Source: Acidocella sp. (lineage in GTDB: Bacteria; Pseudomonadota; Alphaproteobacteria; Acetobacterales; Acetobacteraceae). From it: a DNA stretch of 64,000 nt. Location of the stretch: the NCBI GenBank assembly GCA_026224875.1, contig JAMFRU010000100.1, positions 1-64,000 on the forward strand, given 5' to 3'. Below the pieces are notes generated by a model that saw only the letters and a list, made by a program, of their open reading frames with translations, made no database searches and was not told the DNA's origin. Positions within the stretch are counted from its first letter, which is position 1; every line of letters begins with the position of its first letter. Shown piece after piece: positions 1-64,000 of the stretch. Both the position numbers and the translations under genes were made by a program.

Positions 1-180
1 CAGCGACATCATCAAAGCAAGACCCAAACCAACCCATTCAGCCTCTCCAAATTGAGAAGCCAAATCAGAATCAATGTGAAGCCGTGCCGCAAGAGCCAGG
101 AAAAATCCTAATGCGATTCCCCTGCGGTACCATGCGCACCCCCTTGCAGTTGCTGCGCATATGCAACCATGCTGGGTCAC
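1..180 (-). CDS. partial ORF running off the left edge, possible membrane protein
   Basis: A minus-strand frame is open from a GTG at 180, just after an in-frame TAA upstream, to the window edge (at least 60 codons). Its translation contains AWYRRGIALGFFLALAARLH, followed by a hydrophobic stretch near the edge, which looks like a membrane protein. No family is recognised and no good ribosome binding site is seen. It could be the start of a gene continuing to the left, or chance. Base composition is less GC-rich than the neighbouring genes. Confidence 0.25.
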   Translation of the reverse strand, partial: MTQHGCICAATARGCAWYRRGIALGFFLALAARLHIDSDLASQFGEAEWVGLGLALMMSL

Positions 181-220
181 GGTTACGCAAGAGAATTACA
201 GCCCGCCACACCTGTGGTGC

Positions 221-249
221 TTGACAGCAGCAGGGGGGCGGCAATAGCT
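221..249 (+). promoter_or_regulatory. possible promoter of the CoA-transferase operon
   Basis: A perfect TTGACA lies at 221-226, about 60 bases before the scoA start. The -10 region at the right spacing (around 243-249) is a poor match, so only the -35-like element is convincing. The CoA-transferase gene has its own GAGGAAGC ribosome binding site just before 288. Confidence 0.22.
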
Positions 250-287
250 GCCCGGAGCAAATATGTCCGGTCAACAAGCGAGGAAGC

Positions 288-998
288 ATGGCGGTCTCAA
301 AGATTTTTCCCGATGCGACGGCGGCACTAGCCGGGCTTCTCAAGGATGACATGACGATCATGGCCGGCGGCTTCGGCCTGTGCGGCATCCCCGAGGCGCT
401 GATCTACGCCATCCGGGATTCCGGCGTAAAAGGCCTCACCATCATATCCAACAACGCCGGCATCGACGGCATCGGCCTCGGCATTTTGCTGGAAACCCGG
501 CAGGTGAAAAAGATGATCTCTTCCTACGTCGGCGAGAACGCGACCTTCGCGAAACAATACCTCGCCGGCGAGCTGGAAATCGAGTTCAACCCGCAGGGCA
601 CTTTGGCCGAACGCATCCGCGCGGGCGGGGCCGGCATCCCGGCGTTCTACACCGCCACCGGCTACGGCACGCTCATCGCCGAGGGCAAGGACACACGTGA
701 ATTCAACGGCCGCCATTACGTAATGGAGCAAGGCCTGTTCGCGGACCTCGCCATCATCCACGCCTGGAAGGCCGATACCGAAGGCAACCTCGTGTACCGC
801 AAAACCGCGCGCAATTTTAACCCGGTGATGGCCACCGCCGCAAAAGTCACCGTGGCGCAGATCGAGCATCTGGTAGAGCCGGGCGAGATCGACCCCGACC
901 ATGTCCACACCCCCGGCGTGTTCATCAAGCGCATGGTCAAACTCGACCATGTGGAAAAACGCATCGAACAGCGCACCACACGTAAGAGGGCCGCATAA
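288..998 (+). CDS. scoA: 3-oxoacid CoA-transferase subunit A
   Basis: Subunit A of a family I CoA-transferase (succinyl-CoA:3-ketoacid or acetate/acetoacetate type), which moves CoA between acyl groups in ketone-body and short-chain acid use in the cytoplasm. The 236-residue length is normal. The glycine-rich [10 protein letters not shown] motif is at residues 27-36. The ATG follows a GAGGAAGC ribosome binding site. The B subunit starts one base after the stop, so the two are made together as a heteromer. The exact substrate cannot be read from sequence; SCOT (scoA) is my first choice over AtoD-type enzymes. Confidence 0.9.
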
Positions 999-999
999 T

Positions 1000-1638
1000 A
1001 TGCCGTGGACACGCGATGAAATGGCCATCAAGGCCGCCGCCGAGCTGGAAGATGGCTTCTACGTCAACCTGGGCATCGGCATCCCGACACTGGTTGCCAA
1101 TAACCTGCCCGAGGGCATCAGCATCCAGCTGCAGTCTGAGAACGGCATGCTAGGCATGGGCCCCTTCCCCTATGAGGGCGAGGAAGATGCCGACCTGATC
1201 AACGCCGGCAAACAAACAGTCACAACCCTGCCGACCACCAGCTTCTTCTCCTCGGCTGATAGCTTTGCCATGATCCGCGGCGGGCATATCGACATTTCCA
1301 TCCTCGGCGCCCTGCAGGTCTCGGAACAAGGCGACCTCGCCAACTGGATGGTGCCAGGCAAAATGGTCAAAGGCATGGGCGGCGCCATGGACCTCGTGGC
1401 GGGCGTAAAACGCGTGGTGATCCTCATGGAGCACACCGCCAAAGGCGAGCCGAAACTGCTTAAGACATGCACTTTGCCACTTACAGGTAAGGGTGTCGTG
1501 AGCAAGATCATCACTGACCTGGCGGTTTTCGAAGTGCGCAAGGGCGAGACACCGGGCCTCGTGCTCATCGAGCACGCGCCGGACGTCACCATCGAGCAGA
1601 TCAAGGCGCAGACCGAGGCTGATTTCTCAGTCGCTTAG
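1000..1638 (+). CDS. scoB: 3-oxoacid CoA-transferase subunit B
   Basis: Subunit B of the CoA-transferase encoded just upstream. It carries the catalytic glutamate in the family's SENG motif (residues 46-49, Glu47), which forms the glutamyl-CoA thioester intermediate. I chose the ATG at 1000 (212 residues) because family members begin a few residues before the conserved ExxA helix and the reading would otherwise overlap scoA by about 100 bases. It is followed by a palindromic repeat and the convergent folC gene. Confidence 0.9.
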
Positions 1639-1670
1639 CGCGGGCCGTCCAGACTTTGACAGTTTCGCCC

Positions 1671-1749
1671 CGTCATCCCCGGATAAGCAGGGAATCTGCC
1701 ACTCCCGGGACATGGGTGGGAGGAGATTCCCGCTTTCGCGGGAATGACG
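1671..1749. repeat. interspersed palindromic repeat (CGTCATTCCCGCG type), copy 1
   Basis: An imperfect palindrome begins CGTCATCCCCGG and ends CGCGGGAATGACGG, with the inner segment also partly self-complementary. It lies between convergent scoB and folC. Related units are at 22265-22342 and 51947-52024. Such elements are common in proteobacterial intergenic regions and may also act as a transcription terminator here. Confidence 0.7.
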
Positions 1750-1804
1750 GCCTTGGCGAGAAGCTTGTTTCGTTGAGTCCAGGAGGAATTGATGTCGCAA
1801 ACGC

Positions 1805-3091
1805 TCAGTAAAAGCCCGCGTCCAGTTTAAGTACCTCACCGGCCAAATAAAGACTGCCGCAGATCAGCACCCGCGTTGGGTGCTGGATTTGGCTCAGCGC
1901 CCCGCGCACGTCCGGGCCGGGGATCGCCACACCGCCCGAAGCTTCAATGATTTTCTCCACTGGCAGCGCCAGATGCTGCCCAGGTTCGACGACGGCGTAG
2001 ATGACGGCGGCATTGGGCATGAGGATACGCAGAACCTCGCCGACATCCTTGCTTTGCTTCATGCCCAAAATGAGGGTGGTGGGGGTTCTCCATTCCAGCA
2101 GTTGGTCGGCCAGAATTTCAGCGCCGCCGGGGTTGTGGGCGCCGTCGAGCCAGAGTTCGGAGCCCTCGGGCAGCAGCACTGCCAAAGCACCGCGCAGGCG
2201 TTGCAGCCGGGCGGGCCATTCGGCTTCCGCCACGCCGCGCGCCAGTACCTCCGGATTGGGCCAGACGCCCGCCGCGCGAAGGGTAGCCACCGCAATCCCA
2301 GCATTTTCCACCTGATGCACGCCCTTAAGGCCAAGCTCTGGAAGCAAGATACCGTCGAAAATAGCGCCTTCGCCTTGGGGCAGAATGCTCCAGTCGATGT
2401 TTTTACGAAGCAGCGGCGCGCCGAGTGCCAAGGCTTCGGCCACAATGCGGTCTGCCACGGCCGGGGGCTGGTATCCTATCACCACCGGCACGCCAGGCTT
2501 GATGATCCCGGCTTTTTCCCCAGCGATTTCCACCAATGTGAGCCCGAGAAAATCCTGATGGTCCAGCGAGATGGAGGTAATGGCGCAGGCAACGGGGCTG
2601 ACCACGTTGGTCGCATCCAGCCTTCCGCCGAGCCCCACTTCAACGATGCATAAATCCGCCGGCACACGCGCAAACAGCCAAAACGCCGCGGCGGCAATGG
2701 CCTCGAACACGGTAATCTGGTTGCCGGCATTCACCGCCTCAATAGCATCCAGCGCTTCGGCCAGCTGCTCATCGGTAACCAGCTCCCCGGCCAGCCGTAT
2801 CCGCTCGTTAAACCGCACCAGATGCGGCGAGGTGAACACATGCACCCGCAACCCCGCAGCCTCCGCCACAGCACGGGCAAAAGCGCAGACCGAGCCTTTG
2901 CCATTGGTCCCGGCCACATGGATAACCGGCGGCAACTGCCGCTCCGGATTACCCAAATCAGCCAGCAGCCGCTGCAGCCGCTCCAGTTTCAGGTCGATCA
3001 GCTTGGGATACAGCCCATGCAGCCGCGCCAAAGCCGCATCGGCCCGCACACGGCTGGACGTTACCGGCTCCCGCTGTATCTCGTTGCTCAA
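1805..3091 (-). CDS. folC: bifunctional folylpolyglutamate synthase/dihydrofolate synthase
   Basis: FolC adds glutamate to dihydropteroate and to reduced folates in the cytoplasm. The Mur-ligase-type P-loop GTNGKGS is at residues 61-67, the central SLDHQDFLG motif and the WLDGAHNPGG motif follow, and the 428-residue length is typical. It follows accD with a 4-base overlap (ATGA), so the two are translationally coupled. The accD-folC pair is common in proteobacteria. The gene ends before a palindromic repeat shared with scoB. Confidence 0.95.
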   Translation of the reverse strand: MSNEIQREPVTSSRVRADAALARLHGLYPKLIDLKLERLQRLLADLGNPERQLPPVIHVAGTNGKGSVCAFARAVAEAAGLRVHVFTSPHLVRFNERIRLAGELVTDEQLAEALDAIEAVNAGNQITVFEAIAAAAFWLFARVPADLCIVEVGLGGRLDATNVVSPVACAITSISLDHQDFLGLTLVEIAGEKAGIIKPGVPVVIGYQPPAVADRIVAEALALGAPLLRKNIDWSILPQGEGAIFDGILLPELGLKGVHQVENAGIAVATLRAAGVWPNPEVLARGVAEAEWPARLQRLRGALAVLLPEGSELWLDGAHNPGGAEILADQLLEWRTPTTLILGMKQSKDVGEVLRILMPNAAVIYAVVEPGQHLALPVEKIIEASGGVAIPGPDVRGALSQIQHPTRVLICGSLYLAGEVLKLDAGFY

Positions 3092-3948
3092 GCGGCGCGC
3101 TTATTCGCCGTGGTGAGAGCAATCAGCCGCGCCAGCGTGGCGGTAAGGTCGCCGCGCTTCACCACCATGTCGATAATCCCATGCTCGAACAAATACTCCG
3201 CGCGCTGGAACCCAACCGGGAGTTTTTCGCGCACAGTCTGCTCAATCACCCGCGGGCCGGCAAAAGCAATCATCGCATTCGGCTCGGCGATATGAATATC
3301 CCCCAGCATGGCGAAGGACGCGGTAATCCCGCCGGTGGTGGGGTCCGTGAGCACCACAATAAACGGCAGCCCAGCTTCCTTCACCATCTGCGTGGCAATA
3401 ACCGAGCGTGGCATCTGCATCAGGCTGATCGCGCCCTCCTGCATGCGCGCACCGCCGCCAACTGTGTACACAACCAGCGGGGCCGCCTGCAGCACGGCCA
3501 GTTTGGCCGCCGCCACCAGGCCTTCACCCACGCCGGAGCCCATGGAACCGGTCATGAAATCGAACGACATCGCCGCCACAACCGCACGGTTGCCACCGAT
3601 CGTGCCATGCGCCACCAGCACGGCGTCGTCCTGCTTGGTCTTATCCCGGGCATCCTTCAGCCGGTCGGTATATTTTTTCTGGTCGCGGAATTTCAGCGGA
3701 TCGACCACGCCCTTCGGCAGATCGATGCGGGTATACGCGCCCTCATCAAAGGTCCAGGCCAGCCGCTCGGTGGAGGTCGCCTGCATATGGTGGCCGCAAT
3801 GCGGGCAAACCTTGCGCGCCGCCTCCAGCTCACGATGAAAAATCATCTGCTTGCAGGAAGGGCATTGGTGCCAGAGATTATCCGGCGCCTCCTTGCGGCC
3901 CAGGAGAGTGCGGATTTTGGGACGGACGAATTCGGTAAGCCAGCTCAT
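3088..3948 (-). CDS. accD: acetyl-CoA carboxylase carboxyltransferase subunit beta
   Basis: The beta subunit of the carboxyltransferase makes malonyl-CoA for fatty acid synthesis. A four-cysteine zinc ribbon (C29, C32, C48, C51) precedes the crotonase-like carboxyltransferase domain, whose glycine-rich GSMGSGVGEG segment is visible. At 286 residues it has the usual length. It is divergent from the M48 protease gene across about 160 bases and overlaps folC by 4 bases. No clear Shine-Dalgarno is seen before its ATG. Confidence 0.95.
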   Translation of the reverse strand: MSWLTEFVRPKIRTLLGRKEAPDNLWHQCPSCKQMIFHRELEAARKVCPHCGHHMQATSTERLAWTFDEGAYTRIDLPKGVVDPLKFRDQKKYTDRLKDARDKTKQDDAVLVAHGTIGGNRAVVAAMSFDFMTGSMGSGVGEGLVAAAKLAVLQAAPLVVYTVGGGARMQEGAISLMQMPRSVIATQMVKEAGLPFIVVLTDPTTGGITASFAMLGDIHIAEPNAMIAFAGPRVIEQTVREKLPVGFQRAEYLFEHGIIDMVVKRGDLTATLARLIALTTANKRAA

Positions 3949-4110
3949 GGGCGCAGGGATTAACCTTTTTGGCGCTCGAAGGGAAGCAGATCGTCACAAA
4001 GGCTTCATGCCGGCGCTCATGCCAAGCGGGGCTTTCCCCGGCGCGGCGGCTTTGTTACGGTTAAGCAGGCGCACCGTTCCGGGGCACCAACCACTCGTCC
4101 AGGAGCACGA

Positions 4111-4896
4111 ATGTCCCCCATCATCCAGCGGCTGCGCCATGATAACGAGCTTGTTTACAAAATCTTCCTGATGATTTTCGGCAGCATGTTCTGGCTGATC
4201 CTGCTTTTCGGCCTGTTGGGCGCACTCGCCAAGCACGACAACAAAATATTGCTCGACTATATCCTCTACGGCCTCGGCATCCCGGCCTTTATCCTCATCT
4301 CCGCCGCACTCTACCGGGCGCGCGCCTATGGCAACATGATCCTGCTCGGGCCCAAACAACTCCCCGAACTTTACCAGGCCGTCGTCGAAGGCGCGGAAAA
4401 ACTCAGCCTGCCGGTGCCGCAGGTGTTCCTGTACAATTCCAACGGGGTGATGAACGCCTTCGCCCGCCGGCTGCTGGGCGGGCGCTACGTGTTTCTCACC
4501 TCAGCACTGGTGGAAGTACAAAACGACGCGCAGGTGCGCTTCGTCATCGGCCATGAGCTCGGGCACCATGCCGCCGGACATCTGGACCCCATGAAAAACC
4601 TCATCATGCTTCCCGGGCATTTCGTGCCGTTTCTGGGCAAGGCCTATTCGCGCACGCGGGAATATACATGCGATTCCATCGGCGCCTTTCTGTGCGGCGA
4701 TCCGGCCGCGGCCGAAAGCTCGCTGCAGATGCTCGGTTGCGGCTGCCAGCGGCTGAATGCCAGCCTGAACGGCGAGGCCTTCGTGGCGCAGGAACAGATG
4801 ATGCCGCCCGTGGCCGGCTTCGTGGCTGAGATTTTCCGCACCCATCCGCGGCTCACACGCCGTGTGCTGGCTTTGCGCGGGCCACGGTTGGATTAA
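4111..4896 (+). CDS. membrane-bound M48 family zinc metalloprotease
   Basis: Two N-terminal membrane helices (about residues 17-40 and 50-68) precede an M48 peptidase domain. The zinc motif HELGH is at 148-152, and the third ligand is probably Glu184 in the REYTCDSIG motif. The domain resembles HtpX/Ste24-type proteases that degrade misfolded membrane proteins, though it is shorter (261 residues) than classical HtpX and I do not assign that name. The start is set by CCAGGAGCACGA before the ATG. It stands alone, convergent with queG. Confidence 0.85.
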   Translation: MSPIIQRLRHDNELVYKIFLMIFGSMFWLILLFGLLGALAKHDNKILLDYILYGLGIPAFILISAALYRARAYGNMILLGPKQLPELYQAVVEGAEKLSLPVPQVFLYNSNGVMNAFARRLLGGRYVFLTSALVEVQNDAQVRFVIGHELGHHAAGHLDPMKNLIMLPGHFVPFLGKAYSRTREYTCDSIGAFLCGDPAAAESSLQMLGCGCQRLNASLNGEAFVAQEQMMPPVAGFVAEIFRTHPRLTRRVLALRGPRLD

Positions 4897-4904
4897 CAAA
4901 AGCG

Positions 4905-4939
4905 GCAGCTTTTTGAAAAAAGCTGCACCAAAAACTTTT
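4905..4939. terminator. hairpin between convergent M48 protease and queG genes (partial triple-hairpin element)
   Basis: The stem GCAGCTTTT/AAAAGCTGC is followed by CCAAAAACTTTT. This matches one end of the larger elements at 12730-12841 and 27966-28075 but lacks their GGCCCTGTGGGC core. A bidirectional terminator is the likely role. Confidence 0.6.
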
Positions 4940-5975
4940 AATTTAGGCTTAGGCGGCGCACGGCCCAGGCGCCAGCTTCCGCTACCATGGCGTTTTCATC
5001 CGCCGCCAGGGCCAACGCCGAAGGCAGCAAAGCGGGGGCGGCGCTGTTGCCGATTGCTATGGCGACGTTGCGCACAAACCGGTTGCGGCCACTGCGTTTT
5101 ACCGGCGAGCCCGAGAATTTTTCACGAAAAGCGGCATCATCCAGCAAAGCCAATTCCGCCAGCAGTGGGGCGGTAAGGTCCTCGCGATGGTGCAGTTTAA
5201 CCTCATGCCCGGCGGCGGCAAACTTGTTCCAAGGGCAGACCGCCAGGCAATCATCACAGCCGTAAATCCGGTTGCCCATAGCGATGCGAAACTCTTCGGG
5301 GATCGGCCCGTCATGCTCGATGGTGAGGTAGGAGATGCACCGGCGCGCATCGAGCCTGTACGGGGCGGGAAAAGCATCGGTCGGGCAGGCAGAAAGACAG
5401 GCATGGCAGGTGCCGCAATGGTCTTCGGCGGGCGTGTCCGGGGCGATGTCCAGCGTGGTGAAAATCTCACCCAGAAACAGCCACGAACCATGTTCGCGCG
5501 AAACCAGATTGGTGTGCTTGCCCTGCCAGCCCAGCCCAGCCTGCTCTGCCAGGGGCTTTTCCATCACCGGCGCGGTATCCACAAACACTTTCACACCCTC
5601 GCCCAACGCCGCGATGTATTGCGCCAGATGTTTGAGCTTGCCCTTGATGATATCGTGATAGTCGCGGTTGCGAGCATATACGGAAATATTGCCGACTTCA
5701 GGCTTTCTCAGATTTTCCAGCGAATCCATACCCGGGGCATAGGAAAAGCCGAGCGAAATGACGGACAGCGCCTCGGGCCAGAGCATCTGCGGGTCAGCGC
5801 GTTGCTCAGCGCGCTCTGCCATCCATCCCATGGTACCGTGGTGCCCGGCCGTTAAAAAATCCTGCAACCAGCGCCGGCGCTCCGGCGGCAGGCTGGCGCG
5901 TGTAAACCCCGTGGCGGCGAAGCCAAGGACCTCGGCGCGGGCGGCGATTTTCGCTTTAAGGTCAGCCCCGGCCAC
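4938..5975 (-). CDS. queG: epoxyqueuosine reductase
   Basis: QueG reduces epoxyqueuosine to queuosine in tRNA using cobalamin and two 4Fe-4S clusters. The paired ferredoxin-like motifs [12 protein letters not shown] and CDDCLAVCP are present, and the C-terminal region is HEAT-like. I place the start at the GTG at 5975 (345 residues, product beginning at [14 protein letters not shown]), because upstream codons overlap queF deeply and look unlike the family. This leaves a 14-base overlap with queF, the last step but one before it in the pathway. Confidence 0.92.
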
Positions 5976-6426
5976 GATACGACGGCACGTCCTGGCTCGG
6001 AATCCAGGCGCCCTCGGGCGGGTTGCCGGTCTGCCAGAATACATCGATGGGAATACCGCCGCGCGGATACCAATACGCACCTATGCGCAGCCATTTGGGC
6101 GCCAGCAAATCGATCAGCCGGTCCGCGATCATCAGCGTACAGGCTTCATGAAACCCGCCGTGATTGCGGAAGGAATGGAAAAACAGTTTGAGCGACTTGC
6201 TCTCCACCAGCCACTCATCGGGAATATAGTCGATAACGATATGCGCGAAATCCGGCTGTCCGGTCATCGGGCAGAGCGAGGTGAATTCCGGGCAAACGAA
6301 ACGCACCATGGCATTCTTGCCGCCCGTCTCCGCCGCCACGCGCTCCAGCACGGCGTCATCCGGGTTGGCCGGCGCCGCGGTTTTGGCGCCCAATTGTTGC
6401 AGCCCGGCGTAGCGGTCTTCGTTCAT
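5962..6426 (-). CDS. queF: NADPH-dependent 7-cyano-7-deazaguanine reductase
   Basis: QueF reduces preQ0 to preQ1, the base that Tgt inserts into tRNA. The family signature [15 protein letters not shown] is at residues 46-60, with catalytic Cys52 and Asp59, and the substrate-binding ESKSLKLF segment follows. At 154 residues it is the short unimodular type. Its ATG overlaps the tgt stop by 4 bases and its end overlaps queG. Confidence 0.96.
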
Positions 6427-7541
6427 GGTTCGGTTCCCTGGGTCCAGCCATCGCGGACATTATCGCAATAGGTGGTGTATTCGCCAGCAAGAATATTTTT
6501 GCGCGCCCCCTGCATCAGCGACTGGTAGTAGGTGAGGTTGTGCGCGGTAAGCAGCATCGGCCCAAGCATCTCCTCGCAGCGGAACAGATGATGCAAATAC
6601 GCCCGGGTATGGCGCGTGCAGGCCAGGCACGGGCAACCTTCGTCCAGCGGCCTGCTGTCATCCTGAAATTTGGCATTACGCATGTTGAAAATACCGCGCG
6701 AAGTAAACGCACGGGCAGTGCGGCCGGCACGCGTCGGCATCACGCAGTCGAACATATCCACCCCACGCGCCACGGAGCCAAGCAGGTCATCGGGCGTGCC
6801 CACACCCATGAGGTAGCGAGGCTTTTGCGCCGGCAGCAGGTCCGTGGCGTAATCCAGCACCTCGAACATCGCCTCCTGGCCCTCACCCACGGCAAGCCCG
6901 CCGATGGCATAGCCTTCAAATTCCAGCTCGCTCAGCGTGGCAGCCGACTCCTGGCGCAAATCCTTGAAGGTAGAGCCTTGCATGATCCCGAACTGCCCAT
7001 AACCCTCGCGCCGCACAAACGCATCGCGCGATCGCTTGGCCCAGCGGGTGGAGAGGCGCATGGACACCGCCGCCTCCTCATGGGTCGCGGGAAACTTCGT
7101 GCATTCATCCAGCACCATGGTGATGGTGGCATCCAACTGATACTGAATTTCCATCGAGCGCTCAGGCGTGAGGTGATACGCCGTACCATCAATATGCGAT
7201 TGGAACGTCACCCCGGTTTCATCCAGCTTGCGCAATTTGGCGAGCGACATAATCTGGAAGCCGCCGGAATCCGTCAGGATCGGCCCAGACCAGTCCATCA
7301 TTTTATGCAAACCACCCAGCCGCGCCACACGCTCGGCACCGGGCCGCAGCATGAGGTGATAGGTATTGCCCAGCACGATGTTGGCACCCGTCGCGCGCAC
7401 GGCATCGGCGGTCATCGCCTTCACCGTGCCGGCGGTACCGACGGCCATGAAGGTGGGGGTGGGAACATCGCCATGCGCGGTATGCAGCAGGCCTGCACGG
7501 GCTGCGCCGTCCTTGGCCAGAAGATCAAACGAGAAACTCAT
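6423..7541 (-). CDS. tgt: queuine tRNA-ribosyltransferase (tRNA-guanine transglycosylase)
   Basis: Tgt exchanges guanine 34 for preQ1 in the anticodons of tRNA Asp, Asn, His and Tyr. It has DSGGFQ at the active site, the DCVMPTR segment carrying the nucleophilic aspartate, and the zinc site [16 protein letters not shown]. At 372 residues the length is normal. Start and stop codons overlap queA and queF by 4 bases each, so the operon should be translationally coupled. Confidence 0.97.
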
Positions 7542-8560
7542 GCGCGCTCCAGCAAACAGGCATCGCCATAGGAATAAAAACGATATTTGGCGCCGATGGC
7601 ATAGGCATAAGCGCTCCGGATGCGCTCTATACCAGCAAAAGCGGAAACCAGCATCAGCAAGGTCGATTTCGGCAGATGAAAATTTGTGAACAGCAAATCC
7701 GCGACTTTGAAGCGGTAGCCGGGAAGGATAAAAATATCGGTTTCGGCATCGAAGGGATGGACCACGCCCGCATCGTCGGCAGCTGATTCGATCAGCCGCA
7801 ACGCCGTGGTGCCGACAGGAATAATACGCCCCCCCGCCACGCGCGTTGCATTGATTTTGTCCGCCACATCCTGCGTCACAAAGCCACGCTCGGCATGCAT
7901 CACATGCTGCGACAAATCCTCAACCCGCACCGGCAAAAACGTGCCCGCACCCACATGCAAGGTAACCCGCACAATTTCCACACCACGCGCCTGCAATGCC
8001 GCCAGAAGCTCCGGCGTAAAATGCAGCCCCGCCGTGGGGGCCGCAACCGCGCCCTCATGCGCCGCGAACATGGTCTGATAATCAGCCTTGTCGCGCTCGG
8101 TAACCCCCTCCGGCCGGGCGATATAGGGCGGCAATGCCAGCGCCCCACTGCGCGCCAGCGCGGCATAAAAATCATCCGCCACAAACCGCAAATAAGCAGC
8201 CCCGCCTTCCAGAACTTCCAGCACCTCAGCCGAAAATTCCGGATCAATCACCAGCACATCACCCGCCCGCACACGCTTGGAGTTACGCAGCAAAACCCGC
8301 CACGAACCATCATCCAACCGCCTGTCCAGCGTAATCCCAATCTTCGCCTCGCCACGCATGGCAGAGAGCTGTGCCGGGATCACCTTGGTATCATTCACCA
8401 CCAGCAAATCGCCGGCCCGCAACAGCCCCGGCAAATCCCGCACCACATAATCCGCCAGCCCAGCGCCCACATGCAGCAACCGCGCGCTATCCCGCGGCCG
8501 CGCCGGCTCAACGCCAATGCGGTCAGATGGCAGCTCGTAATCGAACTCAGATAAATTCAT
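7538..8560 (-). CDS. queA: S-adenosylmethionine:tRNA ribosyltransferase-isomerase
   Basis: QueA transfers the ribose of SAM onto preQ1 in tRNA to give epoxyqueuosine. The N-terminal [19 protein letters not shown] and C-terminal [16 protein letters not shown] segments are diagnostic, and 340 residues is typical. It lies between the VOC gene and tgt. No usable Shine-Dalgarno is seen. Instead, the start codon sits in the 3' arm of a perfect 12-base-pair hairpin (8551-8582) whose 5' arm contains the stop codon of the upstream gene. Confidence 0.97.
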
Positions 8561-8582
8561 GGCGCGCGGCCCATGAATTTAT
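8551..8582 (-). promoter_or_regulatory. hairpin burying the queA start codon
   Basis: ATAAATTCATGG at 8551-8562 is perfectly complementary to CCATGAATTTAT at 8571-8582, with an 8-base spacer. In the minus-strand transcript the upstream VOC gene's stop codon lies in the first arm and the queA ATG in the second. Ribosomes finishing the upstream gene could open the stem and allow queA translation. The structure is seen directly; the function is inferred. Confidence 0.6.
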
Positions 8583-8974
8583 GCCCCGAGATACGATGCG
8601 AGTTCGATCAGATTACCATCTGGATCGCGGCAATAGACGGACATGATATCCCCCAGCGCGCCAATGCGCGACACCGGCCCGCGTTCAATGGAAACACCAC
8701 ACGAGTGCAACTGTGCAATGACATCTTCCGGCCCCACGGCAACCACAAGGCACAAATCCAGCGTCCCCGGCTTGGCCTCATGCGCGTGCGGGACAACCTC
8801 GTGCCCCACCTCGTGCAAATTAATCTTCTGCGCCCCGAAACGCAGCGCGGTACGGTTTTTACCGCCGTATTCCTCGCGTTCCATGCCCAGCACGCGCTGG
8901 TACCAGCCGGCGGTTACTTGTAAGTCGCGGCAGGTCATCACGACATGGTCGATGCGGTCTACGGTGAATTTCAT
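8579..8974 (-). CDS. VOC (glyoxalase/bleomycin resistance) family protein
   Basis: A 131-residue single-unit VOC fold protein: the N-terminal IDHVVMTCRDLQVTAGWYQRVLG and C-terminal CRDPDGNLIELASY motifs match metal-binding vicinal-oxygen-chelate proteins, with His and Glu ligand positions present. The ATG follows TGAGGTATC. It sits 6 bases after fumarase and 18 before queA in the same orientation. Substrate is unknown; lactoylglutathione lyase-like or fosfomycin-resistance-like roles are both possible. Confidence 0.85.
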   Translation of the reverse strand: MKFTVDRIDHVVMTCRDLQVTAGWYQRVLGMEREEYGGKNRTALRFGAQKINLHEVGHEVVPHAHEAKPGTLDLCLVVAVGPEDVIAQLHSCGVSIERGPVSRIGALGDIMSVYCRDPDGNLIELASYLGA

Positions 8975-8980
8975 GATACC

Positions 8981-10627
8981 TCAGGCAAGATCGGCAAAGA
9001 AATCATTGCCTTTGTCATCAACCACGATGAAGGCGGGGAAATCCTTAACCTCGATTTTCCACACCGCTTCCATGCCAAGCTCCGGATACTCCAGAATCTC
9101 GACTTTCGTAATGTTATTCTGCGCCAGCACCGCGGCCGGCCCGCCAATGGAGCCGAGATAGAAGCCGCCATATTTATGGCAGGCATCACGCACGGCTTTG
9201 GAGCGATTACCCTTCGCCAGCATCACCAGCGACCCACCGGCTGCCTGGAATTCATCCACATAGGAATCCATACGCCCGGCAGTCGTGGGGCCAAAACTCC
9301 CCGTAGCCAGACCTTCAGGCGTCTTCGCCGGGCCGGCATAATAAACGGGGTGATTTTTAATATACTCCGGCATGCCCTGCCCGGCATCAAGGCGCTCTTT
9401 GAGCTTGGCATGAGCAATATCGCGCGCCACGACGATGGTGCCAGTCAGCGCCACCCGCGTCTTAATCGGATATTGCGAGAGCTTGGCCAGAATATCCGCC
9501 ATCGGCTGGTTCAAATCGATCGCCACCACATCCCCGCCCAGATGCTCTTCAGTAATCTCAGGCAAATATTTTTGCGGGTTAGTCTCCAGCTGCTCCAGAA
9601 ACACGCCGTCCTTGGTAATCTTAGCCTTAACCTGGCGGTCGGCGGAGCAAGAAACCCCCAGCCCAATTGGCAAGCTCGCACCATGGCGCGGCAGGCGGAT
9701 CACCCGCACATCATGGCAGAAATACTTGCCGCCAAACTGCGCGCCAATACCGATGTTCTGCGTCAACTCCAGCACTTTACGTTCCATCTCCAAATCGCGG
9801 AAAGCATGGCCGGTAGCATCGCCGGTGGTGGGCAAATGATCGTAATATTTGGTCGAGCCCAGCTTCACCGTCTTCAAATTCAGCTCAGCCGAAGTACCGC
9901 CGATAACGATACACAGATGATACGGCGGGCAAGCCGAGGTCCCGAGCGTTTTAATCTTCTGTTCCAGAAAATTATAAATTTTCTCGGGCGTCAAAACCGC
10001 CCGGGTTTCCTGAAACAAATAAGTCTTGTTCGCCGATCCACCGCCCTTGGCAATGAACTGCAGATGAAATTCATCCGCATGATACTCGCCTGGCTGCGCC
10101 ATAATGTCGAACTGCACCGGCAGATTGTTGCCCGTATTCTTCTCATCGAACATGGTAATCGGCGCCATCTGCGAATAACGCAGATTGGTCTCGGTATAGG
10201 TGCGCGACACACCCCAGGAGAACGCCTCCTCCTCATTGCCCTCAACCCACACACGCTGGCCTTTTTTGCCAAACACCATCGCCGTGCCGGTATCCTGGCA
10301 CATCGGCAAAACGCCGCGCGCCGCAATCACCGCATTCTTCAAAAACTCCATCGCCACATAGCGGTCGTTCTCGGAAGCTTCGGCATCGTCGAGAATCTTC
10401 GCCAACTGCGCCAAATGCGCCGGCCGCAGCAAATGCGAAACATCATGAAACGCCGCAAACGCCAGCTCCGAAAGCGCATCGCCGGTCACCTTAAGCACCG
10501 TCTTGCCCTCAACCTCGATGGTGCTCACACCAGCGATATCAAGCTTGCGATAAACCGTCGTGTCCTCGCCCAGCGGGAACATCGGCGAATAGGCGAAACC
10601 GGGACTGCGTTTGCTTGTCGCGTTCAT
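8981..10627 (-). CDS. class I fumarate hydratase
   Basis: Iron-sulphur fumarase of the FumA/FumB family, which interconverts fumarate and malate in the TCA cycle. At 548 residues it has both the N-terminal tartrate-dehydratase-alpha-like domain (with the [18 protein letters not shown] cluster-ligand segment) and the C-terminal beta-like domain ([18 protein letters not shown]). It begins 5 bases after sspB. Class I enzymes are oxygen-sensitive; no class II fumC is present in this window. Confidence 0.94.
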
Positions 10628-10632
10628 GGGCT

Positions 10633-11139
10633 TTAGTCTTTCTGTCTCTTCCGGAAAGCATCCAGGCTTACCACATCGGCGGGGCCGTCATTCGGGCGCG
10701 AGGGTACGTCATCGCCCTCCGGCTCCGGTATTTCCGCAATCACCACCGGCTCGGGAATCGTCACCTCAAACTGCAGGCCAAAGCGCACTTCCGGGTCCGC
10801 GAAGCTGGTAATCGCGGTAATGGGGATGATCAGCGTCGAGGGTATGCCGGAAAAGCTCAAGCCCACGGATACGGCATAGCCGGCATCGTCCACGCTCAGC
10901 CCATGGTACTGGTGCTGCAGCACAATCGTCATCTCATCGGGATACTGCACGCGCAGCCGCTCGGGTATCTGCACCCCCGGGTAATTGGTCTTGAAGGTGA
11001 CGTAAAAATGATGACCGCCCGGCAGCCCCTGCACCTCGGCATGGCGCAGCGCGCTCACCACCACATGGCGCAGCGCATCCTGCGTCCACTCATCATAGGG
11101 CAATAGCGATTCCGGTACGCTCAGATCATCATCAGCCAT
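10633..11139 (-). CDS. sspB: SspB-type ClpXP adaptor protein
   Basis: Alphaproteobacterial SspB delivers ssrA-tagged and other substrates to ClpXP. The substrate-binding domain contains [16 protein letters not shown] and [13 protein letters not shown]. An acidic linker leads to a C-terminal tail, [13 protein letters not shown], that resembles the ClpX-docking motif. I chose the ATG at 11139 (168 residues) over a start six codons upstream because AGGA precedes it at proper spacing and family members begin near here. Confidence 0.9.
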
Positions 11140-11177
11140 TCTGCAATCCTTGTGCAAACCGTCTACAAACGCCGCGG

Positions 11178-12014
11178 TTAACGCGCTTCGCGCTCGTAAT
11201 GCCGGTAATATTTATCGGTGACCAGATCGGTCTGCACCACAATCGAAATATCGGTGGTGTTGAACTGATGGTCGATAACCGCCCCTTCGCCGACAAACCC
11301 GCCCAGGCGCAAATAGCCTTTTACCAGCGGCGGCAGGCGCAGCAATGCCTGTTTGGGGTTAACCTCTTCCGGGTCGGTACGGCGCATTTCCACATAACGG
11401 CTGGGCAGCGCGCGCGGGCGGATCGCCTCTGGTGCCATATGGTGGGTGGCCAGGTAAGTCAGCTCGCCGGCCAACGCATCCGGGTCCGTGCCGGCGAGGC
11501 TGGCGCAACCGAACATCAGGTCGATGCCATAATGGAACACATAGGCCGCGATGCCGCGCCACAGCAGCTGCATCACCGAGCGGCTGCGGTAGGCCTCGGC
11601 CGTGCAGCTGCGCCCCAGCTCCAACGTGCGGCCGGGGAAATCCTTGAGCATCGAAATATCGTACTCACCCTCGGAATAGAAACGCCCAAACTTCAGCGCC
11701 GGCTCTTCGCGGATCAGCCGGTAGGTGCCGACAACGCTGCTCGCCCCCTCACCAAGGTCGTGGTCCACAACCAGCAGATGGTCGGCAATGGCGTCAAACT
11801 CGTCGCAATCGCGGTGGCTGGCCGATGTCGCCGCATCCGCTTTGGCGCCCATTTCCCCGTAAAATACCTGGTAGCGCAGGGCCTGCACCGCATCCAGCTC
11901 ATCAGCACTCACCGCCAGCCGCACACCCAGATTGCTGGCACGCAGCTCGGCAAAACCGGGGGCGGCGTTACCGACGGTAAAACGCGGCAGGCCGGATACG
12001 ACGTTCTGGTTCAC
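11178..12014 (-). CDS. GNAT-fold N-acyltransferase, OlsB-like (ornithine lipid synthesis)
   Basis: The 278-residue protein matches the L-ornithine N-alpha-acyltransferase family: VQALRYQVFYGEMG, a TLELGRSCTAEAYRS motif, and FGCASLAGTDP followed by a long C-terminal extension. OlsB transfers a 3-hydroxyacyl chain from ACP to ornithine, the first step of ornithine-lipid formation in phosphate-poor or acid conditions. The second-step enzyme OlsA is not in the window, so the exact role is inferred. Its ATG overlaps the fur-family stop by 4 bases. Confidence 0.82.
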   Translation of the reverse strand: MNQNVVSGLPRFTVGNAAPGFAELRASNLGVRLAVSADELDAVQALRYQVFYGEMGAKADAATSASHRDCDEFDAIADHLLVVDHDLGEGASSVVGTYRLIREEPALKFGRFYSEGEYDISMLKDFPGRTLELGRSCTAEAYRSRSVMQLLWRGIAAYVFHYGIDLMFGCASLAGTDPDALAGELTYLATHHMAPEAIRPRALPSRYVEMRRTDPEEVNPKQALLRLPPLVKGYLRLGGFVGEGAVIDHQFNTTDISIVVQTDLVTDKYYRHYEREAR

Positions 12015-12421
12015 TTGGCGGTCCGCCGGCCGTACAGCTCGATTTTAATGACATCGAGATCAAACCCCTGCCCCGCCGCGATATCGCGCAGCATCGCCTC
12101 TGCCTGGGGGGCGGAAAATTCGACAACCGAGCCATTATCCTTATCGACCAGATGGAAATGGTGCTTATCGGCACTGGGCTCATAGCGGGCACGCCGGCTG
12201 CCGAGGTCCCGGCGCGACAAAATTCCCTTTGCTTCCAACAACCTAACGGTACGGTACACGGTCGCGAGCGAAATCCCCGGATCGACGCGATTCGCCCGCC
12301 GGTGCAGCTCGTCCACATCCGGGTGGTCGGTCGCCTCGGACAACACGCGCGCAATCACCCGGCGCGGGCCTGTCATCTTCAACCCGTTCTCTATGCACAG
12401 GCGCTCGATGCTTATATCCAT
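12011..12421 (-). CDS. Fur family metal-responsive transcriptional regulator
   Basis: The N-terminal winged helix is visible (LKMTGPRRVIARVL, then PGISLATVYRTVRLLEAKG). The dimerisation domain carries the HHFHLVDKDNG zinc/iron-site segment, although the second CxxC zinc pair of classical Fur is missing. Homologues start near MDISIERLC, so I use 12421, preceded by AAGG at 7 bases. An ATG at 12484 with a GGGAGG site is a real alternative and would overlap tusA. It heads the fur-olsB-sspB-fumarase series. Iron versus manganese or haem (Irr) sensing cannot be decided. Confidence 0.88.
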   Translation of the reverse strand: MDISIERLCIENGLKMTGPRRVIARVLSEATDHPDVDELHRRANRVDPGISLATVYRTVRLLEAKGILSRRDLGSRRARYEPSADKHHFHLVDKDNGSVVEFSAPQAEAMLRDIAAGQGFDLDVIKIELYGRRTAK

Positions 12422-12471
12422 CGGGGAGCCTTGTGGCCCAAGTTGTTGCTCCGGTCCAGCCTTATCAGAGA

Positions 12472-12726
12472 ATGAATATGCCATTATCCACCCTCCCAGC
12501 GCATGACAAAGCCATAGATATCACAGCCGAAACCTGCCCCATGACCTATGTGCGCACGCGGCTGGCGCTGGATACGATCGAGACCGGGCAAATCCTGCTG
12601 GTGCGCCTCAAAGGCGAAGACCCGTTGCGCAACGTGCCGCGGGCGGCGGCTGACCAGGGGCATGACCCGTTGGAGCTGCTGGAGCAGGACGATGGGAGCT
12701 GGCTTTTAGTGATTCAGAAGGGCTAA
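12472..12726 (+). CDS. TusA/SirA family sulfur-carrier protein
   Basis: A small protein (about 84 residues) with the TusA motif: ITAETCPMTYVRTRLALD carries the conserved cysteine of the C-P-x-P-type sulfur-binding site, here CPMT, so the second proline is missing. TusA-like proteins pass persulfide sulfur, for example to tRNA thiolation or sulfur oxidation enzymes. Start choices are 12472 or 12478 (MNMPLST or MPLST). It is divergent from fur and ends at a triple-hairpin element convergent with rpsU. Confidence 0.85.
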   Translation: MNMPLSTLPAHDKAIDITAETCPMTYVRTRLALDTIETGQILLVRLKGEDPLRNVPRAAADQGHDPLELLEQDDGSWLLVIQKG

Positions 12727-12729
12727 GCA

Positions 12730-12841
12730 GTACCTTTTTGTGAACAAAAAGATACCTAAAAAAACTTTGGCCCTGTGGGCGTTGGCCTAACCAACGCCCA
12801 CAGGGCCAAAAGTTTTTGGTCCAGCTTTTTCAAAAAGCTGG
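12730..12841. terminator. triple-hairpin bidirectional terminator element between tusA and rpsU
   Basis: Three consecutive hairpins lie here. The first is GTACCTTTTTG/CAAAAAGATAC. The second is a long stem with core GGCCCTGTGGGCGTTGG (12769-12785) against its complement at 12791-12807, flanked by A and T runs. The third is CCAGCTTTTT/AAAAAGCTGG. The same design is found at 27966-28075. A/T runs on both sides suit termination from either direction. Confidence 0.75.
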
Positions 12842-12846
12842 AAACC

Positions 12847-13050
12847 TTAGAAGCCTTCGCGCTCGATGCGCTTGCGCTCCATCTTGCGGGCGCGGCGTAC
12901 AGCCTCGGCGGCTTCGCGCGCGCGGCGCTCGGAGGGCTTCTCATAATGGCGGCGGAGCTTCATCTCGCGGAACACACCCTCGCGCTGCAGCTTCTTCTTG
13001 AGCGCCTTGAGCGCCTGGTCGACATTGTTGTCACGAACGAGAACTTGCAC
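12847..13050 (-). CDS. rpsU: 30S ribosomal protein S21
   Basis: The product, [20 protein letters not shown] after initiation at GTG 13050, is typical S21, with the basic [14 protein letters not shown] tail of the alphaproteobacterial form (67 residues). Upstream in-frame codons are unlike the family. GGAG lies 11 bases before the start. S21 joins the small-subunit platform and influences initiation. It is divergent from the def-COQ9 pair, the arrangement that gave the COQ9 family its bacterial name. Confidence 0.95.
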
Positions 13051-13189
13051 TGGGCTATACGCTCCACAAAAAATTAAAACCGGCAAACGCGGAGCGCGGC
13101 CGATTGGGGCCGTGTCCGCGAACTGTGGGGCGCCTATAGCACAAAATTCCCACTCGCCAAATCATTTCTGGCAGGGCAATCATGCACCC

Positions 13190-13717
13190 ATGGCGATCCT
13201 TAAAATAGCCCGCATGGGCCACCCAATACTGCGCGAGGTCGCGGCCCCGGTAACTGACCCAACCTCCCCCGAGATCCGGCAGCTGATTGCAGACATGGTG
13301 GAGACACTGGAAGATGCCGGCGGCGTGGGCCTGGCGGCCACACAGGTACACGTGCCGCTCCGGCTGCTTATCTTCCATGTGCCCGCCAGCCGCACGGGCA
13401 CTGGAGAGGACATGCCGCTGCGCGCCATCATCAACCCCGTGCTCACCCCGCTCTCCGACGATATGGTAACCGGCTGGGAAGGCTGCCTTTCCGTGCCCGG
13501 ACTGCGCGGTACCGTGCCGCGTTACAATAAACTACGTTTAACCGGCCTGACCGCCGAGGGTAAGCCAATAGACGAAGTGCTCGAAGGGTTCCCGGCCCGC
13601 GTGCTCCAGCATGAGGCGGACCATCTGGACGGCGTACTCTACCCCGCCCGCGTGGAAGATTTCCGCACCTTCGGCTATAATGAAGAGCTGGACCGCCACC
13701 CTATGGACCTGATCTGA
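13190..13717 (+). CDS. def: peptide deformylase
   Basis: Removes the formyl group from the N-terminal methionine of new proteins. All three motifs are present: GVGLAATQV, EGCLSVP with the metal-binding cysteine, and HEADHLDG with the catalytic Glu between two His ligands. The 175-residue form begins at ATG 13190 (MAILKIARMGHPILRE). It is followed 13 bases later by the COQ9-family gene. No fmt gene is adjacent, unlike the usual def-fmt pair. Confidence 0.95.
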   Translation: MAILKIARMGHPILREVAAPVTDPTSPEIRQLIADMVETLEDAGGVGLAATQVHVPLRLLIFHVPASRTGTGEDMPLRAIINPVLTPLSDDMVTGWEGCLSVPGLRGTVPRYNKLRLTGLTAEGKPIDEVLEGFPARVLQHEADHLDGVLYPARVEDFRTFGYNEELDRHPMDLI

Positions 13718-13730
13718 TGGACCTTATTTG

Positions 13731-14342
13731 ATGGAAATAGATCCGGAAACCGCCAAACTCCTGGACGCGCTGCTGCCGAACACAGCGTTCGACGGCTGGA
13801 CCACGCAAGCCCTGCGCCAGGCGCTCACCAGCCTCGGCCGAGACCCGGATGAGGCCAAACTGCTGTTCGCCTCGGATACGGATATGATCGAGGCGTATTT
13901 TGCCTTGGCCGACCAGCGCATGATCGAGGCGGCAACCGGCCTGGAAGGCGGCCTCACCTCCCGCGTGCGAAAAACAATTACCCTCCGGCTGGAGCAAATG
14001 GCCGGCGACAAAGAAGCCATCCGCCGCGCCATCTCCCGCCTCACTTTGCCCAGCCAGGCCCCGCGCCTGGCCCGTATCATCGCAGCATCCGCCGACTCCA
14101 TCTGGTTTGCCGCAGGCGACACCTCGGCCGATTTCTCCTGGTATACCAAACGCTTCACCCTCGGCACCGTCTGGCTCGCCACGCTTCTCTTCTGGCTCAG
14201 CGACGACTCCCCCGAGGCCGAAGCCACGCTCGCCTTCCTCAACCGGCGGCTGGAAGGGGTTGGGCGCATCGGGAAAGCCCGCGCCAAAGCCAGTGAACGG
14301 CTGAGCCGCCTCATCCCCCGCCGCCCTGCCTGGACCGCATAA
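13731..14342 (+). CDS. COQ9 family protein (rpsU-divergent type)
   Basis: A 203-residue protein resembling the COQ9 family, whose mitochondrial members bind lipid and help COQ7 in ubiquinone synthesis. The N-terminal helical part resembles a TetR HTH; the COQ9-specific core is GDTSADFSWYTKRFTLGTVWLATLLFWL. I use the ATG at 13731; a TTG directly before it is possible. It follows def and lies near divergent rpsU. A role in ubiquinone synthesis is inferred from the family. Confidence 0.85.
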   Translation: MEIDPETAKLLDALLPNTAFDGWTTQALRQALTSLGRDPDEAKLLFASDTDMIEAYFALADQRMIEAATGLEGGLTSRVRKTITLRLEQMAGDKEAIRRAISRLTLPSQAPRLARIIAASADSIWFAAGDTSADFSWYTKRFTLGTVWLATLLFWLSDDSPEAEATLAFLNRRLEGVGRIGKARAKASERLSRLIPRRPAWTA

Positions 14343-14444
14343 TGAATGCTCTAATCAGAGCCGTAATGGACGCGGCGCCGGTTCACGGCTAATCAGCCTG
14401 ATCATACCAGTCAGCTGTTAAAATAGTCTTAGGGGCGTCCCACC

Positions 14445-15704
14445 TTGCAAACCCGTCTCCGCCTTGCCGCTTGCTTTGTCGCAACTGCCTCCCTCACCCT
14501 GCTCACCAGCTGCGGCGTTGGCCATAGTGTCGGCCACCAGCTGCTGGGGTGGAACTCCACTGGCGCCGCCAGCAGCACGCAAACCGTGTTCGGCTACGCC
14601 GTGGCCGATGAACCGCAGGCCGCCATCGTGGCCCGGCAAATCCTTAACCAAGGCGGCAATGCGGCCGACGCCGCGGCAGCCGCCGGCTTTGCCCAGGCGG
14701 TAACCCTGCCCTCACGCGGCGGCCTCGGCGGCGGCGGCGCCTGCCTCATCAAAATGCCCGACAGCACCGGCAAGATGCAGCCGCCCGTCGCCCTCATATT
14801 CCCCGCCGGCGCCCCTTCTGCTTCGGGCGGCGACCGCCCCGCCGCGGTGCCAACCCTGGCGCGCGGCCTGCTGGCCATGCAGGCACGCTTCGGCCTGATG
14901 CCCTCCGCCTCCGTCGTCGTTCCGGCCGAACGCCTGGCCGCCAGCGCCCAGCTCTCCGCCGTGCTGGAAACCGACCTGCAAACCGTCGGCCCGGCTTTGC
15001 TGGCAGACCCCGCCGCCGGCACCATTTTCGCTCCCAACGGCACGCTGCTGCCCGCCAACGCCACACTGCAGCAGCCGGACCTCACCGCCACGCTGGAAGT
15101 GCTGCGCACCCAAAGCATCCAAGGCTTCTACGCAGGCAGCTTCGCCCAAACCTTCGTTACCGCCGCGGACGCCGCCGGTGGCGGCCTGACCATCGCCGAC
15201 CTCACCGCCATAGCACCGCAATACGCCAACCCGATTATCAGCAGCGCCGGCGGTTACGCCGTCGCCAGCCTGCCCACCACCACCGCCACCGTGGAAACCC
15301 TGCCCGCCTCCGCCGGCTTCATGGCGCTCGATAAAAACGGCGGCAGCGTCATCTGCGTCACCTCCATGAACAACCTCTTCGGCACCGGCCGCATCGCCGC
15401 CGGCACCGGCCTGCTCCTCGCCGCCTCCCCCCGCACCAACCCCACCCCGGACCTGGCCGCCGCAATGGCCTATCTGCCCGGCTCCCTGAACTTCCGCGCG
15501 GCCACCACCGGCACCGGCCAGGCCGCAGCCACCCAGGCCGCCACAATCGGCCTAGCCAACGCCCTAACCAAAACCCAAGCCCCCATCCCCCCCCCAGGCC
15601 GCACCAACACCATCTCCTGCCCCGGCACAGTCCCCGGCGGCGAAGCCACCTGCACCGCTACAGCCGACCCGCAGGGCCAAGGCCTGGCCATCGGTGGGCG
15701 GTAG
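14445..15704 (+). CDS. gamma-glutamyltransferase-like lipoprotein, probably altered or inactive
   Basis: A signal peptide with lipobox LLTSC (Cys23) suggests an outer- or inner-membrane lipoprotein. GGT-like segments follow: NQGGNAADAAAAAGFAQAVTLPSRGGLGGGGA (residues about 68-99, longer than quoted cores in relatives), and later FMALDKNGGSVICVTSMNNLFGTG. At the place of the nucleophilic Thr-Thr-His the sequence reads Ser289-Ala-Gly, and the oxyanion Ser-Ser pair is Ala-Ala (326-327). At 419 residues it is much shorter than active GGTs (about 550-600). The start is TTG after AGGGG. The 3' end is extremely C-rich. Confidence 0.6.
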   Translation: MQTRLRLAACFVATASLTLLTSCGVGHSVGHQLLGWNSTGAASSTQTVFGYAVADEPQAAIVARQILNQGGNAADAAAAAGFAQAVTLPSRGGLGGGGACLIKMPDSTGKMQPPVALIFPAGAPSASGGDRPAAVPTLARGLLAMQARFGLMPSASVVVPAERLAASAQLSAVLETDLQTVGPALLADPAAGTIFAPNGTLLPANATLQQPDLTATLEVLRTQSIQGFYAGSFAQTFVTAADAAGGGLTIADLTAIAPQYANPIISSAGGYAVASLPTTTATVETLPASAGFMALDKNGGSVICVTSMNNLFGTGRIAAGTGLLLAASPRTNPTPDLAAAMAYLPGSLNFRAATTGTGQAAATQAATIGLANALTKTQAPIPPPGRTNTISCPGTVPGGEATCTATADPQGQGLAIGGR

Positions 15705-15916
15705 GTTAGGTAAAAAAGGCCAGGGCTCTGCCCTGGACCCGCTGGGGCCTGAGGCCCCAGACCCCCGTTACTTTTTTAAAGGGTTTGAAAGGGGCCTGCC
15801 CTTGCCTGTGGAAAGGCTTGGTGGCAGGCCCCTTTCAAACCCTTAAAGTCATGGGATCCAAGGGCCTTTCGGCCCTTGGCGGGTCCAGGGCAAAGCCCTG
15901 GCCTTTTTACCTAACC
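15704..15916. repeat. 213-base nested palindromic element
   Basis: The outer arms of about 40 bases (GGTTAGGTAAAAA, then GGCCAGGGC...GCCCTGGACCCGC, and the complement ending TTTTTACCTAACC) are near-perfect inverted copies. Inside are smaller hairpins (TGGGGCCTGAGGCCCCA) and a second inverted pair around 15774-15860 built on AAGGGTTTGAAAGGGGCCTG. It starts at the stop codon of the upstream gene. It could be a strong terminator, a non-autonomous mobile palindrome, or both. Confidence 0.75.
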
Positions 15917-15927
15917 AAGCACCACCC

Positions 15928-17094
15928 ATGAAGCCCGGCATTGGCGCGCGGGTGCCGCCGTTTCGGGTGATGGATGTCATCACGGCGGCGAATGCGCGGG
16001 CTGCGGCGCTGGGGGCTGCGGGGCCGGCGGTGTTGCGGATGGAGGTTGGGCAGCCGGGGACGGGGTTGCCTGAGGGGGCGCGGCTGGCTGTTGAGGCGGC
16101 GCTGCGGGGTGGCGATCCCATGGGGTATACTGAGGCTTTGGGGATGCCGGGGCTTCGGGCGCGGATTTCGGCGCATATTTTGGATTGGTATGGGGTTGAG
16201 GTTACGGCTGCGCGGGTTGCTGTCACCTTGGGGGCTTCGGGGGCGTTTCCGCTGGCGTTTCTGGCGGCGTTTGAGGCTGGGGACGAGGTGGCTTTGGCCG
16301 CGCCTTATTACCCGCCGTATTTGAATATTCTGGTGGCGTTGGGGTTGAAGCCGGTCGTGCTGCCTTGCGGGGTGGAGACCGGGTTTCAGCCGACCGTCGC
16401 AATGCTGGAGTCGCTCCCCTCACGCCCGGCAGGGCTGATTATCGCGAGTCCCGCCAATCCCACCGGTTCCATGCTCTCACCCGAGGCTTTGCGGGAGCTG
16501 GCGGTTTATTGCGACACCCATGGCATCCGGCTGATCTCGGACGAGATCTACCACGGCCTCACCTATGGCAAACCGGCCGCCACCGCCGCGCAGTTCAGCC
16601 AAAGCGCCATAGTTATTAACTCTTTCTCTAAATATTTTTCCATGACCGGCTGGCGCGTGGGCTGGCTGGTGCTGCCGGAAGACCTGGTCCGCCCGGTCGA
16701 GCGCCTGGCGCAAAACCTGTTCATCTCCGCCCCCTATGCCAGCCAGATCGCGGCGCAAGCCGCGTTCGACTGCCACACAGAGCTGCAAAGCCACCGCACC
16801 ACCTATGCCGCCTCACGCAAAACCCTCATCGCCGGGCTGCAGCACGCTGGTTTCACGGCGTTTCCACCGCCCGACGGCGCGTTCTACATCTATGTAGACG
16901 TCAGTGCTCACGGCGAGGACAGCGCAGATTTCTGCACCCGGCTCCTGGCCCAGCAAAACATCGCCGCCACGCCGGGGCATGATTTCGACGCGGTGAATGG
17001 TGGGAAATATGTCCGTTTCAGCTATTGCGCCCCGCTGCCAGATATTGAAGAGGCAGTACGGCGGTTGCACGAGTTCGCACGAACTCCTGCTTAA
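15928..17094 (+). CDS. pyridoxal-phosphate-dependent class I/II aminotransferase
   Basis: A fold-type I aminotransferase (388 residues) of the aspartate-aminotransferase superfamily. Visible motifs are ASPANPTGSMLS, the LISDEIYHGLTYG segment with the PLP-ring aspartate, and the SFSKYFSMTGWRVGW motif with the Schiff-base lysine. Amino acid specificity cannot be told; a broad-range aromatic/alanine type is plausible. The first 450 bases use G-ending codons very heavily while the rest is C-rich like the surroundings, an unusual switch inside one gene. Confidence 0.88.
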   Translation: MKPGIGARVPPFRVMDVITAANARAAALGAAGPAVLRMEVGQPGTGLPEGARLAVEAALRGGDPMGYTEALGMPGLRARISAHILDWYGVEVTAARVAVTLGASGAFPLAFLAAFEAGDEVALAAPYYPPYLNILVALGLKPVVLPCGVETGFQPTVAMLESLPSRPAGLIIASPANPTGSMLSPEALRELAVYCDTHGIRLISDEIYHGLTYGKPAATAAQFSQSAIVINSFSKYFSMTGWRVGWLVLPEDLVRPVERLAQNLFISAPYASQIAAQAAFDCHTELQSHRTTYAASRKTLIAGLQHAGFTAFPPPDGAFYIYVDVSAHGEDSADFCTRLLAQQNIAATPGHDFDAVNGGKYVRFSYCAPLPDIEEAVRRLHEFARTPA

Positions 17095-17108
17095 GCACGC
17101 TTAACCGC

Positions 17109-17139
17109 CGCCTGAATTGCCCTTTGGGCTTTGCAGGCG
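17109..17139 (+). terminator. nested hairpin after the aminotransferase gene
   Basis: CGCCTG (17109-17114) pairs with CAGGCG (17134-17139), with an inner GCCC/GGGC stem. There is no clear T run after it, so termination is uncertain. The remainder of the gap before etfB shows only an A-rich leader with GAGGTAGAG before the start. Confidence 0.35.
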
Positions 17140-17214
17140 CAGAAACATCAAATATCAAGGCCCTGCTTTTTGCTGCCGCTTTATACAGAAAATAACCGAG
17201 GTAGAGATTAGAAA

Positions 17215-17964
17215 ATGAAACTGCTGGTCGCCGTTAAGCGCGTTGTCGATTACAACGTGAAGGTCCGCGTGAAGTCGGACAAATCCGGGGTCGAGACCGC
17301 CGGCGTGAAGATGTCGATGAATCCGTTTGACGAAATCGCCGTCGAGGAAGCCATCCGCCTGAAGGAAAAGGGCATCGCGACCGAGATCGTGGCCGTTTCC
17401 ATCGGCGTAACGCAGGCGCAGGAGACCATCCGCACCGCACTCGCCATGGGCGCCGATCGCGGCATTCTGGTCGAGACCGATGTGGCCGTGGAGCCGCTGG
17501 CCGTCGCCAAGCTGCTCAAAGCTTTGGCCGAGAAGGAAGGCGCCGAGCTCGTCATCCTGGGCAAGCAGGCCATTGATGACGACATGAATGCAACCGGCCA
17601 GATGCTGGCGGCCTTGCTGGGCTGGCCCCAGGGCACGTTCGCCTCGAAGGTCGAAATTGCGGACGGCAATGCCAAGGTAACGCGCGAAGTCGATGGCGGG
17701 CTGGAGACGGTGGAGCTGAAACTCCCGGCCGTCGTCACCGCCGATCTGCGCCTCAACGAGCCGCGCTATGCCTCGCTCCCGAACATCATGAAGGCGCGCA
17801 AGAAGCAGATCGACATCGTTAAACCCGCCGATCTGGGCGTCGATGTCACCCCGCGCCTGACCATCGTGAGCGTTGCCGAGCCGCCGGGCCGCAAGGCCGG
17901 CATCAAAGTGCCGGACGTCGCCACACTTGTTGATAAACTGCGTAATGAAGCGAAGGTGATCTAA
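17215..17964 (+). CDS. etfB: electron transfer flavoprotein subunit beta
   Basis: The small ETF subunit (249 residues) takes electrons from acyl-CoA dehydrogenases. It has the [20 protein letters not shown] start, the AMP-binding region ([20 protein letters not shown]), and the recognition loop for dehydrogenases ([20 protein letters not shown]). It is followed by etfA after a 2-base gap. An AMP rather than a second FAD is expected, as in non-bifurcating ETFs. Confidence 0.96.
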
Positions 17965-17966
17965 CC

Positions 17967-18899
17967 ATGACCTCTCTCGTTGTTCTCGATTTCGATGCCA
18001 CCGGCATCAAACAGCCTGCCCGCTCGGCCGTGGCTGCCGCCGTCAAACTCGGTGGTGAGGTGCATGTGCTGCTCTCCGGCACCGGCATAGGCGAGTCCGC
18101 CGCCGCCGCCGCCAAAATCGCCGGCGTGTCCAAGGTGCTGGTCGCCGACGATGCCTCGCTGACGCATGAGCTGGCCGAAACCACCGCCGCTTTGGTGGTC
18201 TCGCTCGCCCCGGCCTACAGCCATATTTTCCAGGCCGCCACGGCCGCCGGGAAAAACATGATCCCCCGCGCCGCAGCACTTCTGGATGTGCAGGTGATCT
18301 CGGACATCTCCGACGTGATCGACGCGGATACGTTCATCCGCCCGATCTACGCCGGTAATGCCCTCGCCACCGTAAAATCCTCGGATTCCAAAAAGCTGAT
18401 CACGGTCCGCGCCTCCTCCTTCGACCCGGTTGCGGCCGAGGGTGGTTCCGCCACGATCGAGAACGTCACTGTCCCCACCGCGGGCACGTCCTCCAAATAC
18501 CTCAGCTCCGAGCTTTCCAAGAGCGAGCGCCCGGAACTCACCGCGGCGAAAATCATCGTCTCCGGCGGGCGCGGCATGCAGAATGGTGAAAACTTCACCA
18601 AGCTTATCGACCCGGTGGCCGACAAGCTCGGTGCCGCCGTCGGCGCCAGCCGTGCGGCTGTGGACGCCGGCTACGTGCCCAACGACTACCAGGTCGGTCA
18701 GACCGGCAAGATCGTCGCACCGCAGCTCTACATCGCCATCGGTATCTCGGGCGCCATCCAGCATCTGGCCGGCATGAAGGACAGCAAAGTCATCGTCGCC
18801 ATCAACAAGGATGAAGACGCGCCGATCTTCCAGGTCGCCGATTACGGCCTCGTGGGCGACCTCTTCACCATCCTCCCGGAGCTCGAAAAAGCCCTATGA
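17967..18899 (+). CDS. etfA: electron transfer flavoprotein subunit alpha
   Basis: The large ETF subunit (310 residues) carries the redox FAD that passes electrons to ETF:ubiquinone oxidoreductase. The FAD signature is clear: [45 protein letters not shown] and [12 protein letters not shown]. Its stop overlaps the next gene's start by 4 bases, which ties it to 3-hydroxyacyl-CoA oxidation. Confidence 0.96.
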
Positions 18900-19768
18900 C
18901 AATCAGCAAAATCGGCGTCATCGGCGCGGGACTTATGGGTAACGGCATCGCCCACGCGGCGATGACGTCCGGTTTTGACGTGATCCTGGTAGATACCTAC
19001 CCCGAGGCGCTGCCCAAGGCCCTGGCCACCATGACCAAAAACATGGACCGGCAAGTGACCAAAGGCAGCCTCTCGGCCGAAGCGAAAGACGCAGCCCTGG
19101 CCCGCCTGACAACCAGCATGGAATACGGCGTGCTGGCGGATGCCGACCTCGTCATCGAGGCCGTGCCCGAGGTGCTCAGCATCAAAGAGACAATCTATAA
19201 GGCGATGGCCCCGGTGCTGAAGCCCGACGCCATCCTCGCCTCCAACACCTCCTCCATCTCCATCACCAAACTCGCCGCTCTCTCCGGCCGCCCCGATAAA
19301 TTCGTCGGCCTCCACTTCTTCAACCCCGTGCCCATGATGAAGCTGCTGGAAATCACCCGAGGCCTCGCCACCACCGAGCCCACCTACCAGGCCGCGCTGG
19401 ACCTGGCCGGCAAACTCAACAAAACCGCCATCACCGCCAACGACGCCCCAGGCTTCATCGTCAACCGCATCCTCTGCATGCTGCTCAACGAAGCCATCGT
19501 CGCCCTGCACGAAGGCGTCGGCACCGTCGAATCCATCGACACCGGCATGAAACTAGGCGCCAACCACCCCATGGGCCCGCTAGAACTGGCGGATTTCGTG
19601 GGCCTGGAGACCCTCCTCTCCATCATGCAGGTCTTCCACGCCGAACTAGGCGACAAATACCGCCCCTCCCCACTCCTCATAAAATACGTAAACGCCGGCT
19701 ACTACGGCCGCAAAACCGGCCGCGGCTTCTACGACTACTCCAGCACTCCGCCACGGGCTGCACAGTAA
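18896..19768 (+). CDS. 3-hydroxybutyryl-CoA dehydrogenase
   Basis: A 290-residue NAD(P)-dependent 3-hydroxyacyl-CoA dehydrogenase. The Rossmann motif [13 protein letters not shown] is at the N-terminus, and the catalytic His is in [14 protein letters not shown]. The C-terminal domain begins after [11 protein letters not shown]. The single-domain size fits Hbd/PaaH enzymes acting on short chains. Coupling to etfBA supports a role in beta-oxidation or polyhydroxybutyrate/crotonyl-CoA metabolism. The 3' part is strongly C-rich. Confidence 0.92.
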
Positions 19769-19810
19769 GGAAGTAAGGCGAGGGCTCTGCCCCTCGACTT
19801 ACTTCCTAAC
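19765..19810. terminator. bidirectional hairpin terminator between hbd-like gene and folB
   Basis: GTAAGGAAGTAAGGCGAGGG pairs with the complementary strand of 19791-19810 with two mismatches and a CTCTG loop. It contains the stop codons of both convergent genes. The composition of the top strand flips from C-rich to G/T-rich across it. Confidence 0.65.
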
Positions 19811-20188
19811 GTGCAACCGGTAGCCGATGCTGGTGCAGTCGGGGTAGACGTCGGGTTTGCGGGTGTAGATGGTGGCAGCTGTTACTTGGGGTTGAGCTAG
19901 GCAGAAGTTGGCTATGTCGTGGGCCAGGGTTTCTTGGAGTTCATAGTGGCGTTGGGCGAGCAGGGCTTGGGTTTTGCTGCGGAGGAAGTCGTAGTTGAGG
20001 ACTTCGCCTATATCGTCCGTGCCGGGGCGCGCTGCTGTTGCCAGGTGCAGTTCTATGTCGATGAGGAGGCGTTGGGGGCCTGATTTTTCGAAATCGTGCA
20101 CACCGATGTTGGCGTCCACTTCGAAGCCTTGGAGCAGGATGCTGGCTTCAGCCGTTGGCATTTGCTGCGTCCCGCTTGGCTGGGTCAT
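19799..20188 (-). CDS. folB: dihydroneopterin aldolase
   Basis: FolB cleaves dihydroneopterin to 6-hydroxymethyl-dihydropterin in folate synthesis. The family pattern is seen: ILLQGFEVDANIGVHDFE, LNYDFLR, YELQETLAHDIA with the catalytic residues, and the C-terminal RKPDVYPDCTSIGY. Length is 129 residues from 20188 or 120 from ATG 20161. The 5' end overlaps the upstream SDR gene by up to 41 bases, so the shorter form is attractive. Confidence 0.9.
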   Translation of the reverse strand: MTQPSGTQQMPTAEASILLQGFEVDANIGVHDFEKSGPQRLLIDIELHLATAARPGTDDIGEVLNYDFLRSKTQALLAQRHYELQETLAHDIANFCLAQPQVTAATIYTRKPDVYPDCTSIGYRLHVRK

Positions 20189-20933
20189 CCAAGAAAGCGA
20201 TATCGCGCGGGCGGCGTTGCAACACCTGGCCGCCGTCGATGATCATGGTCTGGCCATGGTAGGACGGTGTGGCGAGGATAAAATCGATCGCGCCCAGTAT
20301 TTGCTCCGGCGTGCAGCCCTGGCCGAGCAGATTATTATTATGGGTGCGCTGGAATTCCTGCTCACTTTGGTTGCCGCTCACCAGCGTAATGCCGGGCGCG
20401 ATTCCGGCGACGCGGATGGCGGGCGCAAAGGCCATCGCGAGCATCTGCGTCATACCCTGGAGCGCGACCTTTGAGAGTGTGTACGAAAAATAATCCGGGT
20501 TGAGCGCGAAAACCTTATTGTCGATAAGGTTGATGATCACGCCTTCCGCCCCGCCCGCTTTAACGGCGGCATTGAAGCCCTGGGCCAGCAATGCGGGGGC
20601 GTACAGGTTTACCCGCATGTTGTGGTCGAGGGTCTCGGCCGTGGTGGTAGCCGCTGTGTCGTAGCTGAAATGCGAGGCATTATTGATGAGCAGGCTGAGA
20701 GGCTGGATCACCTCGCAGCGCGTAATCAACCCGGCCACCGCCTCCGCATCGGCCAAATCGGCGCCGATGGCCATAGCGGCCCCGCCGGCGGCAACTATGG
20801 CCGCAGCCACCGCCTCCGCATCCTCGCGCGAGGCGTGGTAATGCACGAACACATACCAGCCGCGGCTACCCAGATGCTGGGCAATCGCCGCCCCAATCCG
20901 TTTGCCCGCACCGGTGACAAGAACAGCCGGCAC
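20148..20933 (-). CDS. SDR oxidoreductase of the pteridine reductase (FolM/PTR1-like) type
   Basis: A short-chain dehydrogenase (261 residues) with the TGAGKRIG variant of the cofactor motif (residues 7-14), in which Arg replaces the usual Gly, as in pteridine reductases. The catalytic residues also fit that group: Asp138 in NLIDN stands where most SDRs have Ser, with Tyr151 and Lys155 in YTLSK. Its overlap with folB supports reduction of dihydromonapterin or dihydrofolate with NADPH. This role is inferred from motifs and context. Confidence 0.85.
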   Translation of the reverse strand: MPAVLVTGAGKRIGAAIAQHLGSRGWYVFVHYHASREDAEAVAAAIVAAGGAAMAIGADLADAEAVAGLITRCEVIQPLSLLINNASHFSYDTAATTTAETLDHNMRVNLYAPALLAQGFNAAVKAGGAEGVIINLIDNKVFALNPDYFSYTLSKVALQGMTQMLAMAFAPAIRVAGIAPGITLVSGNQSEQEFQRTHNNNLLGQGCTPEQILGAIDFILATPSYHGQTMIIDGGQVLQRRPRDIAFLDDPAKRDAANANG

Positions 20934-20937
20934 CGGA

Positions 20938-21675
20938 CTACTCGGACTTCAAATGCGCGATCAGTTTCTCGATGGCAGCGGATTTTTCCAGCTGTTCCAG
21001 CGCCGCATACTCAGCCGCCAGGCGGTCGAGGGCGGATTCGTAAATCTGACGCTCGGAAAAGCTCTGGTCCGGCTGCCCGGCATTACGGTGCAGATCGCGC
21101 ACCACCTCGGCGATCGCCGCCGGGTCGCCGGAGTTGATCTTCGCCTCATATTCCTGCGCGCGGCGCGACCACATGGTGCGTTTGATACGCGCGCGGCCCT
21201 TGAGCACGGCCAGCACGTCATCGAACTGCTTCTTCGAGGCGAGCTTGCGCAAGCCAGCGGTGCGGGCCTTGTTGGTCGGCACGCGCAGGGTCATGCGGTT
21301 TTCATCGAACGTGATGCAGATCAGCTCCAGCGTATGGCCGGCGATCTCCTCAACCGCGATGCGATCAACCTTGCCGACGCCGTGCGTGGGATAGACCACA
21401 TGGTCGCCAGCAACGAAATTCTCGGCCTTGGCGGGCGCGCGGGGCGGCGAGAGCGGGCGCATCGGCCCGGCGGGGATGCCGCCATGCATGATAACCGGCG
21501 GCGCCACGGGGGCGGCGGGAACCGGCGCTGGGGCGGCTGCCACTTCGGCCTCTGCCATCTCGGGTTTCGCCACTTTTGCGGGCTTGGGCTTCACGGTTTC
21601 GGTCACTGCCGCCTCGGTTGCAAGTTTCACAGGCTTTTTCTCCGGCGCGGTTTTCTGCTTGTCAGTCATCGCCAC
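20938..21675 (-). CDS. CarD family transcriptional regulator
   Basis: A lysine/alanine/proline-rich N-terminal tail (residues 1-80) is followed by a CarD/CdnL domain beginning AGDHVVYPTHGVGKVDRI, which binds the RNA polymerase beta subunit and stabilises open promoter complexes. The C-terminal helices (KRTMWSRRAQEYEAKINSGD, then SFSERQIYESALDRLAAEYA) match the family. The long disordered tail is typical of some alphaproteobacterial versions. ATG 21675 or 21669 could be used. Confidence 0.92.
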   Translation of the reverse strand: MAMTDKQKTAPEKKPVKLATEAAVTETVKPKPAKVAKPEMAEAEVAAAPAPVPAAPVAPPVIMHGGIPAGPMRPLSPPRAPAKAENFVAGDHVVYPTHGVGKVDRIAVEEIAGHTLELICITFDENRMTLRVPTNKARTAGLRKLASKKQFDDVLAVLKGRARIKRTMWSRRAQEYEAKINSGDPAAIAEVVRDLHRNAGQPDQSFSERQIYESALDRLAAEYAALEQLEKSAAIEKLIAHLKSE

Positions 21676-21781
21676 TCCAATACAGCATAAACCGGGCGCG
21701 ATCCCGCACCCGGTTCATATCGGAGCTATTGTATCAGATTTTTAGCCGTGCGTCACGCTAGCGCACCTTGGCGGCCGGTTC

Positions 21782-22114
21782 TTACGGTTTGCCGGGCTCC
21801 AGCGAGAGCAGCGCCTCTTTGCCGGGCTTGTCTTTCCACTCATCCGCGTCAGCCGGCGCCGTGCCCTTACGGGTAATATTCGGCCAGATTTTCGCCAGCT
21901 CAGTGTTGCGTTCAGCCCATGGCGTGGAGCGGTCGTCGCTATCCGGCAGAATGGCTTCTGCCGGGCATTCCGGCTCGCACACGCCGCAATCGATGCACTC
22001 ATCCGGATGGATCACCAGCATGTTCTCGCCGACATAAAAGCAATCGACGGGGCAGACTTCAACGCAATCCATGTATTTGCACTTGATGCAATTCTCGGTG
22101 ACCACATAGGTCAT
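21782..22114 (-). CDS. fdxA: ferredoxin family protein (FdxA-type, 7Fe)
   Basis: A 110-residue ferredoxin with an N-terminal [17 protein letters not shown] segment and [12 protein letters not shown], giving one 3Fe-4S and one 4Fe-4S cluster as in FdxA. The C-terminal extension ([15 protein letters not shown]) is characteristic of this group. It lies between carD and the S4 gene, a conserved alphaproteobacterial neighbourhood. It acts as a soluble electron carrier; the partner is not known from the sequence. Confidence 0.94.
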
Positions 22115-22264
22115 CAGACACTCCGTAAAAAGACGATGTAAAAGATGCGGGCGATTCCGGCTACCCTATGCGCGCGGCCGGGGTTTTAGGTCAAGTTACA
22201 GGGGACCATAGGCTGCCCGGCGTTATTGGGTGGGAGGGTGGATTGAACCGCCCAACGCCCACCC

Positions 22265-22342
22265 CGTCATTCCCGCGTGCGCGGGAATCTCCTCCCACCC
22301 ATGCCGTGGGAGTGACAGATTCCCGCTTGCGCGAGAATGACG
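22265..22342. repeat. interspersed palindromic repeat (CGTCATTCCCGCG type), copy 2
   Basis: CGTCATTCCCGCGTGCGCGGGAATC opens a unit closed by GATTCCCGCTTGCGCGAGAATGACG, with CTCCCACCCATGCCGTGGGAG-like pairing in the middle. It occupies the gap between fdxA and the S4-domain gene; the rest of this 250-base gap shows nothing else. Confidence 0.7.
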
Positions 22343-22370
22343 GGTTTTGCGAGAACCGGGATAACGGCGG

Positions 22371-22640
22371 CTACACAATCTCCCGGTAAAACGCCTGCGC
22401 CACTGGCGCACTTCCACGCCGTTCGGGCAACGCCAGCACCTCCACCACTTTAACCCCCTGCGGCAAGGCCAAAGTCAGCACGTCGCCCGGCCTGAGTTTG
22501 GCGTGGGGCTTATCAGTAGGCTGGCGGTTAATGCGCACACTGCCCTGCTCTACCAGCGCCAGCGCCACCGAACGGGTTTTGCAGAAACGCGTGAACACCA
22601 GGAATTTATCGAGACGCAGAATATCCGGCGTCTCGCTCAT
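22371..22640 (-). CDS. S4 domain RNA-binding protein (HslR-like)
   Basis: An 89-residue S4-domain protein: LRLDKFLVFTRFCKTRSVA starts the alpha-L fold and VRINRQPTDKPHAKLRPGDVL completes it. It resembles Hsp15/HslR, which rescues stalled 50S subunits that still carry nascent chains. Its ATG abuts the stop of the Suv3-type helicase (no gap), so the two RNA-related genes are cotranslated. Confidence 0.88.
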   Translation of the reverse strand: MSETPDILRLDKFLVFTRFCKTRSVALALVEQGSVRINRQPTDKPHAKLRPGDVLTLALPQGVKVVEVLALPERRGSAPVAQAFYREIV

Positions 22641-25169
22641 TCAGCGCCGCGCCGCCATTTTCAGTGCCGCCAAAGCCGCAAACGGGTTGTCGGCGTCGAT
22701 GGGTTCTGGCGCCGCCGGCTTGGGCGGCGGGGCAGCAGCGGCAACACGGGCCTGCGGCTCCAGCTTGCGCCGCGCCAGCAAAGCCGGCGTGGGCGGGCCG
22801 TAAAACTTACCGCCCAGCACCCCCGCAGCGATAATGCGGAACCCAAACACATGCAGCACCGGGGCAAGCTGGTCCGGCTTCAGCCCCATCCGGCTACCGA
22901 GGTTAGGCGGCAGCAATATGGGATGCTTGCGCAGCAGATAATGCAGCTCGCGCGTCACCCGCTCCACCACATCCAGGCGGATCATCAGCGGCCCGGCCTG
23001 CACCCAGCCCATGGCCAGAGCAAAATCCGCCCCCCAATTTACGGGCATCGGCGCGCTCACCAGCCCTGGGTTGGGCATCGGCGGCGGGTTGCGGTCGTGC
23101 CACACGCCCCAGAACAGCGCACGCAGACGCGCCGCCCCAGGCTTCAACGCAGCCGGCAGATAAATCGCAAAACGCCCAAGGTCGATGCCGAATTTCTTCG
23201 CTTCCAGCCGCAAATCCTGCGCCACCGGCTCAGGCTCCAGCACGCCACCAGATTCACTCAACCGGTGGACAATACCACGCAGCGGCCCCGGCGGGTTCTC
23301 CATGGCTTTCAGCAGCGCACCCAGGCGTTTCTCAGTCTCGGTCGCCAGCCAGGCAGCCAGGCGGCCACGCAACCGCTCACGCGCCAGTCCATCCAAAAAC
23401 TCAGAGTGCAAAATCTCAACGCCGGGTTTGAGGAAAATCTCGCTCTTGCGCAGCCGGGCGATTTTTACGCCCTCCCACTCAAACTGCCGGTCATCGGTGA
23501 GGCTGTACGCCTCATCGGCGGCGGTTTCAGCGCGTAGAATCCGGCGCGGCATCTCCTGGGCCAAAGCCCGGCGCGCGGCGCGCAGCATCAGTTTCTGCTC
23601 CTGCCCCTGGGTCGAGGGGTCAGGATGAAACTGGAATCCCTCGATGCGGCCAACCTCATGGCCTTCCACCAGCACGGTGCCGTTGAGCGCCACTACCGCC
23701 AGCAGCTCTTCCGCCTCGGCGTCTTCCAAACGTCTTGTCAAATGTGCCGCCCTTTTATCCACAAACCGCGCCATAAGCTTTACGTGCAATGTGTCGGAAA
23801 GCCTATCCTCCACAGCGCGGGCCCGCATGGCCCAGCCATCCGCATCGGCCATCCAATCCGCCCTGGCGGTTATATAGGCCCAAACGCGCACATCCGTCAG
23901 CCTCTGCATTAAACTGTCGATATCGCCCTCGGTTTTATCCAAAGCCTCGATTTCCAGGCGCACCCAATCCACCGGGAGTTTTTCCGAAGCGCGCAGATGG
24001 CCGAAGATTTTAGCGCAAAGTTTTACATGCGTATCGGTGGCAAGCTTGCGAAAATCCGGGATCTGGCAGGCTTCCCAGAGCAGTTTCGTGGCAGCCCGGC
24101 CGGCCGATTGGCGGGCAATATCCTTATCCTGCGCCAGCGCGGTAAGGGTCTGCACATCCGTCGCCTCATTGCCGCGCACCAGGCCCGGGCGCGGCGGGGC
24201 GGCGTTGAGGCTGTCCAGCAGCGCGGGGACAGAAGAGAAGTCGAGTGCGCTGTTACGCCAGAACAACTGCTCCAGCGGCTCGAACTTATGCTCCTCGACG
24301 GCCTCGATCAGTTCTTCGCCCAGCGGCGGGCAGTCGCCGGTAACCCCAAACGTGCCATCGCGCATGCCGCGCCCGGCCCGCCCGGCAATCTGCGCCACCT
24401 CCGAAGCATACAGCAACCGCGGCTTACGCCCGTCGAATTTCTGAATCCCGGCGAAGGCCACATGGTTAACATCCATGTTCAGCCCCATCCCAATCGCATC
24501 CGTGGCGACGAGGAAATCGACGTCCTTCTCCTGGTACAAAGCCACCTGCGCATTGCGCGTGCGCGGGCTCAGCCGGCCCATCACCACCGCGCACCCACCA
24601 CGCCGGCGCCGCACGGCCTCCGCAATGGCGTAAACCTCGGCTGCCGAAAACGCGACGATGGCCGAGCGCGGCGGCAGGCGCGAAAGTTTTACCGGCCCGG
24701 CATAGGTAAGCTGCGAAAGCCGCGGCCGCGTCTCAATCTCGGCATAAGGCACCAGCCGTTTCAGCAGCGGGCGGATGGTGGCAGCACCCATGAACATGGT
24801 CTCCACCATCCCGCGCGCATTCAGCAGACGGTCCGTAAACACATGCCCGCGGTCTGGGTCGGCACAGAGCTGGATCTCATCCACCGCCAGAAACTCCACC
24901 GGCCGGTCGAGCGGCATGGCCTCCACCGTGCAGGCGAACCACCGCGCCCCCGGCGGCACAATCTTTTCCTCCCCCGTGATGAGCGCGACATTGCGAATGC
25001 CCTTGGCCGCCACCATCCGGTCATAATTTTCCCGCGCCAGCAGCCGCAGCGGAAACCCGATAATCCCGGAGTGATGCGCAAGAAGCCGCTCCATGGCGAG
25101 ATGCGTCTTGCCTGTATTGGTGGGCCCCAGCACGGCTTTAACGCGCGGCTGGAGGTTTAGTCCGGACAT
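22641..25169 (-). CDS. SUV3-like DEAD/DEAH-box helicase
   Basis: An 842-residue superfamily 2 helicase. It has Walker A GPTNTGKT (residues 15-22), the FLAVDEIQLCAD motif II, and motif VI QIAGRAGRG, in the compact arrangement of mitochondrial SUV3 and its alphaproteobacterial relatives. The C-terminal half is specific to the family and ends in a proline/alanine-rich segment. An RNA helicase function is likely, based on SUV3. The gene heads helicase-S4-fdxA-carD on the minus strand. Confidence 0.92.
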   Translation of the reverse strand: MSGLNLQPRVKAVLGPTNTGKTHLAMERLLAHHSGIIGFPLRLLARENYDRMVAAKGIRNVALITGEEKIVPPGARWFACTVEAMPLDRPVEFLAVDEIQLCADPDRGHVFTDRLLNARGMVETMFMGAATIRPLLKRLVPYAEIETRPRLSQLTYAGPVKLSRLPPRSAIVAFSAAEVYAIAEAVRRRRGGCAVVMGRLSPRTRNAQVALYQEKDVDFLVATDAIGMGLNMDVNHVAFAGIQKFDGRKPRLLYASEVAQIAGRAGRGMRDGTFGVTGDCPPLGEELIEAVEEHKFEPLEQLFWRNSALDFSSVPALLDSLNAAPPRPGLVRGNEATDVQTLTALAQDKDIARQSAGRAATKLLWEACQIPDFRKLATDTHVKLCAKIFGHLRASEKLPVDWVRLEIEALDKTEGDIDSLMQRLTDVRVWAYITARADWMADADGWAMRARAVEDRLSDTLHVKLMARFVDKRAAHLTRRLEDAEAEELLAVVALNGTVLVEGHEVGRIEGFQFHPDPSTQGQEQKLMLRAARRALAQEMPRRILRAETAADEAYSLTDDRQFEWEGVKIARLRKSEIFLKPGVEILHSEFLDGLARERLRGRLAAWLATETEKRLGALLKAMENPPGPLRGIVHRLSESGGVLEPEPVAQDLRLEAKKFGIDLGRFAIYLPAALKPGAARLRALFWGVWHDRNPPPMPNPGLVSAPMPVNWGADFALAMGWVQAGPLMIRLDVVERVTRELHYLLRKHPILLPPNLGSRMGLKPDQLAPVLHVFGFRIIAAGVLGGKFYGPPTPALLARRKLEPQARVAAAAPPPKPAAPEPIDADNPFAALAALKMAARR

Positions 25170-25222
25170 AGAGGGAATTTAGGGTTTTACTCCTGGGATG
25201 CAAGCGGGGGTGAGAAGATGGG

Positions 25223-25305
25223 CGTCATCACGAGCGTAGCGTGGCGATCCATCTTTTCTGGTCGTGGTGAGAAAGATGGATCACCACGCTGCGCTCGTGA
25301 TGACG
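25223..25305. repeat. long inverted repeat between the helicase and AbiTii-domain genes
   Basis: The arms of about 35 bases beginning CGTCATCACGAGCG and ending in the complement CGCTCGTGATGACG are nearly perfect, and the loop is short. It shares the CGTCAT/ATGACG ends of the other interspersed palindromes but has a different body. It marks the left border of the AT-rich gene at 25359-26255. Confidence 0.75.
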
Positions 25306-25358
25306 GGCGGTCAATTATCACACTCGCAACAGAACTTGCCGCTTCAAGAAAACCAGAC

Positions 25359-26255
25359 TCACAGATTAACGTTCGAAATTACCGCCAAAATGCCGCTGGC
25401 GATAAGATTTCCAGCCGTTCCTTCCAAGGTCGTTTTTAGAGAGGCAAGCAAACTTTTAACAATGCCCTCCTTTGGCTTCTTACCACGCAATTCCTCGTCA
25501 AGAGCATTAACCGTCCTGTTAACTTCAATCTCTTGTTGCGGCATTAATCCCAATTGATTTTGGTGCTGTCTAATTTGGTTTATCAAAGTTCTTACTTTAT
25601 CAAACTCAATTTCAAACTGTTGTGTCACAACTCCACTGACGTTTCCTGTCACCTGCCCGCCAAGGTTACCTGCGAAGTTACCTATCGATCCAATGTTATA
25701 AATATCACCCTTGCTATTCGCTGTCATCTTTTCCTCCGGCCGGAAAGACATTCCATCCCCAAAAATTCCATCTGATTGTAACGCAAGAGACCAATCCAAA
25801 ATCCGATTTCGTACTGCATCAAGTATGGAAACAAGTGAACTTGGCGCAAAGAATAAAAACATTGGGAAATCTGGAGTATCGCTGTGCTGGGCTAGAAATT
25901 TTGCCTTCTCTCCCGTTATTGGAAGCATCGGCTCTTTCGCTGTAGCCAACGTGTGCTCAATTGAACTGATAGGTTCTCTGATCCAATGTTCCGAAATCAA
26001 CCTTTCAAGCTCTCGATCCGGGCAGATCATCGGTATCAACCCTACGTAAGGGTTGCGAGCCTTTACCCGCCCTGAAATTTTTCGATAATTTGGAACCTCA
26101 TCCGTTTCGTATCCGTTTAGCTCTGCCTCCACCCACGCGATAGGCTGCTTTAATTGTAGTTTAACTGCAATCGCTTTGGCCTTTCGCAGCATATTTGAAA
26201 GTGATGCTTTGCTATCATATGCTTCTTGCTCAAGCTCTTGGACTAAAGAAGGCAT
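25359..26255 (-). CDS. AbiTii-domain protein, putative abortive-infection/defence gene
   Basis: Residues 3-170 match the AbiTii domain pattern (SLVQELEQEAYD, MLRKAKAIAVKL, WVEAELNGYE, PNYRKISGRV, NPYVGLIPM). A glycine/asparagine-rich linker follows (GDIYNIGSIGNFAGNLGG, 183-200), then helices (215-257), and last a hydrophobic glycine-containing C-terminus (LEGTAGNLIASGILAVISNV) that could insert into membrane. I use ATG 26255 (298 residues, GGAG upstream); an ATG at 26297 is possible. Base composition is far more AT-rich than neighbours (18 G+C in the 60 bases from 25561), suggesting transfer. Function in phage defence is inferred from the domain name only. Confidence 0.75.
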   Translation of the reverse strand: MPSLVQELEQEAYDSKASLSNMLRKAKAIAVKLQLKQPIAWVEAELNGYETDEVPNYRKISGRVKARNPYVGLIPMICPDRELERLISEHWIREPISSIEHTLATAKEPMLPITGEKAKFLAQHSDTPDFPMFLFFAPSSLVSILDAVRNRILDWSLALQSDGIFGDGMSFRPEEKMTANSKGDIYNIGSIGNFAGNLGGQVTGNVSGVVTQQFEIEFDKVRTLINQIRQHQNQLGLMPQQEIEVNRTVNALDEELRGKKPKEGIVKSLLASLKTTLEGTAGNLIASGILAVISNVNL

Positions 26256-26279
26256 CGACGAGAAACTCCGGGCCTGATG

Positions 26280-26295
26280 GTGCATGTATATGCAC
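26280..26295 (-). promoter_or_regulatory. palindrome just upstream of the AbiTii-domain gene
   Basis: GTGCAT and ATGCAC flank GTAT, giving a 16-base inverted repeat 25 bases before the start codon at 26255. It could be an operator or a small hairpin in the leader. An AT-rich TATACA within it could serve as a -10 element on the minus strand. Confidence 0.3.
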
Positions 26296-26339
26296 ACTAA
26301 TGTTGGAGTCGTACCTACAACCTATGGGCAAGGTCGAGT

Positions 26340-27101
26340 CTAGGCTAAAATTACCCCCACCCCCTCATCCTCCAACCCCCAAGCCAGCGGCCCATCCGGC
26401 ACCGCGTCCGTCACCAAATACGCCACCTGCCGCCAAGCCGCATAACGCGCCGTAAACACGCTGTTGAATTTGGAATGATCCGCCGTAATAATCGTCTGCG
26501 CCCCCCGCGCCGCCATGGCGGAATACACCGCCGCACTTTCCGGCAACGCATCATTCGGCCCCTCGCCGGTCAGCCCGGACGCCCCCAACACCGTAACATC
26601 AGCATGCAAAGTTTGCAGAAACGCCACCGCATGGCCGCCCAGCACCGTGCCCTCGGTGGCGTTGTACTCGCCCGGCAGCATCAGCACTTTTATGCTTGGG
26701 TTGGCGGAAAGTGCCGCCGTTACGCCAAAGGAATGGGTGACGACCATAATGTCATTCATCCGCGCCGCAACCTCATGCGCCACATGCACCAAGGTGGAAC
26801 CGGACCCCAGTATAAGCACACGGGCTCCGGCAAGCAGCGGCACGGTAGCAACGGCAATACGCCGGCGTTCAGCCACAAACATCGCCTGGCGCTCAGCCAC
26901 CGCCGGCTCCTGGCCCAGCGGCCGCACGGCACCGCCATAGGTGCGGTTAAGCAGCCCGGCCTGCGTCATGGCATCGAGGTCGCGCCGTATCGTCTCGGTG
27001 GAAACGCTCAGGCGCTGCGCCAGCTCCGCCACGCGCAGGCTGGGAGCACCATCGAGTGTTGCGAGTATCAGCCGCTGCCGCGCGGTTTTTTCCTGTTTCA
27101 T
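26340..27101 (-). CDS. DeoR/GlpR family transcriptional regulator
   Basis: A 253-residue repressor type. The N-terminal winged HTH (RVAELAQRLSVSTETIRRDLDAM) is followed by the sugar-phosphate isomerase-like sensor domain, with ILGSGSTLVHVA and the TADHSKF effector-site motif. It is divergent from an SDR gene at 27195 and most likely controls it in response to a phosphorylated sugar or polyol. The 3' end of the gene is extremely C-rich on the plus strand. Confidence 0.9.
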   Translation of the reverse strand: MKQEKTARQRLILATLDGAPSLRVAELAQRLSVSTETIRRDLDAMTQAGLLNRTYGGAVRPLGQEPAVAERQAMFVAERRRIAVATVPLLAGARVLILGSGSTLVHVAHEVAARMNDIMVVTHSFGVTAALSANPSIKVLMLPGEYNATEGTVLGGHAVAFLQTLHADVTVLGASGLTGEGPNDALPESAAVYSAMAARGAQTIITADHSKFNSVFTARYAAWRQVAYLVTDAVPDGPLAWGLEDEGVGVILA

Positions 27102-27151
27102 GCCGTATAGCCTGCTAAAACAGCTTGATTATGGGTGTGGGAGCAGCATCA

Positions 27152-27164
27152 TGCAAATGTTGCA
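27152..27164. promoter_or_regulatory. candidate operator between deoR-type gene and SDR
   Basis: TGCAA and TTGCA flank ATG in the 93-base divergent gap. This 13-base inverted repeat is a plausible binding site for the adjacent DeoR-type regulator, but short repeats of this size can occur by chance. Confidence 0.25.
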
Positions 27165-27194
27165 GTCACCACATCACTACGGAGAAATCGCCAC

Positions 27195-27962
27195 ATGCTG
27201 AAATCGCTCGCCGGAAAAACCGTCATCGTCACAGGTGCTACCCGTGGCATCGGGCGGGGCATCGCCATCCGCTTCGGCCAGGCCGGCATCAACGTGCTGG
27301 CGGTCTCACGCAACCAGGCCGATGCCGATAGCGTGGCGGCCGAAATAGGCCCGCATGCAGCCGGGTTCGCCGCCGATGTGGCAACACCCGAAGGCTGCGC
27401 CACAATGGTAGCCGCGGCCTTGCAAAAATTCGGCGCAATCGACATCCTCTGCGCCAACGCCGGGATTTTCCCCGCCGCCAAACTCGCGGACATGACACCG
27501 GAAGAGTTCGACCACGTCATCCACACCAACCTGCGCAGCGCCTTTCTCAGCACCCAAGCCGTGCTGCCGGCCATGACCAAAGCCGCCGCAGGCCGCATCA
27601 TCCTCACCTCCTCCATAACCGGCCCCATCACCGGCTACCCCGGCTGGTCGCATTACGGCGCCTCGAAGGCCGGGCAGCTCGGTTTTATGCGCACGGCGGC
27701 ACTGGAGCTGGCGCCCAAAAACATCACGGTAAACGCGGTGCTGCCGGGCAACATTTTTACGGAAGGCCTGGCGGGTAACGGCCCAGAATACATCGCCTCC
27801 ATGGAAGCATCGATTCCACTGAAGCGGCTGGGTACCGTTGAAGATATCGCCAACGCCGTGCTGTTCCTGGCCTCGGAGGAAGCAGCCTACATCACAGGCC
27901 AGACAATCACAGTGGACGGCGGGCAGGTTTTGCCAGAATCTTTAGGCGCTTTAGAAGTTTAA
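27195..27962 (+). CDS. SDR family oxidoreductase
   Basis: A classical short-chain dehydrogenase (255 residues) with TGATRGIG, NAG, Ser and YGASK catalytic motifs and the C-terminal ITGQTITVDGGQVLPES. It resembles 3-oxoacyl-ACP reductases and sugar or polyol dehydrogenases; the divergent DeoR regulator favours a sugar/polyol substrate. The start ATG is set by GGAG 10 bases upstream. Confidence 0.85.
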   Translation: MLKSLAGKTVIVTGATRGIGRGIAIRFGQAGINVLAVSRNQADADSVAAEIGPHAAGFAADVATPEGCATMVAAALQKFGAIDILCANAGIFPAAKLADMTPEEFDHVIHTNLRSAFLSTQAVLPAMTKAAAGRIILTSSITGPITGYPGWSHYGASKAGQLGFMRTAALELAPKNITVNAVLPGNIFTEGLAGNGPEYIASMEASIPLKRLGTVEDIANAVLFLASEEAAYITGQTITVDGGQVLPESLGALEV

Positions 27963-27965
27963 GCA

Positions 27966-28075
27966 GTTACTTTTTTGTAAAAAAGTAACCAAAAAACTTT
28001 TGGCCCTGTGGGCGTTGGCCGCGCCAACGCCCACAGGGCCAAAAGTTTTTGGTGTCGCTTTTTTCAAAAAGCGAC
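27966..28075. terminator. triple-hairpin bidirectional terminator between the SDR gene and sucB
   Basis: Hairpin one is GTTACTTTTTT/AAAAAAGTAAC. The second has core GGCCCTGTGGGCGTTGGC (28002-28019) against 28023-28040, with AAAAAACTTTT/AAAAGTTTTT flanks. The third is GTCGCTTTTT/AAAAAGCGAC. The middle core is identical to that at 12769-12807, while the outer stems differ but keep pairing. Confidence 0.78.
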
Positions 28076-28083
28076 TGCTTGCC

Positions 28084-29307
28084 TTAAATCTCCAGCAAAA
28101 GCCTACGCGGATCTTCAAGGCTTTCCTTAACCCGCACCAGGAACGAAACCGCCTCGCGGCCGTCGATAATCCGATGATCGTAAGACACCGCCAGATACAT
28201 CATCGGGCGGATCACGACCTGCCCATTCAGCGCCACCGGGCGGTCCTGGATTTTATGCATGCCCAGAATGGCCGATTGCGGCGGGTTGAGAATGGGCGTG
28301 CTCATCAGCGAGCCGTACACACCGCCATTGGTAATCGAGAATGTACCGCCGCCGAGCTGTTCCAGCTTCAGCGTGCCCTCTTTAGCCGCCTTGGCGAAGC
28401 CGGCGATTTCGGACTCGATCTGCGAGATGCTCTTCTGGTCGGCATCGCGCACCACCGGCACGACAAGGCCGTTAGCACCACCAACGGCGATGCCCATGTG
28501 GACGAAATGTTTGTACACAATCTCATCGCCATCAATCTCGGCATTCACGGCCGGGAATTCCTGCAGCGCGGCGCAAACCGCCTTCACGAAGAAGCCGTTG
28601 AAGCCCAGGCGAATGCCTTTGTGCTTCTTCTCGAACGCCTCTTTGTATTCAGCGCGCAGCCCCATAATCGCGCTCATATCCACCTCGTTAAAGGTGGTGA
28701 GCATGGCGGCACTATTTTGCGCATCCTTCAGGCGGGAGGCGATGGTCTTGCGCAGCCGCGTCATTTTCACGCGCTCTTCGCGCACATCCGGCGTGCGGGC
28801 GGGTTTTACCGGCGGCGGGGCCTGCTGCACGGGCGGCTTATTGAGGAAGTCCAGCACATCGCCTTTGGAAATACGCCCGTCTTTGGCGGTGCCGGTAATG
28901 CCATCGCCGGAGATGTTTTTATCCTCCATCAACCGGGCCGCGGCGGGCAGCGCCGGCGCGCCGGGGCGGGCGACCGGGCCGGGAGCTTCCTGGGGCGCAT
29001 GCACGCCGGTCACCGGCGGGAGGGGCGCGGGATCGGCTTTTGGTGCGGCGGGTGCGGCCACGGTGCCGTCACCGGTGCCAACGCGCCCGAGCAGCCCGCC
29101 AACCTCAACCTCGGTACCATCGGGTGCAACAATTTCAGAGAGCACACCGGCTTCCGGCGATGGCACTTCCACCGTCACCTTGTCCGTCTCCAGTTCCAGC
29201 AGCGGCTCATCCGCGGCCACGCTTTCGCCAATTTTCTTCATCCAACGGGCAACGGTTGCGGTGGTCACGCTCTCGCCCAGTGTTGGGACTTTGATGTCGG
29301 CGGCCAT
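28084..29307 (-). CDS. sucB: dihydrolipoyllysine-residue succinyltransferase, E2 of 2-oxoglutarate dehydrogenase
   Basis: E2 core of the OGDH complex (407 residues). The N-terminal lipoyl domain has lysine in [12 protein letters not shown]; the peripheral subunit-binding segment [19 protein letters not shown] follows a Pro/Ala linker. The catalytic domain ends with the [13 protein letters not shown] active-site motif. TAGGAGACACT precedes the ATG. It is last in sucC-sucD-sucA-sucB; the E3 gene (lpd) does not follow here. Confidence 0.96.
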
Positions 29308-29345
29308 AGTGTCTCCTAGCTTCTCGTTGCTTTTGACGATGTAAA

Positions 29346-32204
29346 TTATACGCTCAAGGCCTGGTCAACCAGCGCCGCCTGCTCAGCGGCATGCACCTTG
29401 GCCAAGCCCGTGGCCGGGGAGGCAGCCGCCGGACGGCCCACATAAATGGGACGCTTGGCAAGATTGCCGATCAGCCCCAGCACATGTTCCAGCTTGCGGT
29501 CGAGGAAGGTCCACGCGCCGTTATTCTCCGGCTCTTCCTGGCACCACACCAATTCGGCGCCCACATAAGGCTCCAAAGCGGCTTTAAGTGCGCGCACCGG
29601 GAACGGATAAAACTGTTCCAGGCGCAGAATGGCGACATCGTTAATGCCACGCTCGCGGCGTTCGGCGATCAGATCGTAATACACCTTGCCCGAGCACAGC
29701 ACGACGCGGCGGATATGATCCGGCGGCAGCAGCTCATCGGTTTCGGGAATAACGAACTGGAAGCTGGAACCTTCCGCCATCTCACTGAGCTTGGAGACAC
29801 AAAGCTTGTGCCGCAGCAAAGATTTCGGCGTCATCAAAATCAGCGGCTTGCGGAAGTTCCGCTTCAGCTGGCGGCGCAGCGCATGGAAATAATTCGCCGG
29901 CGTCGAAACATTGCACACATTCATATTATGCTCGGCGCAAAGCTGCAGGTAGCGCTCCAGCCGGGCGGAAGAATGCTCCGGCCCCTGGCCCTCATGCCCG
30001 TGCGGCAGCAGCATCACCAGGCCGCACATTCGCAACCACTTGGTTTCGCCAGAGGCGATGAACTGGTCGATGATAACCTGCGCGCCATTGGCGAAATCGC
30101 CGAACTGGCCTTCCCACAGCACCAGCACGTTAGGGTCCGCCAGCGCATAGCCATACTCAAACCCAAGCACGCCGGCTTCCGAAAGCAGCGAGTTGAAAAT
30201 CTCAATCGGCGCCTGGCTCGGGCGAATGTTATTGAGCGGGGTGTATTCGTTCTGGTTGGTCTGGTCGATCAGCACCGCATGGCGCTGGCTGAACGTACCG
30301 CGCTGGCAATCCTCACCGGACAAACGCACGCGGTGCCCATCAAGCAGCAGCGCCCCAAAGGCCAGGGCCTCGCCGGTCGCCCAGTCGATGCCCTCGCCGG
30401 TCTCGATCATCTGCTTCTTGGCTTCGAGCTGGCGCGTGATTTTCGGGTTGAGCTCGAAATTCTGCGGCGGGGTGGAGAGGGCAGCACCTATCTCGCGAAG
30501 CTCCGCCAGCGGTATGGCAGTCTCTTCGTCGAGGAAATCAGCCTCGCCGCTACCCTGGCTCAAGCCCGCCCAATGGCCTTCCAGCCAGTCGGCCTTGTTC
30601 ACCTTGTAGCTTTTCGCACCATCGAACGCATCTTCCAGCGTCTGGTTAAATTCATCGAGAATCGCCTTGGTCTCGGCGGCGGAGACGGAACCTTCCTTCT
30701 CCAGTTTCTCGGCATACAGAGTGCGGGTCGTCTTCATCCCGCGGATGGCCTTGTACATGATCGGCTGGGTGAACGCCGGCTCGTCGTTCTCGTTATGGCC
30801 ATGGCGGCGGTAACACACCAGGTCGATCACCACGTCCACGGCGAACTCATTGCGGAACTCGCTGGCGAGACGGCAGGCGAACACCACGGCTTCCGGGTTA
30901 TCGCCATTCACATGCAAAATCGGCGCCTGGATGGCCTTGGCCACGTCCGTGCAATACATGCCGGAGAAAGCATGCGCCGGCACGGTGGTGAAGCCGATCT
31001 GGTTATTCACGACGAGATGGATCGAGCCGCCGGTACGGTAGCCGATCAGCTGGCTCATCGCCAAGGTTTCATACACCAGCCCCTGGCCGGCGAAAGCGGC
31101 ATCGCCATGCATCATCACGGCCATGGCGGAGCGGCGGGTCTTGTCGCCACTCATATCGAGGCGCGCACGGATCTTGCCGATCACCACCGGGTCCACCGCT
31201 TCGAGATGCGACGGGTTGGGCTGCAGCGAGAGATGGACTTTATTGCCGTTGATGATGAGGTCCGTGGAGGTGCCGAGATGATACTTCACATCGCCCGAGC
31301 CCTGCACGTCTTCCGGTTTGGCCGAGGCGCCGGCGAATTCGGAGAACAAAGCCACCAGCGGTTTTTTAACGATGTTGACCAGCGTGTTGAGGCGGCCGCG
31401 ATGCGGCATGCCGATGGCGATCTCGCGCACCCCGCCATTGGCGGCACTTTCGATGATGGCATGCAACGCGGGGATGGTGCTCTCGCCGCCTTCAAGCCCG
31501 AAGCGCTTGGTGCCGACGAAACGTTTCTGGCAAAAAGTCTCGAAACTGTCAGCCTCGGTCAGCTGCTTCAGGATTTTCGCCTTGCCCTTGGGGTCGAAGG
31601 CGTTGAGCCATGGCGCGCCCTCGATGCGCTTCTGGATCCAGTTTTTCTGCAGCGGATCCTGAATATGCATGAATTCCACGCCGATGGCGCCGCAATAGCT
31701 CTTGCGCAGCGATTCCATAATCTGGCGCATGGTCGTGGTCTCGAAGCCAAGCACGCGGTCGAGAAAGATCGGGCGCTCGAAATCGGCGGGCTCGACGAAA
31801 CCATAGGTCGCGGGGTCCAGCTCATCATGCCGGCCTTTGCTCTTCAGCCCCAGCGGGTCGAGCTGCGCTTCCAGATGCCCGCGCACGCGGTAGGCGCGCA
31901 CCAGCATCAACGCGCGAATGGAATCCAGTGTCGCTGCCCGCACCTCGGCGGTGGAAAGGCTGGATTTGGGCGCAGGCTTAGGTGCTGCATCGGTGGTAAC
32001 GGTCTCGAACACCGAGGGGCGCGGGGCCCAGGAGGCGCCGGAGGCGTCCAGCACGGCACGGTCCTCGTCATCGAGGCTGGCGAATAATGCCGCGAAATCG
32101 GGATCTACCGAATCCGGGGCCTCGGCCCATTTAGCATAGAGTTGCGCGATGAACTGAGCATTGGCGCCGTTCATCGCGGAGCCAAGAATATCTACACCGG
32201 CCAT
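29346..32204 (-). CDS. sucA: 2-oxoglutarate dehydrogenase E1 component
   Basis: The thiamine-diphosphate-dependent E1 subunit (952 residues) decarboxylates 2-oxoglutarate and hands succinyl to SucB. Motifs include the N-terminal [19 protein letters not shown] segment for E2 binding, GMPHRGRLN, the ThDP fold region with [10 protein letters not shown], and [24 protein letters not shown] precedes the start. It lies 38 bases upstream of sucB. Confidence 0.97.
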
Positions 32205-32358
32205 ACCGAAGCTGTTCCTTCAAGCTGTATCATGTCCCGCCCATCAGAGCGGCGGGCAGGACCCATCACGTACGCAACAGAACCCCACCGTTAGGCGGGG
32301 CATATAAGCCACTTGCTCAGACAAGCCGTTACCTGGATTGCCGGGGCAGGGTTGTTTA

Positions 32359-32368
32359 ACATGCATGT
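32359..32368 (-). promoter_or_regulatory. palindrome in the sucD-sucA gap
   Basis: The 199-base gap between sucD and sucA contains the perfect 10-base palindrome ACATGCATGT, within GGCAGG...CCTGCC flanks, plus two GC-rich small hairpins (around 32255-32275 and 32282-32299). These could form a processing or attenuation region that sets sucAB expression apart from sucCD, or an internal promoter/operator. Confidence 0.3.
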
Positions 32369-32403
32369 GTTGCCTGCCTAACATCCCTGCCCTCTCATAG
32401 TCT

Positions 32404-33279
32404 TTAACCCTGTAACGCCTTAACCATGGTGCTGCCCAGAGCGGCGGGGCTGTCGGAGATGAAAACCCCGGCTTCCAGCAACGCCGCGGTCTTGGCCTGC
32501 GCCGTGTCCTTGCCGCCGGAAATCACAGCACCAGCATGGCCCATGCGGCGGCCCGGAGGCGCGGTCACACCGGCGATGAAGCCAACCACGGGCTTCTTGA
32601 TCTTGTGACGGGCGAGGAACTCGGCCGCGTCAATCTCGGAGGGACCGCCGATCTCGCCGATCATGATGATCGCCTGGGTCTCGTCGTCATGCAGGAACAT
32701 GTCCAGCACCTCGATGAAATCCGTGCCCTTCACCGGGTCGCCGCCGATGCCAACGCAGGAGGACTGGCCCAAACCGGCGGCCGTCGTCTGCGCCACGGCC
32801 TCGTACGTCAGCGTGCCGGAGCGCGAGACAATACCAATGGAGCCGCGCTTATGGATATGCCCCGGCATGATGCCGATCTTGCACTCATCCGGCGTGATCA
32901 CGCCTGGGCAGTTCGGCCCGATCAGGCGCGAACGGCTACCCGACAAAGCACGCTTGACCCTGACCATATCCAGCACCGGAATACCCTCGGTGATACACAC
33001 GATCAGCTCAACCCCGGCGTCGATGGCCTCCAGAATGGAGTCAGCGGCGAACGGCGGCGGCACATAGATGGCGGAAGCATTGGCACCGGTTTTGGCAATC
33101 GCCTCTTCAACGGTGTTGTAAACCGGCAGGTCGAGATGCTTGGTCCCGCCCTTGCCCGGCGTTACGCCGCCGACAACCTGCGTGCCATAAGCCAGCGCCT
33201 GCTCAGAATGGAAAGTACCCTGCGCGCCGGTAAAGCCCTGCGTGATAACCTTGGTGTTTTTATTGACGAGAATGGCCAT
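32404..33279 (-). CDS. sucD: succinate-CoA ligase subunit alpha
   Basis: The alpha subunit (291 residues) makes succinate from succinyl-CoA with substrate-level phosphorylation. The CoA-binding Rossmann domain starts with [22 protein letters not shown]. The phosphohistidine site is in the [14 protein letters not shown] segment. Its ATG shares one base with the sucC stop (TAATG). Confidence 0.97.
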
Positions 33280-34475
33280 TACGCGGCTTCCTTCACGGCT
33301 TTAACGATTTTTTCTGCGGCATCGGCCAGATTATCGGCCGGGATGATGGCCAGGCCGGATTTGGCCATGATGTCCTTGCCGAGCTGCACATTCGTGCCCT
33401 CAAGCCGCACCACCAAAGGCACGGAGAGCGAGACTTCGCGCGCCGCGGCAATCACGCCCTCGGCAATCACGTCGCAGCGCATGATGCCGCCGAAAATATT
33501 CACCAGAATGCCTTCGACATTCGGGTCCGACAGAATGATCTTGAAGGCCGCGGTCACGCGCTCCTTGGTGGCACCGCCGCCGACATCCAGGAAGTTGGCT
33601 GGCTCGGCGCCGTACAGCTTGATGATGTCCATGGTCGCCATGGCCAGGCCCGCGCCATTCACCATGCAGCCGATATTGCCGTCGAGCGCCACGTAGGAGA
33701 GCGAATGCTTGTTGGCTTCCAGCTCCTTGGGGTCTTCTTCGCTCTCATCCCGCAATTTTTCGATCTCGGGGTGGCGGTAGAGCGCGTTATCGTCGAACGA
33801 CACCTTGGCATCCAGCGCGATGATTTCGCCGGCACCGGTCACGACCAAGGGGTTGATCTCGATGACGGCCACGTCCAACGCCACGAAAGCAGTGTACATG
33901 GCGGTGACGACCTTGGTGAAGGTGGCAACCTGCTTGCCTTCAAGCCCTAAGCCGAAGGCGAGCTTCCTGGCGTGGAAGCTCGAAATGCCGGCAGCCGGGT
34001 CGATCGGCGCGCGCAGGATTTTCTCTGGGCTATGCTCGGCAACCTCTTCAACTTCCATGCCGCCCTCGGTCGAGGCGACGATGACGATCTCGGAGACCGA
34101 GCGGTCGATCAGCAGCGAGAGGTAAAGCTCGCGCTTGATATCGCAACCGGCCTCGACATAGACGCGGCGAACCAGGCGCCCGGCCGGGCCGGTCTGCTTG
34201 GTGATCAGCGTATGGCCGAGCATCGCGGCGGCGGCCTCACGGACCTCCTCAAGCGATTTGGCGAGGCGAACGCCGCCCTTGCCCTCTGGGGCATCCTTGA
34301 ATTTGCCGGCACCACGGCCGCCGGCATGAATTTGCGATTTCACGACATAGACGGGACCAGGCAGCTTCTTGGCCGCGTCCACCGCCTCTTCGGGGGTCCA
34401 GGCGACATAGCCATCCAGAACCGTCACGCCATAGGCCTTGAGCAGTTCCTTACCCTGATATTCATGTATGTTCAT
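33279..34475 (-). CDS. sucC: succinate-CoA ligase (ADP-forming) subunit beta
   Basis: The ATP-grasp beta subunit (398 residues) begins [17 protein letters not shown]. It has the nucleotide-binding [19 protein letters not shown] segment and the C-terminal [15 protein letters not shown] and [11 protein letters not shown] motifs. It is the first gene of the suc operon; a promoter should lie in 34476-34620, where I see no strong match. Confidence 0.97.
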
Positions 34476-34620
34476 TAAGTCAGCCTACCTGTTTCTAAGG
34501 TTAAAAGGGGCGTCGCCGGGGGTGCTACTCCCATTCTTTTGGCCCGGCAACTGCCTTGTTGCATCGCAATACGCAAGGCCAGAACCAGAATTAATGGGGG
34601 TTGCCGGCGAATTAATGGGT

Positions 34621-35823
34621 TCACGTTAAATGCGGCAGAGCGAGATAGGTCTCACTCTGCATTTCCTCTAGCCGCGAGGCGGTGCGCTCGAAAATCTTCG
34701 CACCATCGCCGGAGCGGTACAGATCATCCGGAAAAGCCGCTGCTGAAGCATAGAGCTTCACCCGATGCTCATAGAGCGCGTCAATCAGCGTCACGAAACG
34801 CCGGGCCTCATCGAAATTATCGGGCGAAAGCCTGGGAATCCCGTCGATCAGCAACGTGTGGTAGTGGGTCGCCAAAGCCAGGTAATCCCCGGCGCCGAGC
34901 GGCAGGCCGCAAAGCGCGTGGAAATCGAACCGCGCGGAGCCGGCGGCGGTCAACGGCACGGGCAATTTGCGTCCCGAGATATGCAATATGTCCTGCCGGG
35001 GCACCTCGCCCTCGGTCAGTCTGGCAAAAACATGGTCCATCGCGTCGTCGGCAGCGCCGTTGGCCGGCACATACCAAGCGTTCAGCCCATGCGCCCGGTC
35101 GCGCCGATAGTCTTTTGCTGAATCCAGCACCAGAACATCGAGATGCCTCTTGATCAACGCGATAAAGGGCAGGAAGGCGTCGCGCCCCGGTTTACCCTTA
35201 TAAAGATCGTCGGGGATGGTGTTGGAGGTGGCGACGACCACCACCAGCCGCGCGAAAAGCGCCTCGAACAACCGGCCCAGGATCATGGCATCAACGATGT
35301 CATGCACCTGAAATTCATCGAAACACAGCAGCGCCGCCTCTTCCGCGATCATATCCGCCAGCGGCGGGATCGGGTCGGCAATCTCGGGATTATCCCGCTT
35401 CAGCGCATGGAAGCGCTTGTGCGCATCTTGCATGAACTCATGAAAATGGATGCGTTTTTTGCGCGGCACGTCGGCGGCCTCAAAAAACAGATCCATCAGC
35501 ATGGATTTGCCGCGCCCGACCTCGCCGACAATATACAGCCCGTTGGGATGCTCGCCCGCCTCGTCCACCGGCTTGCGGCGCAGCAATTTGCCCAGCCAGC
35601 CATTGGGCGGCGCCTTGGGCATAGGGTTATAGCCGCGCAATTTGGCCCAAAGATGCTGCAAATGCTCGGCCGCATGCGCCTGCGCCGGGTCTGATAGAAT
35701 CGTCCCCGCCGCGATAAGCGCGCGATAGGCCGGGATGACACCCGTGGGAGGAAACGAGGTTGACGACATGTGCGGCAGATACTGCAACCTATTGTGCGTC
35801 GCAACAAGGTCAACATTCTGCAT
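34621..35823 (-). CDS. zapE: cell division protein ZapE (AFG1-like ATPase)
   Basis: An AFG1-family P-loop ATPase: Walker A is GEVGRGKSMLMDLFFE and Walker B LLCFDEFQVHDIVDA, and the arginine-finger region VVVATSNTIPDDLYK follows. ZapE acts at the division ring in E. coli; mitochondrial AFG1 works in respiratory-complex quality control. The upstream ATG gives 400 residues; an internal ATG at 35769 gives 382 and fits homologues well. It lies upstream of sucC in the same direction. Confidence 0.92.
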   Translation of the reverse strand: MQNVDLVATHNRLQYLPHMSSTSFPPTGVIPAYRALIAAGTILSDPAQAHAAEHLQHLWAKLRGYNPMPKAPPNGWLGKLLRRKPVDEAGEHPNGLYIVGEVGRGKSMLMDLFFEAADVPRKKRIHFHEFMQDAHKRFHALKRDNPEIADPIPPLADMIAEEAALLCFDEFQVHDIVDAMILGRLFEALFARLVVVVATSNTIPDDLYKGKPGRDAFLPFIALIKRHLDVLVLDSAKDYRRDRAHGLNAWYVPANGAADDAMDHVFARLTEGEVPRQDILHISGRKLPVPLTAAGSARFDFHALCGLPLGAGDYLALATHYHTLLIDGIPRLSPDNFDEARRFVTLIDALYEHRVKLYASAAAFPDDLYRSGDGAKIFERTASRLEEMQSETYLALPHLT

Positions 35824-35899
35824 GGCAAGTTGCCAAAAACCCTCTTGCCCTTAATGTCGGTTTAAGCTGATCTCCCGCCGAAACCCCGGAACACAACCT

Positions 35900-36535
35900 A
35901 TGGATGTCGCCGACCTCGATGCGTTACGCGCGGCCCCTGTCTCGGCCGAACCGTTCGCGCATATTCTGCTCCCCCGTTTTATCCGCGCGGAAGCTCTGCC
36001 CGGCGTGTTCGCCGCTCTGCCGCCCATGAAGGGCCGGGGGAGTTTTCCCATTGAAGCGGTGCGGCTGGGCGCAGCGGCGAAAGCGGTAATCGCCACACTA
36101 CAGAGCGATGAATTCCGGCAGATCGTGGAGCAAAAATTCGGGCTGGACCTCGCGGGCGCGCCGAACATGGTCACCCTGCGCGGCAATTCCGGCCCGCAGG
36201 ATGGGCAAGTTCACACAGACTCCTCCGCCAAGCGCGTCACCATACTCCTGTACCTGAACCCGGCGGGTGCTGATTCCTGGGCGCGGCAGGAGGGTTGCCT
36301 GCGGCTGCTGCGCGGGCCGGATGACCTTGAGAATTTTGCCGCGGAAGTGCCGCCGGTGGATGGCGCGCTGGTGGTATTTCCCAACGGCCCCACCACCTGG
36401 CACGGCCATAAAACCTTTGCCGGCCAACGCTATGTCGTGCAGATGAACTACATGACCACCAGCACCAAAGCGAAGACCGAAATGCGCCGGCACCATCTTT
36501 CCGCCTTCATCAAACGCCTCACCCGGGCGGCCTGA
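35900..36535 (+). CDS. 2OG-Fe(II) oxygenase
   Basis: A 211-residue protein with the double-stranded beta-helix iron site of 2-oxoglutarate dioxygenases: His105-x-Asp107 (QVHTDSS), distal His168 or His170 (TWHGHKTF), and Arg177 for 2-oxoglutarate. It resembles prolyl 4-hydroxylase-type enzymes. Its stop is 2 bases before a glycosyltransferase start, and TVP38 overlaps that gene, so it may modify a cell-surface or lipid-linked product. Substrate is unknown. Confidence 0.82.
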
Positions 36536-36537
36536 AA

Positions 36538-37284
36538 ATGCTGTCTGGTCAACGTGTCGCCGTCATTCTGCCGGCCTATAACGCCGCCCGCACGCTGGAG
36601 CGTACCTACGCCGAAATCCCGCTGGATATCGTGGACGAGGTGATCCTCACCGACGACGCCAGCCGCGACAACACCGCCGAACTCTCGCGCCGGCTTGGCA
36701 TCCACACACTGGTACACGAGACCAACCGCGGCTACGGCGCCAACCAGAAAACCTGCTACGCCGAGGCTTTGGCACGCGGCGCCGACATCGTGGTGATGCT
36801 GCACCCGGACTACCAATATTCTCCCAAACTGGTCGCGGCCATGGCGGCAATGGTCGCCTCCGGCCATTTCGACGTGGTGCTGGGCTCGCGAATCCTGGGC
36901 ACCGGCGCGCTGCAGGGCGGCATGCCGCTGTACAAATACATCGCCAATCGCGCGCTCACCTTTGTGGAAAATATCCTGCTCGGGTTAAAACTCTCGGAAT
37001 ACCACACCGGCTACCGCGCCTGGTCGGCCACGGCGCTGCGCAAGCTCGACCTCGCGGCTTGCGACGATGATTTCGTGTTCGACAACCAGATGCTCGCACT
37101 CGCCGCCTGGGCCGGGCTGTCGATCGGCGAAATCTCCTGCCCGACCAAATATTTCCCCGAAGCCTCCTCGATCAATTTCCGCCGCTCCGTCACCTACGGG
37201 CTCGGCGTGCTGTCAACGGCGGTAAAATACCGCCTGGCGCGCTGGGGCTGGCATCACGACAAATTGTTCGGTCATGCTTCCTAA
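36538..37284 (+). CDS. glycosyltransferase family 2 protein
   Basis: A GT-A fold family 2 enzyme (248 residues) resembling dolichyl-phosphate-mannose synthase-like proteins. [34 protein letters not shown] and [11 protein letters not shown] show the nucleotide-sugar site. No transmembrane helices are obvious apart from a weak hydrophobic stretch. A lipid-linked acceptor is likely. It overlaps the following TVP38 gene by 11 bases. Confidence 0.88.
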
Positions 37285-37981
37285 GGCTGGGCCTGTTAAA
37301 ACCGGGCGCCTTAAACTTGCCGCCGCTTTAGCCGCAGCGCTCCTTCTCTCTCTCGTGGCAAGCGTACTGGCCGGGCATCACCTTGTGGCGCTGGTGGCAG
37401 TACGGGCCCAGGCGTTGCATGATTCCGGGTTGGCTGGGCTGGGGTTCATTGCCGCCGCGTTTTTCCTGGCGGCACTGGCCGGGTTCATCCCAGGGGCACT
37501 GCTCGGCCTGGCCGCGGGCGCGGTGTTCGGGCTGGAGCAAGGGTTTATCGCCTCCGCCATCGGCAGTCTGGCCGGCGCGGCGGCAGCCTTCGGGCTCAGC
37601 CGCTCCTATCTGCGCCCCTTCATCGCCACCATCCTCACCCGCCACGGCGCGCTCGCCCGGCTGGACTCCATGCTCGGCACCGAGGGCTGGCGGCTGGTAG
37701 CCCTTCTGCGCGTCTCGCCGGTCATGCCGTTTTCCCTCGCCTCTTACGCGCTTGGCCTCTCACGCATCGGTTTCCGCGACTACTTACTCGGCACTCTGGC
37801 CTCGCTGCCCGCATTGTTCGGCTACGTCGCCCTCGGCGCGCTAGGCGGCTATGGCGCGCGGCTGCACGGCGGGGTGGGCTATGGCATCCATCTGGCGCTG
37901 CTGGCACTAGGGGGCGCGGCCACGCTGGCACTCATCGTCCATCTCTCCCGCCTGTTAAGCCGGGTATTGAAACCAGCTTGA
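37274..37981 (+). CDS. TVP38/TMEM64 (DedA-related) membrane protein
   Basis: A 235-residue integral membrane protein with about six hydrophobic segments and the VTT-domain core: [16 protein letters not shown], a glycine-rich [19 protein letters not shown], and [20 protein letters not shown]. Family members are linked to membrane homeostasis and lipid scrambling. Overlap with a GT2 gene suggests a shared role at the membrane; no specific substrate can be given. Confidence 0.87.
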
Positions 37982-38038
37982 TAGATACCCGGTAACAGCC
38001 AGTTCCGCTGCAACGCAAACTCCGTTACTGTGGCCGTA

Positions 38039-38623
38039 ATGCTGTCCGATCTGCCCAATGTCCTGACCCTATCGCGCATCGCGGCCATTCCGCTGCTGGT
38101 GCTGCTGGTGGCCATCGGCGCGCCCTGGGCCGAATTTTCCGCTGCACTCCTGTTTACCCTCGCCGGCATCACCGATTATTTCGACGGCCATCTCGCCCGC
38201 GAGCGCAAACAGATGTCCGATTTCGGCCGCATGCTCGACCCCATCGCCGACAAGCTTCTCATCGCCGCAACACTCATGGCCCTGGTCGGCTTCGGTCATC
38301 TGCCGGGGCTTGGCATCTACCCCGCCATCGTCATCATGCTGCGCGAAATCCTGGTCTCGGGCCTGCGCGAATATCTGGCTGAAATCCGCATCGGCCTGCC
38401 GGTAACCAAACTCGCCAAATGGAAAACCGGCGTACAGATGGTGGCCCTCGGCCTGCTGCTGCTGGGCCATCAGGGCGCTGCCTTCATGGGGCTCGGCTTT
38501 CTGCCCATGGATGCGCTGGGCGCGATTTTGCTGTGGACGGCGGCCCTGCTGACTCTGATCACCGGCTGGGATTATCTCACCGCCGGGCTGCGCCATGCCG
38601 TCGCACCGCCGCCCGCTCAATGA
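38039..38623 (+). CDS. pgsA: CDP-diacylglycerol-glycerol-3-phosphate 3-phosphatidyltransferase
   Basis: A membrane enzyme (about 194 residues) making phosphatidylglycerophosphate. The CDP-alcohol phosphatidyltransferase signature is seen as DYFDGHLARERKQMSDFGRMLDPIADK, of which the key parts are DYFDGHLAR and LDPIADK with metal-binding aspartates. Several membrane helices follow. ATG 38039 is chosen; a GTG at 38030 is also in frame. It sits near moaD and moaE, a common alphaproteobacterial arrangement. Confidence 0.93.
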   Translation: MLSDLPNVLTLSRIAAIPLLVLLVAIGAPWAEFSAALLFTLAGITDYFDGHLARERKQMSDFGRMLDPIADKLLIAATLMALVGFGHLPGLGIYPAIVIMLREILVSGLREYLAEIRIGLPVTKLAKWKTGVQMVALGLLLLGHQGAAFMGLGFLPMDALGAILLWTAALLTLITGWDYLTAGLRHAVAPPPAQ

Positions 38624-38726
38624 GGCGCGCTCAGTAACCCGGTTTCCATCTCCGCGTAACGCGGCTAAACCCATCTCCGCGTACGCGGCTAAACAGGGGG
38701 CGAACGGTCCCTCAGGAGTGAAGATT

Positions 38727-39134
38727 TTGCGCAAGACTCTCGTTCTCGGCATGGCGTTGCTGCTGACCGGCTGTGCCACTGAGCGCACATATTTCTTTCA
38801 GTCGTTCGTCCCCTTCGGCAACCCGAACGCCCCCGCCGCGACCAGCGAAACGGCGCAGCGCGCCACCGGCCATTCGCCACAGGTGGCGGTGATCGTGCCG
38901 CAGCCGGGCGATGTCTGGCCCGGCCCGGTGCAGCCGATGCCCACACTCAGCCAGGTACAGCAGAACTCCAACCTGCCGCTCGGCCAAGGCTATACGCCCT
39001 CGCTGCCCTCGCCCTACCCGCCCGGGCAGAGCCCGCCGGCGGATGCGGATGATAACGATCTCGGCGGCTCGCTCTACTCAACGCAGAACGGCACCGCGGT
39101 AGTCCCGCCGCCCGTGCCGGGCGATACGCGGTAA
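38727..39134 (+). CDS. proline-rich lipoprotein, hypothetical
   Basis: I set the start at TTG 38727 because AGGAG lies 8 bases before it and the product (MRKTLVLGMALLLTGC) then has a clean lipoprotein signal with lipobox LLTGC at residues 13-17. The mature part (about 118 residues) is rich in Pro, Ser, Gln and Asp with no recognised domain, and may be a flexible surface or periplasmic tether. It is inserted between pgsA and moaD. Confidence 0.7.
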   Translation: MRKTLVLGMALLLTGCATERTYFFQSFVPFGNPNAPAATSETAQRATGHSPQVAVIVPQPGDVWPGPVQPMPTLSQVQQNSNLPLGQGYTPSLPSPYPPGQSPPADADDNDLGGSLYSTQNGTAVVPPPVPGDTR

Positions 39135-39137
39135 GCA

Positions 39138-39389
39138 ATGCAGATTCTTTACTTCGCCTGGCTGCGCGAAAAGATCGGCCTGGGCGAAGAACTTTTGATC
39201 CTGCCCCCCAACGTAACCACACCACGCGGGCTGATCACCTGGCTTAGAGCGCGCGGCACCAATTATGCAGCGGGGTTTGCCAATGAGGCGCTCATCCGCT
39301 GCGCCGTGGACCAGGAGTTCTGCGCCCTTGATGCCCCGTTCGGCGCGGCCGCGGAAATCGCGTTTTTCCCGCCGGTCACCGGCGGATGA
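39138..39389 (+). CDS. moaD: molybdopterin synthase sulfur carrier subunit
   Basis: An 83-residue ubiquitin-like protein ending in the required Gly-Gly (PPVTGG), which is thiocarboxylated and then donates sulfur to cyclic pyranopterin monophosphate with MoaE. The N-terminus MQILYFAWLREKIG is typical. It overlaps moaE by 4 bases (ATGA). Confidence 0.94.
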   Translation: MQILYFAWLREKIGLGEELLILPPNVTTPRGLITWLRARGTNYAAGFANEALIRCAVDQEFCALDAPFGAAAEIAFFPPVTGG

Positions 39390-39844
39390 GCGGGCGGATG
39401 AACCTCCGGATCGCGGTCCAGGAGGCGGATTTCGACGCCACGGCTGAGCTTGCCGCTCTATCAGCAGGTGCCGGCGGCATTGCCAGTTTCATCGGCGTGG
39501 TGCGCGGCAATGTGGGCGGCAAAACACTGGCGGCACTGCGCCTGGAACATTATCCCGGCATGACCGAAAAAGCGCTGGAGCACCTGGCCGATGCCGCCGC
39601 CGCGCGCTGGGCTCTTACCGGCTGCACCATCATCCACCGCATCGGCAGGCTCACCCCGGGGCAAAACATCGTGCTGGTGGCAACGGCCAGCCAGCACCGC
39701 GCCGCCGCGCTGGAAGCCACCGCCTACCTCATCGACCAGCTCAAAACCGCCGCCCCTTTCTGGAAGGCCGAGGAATTTGCGGATGGCACCCAGGCCTGGG
39801 TCGCCGCCCGGCCTGAGGACGACACGGCAGCGGCCGCATGGTGA
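39386..39844 (+). CDS. moaE: molybdopterin synthase catalytic subunit
   Basis: The large subunit of molybdopterin synthase (152 residues from ATG 39386, or 148 from 39398). It has the IASFIGVVRGN segment, LEHYPGM, IHRIGRLTPGQNIVLVA, and the active-site lysine region APFWKAEEF. Overlap with moaD assures equal production. No other molybdenum cofactor genes are in the window. Confidence 0.94.
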   Translation: MSGRMNLRIAVQEADFDATAELAALSAGAGGIASFIGVVRGNVGGKTLAALRLEHYPGMTEKALEHLADAAAARWALTGCTIIHRIGRLTPGQNIVLVATASQHRAAALEATAYLIDQLKTAAPFWKAEEFADGTQAWVAARPEDDTAAAAW

Positions 39845-40374
39845 GGGTTTTGCCAGGCAAGACCGTACTCCTGCGCGCGCCACGCGCCGGCGATGCCGCA
39901 GAACGGCTGGCATTGGGCCACGCCGCTGAAATTATCCGTATGTTCGGCGCCGATCCGGCCGCCATTCCGCCCATGAGCCTGCAGGATGCGCAAGGAGAGC
40001 TCGACCGTCTGGCAGCTCATGACTGTGCCTGGGTCATCGAGCATGAAGGCCGGTTTCTGGGCGGTATCCGCCTCGATGCCATCGACATGCACGACCGCCG
40101 TGCGCGCCTGGCCATCGGAATTTACGACGAGCACCGGCTTGGCAAAGGCCTGGGGCGCGAAGCGATTCGTCTGGTGTTGCGTTACGCGTTTTCGGAACTG
40201 GGCCTGCACCGGGTCGGCTTGCGTGTCGTCGCCTATAATCTGCGGGCGATACGCTGCTACACCGCCTGCGGCTTCGTCGAGGAAGGCCGCGAACGCGAGC
40301 CGGCGTGCGTCGCCGGTACGTGGCATGACGACGTCATGATGGGCGTTTTGGCGCGGGAATTTAAGAGTGGTTGA
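39838..40374 (+). CDS. GNAT family N-acetyltransferase
   Basis: A 178-residue acetyltransferase of the RimJ/RimL-like type: the acetyl-CoA loop region [20 protein letters not shown] and the following [26 protein letters not shown] are characteristic. Substrate is unknown; protein N-terminal or small-molecule acetylation is possible. Its ATG overlaps the moaE stop by 7 bases. Confidence 0.88.
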
Positions 40375-40433
40375 CCAAAAGCCTCCGGCCAAAGATTTGC
40401 CGCCTGGGATGGGTCGGCTATAGGAGCGGAATC

Positions 40434-40949
40434 ATGGACCTCAAAGATCACATTCGCGGCATTCCCGATTTCCCCAAGCCGGGGATCCTCTTCTACGACA
40501 TCAGCACGTTGCTGCGGAATGCCGATGCCTGGCAGGTTGCCATGGGCCGGCTCGCCAATTGCGTGCGGGCCTATCACCCCACCGTGCTCGCAGGCGTCGA
40601 GAGCCGCGGCTTTCTGCTCGCCGCCCCGCTGGCGTTAAAACTCGGCTGCGGTTTTGTGATGCTGCGCAAGCGCGGCAAATTGCCCGGCCCGGTCATCGGG
40701 CTCGATTACGAGCTGGAGTACGGTACCGACCGGATCGAGATCCAGGCCGATGCCGTCGCCCCCGGCGCGCGCGTTGTGGTGGTGGACGATCTGCTGGCAA
40801 CCGGCGGCACCATGTCAGCCGGCGTAAAATTGCTGCAGAATGTCGGCGCCGAAGTGGTGGCCGTGGCGGCGCTGATCGAGCTGACCTTCCTGCATGGTCG
40901 CGAAAAGTTGAACGTGCCGGTCGAGGCCCTCATTCAGTATGACAATTGA
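40434..40949 (+). CDS. apt: adenine phosphoribosyltransferase
   Basis: Salvages adenine to AMP using PRPP. The N-terminus ([20 protein letters not shown]) and the PRPP-binding motif [17 protein letters not shown] are diagnostic; 171 residues. TAGGAGCGGAATC precedes the chosen ATG; the reading frame is open further upstream but without homologous sequence. Confidence 0.96.
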
Positions 40950-41034
40950 CGGAGCCTGACAGGGCCGTGATGTTGGCTGCGCTGGTGAAAATCCGATCTC
41001 CTGATGTTCTATCTCTTGAGAGGGGGAAACGCAG

Positions 41035-42075
41035 ATGAAGCGCCGGAACCTCCTCGGCGGCATGCTGGGTGGTGCGGCCGCCGCCTCATGCCCCGCTTTG
41101 GCTTTAGCTGACGCCGCCGCTTCGCCGCTTACCCTGCTGGTGGCCGGGCCCGATGGCGGGCAGACCAGCCGCTGGGGCAATGCCTGCGCTTTGGCGCTCT
41201 CCCCCTGCCTGCCCGGCACCCCCACTATTCTCCCACAGGCCGTGGGCGGGCTCGATGGCGTGACCGGCGCCAATCAGCTCGACGCGCTGGTGGTACCAGA
41301 CGGTAAAACCGCCGCGATCTTCCCCGGCCTGGCGCTGATCGCCTACCTCACCGGCGATTCCCGCGTGCATTTCGACCCCACACGCTGGGTGCCGCTGCTG
41401 GCCGGGGTTAATTCCGGCGTGCTGATGCTGCGCGGCCCCGCACCCATCAATATCGCCAACCTGCGCGGCGCCCCGCCCATACGCCTGGCCGCCGACCAGC
41501 CGCAAAGCCGCGATCTGGCCGCCATGCTCGCTTTGGCGCGCCTGGGCATCGGCACCGCCCCGGTGTTCGGCCTGCGCGACACGGATGCAAAAACCCGTGC
41601 CTTTATCGATGGTGCGGTGGACGCGGTGTTTTTATGCGGCGAGGGCGTGCCCGAGGATGTCGCCCCGCTGACCGCCGCCGGTGCGGTGCCGCTGTTCAGC
41701 ATCGGCGCGCTGGGGCCGAACGGCCGGATCGCCGAAGACACGCTATTCCCGGGCCTCGCCGATGCCAGGAGCTTGGGCCCCGCCATCACCCCGGATATAG
41801 ACACCGCCTACCAGGCCGCCGCCGTGGCGGCACAGCTCGACTTTCTGCTGGTGCTGCCGAAAATGACCAGCCCGGCCGCAACCGACCCCTGGGCGCAGGC
41901 CGCGCTCCAGGCTGCCGCCAGCCCGGCCCTTGCCGCCGCCGCATCCGCCAGCTCGATTGTATTGCAGCCGGATACAGCCTTGGCCGGCGCGCTGGCCTCG
42001 CTGGCACTACCGCAGGCGGCGCAGAACAGCATGCTGGCGTATCTCGCCAAAAACTGCGGCTGGCAGCCGAGCTGA
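41035..42075 (+). CDS. exported protein, distantly TctC/Bug-like
   Basis: A 346-residue protein with an N-terminal twin-arginine-like export signal (MKRRNLLGGMLGG, then AAAASCPALALADA). The mature part has the alternating alpha/beta pattern and LPGTPTILPQAVGGLDGVTGAN and DGYTLL-like segments reminiscent of tripartite tricarboxylate transporter substrate-binding (TctC/Bug) proteins, but it is very alanine-rich and diverged. No membrane-component genes are nearby. It ends immediately before radA (0-base gap). Confidence 0.5.
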   Translation: MKRRNLLGGMLGGAAAASCPALALADAAASPLTLLVAGPDGGQTSRWGNACALALSPCLPGTPTILPQAVGGLDGVTGANQLDALVVPDGKTAAIFPGLALIAYLTGDSRVHFDPTRWVPLLAGVNSGVLMLRGPAPINIANLRGAPPIRLAADQPQSRDLAAMLALARLGIGTAPVFGLRDTDAKTRAFIDGAVDAVFLCGEGVPEDVAPLTAAGAVPLFSIGALGPNGRIAEDTLFPGLADARSLGPAITPDIDTAYQAAAVAAQLDFLLVLPKMTSPAATDPWAQAALQAAASPALAAAASASSIVLQPDTALAGALASLALPQAAQNSMLAYLAKNCGWQPS

Positions 42076-43491
42076 TTGGCCAAGCCGGTAAAAACCTTCG
42101 TCTGCTCCGCCTGCGGCAGCGTGTTCCCCAAATGGGCCGGGCGTTGCGAGGCGTGCGAGGCCTGGAACACGCTGGCCGAGCAGGAAGCCCCCCGGACATT
42201 ACCGGGCGGCATTAAAGAGAACTCCCGCCGCGCAGGCTCTAAAATCGAATTCGTCGGGCTGGAGGGCACATCGCCGCCGCCGCCGCGCATCCCCACCACC
42301 ATCGATGAATTCGACCGCGTGCTGGGCGGCGGGCTGGTACCGGCTTCGGTGGTGATGGTGGGCGGTGATCCCGGCATCGGCAAATCGACATTGCTGCTCC
42401 AGGCCAGCGCGGCGCTCGGGCGGGCCGGGCAAAAAGTCGTGTATATTTCGGGCGAGGAATCGATCGACCAGATCCGCATGCGCGCGGCGCGGCTGGGGTT
42501 GACCAAATCCCCCGTGCAACTCGCCGCCACCACGCAACTGGGTGATATCCTGGCCAGTCTGGCGCAGGTGCCGGATGCGGGGCTGGTGGTTATCGATTCG
42601 ATCCAGACGATGTGGACCGATAGCGTGGATTCCGCCCCCGGCTCGGTAACACAAGTGCGCGCCGCCGCGTTCGAGCTGATCCGCGCGGCCAAGACGCAAG
42701 GATTTTCGCTGCTTCTGGTCGGGCATGTCACCAAAGAGGGCTCGCTAGCCGGCCCGCGCGTGCTGGAACATATGGTCGATGTGGTGCTCCACTTCGAAGG
42801 CGATCGCGGCCATCAGTTCCGCATCCTGCGCGGCGTAAAAAACCGCTTCGGCGCAACCGATGAGATCGGCGTGTTCGAGATGACCGGCCAGGGGCTCGCC
42901 CAGGTCACCAACCCCTCCGCGCTGTTTCTGGCGGAGCGGCGCGGCAATGTTTCAGGCAGCGCGGTGTTTGCCGGGCTTGAAGGTTCGCGCCCGGTGCTGG
43001 TGGAAATCCAATGCCTGCTCAGCCCCAACCCCGGCGGCTCGCCGCGCCGCTCGGTCATAGGCTGGGATTCCGGCCGGCTCTCGATGCTGCTGGCGGTGCT
43101 GGAAACACGTTGCGGGCTGAAACTCGCGATGAACGATGTGTATCTCAACGTCGCCGGGGGCTTGCGCGTGACCGAACCAGCGGCGGACCTCGCCGTTGCC
43201 GCCGCACTTATTTCGGCCGCCACGGATGTGCCGACCGACCCCGAAATGGTGTATTTCGGCGAGATCGGCCTTTCGGGCGAATTACGCCAGGTGTCGCAGG
43301 CAGAATTGCGGCTGAAAGAGGCGGCGAAACTCGGCTTTGCCCGCGCCGCATGCCCCAAGCGCGTGGCCGGCGGGGCCGCCAGAATCGCCGTGCCGAAAAC
43401 ACTGTCCCTTGTCGAGATCGGTCATCTTACCGATCTAGTGAACGTGGTCGCATCAGGCAAAAACCCGGGCCAAAAAGAGGAGCAAGCATGA
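42076..43491 (+). CDS. radA: DNA repair protein RadA
   Basis: RadA processes recombination intermediates as a RecA-like branch-migration ATPase. The four-cysteine zinc finger CSACGSVFPKWAGRCEAC, Walker A GDPGIGKST, the RadA-specific KNRFG motif, and the C-terminal Lon-like domain are all present; 471 residues. The start is TTG directly after the upstream stop, as no ATG precedes the zinc finger in frame. It overlaps cvpA by 4 bases. Confidence 0.95.
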   Translation: MAKPVKTFVCSACGSVFPKWAGRCEACEAWNTLAEQEAPRTLPGGIKENSRRAGSKIEFVGLEGTSPPPPRIPTTIDEFDRVLGGGLVPASVVMVGGDPGIGKSTLLLQASAALGRAGQKVVYISGEESIDQIRMRAARLGLTKSPVQLAATTQLGDILASLAQVPDAGLVVIDSIQTMWTDSVDSAPGSVTQVRAAAFELIRAAKTQGFSLLLVGHVTKEGSLAGPRVLEHMVDVVLHFEGDRGHQFRILRGVKNRFGATDEIGVFEMTGQGLAQVTNPSALFLAERRGNVSGSAVFAGLEGSRPVLVEIQCLLSPNPGGSPRRSVIGWDSGRLSMLLAVLETRCGLKLAMNDVYLNVAGGLRVTEPAADLAVAAALISAATDVPTDPEMVYFGEIGLSGELRQVSQAELRLKEAAKLGFARAACPKRVAGGAARIAVPKTLSLVEIGHLTDLVNVVASGKNPGQKEEQA

Positions 43492-44132
43492 CCTGGATAG
43501 ACGGCGCCGTTCTTGCCATTATTTTGCTCTCCGCCGCGATTTCCGCCGTGCGGGGTTTTGTGCGCGAGGTTCTGGGGGTCGGCGCCTGGGTTGGCGCGGG
43601 TATCGCTGCGGTGCGGTTTTTCCCCGTCATCCAGCCGGAAATCGCCTCGATATTGCCCGCCACGATGAAGAATTTCACCATCTACGGCGCCATGGCGGTG
43701 GTGTTCATCGTCGTGCTTATTTTGCTCAGCCTGATCAGCGCCTTGATCGGCGGATTCGTGCGCGAGTCCGCCCTCTCCGGGCTCGACCATTCGCTCGGGC
43801 TGGTATTCGGCGCGGTGCGCGGGGCGATCATCGTCTGCATCGCCTATATCGGGCTGGGCTTTGCCGAGCCGGTGGCGCAATGGCCCGAACCTGTGGTGAA
43901 TGCGCGGTTTTTACCGATGGCCTATAGCGGCGCCAAAACCTTGGTGGAGCTGATCCCTAAACAATACCAGCCAAAAGTGGACCCGCTGCCAAGCGCCCCG
44001 GCACCCGCCGCCGCAACCCTGATGCAACAACCCGTGGCCGGCAGCGCACTACAGACGCAAGCGCCGGCACCGGCGAAAGCAGCACCCCCGACCCCTCAGC
44101 CGGCTTTGCCGACCGGGCAAGGCGGGCAGTAG
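43488..44132 (+). CDS. CvpA family membrane protein
   Basis: A 214-residue inner-membrane protein with four hydrophobic helices in the CvpA arrangement (WIDGAVLAIILLSAAISAVRG at the start, GFVRESALSGLDHSLGLVFGAVRG in the middle). A long Pro/Ala-rich cytoplasmic or periplasmic tail follows from about residue 165. AGAGGAGCAAGC precedes the ATG. CvpA is often near purF; here purF is 3 kb downstream. Confidence 0.87.
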   Translation: MTWIDGAVLAIILLSAAISAVRGFVREVLGVGAWVGAGIAAVRFFPVIQPEIASILPATMKNFTIYGAMAVVFIVVLILLSLISALIGGFVRESALSGLDHSLGLVFGAVRGAIIVCIAYIGLGFAEPVAQWPEPVVNARFLPMAYSGAKTLVELIPKQYQPKVDPLPSAPAPAAATLMQQPVAGSALQTQAPAPAKAAPPTPQPALPTGQGGQ

Positions 44133-45320
44133 CTAACCCAGCCAAGCCAGCACGCCCTTCCCCGCCGCGCGGCCGGTGGCAAGGCAGGCCTGGAGCAGAT
44201 AGCCGCCGGTCGGCGCTTCCCAATCCAGCATTTCGCCTGCGGCAAACACGCCGGGGTGGCGGCGCAGCATCAGGTTCTCGTCCAGCTCCGCCCGCTCGAT
44301 GCCGCCAGCGGTGGAAATGGCACGGCCCAGGCCCGATGTTCCGATCAAGCGCAAAGGCATGGATTTGATCAGCGTGGCTACCGGTAGATCCAGCCCGGCA
44401 TGGCGCGCCTCCTGCACCAGCCCGACCGCCACCGGCGACAGCCCGGCGCGCTTACGCAGCACATTGCTCAGGGATTCCCGCCCGCCACCGGCCAACCTTC
44501 CGGCGAGCGTTGCTGCATCCATATCCGGCCGCAGATCAAGGCTGCATTCCGCCACGCCGTGGCGCTCAATCAGCTCACGGGCCTGGGCGGAGATGGCATA
44601 GACCGCGCCGCCTTCGACCCCTTCAACCGTGATCATCAGCTCACCGGGAATAGTCTGCCCGGCACAGCTGATAGAAATGCGTTTCAGCGGCTGACCTGCA
44701 AAGCGCTCCGAAAAATGCGCTGACCACGCAACTCGAAATCCGCAATTTGCCGGGCGCAAAGAGGCAATGGCGACATCTGGCAATAACGCCGTCCAGCCGC
44801 CATCCGAACCCAGCCGGGGCCAGGATGCACCGCCCAGCGCCAGCACAGTGGCATCGGCCGCGAACACACTGCCATCGGCAAAACGCAGTTGACCCGCCTC
44901 ATCCCAGCCACTCCACTGCGCGCGGGTGACAAAGCGCACGTTCAAACCCTCCAGCCGCTTGAGCCAGGCGCGCAGCAGCGGGCTCGCCTTCATCGCCTTG
45001 GGAAATACCCGGCCGCTGGTACCGATAAAACTCGGCTGGCCGAGCCCCTCGCACCATTCCCGCACCGTATCGGGCGAAAACGCCTCAACCAAAGGCGCCA
45101 GCCAGCCAGCGGCCGCGCCATAGCGTGCGTTGAATTTTTGCAACGTCTCGGAATGGGTGATGTTGAGCCCACCCCGCCCGGCCATGAGCAATTTACGCCC
45201 CAGGCTAGGCATGCGCTCAAAAACAGTAACGGCCACACCAGCGGTGGCCAAAATCTCAGCGGCCATAAGCCCGGCCGGGCCGCCGCCAATAACGGCGACA
45301 TTTTGGTTTTGCGTATTCAC
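44133..45320 (-). CDS. NAD(P)/FAD-dependent oxidoreductase, BaiN/HI0933-like
   Basis: A 395-residue flavoprotein with the FAD-binding GGGPAGLMAAEILATAGVAV motif and the HI0933 family signature LMAGRGGLNITHSE. The C-terminal GYLLQACLATGRAAGKG is the second FAD segment (TIGR03862-like). Members of this family are of uncertain physiological function. It is convergent with cvpA with a 0-base gap. Confidence 0.87.
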   Translation of the reverse strand: MNTQNQNVAVIGGGPAGLMAAEILATAGVAVTVFERMPSLGRKLLMAGRGGLNITHSETLQKFNARYGAAAGWLAPLVEAFSPDTVREWCEGLGQPSFIGTSGRVFPKAMKASPLLRAWLKRLEGLNVRFVTRAQWSGWDEAGQLRFADGSVFAADATVLALGGASWPRLGSDGGWTALLPDVAIASLRPANCGFRVAWSAHFSERFAGQPLKRISISCAGQTIPGELMITVEGVEGGAVYAISAQARELIERHGVAECSLDLRPDMDAATLAGRLAGGGRESLSNVLRKRAGLSPVAVGLVQEARHAGLDLPVATLIKSMPLRLIGTSGLGRAISTAGGIERAELDENLMLRRHPGVFAAGEMLDWEAPTGGYLLQACLATGRAAGKGVLAWLG

Positions 45321-45358
45321 ACGCCCTTATGCACCGCAGCAGCAAAACCCCTAATAGC

Positions 45359-45432
45359 AAAAGTTTTTGGCGCAGCTTTTTTCAAAAAGCTGCTGCTTTT
45401 TCCTAAAGCGAGTTTTTTCAAAAAGCTGCTGC
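45359..45432. terminator. partial copies of the intergenic hairpin element
   Basis: AAAAGTTTTTGGCGCAGC...GCTGC repeats one end of the triple-hairpin element, followed by a second partial hairpin TTTTTTCAAAAAGC. The upstream gene's last codons lie within it. Tandem rather than convergent genes flank it, so it probably ends transcription of the flavoprotein gene on the minus strand. Confidence 0.55.
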
Positions 45433-46887
45433 TTCTTCCGCCATCGCCAGCGCCAATTCACGCGCCAGCTGGTCGGCCTGCAAGCGGATATCAGGCACCG
45501 CCAGGCATTCCCAGAACACGCCGCGCACGATCGGCCCCAGCGCCCACAGATTGCGGGCGGTTTTGCCGTGCGAATCGATCACACCCAGGGTCTGGGTCAC
45601 GTCCAGCCCCAGCCCCTGCCCGTCCAGCCGGGCCTGGCCGCTGGCCAATAGTGCCGCCACCAGCCCGCCGCTGTCGCGCACGCCTTGCAGCCCGGTGGCA
45701 TAGATCACGCGCTGCGCCGCCAGGCTTTTGCCCACTCCGGCCGGGCATTCGTTATAGATCACCTCGGCCAGCCCCGGCCCGCGCCGCACCTCTGCCACGC
45801 GGCCGCGGATGATCCGCAATGTGCCGTTGGCGCGTAAGCGGTTAAGCAGTTCGGCCGCCGGCGGGGCGGTACGGTGGCGGTGAATATCCCAATAGGGGCG
45901 GATATGGCGCAGAAACCGCGCCCGCTCCGCCGCCGGCAGGCCGCGCCATAGTTTCGCGGTCAGCGGCCGCAAACTATCTATCACCGCGCGCCAGCCGATG
46001 TTTTGCGCCGCCGCCGCGCGCAGCTCCGCGCGTATGGCCTGCATCAGCCGCAGCACCGAGCCGCTGGCCGCGTCGGAAAACACCGGGGCGGGCCAGCTCG
46101 GACCAACCGCCTCATGCGGCTGCGGCACCAGCCCGCGGCGCGACAAGGCGATGATGGGGCCGCGAAACCCCTGGGTGTGCAGCGCCAGCACCAGATCCAC
46201 CATGGTCAGCCCGGTCCCTACGATGATCACCGGCGCGTGGGGGTCGAGCCCGGTCAGCGCCTTGGGGGTCCAGGGGTCGTGGAATTCGACATCATCGCAG
46301 GGCCGGTGGGCCGGCAGGTTGCCCGTGGCCAGCACCACGGCTTGCGCCGCGATGGTGCGGCCACCCCGGCAGCGCAGAAGATGCCCGTCTTCCCCTGCTT
46401 CGAGCGGTGCTTCGAGCGCCAGCACCTCTTCGGTCAGCAGCTCTACCTTGCCGCCGGATACCGCGATCTCGCTATGCAGCGTGGCTTCCAGATATTTGCC
46501 GTACAGCCGCCGGGTCGCGAAAGTGCCGGCCGCGGTGCGCAGCTGTTCTTCAGGGAATTGCGCGCCTTGCGTCCCCAGCCAGCGCTCGAAATGCCCGGGG
46601 TCGTCGGCGAAAGCGCTCATATTGGCTGCGCGCACATTCAGCAGATGCGCCGTGGTGGTATGGGCGAAGGCCACGCCGCGGGCAAAACTGCCGCTGCGCT
46701 CGGTGAGATACACATTCTGCGTAACGGGCAGATGGCGGCGCAATTGAATGGCCGCGATGGTGCCCGAAAACCCGGCACCGACGACGACGACACCAGTTTC
46801 GCTGGGTTCCGTGCCGGCGCGCGCTATCTGGTTATCCAGAGTTCTGGCGGAGGCCCCTCCCGCAACGGTCTTCGCCTGCACAACCAT
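45418..46887 (-). CDS. FAD/NAD(P)-binding protein (NAD_binding_9/YdhS-like)
   Basis: The N-terminal GxGxxG FAD site is VVVGAGFSGTIAAIQL, and ARGVAFAHTTTAHLLNVRAANMSAFADD is typical of the FAD-NAD(P)-binding family with an unknown substrate. A second nucleotide-binding site is APVIIVGTGLTMVDLVLAL. I favour ATG 46887 (489 residues) since AGAGGTAGCGTG precedes it; ATG 46932 would give 504. The C-terminus runs into a hairpin element. Oxidoreductase or monooxygenase activity is inferred. Confidence 0.82.
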   Translation of the reverse strand: MVVQAKTVAGGASARTLDNQIARAGTEPSETGVVVVGAGFSGTIAAIQLRRHLPVTQNVYLTERSGSFARGVAFAHTTTAHLLNVRAANMSAFADDPGHFERWLGTQGAQFPEEQLRTAAGTFATRRLYGKYLEATLHSEIAVSGGKVELLTEEVLALEAPLEAGEDGHLLRCRGGRTIAAQAVVLATGNLPAHRPCDDVEFHDPWTPKALTGLDPHAPVIIVGTGLTMVDLVLALHTQGFRGPIIALSRRGLVPQPHEAVGPSWPAPVFSDAASGSVLRLMQAIRAELRAAAAQNIGWRAVIDSLRPLTAKLWRGLPAAERARFLRHIRPYWDIHRHRTAPPAAELLNRLRANGTLRIIRGRVAEVRRGPGLAEVIYNECPAGVGKSLAAQRVIYATGLQGVRDSGGLVAALLASGQARLDGQGLGLDVTQTLGVIDSHGKTARNLWALGPIVRGVFWECLAVPDIRLQADQLARELALAMAEEAAAF

Positions 46888-46926
46888 CACGCTACCTCTG
46901 CTCAATCGGCCTAACCTCATTTCCAA

Positions 46927-46951
46927 TAACACTATAAATCAGGTAGTGTTA
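46927..46951. promoter_or_regulatory. inverted repeat upstream of the flavoprotein gene
   Basis: TAACACTA (46927-46934) and TAGTGTTA (46944-46951) are perfect inverted repeats separated by 9 bases, 40 bases upstream of the start at 46887. The size and spacing suit a TetR- or MarR-type operator. No such regulator gene is adjacent. Confidence 0.4.
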
Positions 46952-46973
46952 ATAGATTGCTTTGAAACCCCGG

Positions 46974-47002
46974 CTCAATCCGGGCAGAATGGCCGGATTG
47001 AG
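46974..47002. repeat. 10-base-pair inverted repeat between the flavoprotein gene and purF
   Basis: CTCAATCCGG at 46974-46983 pairs with CCGGATTGAG at 46993-47002. No T run follows, so it is not a standard terminator. The rest of the 235-280-base gap up to purF is otherwise without recognised signals apart from GGAGGT before purF. Confidence 0.35.
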
Positions 47003-47167
47003 TCCGACTTATATGGTTCTCATGCTTTTAACGGCACTTAAAAAATTTCCCCTTTGCGGCCGGCACCTCAACTATGCGCTTATCTGCCTCGACATCGCTC
47101 TGTCACACGGGTAGTGGAAGCGCGGCCAAGCGGGCGCGCTGCTGCGCTAAAGTGGAGGTAGGCATTC

Positions 47168-48619
47168 ATGATCGACGATGACAAGCCGCATGAGGAATGC
47201 GGCGTCTTTGGCGCCTGGAATGTAACTGACGCCGCCGCCATCACGGCCCTCGGGCTGCATGCGCTACAGCATCGCGGCCAGGAGGCCACCGGCATCGTCA
47301 CGCATGACGGCGTGCGCTTCCATTCCCATAAAGGCCTTGGCCTGGTCGGCGATAATTACGGCGACGCCAAAATCATGGCGAGCCTGCCCGGCACCCGCGC
47401 CATCGGCCATAACCGCTACGCCACCACCGGCGAGACGGTGTTGCGCAATGTGCAGCCGCTATTCGCCGAATTTGAATTCGGCGGTTTTGCCGTGGGGCAT
47501 AACGGCAACCTCACCAATGCGCACACGCTGCGCCGGGCGCTGGTGCGGCGCGGCTGCCTGTTCCAGTCTACCATGGATTCGGAAGTCTTCGTGCATCTCA
47601 TCGCCATCTCGCTGTATTCCACGGTGGTTGACCGGCTGATCGATGCGATCAAGCAGGTTGTCGGCGCCTATTCGCTGGTCGCCCTCACCAATGAACACCT
47701 GATCGGCGTGCGCGACCCGCTTGGCGTGCGCCCGCTCATCCTCGGCCGCACACATGGCGCCGATGGCAAAACCGGCTGGGTGCTGGCCTCGGAAACCTGC
47801 GCGCTGGATATCGTCGGCGCCGAATTCGTGCGCGATGTCGAGCCGGGCGAGATCGTGCTGATCGACGATAAAGGCCTGCGCAGCCTAAAACCCTTCGCGC
47901 CGCAAAAGCCGCGTTTCTGCGTGTTCGAATATATCTATTTCGCCCGCCCCGATTCGGTGATGGAGGGCACCTCCGTGTACGCCGCCCGCAAACTGATCGG
48001 CGCGCAGCTGGCCAAGGAATCCCCGGTGGATGCCGATGTGATCGTGCCAGTGCCCGATTCCGGCGTGCCGGCGGCGATGGGCTATGCCGAGGCTTCGGGG
48101 ATTGCCTTCGAACTCGGCATCATCCGCAACCACTACGTCGGCCGCACCTTCATCGAGCCCACGGACCAGATCCGCCATCTCGGCGTGCGGCTGAAGCACT
48201 CGGCCAACCGCGCGACGATCGAGGGCAAGCGCGTGATCCTGGTGGATGATTCCATCGTGCGCGGCACCACCAGCCAGAAAATCGTGGAAATGGTCCGCGC
48301 CGCGGGTGCCGCCGAAGTGCATATGCGCATCGCGGGGCCGCCCACCACCCATTCCTGCTTCTACGGCATCGACACGCCCGAGCGCGGCAAACTTCTCGCG
48401 GCCCGCAACTCGATCGAAGAGATGGCCAAGCTCATCGGCGTGGACAGCCTGGCCTTCATCTCCATCGACGGCCTGTACCGCGCCCTCGGCAAGCCCGGGC
48501 GCGATCCGGTGCAGCCGGCCTTCTGCGATGCCTGCTTCACCGGCGAATACCCAATCCCGCTTACCGACAACAGCGAGCCGCGCGATACGCAGCTCAGCCT
48601 GCTTGCCGAATTGAGCTGA
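47168..48619 (+). CDS. purF: amidophosphoribosyltransferase
   Basis: First committed step of purine synthesis: PRPP and glutamine give phosphoribosylamine. The class II glutaminase starts after a short propeptide at Cys11 (HEECGVFG). HRGQEATGI and the PRPP loop VILVDDSIVRGTTS are present. The C-terminal CDACFTGEYPI motif marks the iron-sulphur-containing Bacillus-type enzyme. GGAGGT precedes the ATG; 483 residues. The stop overlaps crcB by one base. Confidence 0.97.
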   Translation: MIDDDKPHEECGVFGAWNVTDAAAITALGLHALQHRGQEATGIVTHDGVRFHSHKGLGLVGDNYGDAKIMASLPGTRAIGHNRYATTGETVLRNVQPLFAEFEFGGFAVGHNGNLTNAHTLRRALVRRGCLFQSTMDSEVFVHLIAISLYSTVVDRLIDAIKQVVGAYSLVALTNEHLIGVRDPLGVRPLILGRTHGADGKTGWVLASETCALDIVGAEFVRDVEPGEIVLIDDKGLRSLKPFAPQKPRFCVFEYIYFARPDSVMEGTSVYAARKLIGAQLAKESPVDADVIVPVPDSGVPAAMGYAEASGIAFELGIIRNHYVGRTFIEPTDQIRHLGVRLKHSANRATIEGKRVILVDDSIVRGTTSQKIVEMVRAAGAAEVHMRIAGPPTTHSCFYGIDTPERGKLLAARNSIEEMAKLIGVDSLAFISIDGLYRALGKPGRDPVQPAFCDACFTGEYPIPLTDNSEPRDTQLSLLAELS

Positions 48620-49038
48620 TGGGCGGCGCCGCCGTCTATCTCTGGGTAGCCATTGGCGGCGCGCTCGGCAGCATGGCCCGCTATGCGCTGGGCAATGCCA
48701 TGGCCATGGCATTGGGGGCGCAATTCCCCTGGGGCACATTGCTCATCAATGTGCTCGGCTCCTTCGTCATCAGCTTCTTCGGCGTGCTGACCGGCATGAA
48801 CCCAGCTATGGCCGCGCGATTCCCTTTGCCCTTCGAGGCGCGGGTCTTCGTTACCGTGGGGTTATGTGGAGGTTTCACAACCTTTTCCGCCTTCAGCTTA
48901 CAGACGGTAGAATTGGCACGGAATGGTAACCCTGGGCGGGCGGCGCTTTATGTGGCAGCCTCCGCCGCTTTATGCATCACAGCCTGCGCGCTGGGCTATG
49001 CATCGGCCGCCGCACTCAACGCCTCGCGCCAGGGTTAA
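48619..49038 (+). CDS. crcB: fluoride-specific ion channel (CrcB/Fluc)
   Basis: A 139-residue four-helix membrane protein of the Fluc family: GGALGSMARYALGNAM, WGTLLINVLGSFVIS with the pore asparagine, and GFCGGFTTFS-like VGLCGGFTTFSAFS. It exports fluoride as a dual-topology dimer. It is coupled to purF by a 1-base overlap, which leaves no room for a fluoride riboswitch directly ahead of it. Confidence 0.93.
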   Translation: MGGAAVYLWVAIGGALGSMARYALGNAMAMALGAQFPWGTLLINVLGSFVISFFGVLTGMNPAMAARFPLPFEARVFVTVGLCGGFTTFSAFSLQTVELARNGNPGRAALYVAASAALCITACALGYASAAALNASRQG

Positions 49039-49214
49039 GCCCCGAAACAGCTGCGGCGCCCCCGAATCGGCACATTAAAATCCGTTAGATATCAACCGAG
49101 AATCGTGGTTCATTAACCTCAATCGGCAATTGGAATGACGTTTTTGTGTCATTTGCGCCACAGCCACGCTGCAAAGCGATACGTTTTGCCATTTCGGCTG
49201 GTGTGTGTGTGGTC

Positions 49215-49233
49215 TTGGCATGTAGATTGCCAA
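49215..49233 (+). promoter_or_regulatory. sigma-54-like promoter motif or inverted-repeat operator upstream of the porin
   Basis: TTGGCATGTAGATTGCCAA fits the -24/-12 sigma-54 pattern (GG and GC 12 bases apart, TTGGCA...TTGC) but ends in C instead of A/T. The same bases form an inverted repeat TTGGCA/TGCCAA with a 7-base spacer, so a repressor or LysR-type site is the alternative. It is about 110 bases before the porin start. Confidence 0.4.
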
Positions 49234-49311
49234 ATCGTCACCGTTGGATGGCGCGAACGCGGGGAATTCAAGTCCGCAGAACATCGCGCCAGGTTACGTT
49301 TTAGGCATCAC

Positions 49312-49327
49312 GTGCAATTTATTGCAC
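49312..49327 (+). promoter_or_regulatory. hairpin abutting the porin ribosome binding site
   Basis: GTGCAAT and ATTGCAC are perfect inverted repeats around TT, giving a 7-base-pair stem that ends four bases before GAGGAGG, the Shine-Dalgarno of the porin gene. It could stabilise the mRNA or control ribosome access. Confidence 0.45.
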
Positions 49328-49341
49328 ATTGAGGAGGCATA

Positions 49342-50517
49342 ATGATTACCATTCGTCGGCAACTCTTGGGACTGGGCTTTGTAGCCGCGTCCTCTCTCCT
49401 GGCACTGCACTCGGCACACGCCTTGAGCGGTCCCACGGCGATCACCATTGATGGCGGCCCGATCGGCTCCCTGTCGCTGAGCGGCGGCGCTGATGGCTAT
49501 GCCTACGGCCTGACCGATACGAACTCCGGCCAGCAGACCGTCGGCGCGAACATCGGCAACGCGTTGATCCAGTTGCAGAAGACCAGCGGCGTCCTGCAGT
49601 TCAACATCGAAGTCGGCTCCACGTCCGGCCTGACCCTGGGTGCGCTCGGCTTCGATGGCCGCGGCCATGTCAGCGGCACCTCGATCAGCAGCTACGCCAC
49701 CGGCCCGCTCTCTGTCGGTTCCATCACGATCGCCCCGCCGAACTCCCCGGTGACCCTCACCGCCGGCCACCTCGGCTCGCTCGAAGGCTATGAAGCCACG
49801 GCCGACTGGTACAACCCGACGGAACTGAACACGGCCATCTGGTATACCCAGAACAGCAACGCGACCGGCGTGCAGGCGAACATCACCGAAGGCCCGGTTA
49901 CCGCGGAAGTGCAGTTCGGCGACGGTTTTGACACCGGCGTGTGGAACTTCGCCCAGGCATTGGTGACCTACACGATCGACGCCAATAATGTCGCCAACGT
50001 GTACGGCGCCGCCAACCTCGGCCGCACCGGCCTCAACGCGCATACCTATGGCGGTGACACCGTTGCCGAATTCGGCACGAACTACATCAACAGCGACATG
50101 ATCGGTGGCTTCTACAGCTTCACCGCCGGCAATCTGAATGTGATTCCGGAAGTGCAGTACGTGTTCGCCAAGGTCGATCATCAGGCCGCGATCGACAAAT
50201 CCACCTCCAACCTGGCCGCGGCCGTGTTCGGCACCTATGCCTTCGCCAACACCCCGTACTCCGTCGGCGGTTGGGTTGAGTATGAGAAGAGCCAAGGCAG
50301 CCAGTACAGCTGGTTCATCGGCCCGAACTCCGAAGCTGTCGGCGCGTCGGTTGCTCCGACCTGGCAGTACAAGGATCTGTTCGCTCGTGCCAACGCCGGC
50401 GCAATCTACCTGCTGAACAACTCGGCCTCCGGCCCGGGCACCAGCTATGGCTACGGCAACAACGGCTCCGGCAAGTTCCAGTTCATCGGCACGCTCGAAG
50501 CCGGTCTGCTGTTCTAG
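49342..50517 (+). CDS. outer-membrane beta-barrel porin (OmpL/bbp2-like)
   Basis: A 391-residue protein with a signal peptide (MITIRRQLLGLGFVAASSLLALHS, cleavage near AHA-LSG). A repetitive, aromatic-rich beta-strand pattern ends in a C-terminal Phe (AGLLF), as outer-membrane proteins do. It resembles the putative OmpL-like porin family (bbp2). Codon use is sharply biased toward a few codons, and a strong GAGGAGG site and an excellent terminator suggest high expression. Substrate is not known. Confidence 0.8.
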   Translation: MITIRRQLLGLGFVAASSLLALHSAHALSGPTAITIDGGPIGSLSLSGGADGYAYGLTDTNSGQQTVGANIGNALIQLQKTSGVLQFNIEVGSTSGLTLGALGFDGRGHVSGTSISSYATGPLSVGSITIAPPNSPVTLTAGHLGSLEGYEATADWYNPTELNTAIWYTQNSNATGVQANITEGPVTAEVQFGDGFDTGVWNFAQALVTYTIDANNVANVYGAANLGRTGLNAHTYGGDTVAEFGTNYINSDMIGGFYSFTAGNLNVIPEVQYVFAKVDHQAAIDKSTSNLAAAVFGTYAFANTPYSVGGWVEYEKSQGSQYSWFIGPNSEAVGASVAPTWQYKDLFARANAGAIYLLNNSASGPGTSYGYGNNGSGKFQFIGTLEAGLLF

Positions 50518-50540
50518 CACTTACGGACTTTGTGAGATTA

Positions 50541-50572
50541 GGCCGGACCCTCGGGTCCGGCCTTTTTTGTTT
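50541..50572 (+). terminator. rho-independent terminator of the porin gene
   Basis: GGCCGGACCC pairs with GGGTCCGGCC over a short loop and is followed by TTTTTTGTTT. It is a textbook intrinsic terminator 23 bases after the porin stop. Confidence 0.92.
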
Positions 50573-50719
50573 GGGCCAAGTTTTTGGTTGGGCCAAGCGC
50601 GCCGGCCCCGCCACGCTGTCATACAGGCCCCATTGTCATCGCCCCCACCGTCATACTCGCGCATGCGGGCATCTCCGCTTTTTCGGCACACCCCGATTTT
50701 GACGGGCTAAGCGACCTGG

Positions 50720-51124
50720 CTAAGCAACCTGGGCCAGCCAATCCGGCAGATTATAGTAATTGGCGACGCGGGTGATTTTGCCGCCGGCGATGCTGAAAAA
50801 GGCGCCGCCGGGCAGGAGATAGCTTTGGCCGTGCGCCTCTGGCAGCCCCTCGGAAGATGCCAGATAGATCCCATGCACGACATATTCCGCCGCCGCGCGT
50901 GTGCCGGTGGTATCCGTGAGAATCACGATATCGGTCAGCGTCTCGCGGTAGCACCGCGCCATTTCCGCCAGGAAAACGGCGAAAGCATCGTGCCCGGTCT
51001 CCGTGCCACCCTGGTTGATGTCATGGCGCACGTCTTCACTCAACAAAGCGAGCATGACTTGCGTATCACCGGCGTTGAAGGCGGCGTAATATGCGGTGAT
51101 CAGGGTTTTAGCGGTCTCGGTCAT
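50720..51124 (-). CDS. nuclear transport factor 2-like (SnoaL/ketosteroid isomerase-fold) protein
   Basis: A 134-residue NTF2-fold protein: LITAYYAAFNAGDTQVMLALLSEDVRHDINQGG is the usual start and GGAFFSIAGGKITRVANYYN the usual end. Such proteins act as isomerases, hydrolases or binding proteins; no specific substrate is evident. It is divergent from the PNPOx-like gene, about 117 bases apart. Confidence 0.8.
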   Translation of the reverse strand: MTETAKTLITAYYAAFNAGDTQVMLALLSEDVRHDINQGGTETGHDAFAVFLAEMARCYRETLTDIVILTDTTGTRAAAEYVVHGIYLASSEGLPEAHGQSYLLPGGAFFSIAGGKITRVANYYNLPDWLAQVA

Positions 51125-51241
51125 ACGGACTCCTGAAACATGTTTTGCGGCGTAAAAATATCTTATAAATAAACAAGTTTTCTTGACAATTACGGCTCCA
51201 CTTGGTTCTCTGACCTCCAGTTTCGAGCCTCAGGAGAATTC

Positions 51242-51913
51242 ATGTCCACCCCGCCGCCCAGCTGCCCAAGCGACAGCCACCCCAGCGAACGCACGCGGGT
51301 GAAGCGCTACAACCATATCGCGGCCTATGATGCAGCCACCATCCACGAAATTCTCGATGCCATGCCGCTGTGCCATGTCGGCTACGTCTTCAAAGGCAGC
51401 CCGTACGTAACCCCGACCCTGCAATGGCGCGATGGGAGCAGGATTTTCTGGCACGGCTCATCGGCCAGCCGTATGCTGGAGAGTGCCGAATCGCAAGAGG
51501 TCTGCCTGACCGTGAGCCTGTACGACGGGCTGGTGATGGCGCGCTCGGCCTATAATTATAATATCAACCACCGCTCGGTGATGGTGTTCGGCAAGCCCGA
51601 GAAGGTCGAGGACCCAGCGGAGAAAGAGGCGCAACTGCGCAATTTCGTCAACAAAACCATCCCCGGGCAATGGGAGCGCCTACGCCCGGTTTACCCGAAG
51701 GAGCTGAAGGCGACCACGCTGCTGAGCATGCCCATCACCGAGGCCTCGGCCAAACTGCGGTCGGGCCATACGGATGATGAGGATGACGCGGATTTCCCGG
51801 TCTGGACCGGGGTCATTCCCGTGCGTTTCGCAATCGGCGCGCCGGAGGCCAATCCCGGCAATCTGCCCGGCGTGGAAATGCCCGCCGACGCCCTGAAATT
51901 CAAAATCGGCTAA
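51242..51913 (+). CDS. pyridoxamine 5'-phosphate oxidase family flavin-binding protein
   Basis: A 223-residue split-barrel protein: IHEILDAMPLCHVGYVFKGSPYVTPTL and FWHGSSASRMLESAE match the PNPOx-like FMN-binding family (of the nitroimidazole-resistance/NimA type). SNQE-type relatives reduce or bind flavin; a true PdxH role is unlikely. Start ATG 51242 follows AGGAG. Its end is followed by a palindromic repeat and the rho leader. Confidence 0.85.
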   Translation: MSTPPPSCPSDSHPSERTRVKRYNHIAAYDAATIHEILDAMPLCHVGYVFKGSPYVTPTLQWRDGSRIFWHGSSASRMLESAESQEVCLTVSLYDGLVMARSAYNYNINHRSVMVFGKPEKVEDPAEKEAQLRNFVNKTIPGQWERLRPVYPKELKATTLLSMPITEASAKLRSGHTDDEDDADFPVWTGVIPVRFAIGAPEANPGNLPGVEMPADALKFKIG

Positions 51914-51946
51914 GAGGCTGTTACAGAAGGATTCCGGCGGCTTATG

Positions 51947-52024
51947 CGTCATTCTCGCGCAAGCGGGAATCTGTGACTCCCATGGCCGTGGGAGCCAGAG
52001 ATCCCCGCTTGCGCGGGGATGACG
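51947..52024. repeat. interspersed palindromic repeat (CGTCATTCTCGCG type), copy 3
   Basis: CGTCATTCTCGCGCAAGCGGG at the start and CGCTTGCGCGGGGATGACG at the end, with CTCCCATGGCCGTGGGAG pairing in the middle. It is the same family as those at 1671 and 22265. Confidence 0.72.
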
Positions 52025-52035
52025 AGCGCGCACAC

Positions 52036-52172
52036 TTGACCTTTCCCTCATAAATCACCATTAAAGTCCCAAGCCATTCGCGCTTGTGCGACCCGAGTCC
52101 TTTGGGTCTGCTTTTATTCCCAATATCTCTGCCGCGTCTCTCCTTCGCGGCGATTCCATCGTTTGGATTCCC
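52036..52172 (+). promoter_or_regulatory. rho promoter candidate and leader
   Basis: TTGACC (52036-52041) with a weak CATTAA/ATTAAA 17-18 bases on could be the promoter. The leader then holds GACCC/GGGTC followed by TGCTTTT, and CCGCG/CGCGG, two small hairpins. rho is self-regulated through its leader in other bacteria; whether that applies here is inference. Confidence 0.33.
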
Positions 52173-53447
52173 ATGCATCTCGCCGAACTCAAGGCAAAAA
52201 CCCCCACTGACCTCCTCAGCCTCGCGGAAGAGCTGGAGATTGAGAACGCATCGTCGCTGCGCAAGCAGGACATGATGTTCGCCATTCTCAAGGCCTTCGC
52301 GGAAAACGACCAGTCCATCCATGGCGATGGCACGCTGGAAATCCTGCCCGATGGGTTCGGTTTCTTACGTAACCCGGAAGCCAATTACCTGCCCGGCCCG
52401 GAAGACATCTACGTCTCCCCCGCCCAGGTGCGCCGCTTTTCGCTCCGCACCGGCGACACGGTGGACGGCGAGATCCGCGCGCCGAAGGAAGGCGAGCGTT
52501 ATTTCGCCCTGGTGAAGGTCGATAAAATCAACTTCGAACACCCGGACGCGGTCAAACACCGCATCAATTTCGACAACCTCACCCCGCTGTACCCGACCTC
52601 GCGCCTGAAAATGGAAGTCGAGAGCCAGGAGCCGACGGTGAAGGGGCAGCAGAAAGACAACACCTCGCGGGTCATCGATCTGGTCTCGCCCATCGGCAAG
52701 GGCCAACGCGCACTCGTCGTGGCCCCGCCGCGTACCGGCAAAACCGTGATGCTGCAAAATATCGCGGCCTCAATCTCCGCCAACCACCCGGAAGTATTCC
52801 TCATCGTGCTGCTCATCGATGAGCGGCCGGAAGAGGTGACGGATATGTCGCGCTCGGTGAAGGGCGAGGTCGTGGCCTCGACCTTCGATGAGCCGGCGAC
52901 CCGCCATGTGCAGGTAACCGAAATGGTGCTGGAGAAGGCCAAACGCCTGGTCGAGCACAAGCGCGACGTGGTGATTTTGCTGGACAGCATCACCCGCCTG
53001 GCACGCGCCTACAACACCGTCGTGCCGTCGTCCGGCAAGGTCCTCACCGGCGGTGTGGATGCCAATGCGCTGCAGCGCCCGAAGCGCTTCTTCGGTGCCG
53101 CGCGTAACATCGAGGAAGGCGGCTCGCTCACGATCATCGCAACCGCGCTGATCGATACCGGCAGCCGCATGGACGAGGTGATTTTCGAAGAGTTCAAAGG
53201 CACGGGTAATTCCGAGCTGATCCTGGACCGCAAGCTCTCCGACAAGCGCACCTTCCCGGCCATAGACATCACCAAGTCCGGCACGCGTAAGGAAGAGCTG
53301 CTGGTCGAGAAGGGTGTGCTGTCGAAAATGTGGGTGCTGCGCCGCATCCTCAACCCGATGGGCACGATCGACGCAATGGAATTCCTGCTCGACAAGCTGA
53401 AATACTCGAAGACGAATAATGATTTCTTCGAGGCGATGAATACTTAA
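52173..53447 (+). CDS. rho: transcription termination factor Rho
   Basis: The hexameric RNA helicase that ends transcription. The 424-residue form starting at [15 protein letters not shown] fits the family; the upstream in-frame codons do not. The RNA-binding [18 protein letters not shown], Walker A APPRTGKT (184-191), and the catalytic [20 protein letters not shown] segment are present. An intrinsic terminator follows at once. Confidence 0.97.
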
Positions 53448-53453
53448 AGACGC

Positions 53454-53483
53454 AAAAGGCCGGGAATTTTCCCGGCCTTTTTT
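53454..53483. terminator. rho-gene intrinsic terminator, shared with the Hint gene
   Basis: AAAAGGCCGGGAA pairs with TTCCCGGCCTTTT and is followed by TTTTTT on the plus strand and preceded by AAAA, so it can act in both directions between convergent rho and the Hint-domain gene. Confidence 0.9.
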
Positions 53484-53487
53484 ATGC

Positions 53488-54789
53488 TCAGGCGGCGGCG
53501 GGCCTGTTGAACCTGTGCCGCAATGCCGCCGGGAGCTGGCGGGCGGATTTTACGCGCGGATATGCCATCTCCTGCAGCGGCGGCAGGGCGCCGTTCGCTT
53601 CATGCTCGGCCCAGTTGTCGAAGGCCAGACGGTCCGCATTATCGATGAAGCTTTCCACCGGGGTGTTTTCCGCCAGGATGAGCGCGTGGGTGGGAAGCTC
53701 GACATGGTAATAGGTGAAGATTTCGGGGACATTGGTCTCGCGAAAAATCGTTTCGCCATTCACCAGCGCGCCAGCCTGCACCAATATGTCATCTATGAAC
53801 AAAGCATGATCCGGCGAGATCAGCATATCCCGCTGCGGGATGTTCTCACCCAGCGCGCCGGCGGTGATGCGGATGGGCAGCACGCGCAAGCTGTCGCCGA
53901 ATACGGTGGAGACGGTCTGGATGCCGAGCCAAACGACCGGGGCGGTGGTGCCGTCGGTCTGGGTGACGAGGTCGCCGGGGGCGAGCGTCTCGATGGCGAC
54001 ATCGCCGGAGGGCGTGCGTATGGCTGTGCCGGAAGCGAAGCAGGCGAGGCTGATGCCGACGCTGCCATTGCCGGAGGTGTTGCTGGCCGCGAAGCTCACG
54101 TTGGCGCCAATAGACGCGACAAAGGAACTGCCGCCGCCGCCGCCGGTATAGATGCCACTGCCGCCATTGCCGCCATTGCCGCCAGTGTAACCGCCGCCGC
54201 CGCCGCCGCCCAAGCCGCCGCCGCCGCCGCCGCCAAACCCGCCCGCGCCTGTGTATTGATAGCCCGCCCCGCCCGTCGTGGGGAGTATGCCGCCCGTGCC
54301 ACCTCCGGCCGTGCCATAGAAGTTCTCGGCGCCGCTACCTAGAATGCCGCCGCCGCCGGCACCGCCAAAGTATCCGCCGCCGCTTTGGCCACCGCTGCCA
54401 TTGCCGGGGAGCGTCACACCAGTGCCGCCACGGCCTGTAGAAGAGAAGCCGGTAGTGCCGCCACCACCGCCGCCGGCGGCTTCCAGCAGAATACCCGTTG
54501 TTTCATCATAGACGAAGCTGCCACCGCCGCCGCCGGCGCCGTAGCCGTAGGTCGTGCTGTAAGCAGCATCCTTGCCGGCGCCGCCAACGACGATCTCCAG
54601 CACATCTCCCGCCTGCAGGTGGAATGTGGCAGACACGTCCACCCCAGCGCCGCCGACCTGCAGACCCGAACTATTCGCCGTCGAGCTACCGCCGGTCGCA
54701 CCATCAGCCGTGATGACGTAGTTTCCGGTATTTGTTATGGTTTCGTAAATAATTTTGCCAGTGTAGGTTTCCGTCGTCGTGCCGGTCAT
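53488..54789 (-). CDS. glycine-rich protein with C-terminal Hint domain
   Basis: A 433-residue protein. The N-terminal part (about 1-70) is Thr/Ser/Gly rich, residues 70-235 are a glycine-rich low-complexity region (GGAGGGG-type repeats), and the C-terminal Hint (hedgehog/intein, Hint_2) domain begins at 249. It holds Cys250 in ACFASGTAIRTPSG, then SPDHALFIDD. Hint domains cleave or link peptides; whether this one is active is unknown. No signal peptide is obvious, yet such proteins are usually thought to be secreted. AGGAGGG precedes the start and lies in a hairpin. Common in acetic acid bacteria relatives, as I recall. Confidence 0.83.
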   Translation of the reverse strand: MTGTTTETYTGKIIYETITNTGNYVITADGATGGSSTANSSGLQVGGAGVDVSATFHLQAGDVLEIVVGGAGKDAAYSTTYGYGAGGGGGSFVYDETTGILLEAAGGGGGGTTGFSSTGRGGTGVTLPGNGSGGQSGGGYFGGAGGGGILGSGAENFYGTAGGGTGGILPTTGGAGYQYTGAGGFGGGGGGGLGGGGGGGYTGGNGGNGGSGIYTGGGGGSSFVASIGANVSFAASNTSGNGSVGISLACFASGTAIRTPSGDVAIETLAPGDLVTQTDGTTAPVVWLGIQTVSTVFGDSLRVLPIRITAGALGENIPQRDMLISPDHALFIDDILVQAGALVNGETIFRETNVPEIFTYYHVELPTHALILAENTPVESFIDNADRLAFDNWAEHEANGALPPLQEMAYPRVKSARQLPAALRHRFNRPAAA

Positions 54790-54798
54790 GGCGTACCC

Positions 54799-54828
54799 TC
54801 CTGAACCAAAAAATCCGCAGGTTCAGGA
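54799..54828 (-). promoter_or_regulatory. hairpin covering the Shine-Dalgarno of the Hint-domain gene
   Basis: TCCTGAACC (54799-54807) is perfectly complementary to GGTTCAGGA (54820-54828) with a 12-base loop. In the minus-strand mRNA the 3' arm runs into AGGAGGG, the ribosome binding site, 7 bases before the start. It may throttle translation; control by a ligand or temperature is speculation. Confidence 0.55.
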
Positions 54829-55047
54829 TGAAATTGCGACAGATCTCTTGTCTACTTGCAGGTGTAAACGATGGGAAAATTTTTTGATATCAGGTGTGGT
54901 TACATTGCGTTGCTTTGCGGGATCACGAGTGTGTGATCAGCCTTTTTCATTTGGGCGGCGCTTAGCCAGCCGCCGCGCGCTGCTTGAGGCGGAAGGGCGG
55001 TACAAAATTTAACATCGCCGCACTTTATTCCAGCCAAGGCCTGGCCC

Positions 55048-55842
55048 ATGCTGGCCGGTATGATTGTCATGCCCTTCGAACCGCGGCGCTTCAGTACTGC
55101 CGCCGCACATTATCTGGCAGGCCGGATCCCCTATGAGCCACGGCTGATCCAGCGTGTGGTGGAGCTGACGAGGCTGACCCCGGCCAGCCGGGTGCTCGAC
55201 CTCGGCTGCGGCCCGGGGCAATTGGCCAAGGCGTTTGCCCCCTTTGTGTATGAGGCCATGGGCGTGGACCCGGAGCCGGAAATGCTGCGCGCAGCACGGG
55301 CGCATGCACCCGAGAATGTGCAATTTGTCGAAGGCAGCTCCTATGACCTCGGCCCGCAATGGGGGCGGTTTCAGCTCGTCACCATGGGCCGCTCCTTCCA
55401 TTGGATGGACCGGGTGGAAACGCTCAAGCGGTTTGAAACAAGCATCGAACCCGGCGGCGCGCTTGCGTTGTTTCATGACAGCCATCCGGAACTGCCCGAA
55501 AACGCCTGGTGGCCCGAGGCGCAGGCCATTATCCGGCGTTACACCCCGGAGGGCGAGCACCATTCCAGGCGCGGGCCCGGCTGGGTGCCGCATAAAACCC
55601 TGCTGCTGGACTCCCGGTTTTCCATGCTGGAAGAAATCGCAGTGATCGAACGGCGGACGATGACCGTGGACGGGCTGGCCGAACGCGCACTTTCATTCTC
55701 TTCCGTCTCGCATGCGCGCATTGGCAGCCAAGCCGATGCGATGGTGGCGGAGTTGCGCCAGTTGATGCAGACCAAGGCACCCGACGGTGTTTTTACCGAG
55801 GTGGTGGCGACTGAGGCACTGCTCGCGACGCGCGCTGGTTAA
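55048..55842 (+). CDS. class I SAM-dependent methyltransferase
   Basis: A 264-residue methyltransferase with SAM-binding motif I VLDLGCGPGQLAKAF and a post-motif acidic residue in MGVDPEPEMLRAAR. It resembles general small-molecule or ubiquinone-biosynthesis-type (UbiE/BioC-like) methyltransferases; the substrate cannot be told. The ATG at 55048 is used, with 55060 and 55069 also possible. Its 3' end overlaps convergent pheA by 50 bases. Confidence 0.85.
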   Translation: MLAGMIVMPFEPRRFSTAAAHYLAGRIPYEPRLIQRVVELTRLTPASRVLDLGCGPGQLAKAFAPFVYEAMGVDPEPEMLRAARAHAPENVQFVEGSSYDLGPQWGRFQLVTMGRSFHWMDRVETLKRFETSIEPGGALALFHDSHPELPENAWWPEAQAIIRRYTPEGEHHSRRGPGWVPHKTLLLDSRFSMLEEIAVIERRTMTVDGLAERALSFSSVSHARIGSQADAMVAELRQLMQTKAPDGVFTEVVATEALLATRAG

Positions 55843-56668
55843 GCCGGAACGGGTCGGCCTTATAGGTCCCCAGAATCGTGATCTCGGTGGAGAAGAATTT
55901 CAGCTCCTCGAACGCGAGTTTCAGCGCCGGCTGGTCCGGGTGGCCATCGACCTCCGCGAGAAACTGGGTGGCGGTAAAACTGCCGTTGACCATGTAGCTT
56001 TCCAGCTTGGTCATGTTCACCCCGTTGGTGGCGAAACCGCCCAGCGCCTTGAACAGCGCGGCGGGCACGTTGCGGACGTTGAAGACGAAAGTGGTCATGA
56101 GGTCCGGTGTTTGCAGATCCAGCGCCAAAGCCTCGCGCGCCATAACGTAAAACCGCGTGGTGTTATGCGCGGCGTCCTCGACATTGCTGCGCAGGATTTG
56201 CAAGCCGTGCATCGCACCGGCCAGCGAGGAGGCGATGGCGGCGTCTTCAACATTGTTGATGCCCGCGACGATCTCGGCGGCACCGGCGGTGTCGTATTCC
56301 GCGACCACCGTAGCACCCAGTTCGGCGATGAGGGCGCGGACCTGGCCGAGTGCAACCGGGTGGGAATGGATGCGCTTGATGCCGGCGAGGGTCGCCCCTT
56401 TGGGAGCCAGCAGGCAATGCTCGATGCGCAGAAATTTCTCGCCGATGATGGAGAGGCCGCTTTCGGGCAGCAACGCATGCATGTCCGGCACACGGCCGGC
56501 GATGGAGTTTTCCGGCGGCAGCATGGCGAGGTCGGCGAGCCCGTCATGCACCGCGGCGATGGCGGCGCCGAAGGTCTCGCAGGGCAGGGTTTGCGCACCG
56601 GGATAAGCCATGTGGCAGGCGAGGTCGGAATAAGCGCCGGCCTGGCCCTGGAATGAAATCAACGTCAA
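55793..56668 (-). CDS. pheA: prephenate dehydratase
   Basis: Makes phenylpyruvate for phenylalanine. The monofunctional 291-residue form has ISFQGQAGAYSDLA, the catalytic NTTRFYVM motif, and a C-terminal ACT domain (FVFNVRNVPAALFKALGGF, then GVNMTKLESYMV) for Phe feedback. Its ATG overlaps kdsB by 4 bases. The C-terminus overlaps the methyltransferase gene on the other strand. Confidence 0.95.
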   Translation of the reverse strand: MTLISFQGQAGAYSDLACHMAYPGAQTLPCETFGAAIAAVHDGLADLAMLPPENSIAGRVPDMHALLPESGLSIIGEKFLRIEHCLLAPKGATLAGIKRIHSHPVALGQVRALIAELGATVVAEYDTAGAAEIVAGINNVEDAAIASSLAGAMHGLQILRSNVEDAAHNTTRFYVMAREALALDLQTPDLMTTFVFNVRNVPAALFKALGGFATNGVNMTKLESYMVNGSFTATQFLAEVDGHPDQPALKLAFEELKFFSTEITILGTYKADPFRLNQRASRAVPQSPPPR

Positions 56669-57399
56669 TTTTTGGCTCCAAGAAGCTGGCGGGCGTGTTC
56701 GAGGTCGGCTTCAGTGTCCACGCCGAATGGGGCATGCGGCACGCGGGCCACGCCGATGCGCATGCCGGCTTCCAGCGCGCGCAACTGCTCCAGTTTTTCG
56801 CGAAGCTCCAAGGGCGATGGCGGCAGGTCCACGAAACGGCCCAGCACCTCGCGCCGGTAGGCGTAGATGCCGATATGATGCCATAGCGGGCCTTCTCCAC
56901 TGGGCACGGCATTCCGCGAGAAATACAGAGCCGGGGCCACCGCGGCACCTTCGGCAAAGGCGCAGACGCATTTGACGACCGAGGGGCTGGCGGCCTCTTC
57001 GGCACTTGTGATGGGGGCAACGAGCGTGCCGATGTCATACCCCAACGCCAGAGGTTTCAGCACCGCGGACAGATAGGCGGGATCGATGCCCGGCAGGTCA
57101 CCTTGCAAATTGATGATGACATTATGCCGGCCCGTGGGGTCCAGCACGTCGAGCGCGGCGTGGATACGGTCCGAACCGGAGGGCAGATCGGGGTCGGTCA
57201 GCACCGCAATACCGCCGTGTTGCTCAACCACCGCCGCCACTTCGGCCTCGCAACAGGCCACGGCCACCGGGCCCAGCCCCGCCTCCTGGCCGCGTTTGAG
57301 CACATGTACGATCATCGGCAGGCCGGCTATGTCAGCCAGCACTTTACCGGGCAGGCGTGTCGAGCCCAGGCGGGCAGGGATAAGAATGATCGGCGTCAC
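56665..57399 (-). CDS. kdsB: 3-deoxy-manno-octulosonate cytidylyltransferase
   Basis: Activates Kdo as CMP-Kdo for lipopolysaccharide. The N-terminal IILIPARLGSTRLPGKVLADI and central NLQGDLPGIDPAYL-type segments are diagnostic; 244 residues. It is divergent from the cytochrome c gene and coupled to pheA, an arrangement common in Alphaproteobacteria. Confidence 0.96.
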   Translation of the reverse strand: MTPIILIPARLGSTRLPGKVLADIAGLPMIVHVLKRGQEAGLGPVAVACCEAEVAAVVEQHGGIAVLTDPDLPSGSDRIHAALDVLDPTGRHNVIINLQGDLPGIDPAYLSAVLKPLALGYDIGTLVAPITSAEEAASPSVVKCVCAFAEGAAVAPALYFSRNAVPSGEGPLWHHIGIYAYRREVLGRFVDLPPSPLELREKLEQLRALEAGMRIGVARVPHAPFGVDTEADLEHARQLLGAKN

Positions 57400-57518
57400 G
57401 TAATGTTTGTCTCTATGATGCTTGTCGCGTCTGCCTAATTCGCTATACGGTCAAGCGCAATCTTGGCCCAAGCACTTGGCCATAGTATTCTGGCCATACA
57501 AGAGTTTCGGGGAGAGCG

Positions 57519-58181
57519 ATGAGTAATACCGACAAAGACAGCCTGCTCACCAACAAGATCGCCGCCGGCGTACTTACGGCGGGTCTGGTGCTATGGGGTG
57601 CCAATCGTCTCGCTGAGGTCTTCGTGTCGGGCGAGGCACCGAAAACCCCCGCCATTACGCTCACCGCCCTGCCCACCGCGGCACCAGCGGCGGCCGTGGC
57701 AGCCGGGCTCGAGTCGATCATCCCGCTGCTGGCCGGCGCCGATGTGAGCAAGGGGTCGGATTTCGTCTCGCAACAATGCTCGTCCTGCCATACCGTCACC
57801 TCCGGCGGCGCCGATGGCGTGGGGCCGAATTTATACGGCGTGGTCGGCGGGCCGATGTTCGCCCATGCCGGGTTCACCTATTCCGATGCCGCCAAGGGCA
57901 AAGCCAAGGGCAATTGGGATTATGACAATATGAACGAATGGCTGGCCTCGCCGAACCATTTCGATCCGGGCACCGCGATGTCGTACTCCGGCATCAAGAA
58001 CACCCAGACGCGCGCCGATGTGGTGGCGTATCTGCGCACCCTCTCGGCCAGCCCGCTGCCATTGCCGACGCCTGACCAGGTGAAGGCGGCGAGCCCGGCT
58101 GCTGCTCCGGCTGCACCGGCCAAACCCGCTGGCGCTCCGGCGCCAACTGGCGTCTCGAAGCCCGCGCCCACGGCACCCTGA
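57519..58181 (+). CDS. membrane-anchored c-type cytochrome (CycM-like)
   Basis: A 220-residue cytochrome with an uncleaved N-terminal helix (about residues 12-30). The heme site is CSSCH at 87-91 and a likely axial Met154 lies in DPGTAMSYSGIK. A Pro/Ala-rich C-terminal tail begins at about 178. This fits the CycM/cytochrome c552 family that passes electrons from bc1 to terminal oxidases. It is divergent from kdsB and followed after 2 bases by the phosphatase gene. Confidence 0.9.
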   Translation: MSNTDKDSLLTNKIAAGVLTAGLVLWGANRLAEVFVSGEAPKTPAITLTALPTAAPAAAVAAGLESIIPLLAGADVSKGSDFVSQQCSSCHTVTSGGADGVGPNLYGVVGGPMFAHAGFTYSDAAKGKAKGNWDYDNMNEWLASPNHFDPGTAMSYSGIKNTQTRADVVAYLRTLSASPLPLPTPDQVKAASPAAAPAAPAKPAGAPAPTGVSKPAPTAP

Positions 58182-58183
58182 GC

Positions 58184-58957
58184 ATGCTGGCTTGGGTGGC
58201 GGCGGCAGAAGCGGCACTGGAAGCCAGCGGCGCTGCCATCCGCCCGTATTTCCGCACCGGCACGCTGGCGGATGATAAATCCGACGAAAGCCCGGTAACG
58301 GTGGCAGACCGCAAAGCCGAGCAGGTGTTGCGCGCGGCGTTGCTGGCGGCGTTTCCCGATTGCGGGATCATCGGTGAGGAATTTCCCCCGCACCGGCCGG
58401 ACCAGAAATACACCTGGGTCATCGACCCGATCGACGGAACACGCGCGTTCATCACCGGCCGCACCACATTCTGCACCCTGCTCGGGCTGCTGGAGTACGG
58501 CGTGCCGGTACTGGGTTTCATCGACCAGCCGATAACCCGCGAGCGTTTTTGGGGCGGGCGCGGCGTACCCGCATCTTTTACCGGCGGATTCGGCGGCAAG
58601 ATGGGGACGCGGCAGAACGTGACGCTGGCCGGCGCCGAATTTTCCGCAACCGCGCCGGAGATGTTTACGCCGGCACAGATGGCCCGGCTGGACCGGCTTA
58701 AAGGTGCCGCCAAGCGCGTATATTGGGGCGGAGATGCCTACTCCTACGGGCTGCTCGCGCTGGGGCAGATCGATGTGGTGGCGGAATGCAGCCTGAAACC
58801 CTGGGATTGGGCGGCATTGGCACCGGTGGTGGAAGCGGCCGGCGGGGTGGTGACGGATTGGCAGGGGCGGAAGCTGAAGCTGGGTGTGACCGAGGGGGAT
58901 GTGGTGGCAACGGCGAATGCGGCATTGCATGCCGAGGCATTGGCGGCGCTGGGGTGA
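58184..58957 (+). CDS. inositol monophosphatase family protein, likely histidinol-phosphatase
   Basis: A 257-residue IMPase-fold phosphatase with metal site motifs GEEFPP and WVIDPIDGTRAFI, and the C-terminal KPWDWAALAPVVEAAGG. The size and the DPIDGTRAFI variant fit HisN-type histidinol-phosphate phosphatases of Alphaproteobacteria. Activity on other phosphomonoesters cannot be excluded. Confidence 0.86.
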   Translation: MLAWVAAAEAALEASGAAIRPYFRTGTLADDKSDESPVTVADRKAEQVLRAALLAAFPDCGIIGEEFPPHRPDQKYTWVIDPIDGTRAFITGRTTFCTLLGLLEYGVPVLGFIDQPITRERFWGGRGVPASFTGGFGGKMGTRQNVTLAGAEFSATAPEMFTPAQMARLDRLKGAAKRVYWGGDAYSYGLLALGQIDVVAECSLKPWDWAALAPVVEAAGGVVTDWQGRKLKLGVTEGDVVATANAALHAEALAALG

Positions 58958-59050
58958 GGGGTTGCACCACGCGCCACCCATCCTTGCTGAAACAACCTCT
59001 TAGCTGATCGAATAAAAAGACATTGTTGGGTGGGGAGCGCTTTTGCTTCG

Positions 59051-59950
59051 TCAGGCTGATGCCTTGTGTAGATGCTCCACCACACCGCTGATGGCGTTGT
59101 TGGCGGCGGCGTTTTTCTGGGTCATGTCGATGCCGAAGACGCCGCGCTGTTCAGGTTCGCGGATGGTCACCATCGGGTCCTCGAAATCGCGCACATAGCC
59201 CAGAGCAAAACAGCCCATGCGGTAGCCCATCACCCGCAGCAACTCGTCGGGCAGGGTACGGGCAAGCTCCAGCGGGGTGGTGAGATACTGGTTTTCCTCC
59301 TGGCGCAGCCAGCCCACGGCATAGGTGATGTTGATGCCCTGGCGGAGCCTGTCGCTGATATTGGCACCGGAGCCGTGGTAGATTTTGCCGGTGTAGAACA
59401 GCGCCGAGCCGCGCTTCATCACGGCGGGCAGGCTGTCACTTTGGCCGTAGGTTTTGTCGCGCCCCGCATATTGGCTGCCGGGCACGACACGGGTGGCCCC
59501 CATGTCCTCGGTATAGTCGGACATGGCCCAGAGAATGTTGCATTGGACGTGGTAATCATCCGGGAAGGGGAAGAAATCCCAGGCGAGCTGGTCCTGGTGC
59601 AAGGGCTGCGCCTGCGAGCCGGGTGATATGCTGATGATCTGGGTCAGATGCAGCTGGAAGGTCGAGGCATGGCCGAGGAATTTGCCGGCGGTGGCGATGG
59701 CGAGCGGGTTCATCACCAGCTCGCGCGCCGCGGGGGAGCGGGCGATCATGGCGCCTGTACGCCGCGTCTGCCGGCCGACGAAGGCATCCTCGCCATAGGG
59801 GGTCGCCGTGATATGCGGCCCCATCTCCGCTTCGATACGGTCCATCAGTGCCGGCGGGACCAGTTCGTCGACAATGGCATAACCTTCGGTCTTCAGGGCC
59901 TCGGCCACCTCTTCAGGTGATGCATGGGACGGCAAATGCAGCAACGGCAT
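59051..59950 (-). CDS. phytanoyl-CoA dioxygenase (PhyH) family protein
   Basis: A 299-residue 2-oxoglutarate/iron dioxygenase. The facial triad is His118-x-Asp120 (QPLHQDQLAWDFF) and His192 (IYHGSGANIS), with Arg201 for 2-oxoglutarate. It hydroxylates an unidentified small molecule or lipid. It is divergent from the LuxR-type gene across 143 bases, which suggests regulation by it. Confidence 0.87.
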   Translation of the reverse strand: MPLLHLPSHASPEEVAEALKTEGYAIVDELVPPALMDRIEAEMGPHITATPYGEDAFVGRQTRRTGAMIARSPAARELVMNPLAIATAGKFLGHASTFQLHLTQIISISPGSQAQPLHQDQLAWDFFPFPDDYHVQCNILWAMSDYTEDMGATRVVPGSQYAGRDKTYGQSDSLPAVMKRGSALFYTGKIYHGSGANISDRLRQGINITYAVGWLRQEENQYLTTPLELARTLPDELLRVMGYRMGCFALGYVRDFEDPMVTIREPEQRGVFGIDMTQKNAAANNAISGVVEHLHKASA

Positions 59951-60014
59951 CGCAAACCTCCTTCTCGTTTCGGCAATATGATTTTTTTATGGGCTTTTTT
60001 ACGGCGCCACATCC

Positions 60015-60054
60015 GCCAAATGGATGAGTTCGTGACAATCACCACCGGTTTGGC
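60015..60054. promoter_or_regulatory. intergenic region with a GCCAAA/TTTGGC inverted repeat between PhyH and LuxR-type genes
   Basis: GCCAAA (60015-60020) and TTTGGC (60049-60054) flank a 28-base region in the divergent gap. The spacing is wide for a single operator, and AT-rich tracts on both sides could be promoters. The LuxR-type product is a candidate binder. Confidence 0.25.
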
Positions 60055-60093
60055 TATTTTTTAAGCTGGAACTCAAGGAGACGGGCCATCTCT

Positions 60094-60768
60094 GTGAATG
60101 CTTCGCCAGATCTCGCCGGAGACGAAATCATCCGGCTTTGCCTCGGCACGCTGCACGCCTCGGCGGCAATGTTCTACTGGGTGGATGAGACCGGCATGGC
60201 GGATGTGTCGCTCACCGGCCTGCCGGCGCAGTTTGCCGCCGAATATGCCGCCGGGATGGAGCGGGCGGACCCTTCCAATGTCCAGCGCCTGGTCACCACC
60301 GGCGCCAGCGTGACGCAGTTCAGCAATCCGCGCCCGGAATTTGCCGCGGATGCGCAGATCTTCCGTGGTTTTCTGGGGCGCTACGGCGCGGTGGATATCA
60401 TCGATTTGCTGTTTCGCGCCGAGGGCAAGGCGGTGGCCGGCATCGGCATCATCAAGATGCAGGGGGATGAGGCGGCACGCGCGCCGCAACTGACGCAGGC
60501 CGGCGCCATCCAGCGTTTTGTGGAATTCGGGCTGCAGCGCCATGAGCGCGTGCTGCAATGGCGCCGCCCCCGCATGGCGATGCGCCATTATCAGCTCACC
60601 GCGCGGGAGTGGGACATCGCCGCACTGGCCGCGGAGGGCGCAAGCAACCGGGAGATTGCCGCCCGGCTGCTTCTGTCCGCGCATACCGTAAAATCGCATC
60701 TGCTGCGGGTGTTCGATAAGACCGGCAGCGCCAACCGAACGCAGCTTGCCGCCAGGCTGGATTTCTAG
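60094..60768 (+). CDS. LuxR-type transcriptional regulator
   Basis: A 224-residue regulator with a C-terminal LuxR HTH ([20 protein letters not shown], then [20 protein letters not shown], residues about 165-222). The N-terminal domain has no recognised autoinducer-binding or receiver signature. Start GTG 60094 is set by AGGAG about 13 bases earlier. No LuxI-type synthase is in the window. Its stop overlaps convergent rph by 4 bases. Confidence 0.85.
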
Positions 60769-61478
60769 CCCAAAATCGCTTTTTGCGCCGCGAAGAGTTC
60801 GGCCGTGCCTTTGCGGGCCAGCGCCAGCAACTCGGCGAAAGCCGCGTCGTCAAAAGTGGATTTTTCGGCGGTGGCCTGGATTTCGACGATCCCGCCGCCC
60901 TGGGTGAGGACGAAATTGGCGTCGGCGTCGGCTGCGGAATCTTCGAGGTAGTCGAGGTCCAGCACGGCGGTGCCCTTGTAAATGCCGCACGAAACAGCAG
61001 CGACCTGGCCCAGCACCGGGTAGGCTTTAAGCACCTTGTTCGCCTGGAGTTTGCGGAAGGCCAGGCACATGGCGACATAGGCGCCGGTGATCGAGGCGCA
61101 GCGCGTGCCGCCGTCGGCGTTCAACACGTCGCAATCCAGCGTGATGCTGATCTCGCCCATGGCCTTGCGGTCAACGATGGCGCGCAAGCTACGGCCGATC
61201 AGGCGCTGAATTTCCTGGGTGCGGCCCGACTGCTTGCCACGGGCCGCCTCGCGGTCGCCGCGGGTGTGGGTGGCGCGCGGCAGCATGCCGTATTCGGCGG
61301 TAATCCACCCCTCCCCCTGGCCACGCATGAAAGGCGGCACCCTTCCCTCGACGCTGGCGGTACACAACACCTCGGTGCCGCCACAGTGGATCAGCGCGGA
61401 ACCCTCGGCATGGTGGGAGAAGCCGGTCTCAATGGAAACCTTGCGGAGTTCGTTGAAAATTCTGCCTGAGGGCCGCAT
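60765..61478 (-). CDS. rph: ribonuclease PH
   Basis: A phosphorolytic exoribonuclease that trims tRNA 3' ends. [17 protein letters not shown], the [22 protein letters not shown] phosphate site, and [15 protein letters not shown] are diagnostic; 237 residues from ATG 61478, which follows AGGAGACTTCAC. An upstream extension in the same frame is not homologous. It is divergent from hrcA, a pairing typical of Alphaproteobacteria. Confidence 0.96.
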
Positions 61479-61526
61479 GTGAAGTCTCCTATGGATTTGC
61501 GGGCGCTCATACGCGAGAGTGGGTAG

Positions 61527-62591
61527 ATGGACCATAGGACCAAAAACCCGCCGCGCCTGCCGCCGGGGCTCGATATACGCTCCGCCGCGGTACTGCGCGA
61601 GATTGTCGAGCAATATGTGGAGACCGGCGAGCCGGTCGGCAGCCGCACGCTCTCGCGCCTGTTGCCCCAGAAACTCTCGCCGGCGACCATACGCAATGTG
61701 ATGGCGGACCTCACCGATGCCGGGCTGCTGTTCGCACCACACACCTCCGCCGGGCGGCTGCCGACGGACCGGGGATTGCGGCTGTTCGTGGATGGGCTGC
61801 TGCAGTTTGGCGAGCTGTCGGAGGACGAGCGTACCACCATTAACATAGCCCTGGCGCAAACCGGGCGCTCGCTGCAGGACACGCTGGCGCAAGCCTCCAC
61901 CATGCTATCCGGGCTCTCGGCCGCCGCCGGCATGGTGCTGGCACCCAAGGGCGACGGGCCGCTAAAACATATTGAATTCGTCCCTCTTTCGCCGGGCAAG
62001 GCGCTGGTGGTGCTGGTTTCGGCCGATGGCCAGGTCGAGAACCGGATTATGGAGACGCCGCTGGGCCTGCCGCCAAGCTCATTGCAGCAGGCGGGAAACT
62101 ATCTCAATGCCCAGCTCTCCGGCCTCTCGCTGGCGGAATTGCGGCGCAGTGTGGGGACAGAAATTTCCGCCAACCGGACGGCTCTTGATGAGCTGACCAA
62201 TGCCGTGATCGAGGCCGGGCTGGCGAGCTGGGGGCATGAAGGGCGGGCCGGCTCGCTGATTTTGCGCGGCCAGGGGCGGTTGCTGGAGGATGTGGACCAG
62301 CTGGAGAAACTGGGCGCGATCCAGGCTTTGTTCGAGCGGCTGGAGGCGGAGGAGACGATGCTGAAACTGCTGGAGCTGGCCGAAACATCGGATGGCGTGC
62401 GGATCTTCATCGGCGCCGAGTCCGGCCTGTTCGGCACGGCCGGGGTATCGATGATCGTGGCACCGGCGCGCAATGCGCAGGATAGGATTGTCGGCGCGAT
62501 CGGGGTAATCGGCCCGACGCGCATTAACTATGGCCGTATCATCCCGGTGGTGGATTACACCGCGCGGGTTATCGGGCGGCTATTGGGGTAG
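61527..62591 (+). CDS. hrcA: heat-inducible transcription repressor HrcA
   Basis: A 354-residue repressor that binds the CIRCE element of groE/dnaK operons. The N-terminal winged HTH ([20 protein letters not shown]), the GAF-like domain, and the C-terminal [19 protein letters not shown] are present. The usual grpE is not found directly downstream; a beta-hydroxyacid dehydrogenase gene follows instead. Confidence 0.95.
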
Positions 62592-62595
62592 GCAG

Positions 62596-63465
62596 ATGAA
62601 AATTGGGTTTTTAGGCCTGGGGCAGATGGGGCGCGGCATGGCCGGGAACCTTATAAAGGCGGGGCATGAGGTGCGGCTGTATAACCGCTCGGCTGATAAG
62701 GCCGAGGGTTTGGGCGGTATTGTCGCGGCAACCCCGGCCGAGGCGGCGCGGGACGCTGAGGTGGTGTTCACCATGCTGGCGCATGACGCGGCGCTGCGTG
62801 AGATCGCCTTCGGTGAGCAGGGGTTTATCGGCGCACTGCCAAAGGGCGGCATTCATGTGTCCTGCAGCACCATCAGCGTGGCCTTGGCGGAAGACCTGAC
62901 GGCGGCGCATGAAGCGGCGGGGCAGAGGTTTGTATCCGCCCCGGTGTTTGGCCGGCCGGATGCAGCGGCGGGGGCAAAATTATTTATTGCGGCGGGCGGG
63001 GCAGCGGCGGACATCGCCGCCTGCCAGAATTTGTTCGATGTGCTGGGGCAGCGGACATTTGTGCTGTCGGAAGTACCCGCGCGGGCGAACCTCGTGAAAC
63101 TCAGCGGGAATTTTCTCATTGCCGCCGTCATTGAATCACTCGGTGAGGCCATGGCCTTGGTGGGCAAGGGCGGCGTGGACCAGCGCGCCTATCTGGAGCT
63201 GCTGACTTCCACATTGTTCTCAGCACCGGTGTATAAAACCTACGGCAATCTAATTGTGGAGCAGAAATTCGAGCCGGCCGGGTTCGCCGCTCCGCTCGGC
63301 CAGAAGGACATCCGCCTGGTACTGGAAGCAGCCGAAGGGTTGAACGTGCCGCTGCCTTTGGCCAGCCTGCTGCGCGACCGGTTTTTAACCCTGCTGGCAC
63401 ATGGCGGTGCGGCGCTGGACTGGTCGGCCATCGGGCAACTGGCGGCAAAAGACGCGGGACTGTAA
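62596..63465 (+). CDS. beta-hydroxyacid dehydrogenase family NAD(P)-dependent oxidoreductase
   Basis: A 289-residue enzyme of the 3-hydroxyisobutyrate dehydrogenase/tartronate semialdehyde reductase family. The N-terminal MKIGFLGLGQMGRGMAGNL carries the Rossmann motif and NLVKLSGNFLIAA holds the catalytic lysine. The start ATG 62596 lies 4 bases after the hrcA stop. Substrate is not determined; an imine- or glyoxylate-type reductase is possible. Confidence 0.88.
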   Translation: MKIGFLGLGQMGRGMAGNLIKAGHEVRLYNRSADKAEGLGGIVAATPAEAARDAEVVFTMLAHDAALREIAFGEQGFIGALPKGGIHVSCSTISVALAEDLTAAHEAAGQRFVSAPVFGRPDAAAGAKLFIAAGGAAADIAACQNLFDVLGQRTFVLSEVPARANLVKLSGNFLIAAVIESLGEAMALVGKGGVDQRAYLELLTSTLFSAPVYKTYGNLIVEQKFEPAGFAAPLGQKDIRLVLEAAEGLNVPLPLASLLRDRFLTLLAHGGAALDWSAIGQLAAKDAGL

Positions 63466-63558
63466 TTTCTTACGCTAGCGTGAATAATCCGACAGAGGCG
63501 GGATATTGAGCTTAAGCACCCCCAATTACAGATGCATCGGAAATGGCCAGGAGCCCCC

Positions 63559-63711
63559 ATGCGTCTCATACTTATCATTCTCCTCATCCTCATCCTGTTC
63601 GGCGGCGGGCTTGGCCTGCATGGCGGGCTGTTCCTGGGCTCCGGCGGCATTTATTATGGCGGCGGCCTCGGCCTGCTGCTGATCATCGTGCTGGTGCTGA
63701 TGATTTTATGA
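63559..63711 (+). CDS. DUF3309-like small membrane protein
   Basis: A 50-residue product with two hydrophobic, leucine/isoleucine-rich stretches flanking a glycine-rich middle (LFGGGLGLHGG, then GGIYYGGGLGLL). This resembles the short DUF3309 proteins. CCAGGAGCCCCC precedes the ATG. Function is unknown; the gene is short, so its reality rests on the strong ribosome binding site and the hydrophobic pattern. Confidence 0.6.
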   Translation: MRLILIILLILILFGGGLGLHGGLFLGSGGIYYGGGLGLLLIIVLVLMIL

Positions 63712-63716
63712 TGCAC

Positions 63717-63764
63717 CCGCCGCCAAGCCCGCGCCATTCAGCGTAGCAACGGGCTTGGCGGCGG
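63717..63764. repeat. 15-base-pair inverted repeat after the small membrane gene
   Basis: CCGCCGCCAAGCCCG (63717-63731) and CGGGCTTGGCGGCGG (63750-63764) pair perfectly with an 18-base loop. No T run follows. It may end transcription weakly or separate the two genes. Confidence 0.5.
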
Positions 63765-63789
63765 CGGCGGCACCCGGCATAGGGGCCGC

Positions 63790-64000
63790 ATGGCTGCAAG
63801 CATGCAAATCGGCAGGGGTATCCGGCGGGATTTCCTGCTGCGCTACGGGATGGGGCTGGCGTGTTTGGCGCTGGTCCTTATTTTTGCGGCACTCCACGCG
63901 GCAGCGCCGCATATTTACGTGTTTTTCACCCGCATCCCCGATGGCGCCGGCAAACTGCACCCGTTTGTAGATTTGCGCGCGATTTTGCAGGGCGGCGCCT
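63790..64000 (+). CDS. partial membrane protein gene at the right edge
   Basis: The frame from ATG 63790 is open to the window edge (70 codons). It has a membrane helix near residues 18-40 (LLRYGMGLACLALVLIFAAL) followed by HIYVFFTRIPDGAGKLHPFVDLRAIL. The helix followed by an Asp-containing loop is reminiscent of GT87/DUF2029-type mannosyltransferase-like membrane proteins, but the fragment is too short to assign. Confidence 0.5.
   Translation, partial: MAASMQIGRGIRRDFLLRYGMGLACLALVLIFAALHAAAPHIYVFFTRIPDGAGKLHPFVDLRAILQGGA

Follow-up and report, generated by a model that had tools for sequence, protein, structure and literature searches.

The VOC-queA junction

The window, by which we mean the whole analysed stretch of 64,000 nucleotides, comes from an Acidocella genome, a genus that we take to belong to the Acetobacteraceae. 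Its minus strand carries a queuosine operon in the order fumA-VOC-queA-tgt-queF-queG: fumA (8981-10627) is followed by a gene for a 131-aa glyoxalase-superfamily (VOC) protein (8579-8974; Pfam PF00903), queA (7538-8560), which specifies the tRNA preQ1(34) S-adenosylmethionine ribosyltransferase-isomerase (NCBIfam NF001140, 435 bits against a cut-off of 324), tgt (6423-7541; TIGR00430), queF (5962-6426) and a queG-like gene in the ORF listed at 4938-6080. The tgt gene overlaps the queA stop by 4 nt, and tgt-queF is a further 4-nt overlap.

At the VOC-queA junction, two 12-nt arms that are 100% complementary and separated by an 8-nt loop form a hairpin on the coding (minus) strand. The left arm in the sense of the transcript, CCATGAATTTAT (8571-8582), contains the TAA stop of VOC, and the right arm, ATAAATTCATGG (8551-8562), holds the queA ATG (8560-8558). 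The original prediction of a perfect 12-bp stem that links the upstream stop to the queA start is thereby confirmed on both counts. Perfect stems of 12 or more pairs with loops of 3-20 nt occur at a mean of 0.25 in 12 dinucleotide-shuffled windows, the tally in the window itself being 21 with long stems counted several times. The 141-nt transcript strand spanning 8500-8640 folds at -58.8 kcal/mol (z = -3.6, with 0/200 shuffles equally stable); the opposite strand at the junction also folds with z = -3.6. The exact hairpin is found once in the 3.87-Mb assembly.

The hairpin further encloses a five-codon ORF, ATG GGC CGC GCG CCA TGA (8574 to 8557, minus strand), specifying the peptide MGRAP. Stop and start lie as close together as in coupled gene pairs at both of its ends: it begins 4 nt past the VOC stop, and at the other end its TGA and the queA ATG merge into ATGA. 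Ahead of it, the GGGG in the VOC tail (8584-8587) provides a Shine-Dalgarno (SD)-like match, whose best duplex with the anti-SD, CGGGGCAT, has an energy of -5.0 kcal/mol and stops 6 nt short of the bridge ATG. For queA the upstream region offers no more than a weak SD match, at -2.4 kcal/mol. The left-arm ATG was considered as an alternative start of queA and dismissed, since it is 14 nt off and out of frame.

An Rfam search of 4000-13000 left 5263-8955 without a hit at E values up to 5, and a preQ1 riboswitch upstream of queA was rejected on this ground. A queuosine-sensing leader peptide rich in Tyr/His/Asn/Asp codons was also rejected: such a codon was seen by eye in five of six genomes with an 18-nt spacer, and MGRAP has none.

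The bridging frame across Acidocella

We searched 38 genomes of the genus, found a queA match in 33 and examined 34 loci, in 32 of which both genes are visible. VOC and queA overlap or abut (-4, -1 or 0 nt) in 13 of the 32 and are spaced in the other 19. At 12 of the 19 spaced junctions the insert, 18-223 nt in length, is spanned by an ORF that starts 2-4 nt past the VOC stop and overlaps queA by exactly 4 nt. These bridges range from 5 to 74 codons: five in G000, G013, G009, G011, G002 and G022, 16 in G012 and G041, and 51, 66, 71 and 74 in G051, G007, G045 and G050, respectively. The distances from the bridge start to the queA start (14, 47, 152, 197, 212 and 221) are all 2 modulo 3, and the frame is conserved over inserts of variable length. 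The SD before the bridge start has an energy of -5.0 to -8.4 kcal/mol in 11/12 genomes, and that of queA is weaker in 10/12. Two genomes with spaced junctions depart from the exact form: G021 has an ATG 1 nt past the VOC stop in the frame of queA, and G049, represented by two contigs, has a short GTG-initiated ORF that ends 5 nt ahead of the queA start. No bridge is found in G006 (8 nt), G048 (15 nt), G004 (185 nt) and G042 (198 nt), the queA starts of the last two being uncertain.

The hairpin shows a different distribution. The closest relative of the window genome, G013 (95% QueA identity), is its sister in a two-gene tree of 33 of the 34 junction loci, in which the second G049 contig (L153) was dropped and the deep nodes are weak. 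This genome retains the bridge frame with a TTG start and without a hairpin over the queA start, whose start-codon pairing is 0.12-0.60. Across the 12 bridged genomes, the pairing probability of the queA start codon reaches 0.99 or more in nine and 0.86-0.94 in G050, and the pairing is inconsistent in G013 and G045. Four further genomes with 18-nt spacers retain a hairpin over the queA start; covariation between the arms is no greater than in shuffles, with two double-change pairs in the six 18-nt-spacer genomes against 2.1 in shuffles. The conserved feature is the bridge ORF and not the hairpin.

One locus is arranged differently. At L140 (G020:C14), a palindromic repeat comes after VOC and gives way to different sequence, and queA lies on another contig that begins inside a repeat; the operon was either split by inter-repeat recombination or the assembly is chimeric. 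By eye, the bridge frame after VOC in G020 runs into a TAG.

Giant-palindrome repeats

The long VOC-queA inserts are members of dispersed giant-palindrome repeats. For the insert of G050, 223 nt in length, there are at least 45 scored matches in the window genome and at least 46 in G013; one palindrome can match on both strands, and the scored matches thus stand for fewer copies. The 18-nt spacer of the window is, unlike this long insert, unique in its own genome. Ten repeat copies, each taken together with flanks of 45 nt, have folding energies of -175 to -258 kcal/mol, and in five of them (L155, L156, L170, L171 and L176) the pairing extends past the common core into copy-specific sequence. 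The outer arms of these five vary between copies yet are complementary within each, in L170 extending as far as the coding ends on either flank. This may reflect conversion between arms or selection on structure.

With gene calls from a codon-trained gene finder, whose starts are sometimes misplaced (e.g., rsmD in L172), 26 of 39 copies are flanked by convergent and 13 by co-directional genes, and none by divergent ones; these 39 are what remained of 51 repeat loci after contig-end, duplicate and short hits were dropped. A count made on 40 of the 51 loci after the same kinds of hits were dropped found an ORF that starts within 12 nt of the stop and spans the copy at 10 of 61 adjoining gene ends. 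Three of these spanning ORFs bridge an NTGA to an ATGA, namely between rluB and rsmD (G050), between an ABC substrate-binding gene and its permease (G013), and between aguB and aguA (window genome). A spanning ORF at L214 ends 1 nt into a gene that by eye is gyrB-like. Nine of the 13 copies between co-directional genes have no bridge.

The window itself holds several such elements. A copy of the long-insert family with nested arms of 20-30 nt occupies 15697-15923, and long palindromes with CGTC ends or cores lie at 22256-22351, 25223-25305 and 51947-52024. A passage of a 2013 study (PMC3733652) gives CGTC repeats as absent from the Acetobacteraceae. Two copies of another long palindrome family, at 12746-12830 and 27972-28070, have GCCCACAGGGCCAAAAGTTTTTGG in common, and A/T-rich inserts that by eye resemble this family occur at the unbridged G004 and G042 junctions.

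Bridges at other gene pairs

The three pairs with NTGA-to-ATGA spanning ORFs were each chosen after one bridged case had been seen, and were scored across the genus. Among 38 rluB-rsmD loci, 21 overlap, two have gaps of 0-8 nt, one is incomplete and 14 have inserts. All 14 inserts are bridged, 11 with a 4-nt overlap, one with a 1-nt overlap and two with a stop 3-4 nt before the rsmD start. The exact bridges extend from 5 to 99 codons, the TTG start assumed for G004 being uncertain. Inserts unrelated in sequence are crossed as well, among them gaps of 10 nt in four genomes and, in G013, an insert of the CGTCATTGCG type. The ABC-transporter pair, scored at 18 loci with at least 78% identity, has an exact bridge in 4/6 inserts. 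The aguB-aguA pair (38 loci) has one in 2/7 inserts, with one other insert being a contig artefact. In G007 an ORF also crosses the insert but, if aguA is taken to start at the homologous ATG, terminates within that gene. The design seen at queA thus recurs at these three pairs.

Four pairs were picked without a prior bridged case. None of five queA-tgt gaps (one a contig artefact) and neither of two fumA-VOC gaps is bridged, indicating that small gaps are tolerated without a bridge. The sole tgt-queF case, likewise unbridged, is an 11-nt overlap with no insert, and fur-olsB has no insert in the 30 loci scored out of 35 matching genomes.

The window genome alone has four exact bridges, of 5 codons before queA, 88 before rsmD, 86 before aguA and 48 before the permease. 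In its rsmD insert, the start-codon region pairs in the predicted fold with the other tip of the palindrome. The original prediction viewed the queuosine operon as an unusual place for such a device; the start region of rsmD, a gene unrelated to queuosine, is also paired by a palindrome, and the location is therefore not special to this operon.

Pooling the four pairs, inserts of at least 90 nt are exactly bridged in 15/19 cases, or in 12/16 with the three index cases removed; the contig artefact at aguB-aguA (L303) is left out. Of eight dispersed copies examined in the homologous frame, none is both open and length-matched modulo 3. The difference gives a Fisher p of 0.0002, or 0.0013 minus the index cases, both values being optimistic because shared ancestry leaves fewer independent cases. 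Open frames are partly expected as the inserts are GC-rich: the probability of an open frame in shuffles is 0.34, 0.17, 0.22 and 0.32 for the four long palindromic queA inserts and 0.33-0.87 for the eight long rsmD inserts. With a probability of 0.29, the index cases removed and the inserts treated as independent, the binomial p is about 2e-4.

Other genera and the origin of the spacer

Outside Acidocella we considered 49 loci from other genera of the family, of which 13 have no queA within 1.2 kb of VOC, three overlap, six have gaps of 0-8 nt and three are unscorable. An exactly bridging ORF is present in nine. In eight of these it is a gene of 177-182 codons matching Pfam Vut_1 above the cut-off, whose start lies at -4 to +4 nt relative to the VOC stop and which overlaps queA by 1 or 4 nt. 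Its start offset is +3 or +4 in five of the eight, the same as the usual offset of the Acidocella bridges. Vut_1 may be a queuosine-precursor transporter. A Vut_1 gene lies between VOC and queA at L386, L391, L396, L397, L399, L404, L407, L420 and L149. No Vut_1 match occurs in any of the 38 Acidocella genomes in a search that was positive in 9/14 control genomes. In the remaining exactly bridged locus, G269, a six-codon ORF, MGGRAP, runs between VOC and queA from a TGATG to an ATGA. Nine loci of the other genera have gaps of 10-63 nt, one with this exact bridge, one with an ORF abutting the start (L387) and seven with neither.

The 18-nt spacer may have arisen either as a palindromic-repeat stub or as a scar of Vut_1, and the two may also have followed one another if repeats inserted into the scar. 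The scar origin is compatible with the relay proposed below and posits that the Acidocella ancestor lost the interior of Vut_1 by an in-frame deletion, so that its start and stop survive as the mini-ORF, with the repeats arriving later. We consider it a real possibility, while leaning somewhat against it. The gene of about 180 codons between VOC and queA at eight loci of other genera, its absence from Acidocella (0/38 genomes with a match) and its shared start offset of +3/+4 at five of those eight loci speak for it, as does the presence of the 18-nt form in two clades, which on this account recurs because it is old, together with the similar six-codon ORF of G269. Conversely, the G013 spacer and the right tip of the G050 insert have CCCCTTGCG in common at the same place (30/200,000 shuffles), which speaks for the repeat stub; the bridges at rsmD, aguA and the ABC permease require no lost gene; and five codons are too short for a test of homology.

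The relay model and its alternatives

We propose that the 18-nt spacer is a relay cistron that couples the translation of queA to that of VOC. From the sequence comparisons we hold this to be probable, a judgement that concerns the relay itself and not either origin of the spacer; the relay model is independent of which of the two holds. With its start hidden by the hairpin, queA would be reliant on ribosomes supplied by the preceding gene. On terminating at the VOC stop, a ribosome would reinitiate 4 nt on, at the ATG of the five-codon ORF, aided by the GGGG of the VOC tail. Translation of MGRAP would then open the hairpin, and termination on the ATGA that forms the queA start would be followed by reinitiation there. 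As the start is hidden and the SD is weak, queA should be a poor site for de novo initiation, and, if it is, a translated bridge that both delivers the ribosome and opens the stem would be the economical reading. We infer the dependence of queA on the relay, the mechanism of reinitiation and unfolding, and selection for coupling as the cause of the pattern. The junction is best read as one case of a broader pattern, in which putative relay cistrons couple gene pairs across inserted sequence.

Translational coupling of VOC and queA, as originally predicted, gains from the 13/32 loci at which the genes overlap or abut and from the bridges at 12/19 spaced loci, and it is the route that needs revision: the simplest model had been direct reinitiation by ribosomes finishing VOC, and we prefer passage through the five-codon relay to a jump of 18 nt. 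That direct jump, with the mini-ORF as a by-product of the palindrome, seems to us rather unlikely. A left arm that pairs with CCATGA must carry an ATG, as CATG is self-complementary, and unbridged gaps of 10-63 nt do occur in some relatives; moreover, among the studies with more spacing tolerance listed in part of a review (PMC12548453), one reports no loss of coupling up to +25 nt. Yet the frame and its openness are maintained across inserts of 50-223 nt, G013 keeps its TTG-started frame without any hairpin, and the reporter results given in a portion of PMC10666635 have termination-reinitiation nearly abolished at a spacing of about 20 nt and reduced by 80-100% at 38 nt in E. coli. That the stop-less frame is instead a neutral trait of GC-rich palindromes, with coupling unselected, we judge unlikely. 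It draws on the shuffle probabilities of 0.17-0.87 per long insert and the spanning ORFs at 10/61 gene ends beside dispersed copies, and is countered by the contrast of 15/19 exact long inserts with 0/8 dispersed copies and by the binomial p of about 2e-4.

The hairpin had also been envisaged as a switch. A conserved regulatory element that hides the queA start until a signal or the translation of VOC opens it, the mini-ORF playing no part, would agree with the start-codon pairing of at least 0.99 in 9/12 bridged genomes and 0.86-0.94 in a tenth, and with the four more 18-nt-spacer genomes that have the hairpin. Against this, the closest relative lacks the hairpin, double changes do not exceed those in shuffles (2 versus 2.1), no Rfam family matches at the locus, and bridges are also found at rsmD, aguA and the ABC permease; a regulatory or queuosine switch is not supported, and we regard it as quite improbable. 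Hardly any weight falls on the palindrome as a protein-binding DNA site or transcription terminator. The bias of repeat copies to gene 3' ends (26/39 convergent, 13 co-directional, 0 divergent) would fit such a role, but a scan of 8300-9000 detected neither a promoter-like nor a terminator-like site at the junction, and termination here would sever queA-tgt expression.

Returning to the relay, we tentatively extend it to a conjecture about the repeats that we find somewhat doubtful: on entering NTGA stop-start overlaps, giant palindromes may double the NTGA and then survive in coupled pairs chiefly where they are translated as bridges, such that coupling would be carried by ribosomes reading near-perfect hairpins of about 200 nt. 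The two sources above (PMC10666635 and PMC12548453) present a debate over whether terminating ribosomes cross long gaps or need contact between stop and start. If the conjecture is true, these loci would constitute a natural experiment on how strictly coupling needs such contact. The natural inserts in coupled pairs are of many lengths, and the long ones are in frame, stop-free and joined in 15/19 cases, which favours the contact model. They also suggest that tiny ORFs, which readily escape notice, have a role here, and illustrate how repeats can enter operons without breaking them.

Comparison with known systems

By analogy, the closest known case to the relay bridges is that of the MIRUs (mycobacterial interspersed repetitive units), which have a direct-repeat structure. 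The present comparison is one of description, the 18 nt of the window being too short for a test of homology. In the relevant part of PMC12548453, MIRUs are mobile repeats whose ORF is coupled at -4 nt. A -4 overlap is similarly seen at the rsmD inserts, at 11/14 downstream and 13/14 upstream ends, and at the downstream end of 12/19 queA cases, where the upstream start lies instead 2-4 nt past the stop. Unlike MIRUs, the Acidocella inserts comprise several sequence types and vary in gap length from 10 to 292 nt, with palindromes predominating among the long inserts; most copies of the repeat lie elsewhere in the genome, and the relay peptide is by eye unconserved. Should palindromes indeed enter NTGA overlaps, they would represent a second, independent origin of the MIRU strategy.

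The bridges also resemble classical termination-reinitiation coupling at ATGA or TGATG, in that the relay meets queA at an ATGA and 13/32 relatives have overlapping or abutting genes, but here two hand-overs would occur in series via a five-codon ORF. The bicistronic design (BCD) of synthetic biology likewise uses a short leader cistron to deliver the ribosome to a structured start; the proposed Acidocella relay differs in being natural and in having its leader fed by an upstream gene. REP and RPE palindromes, according to an excerpt of PMC3733652, are dispersed at gene 3' ends, with RPEs also in frame inside genes. The Acidocella repeats are also dispersed palindromes at gene 3' ends, but their copies are near-perfect hairpins of about 200 nt, and it is in the spaces between genes, not within a gene, that they preserve the frame. 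In the titles and abstract openings of the literature searched, there is no published description of bridges of the Acidocella type.
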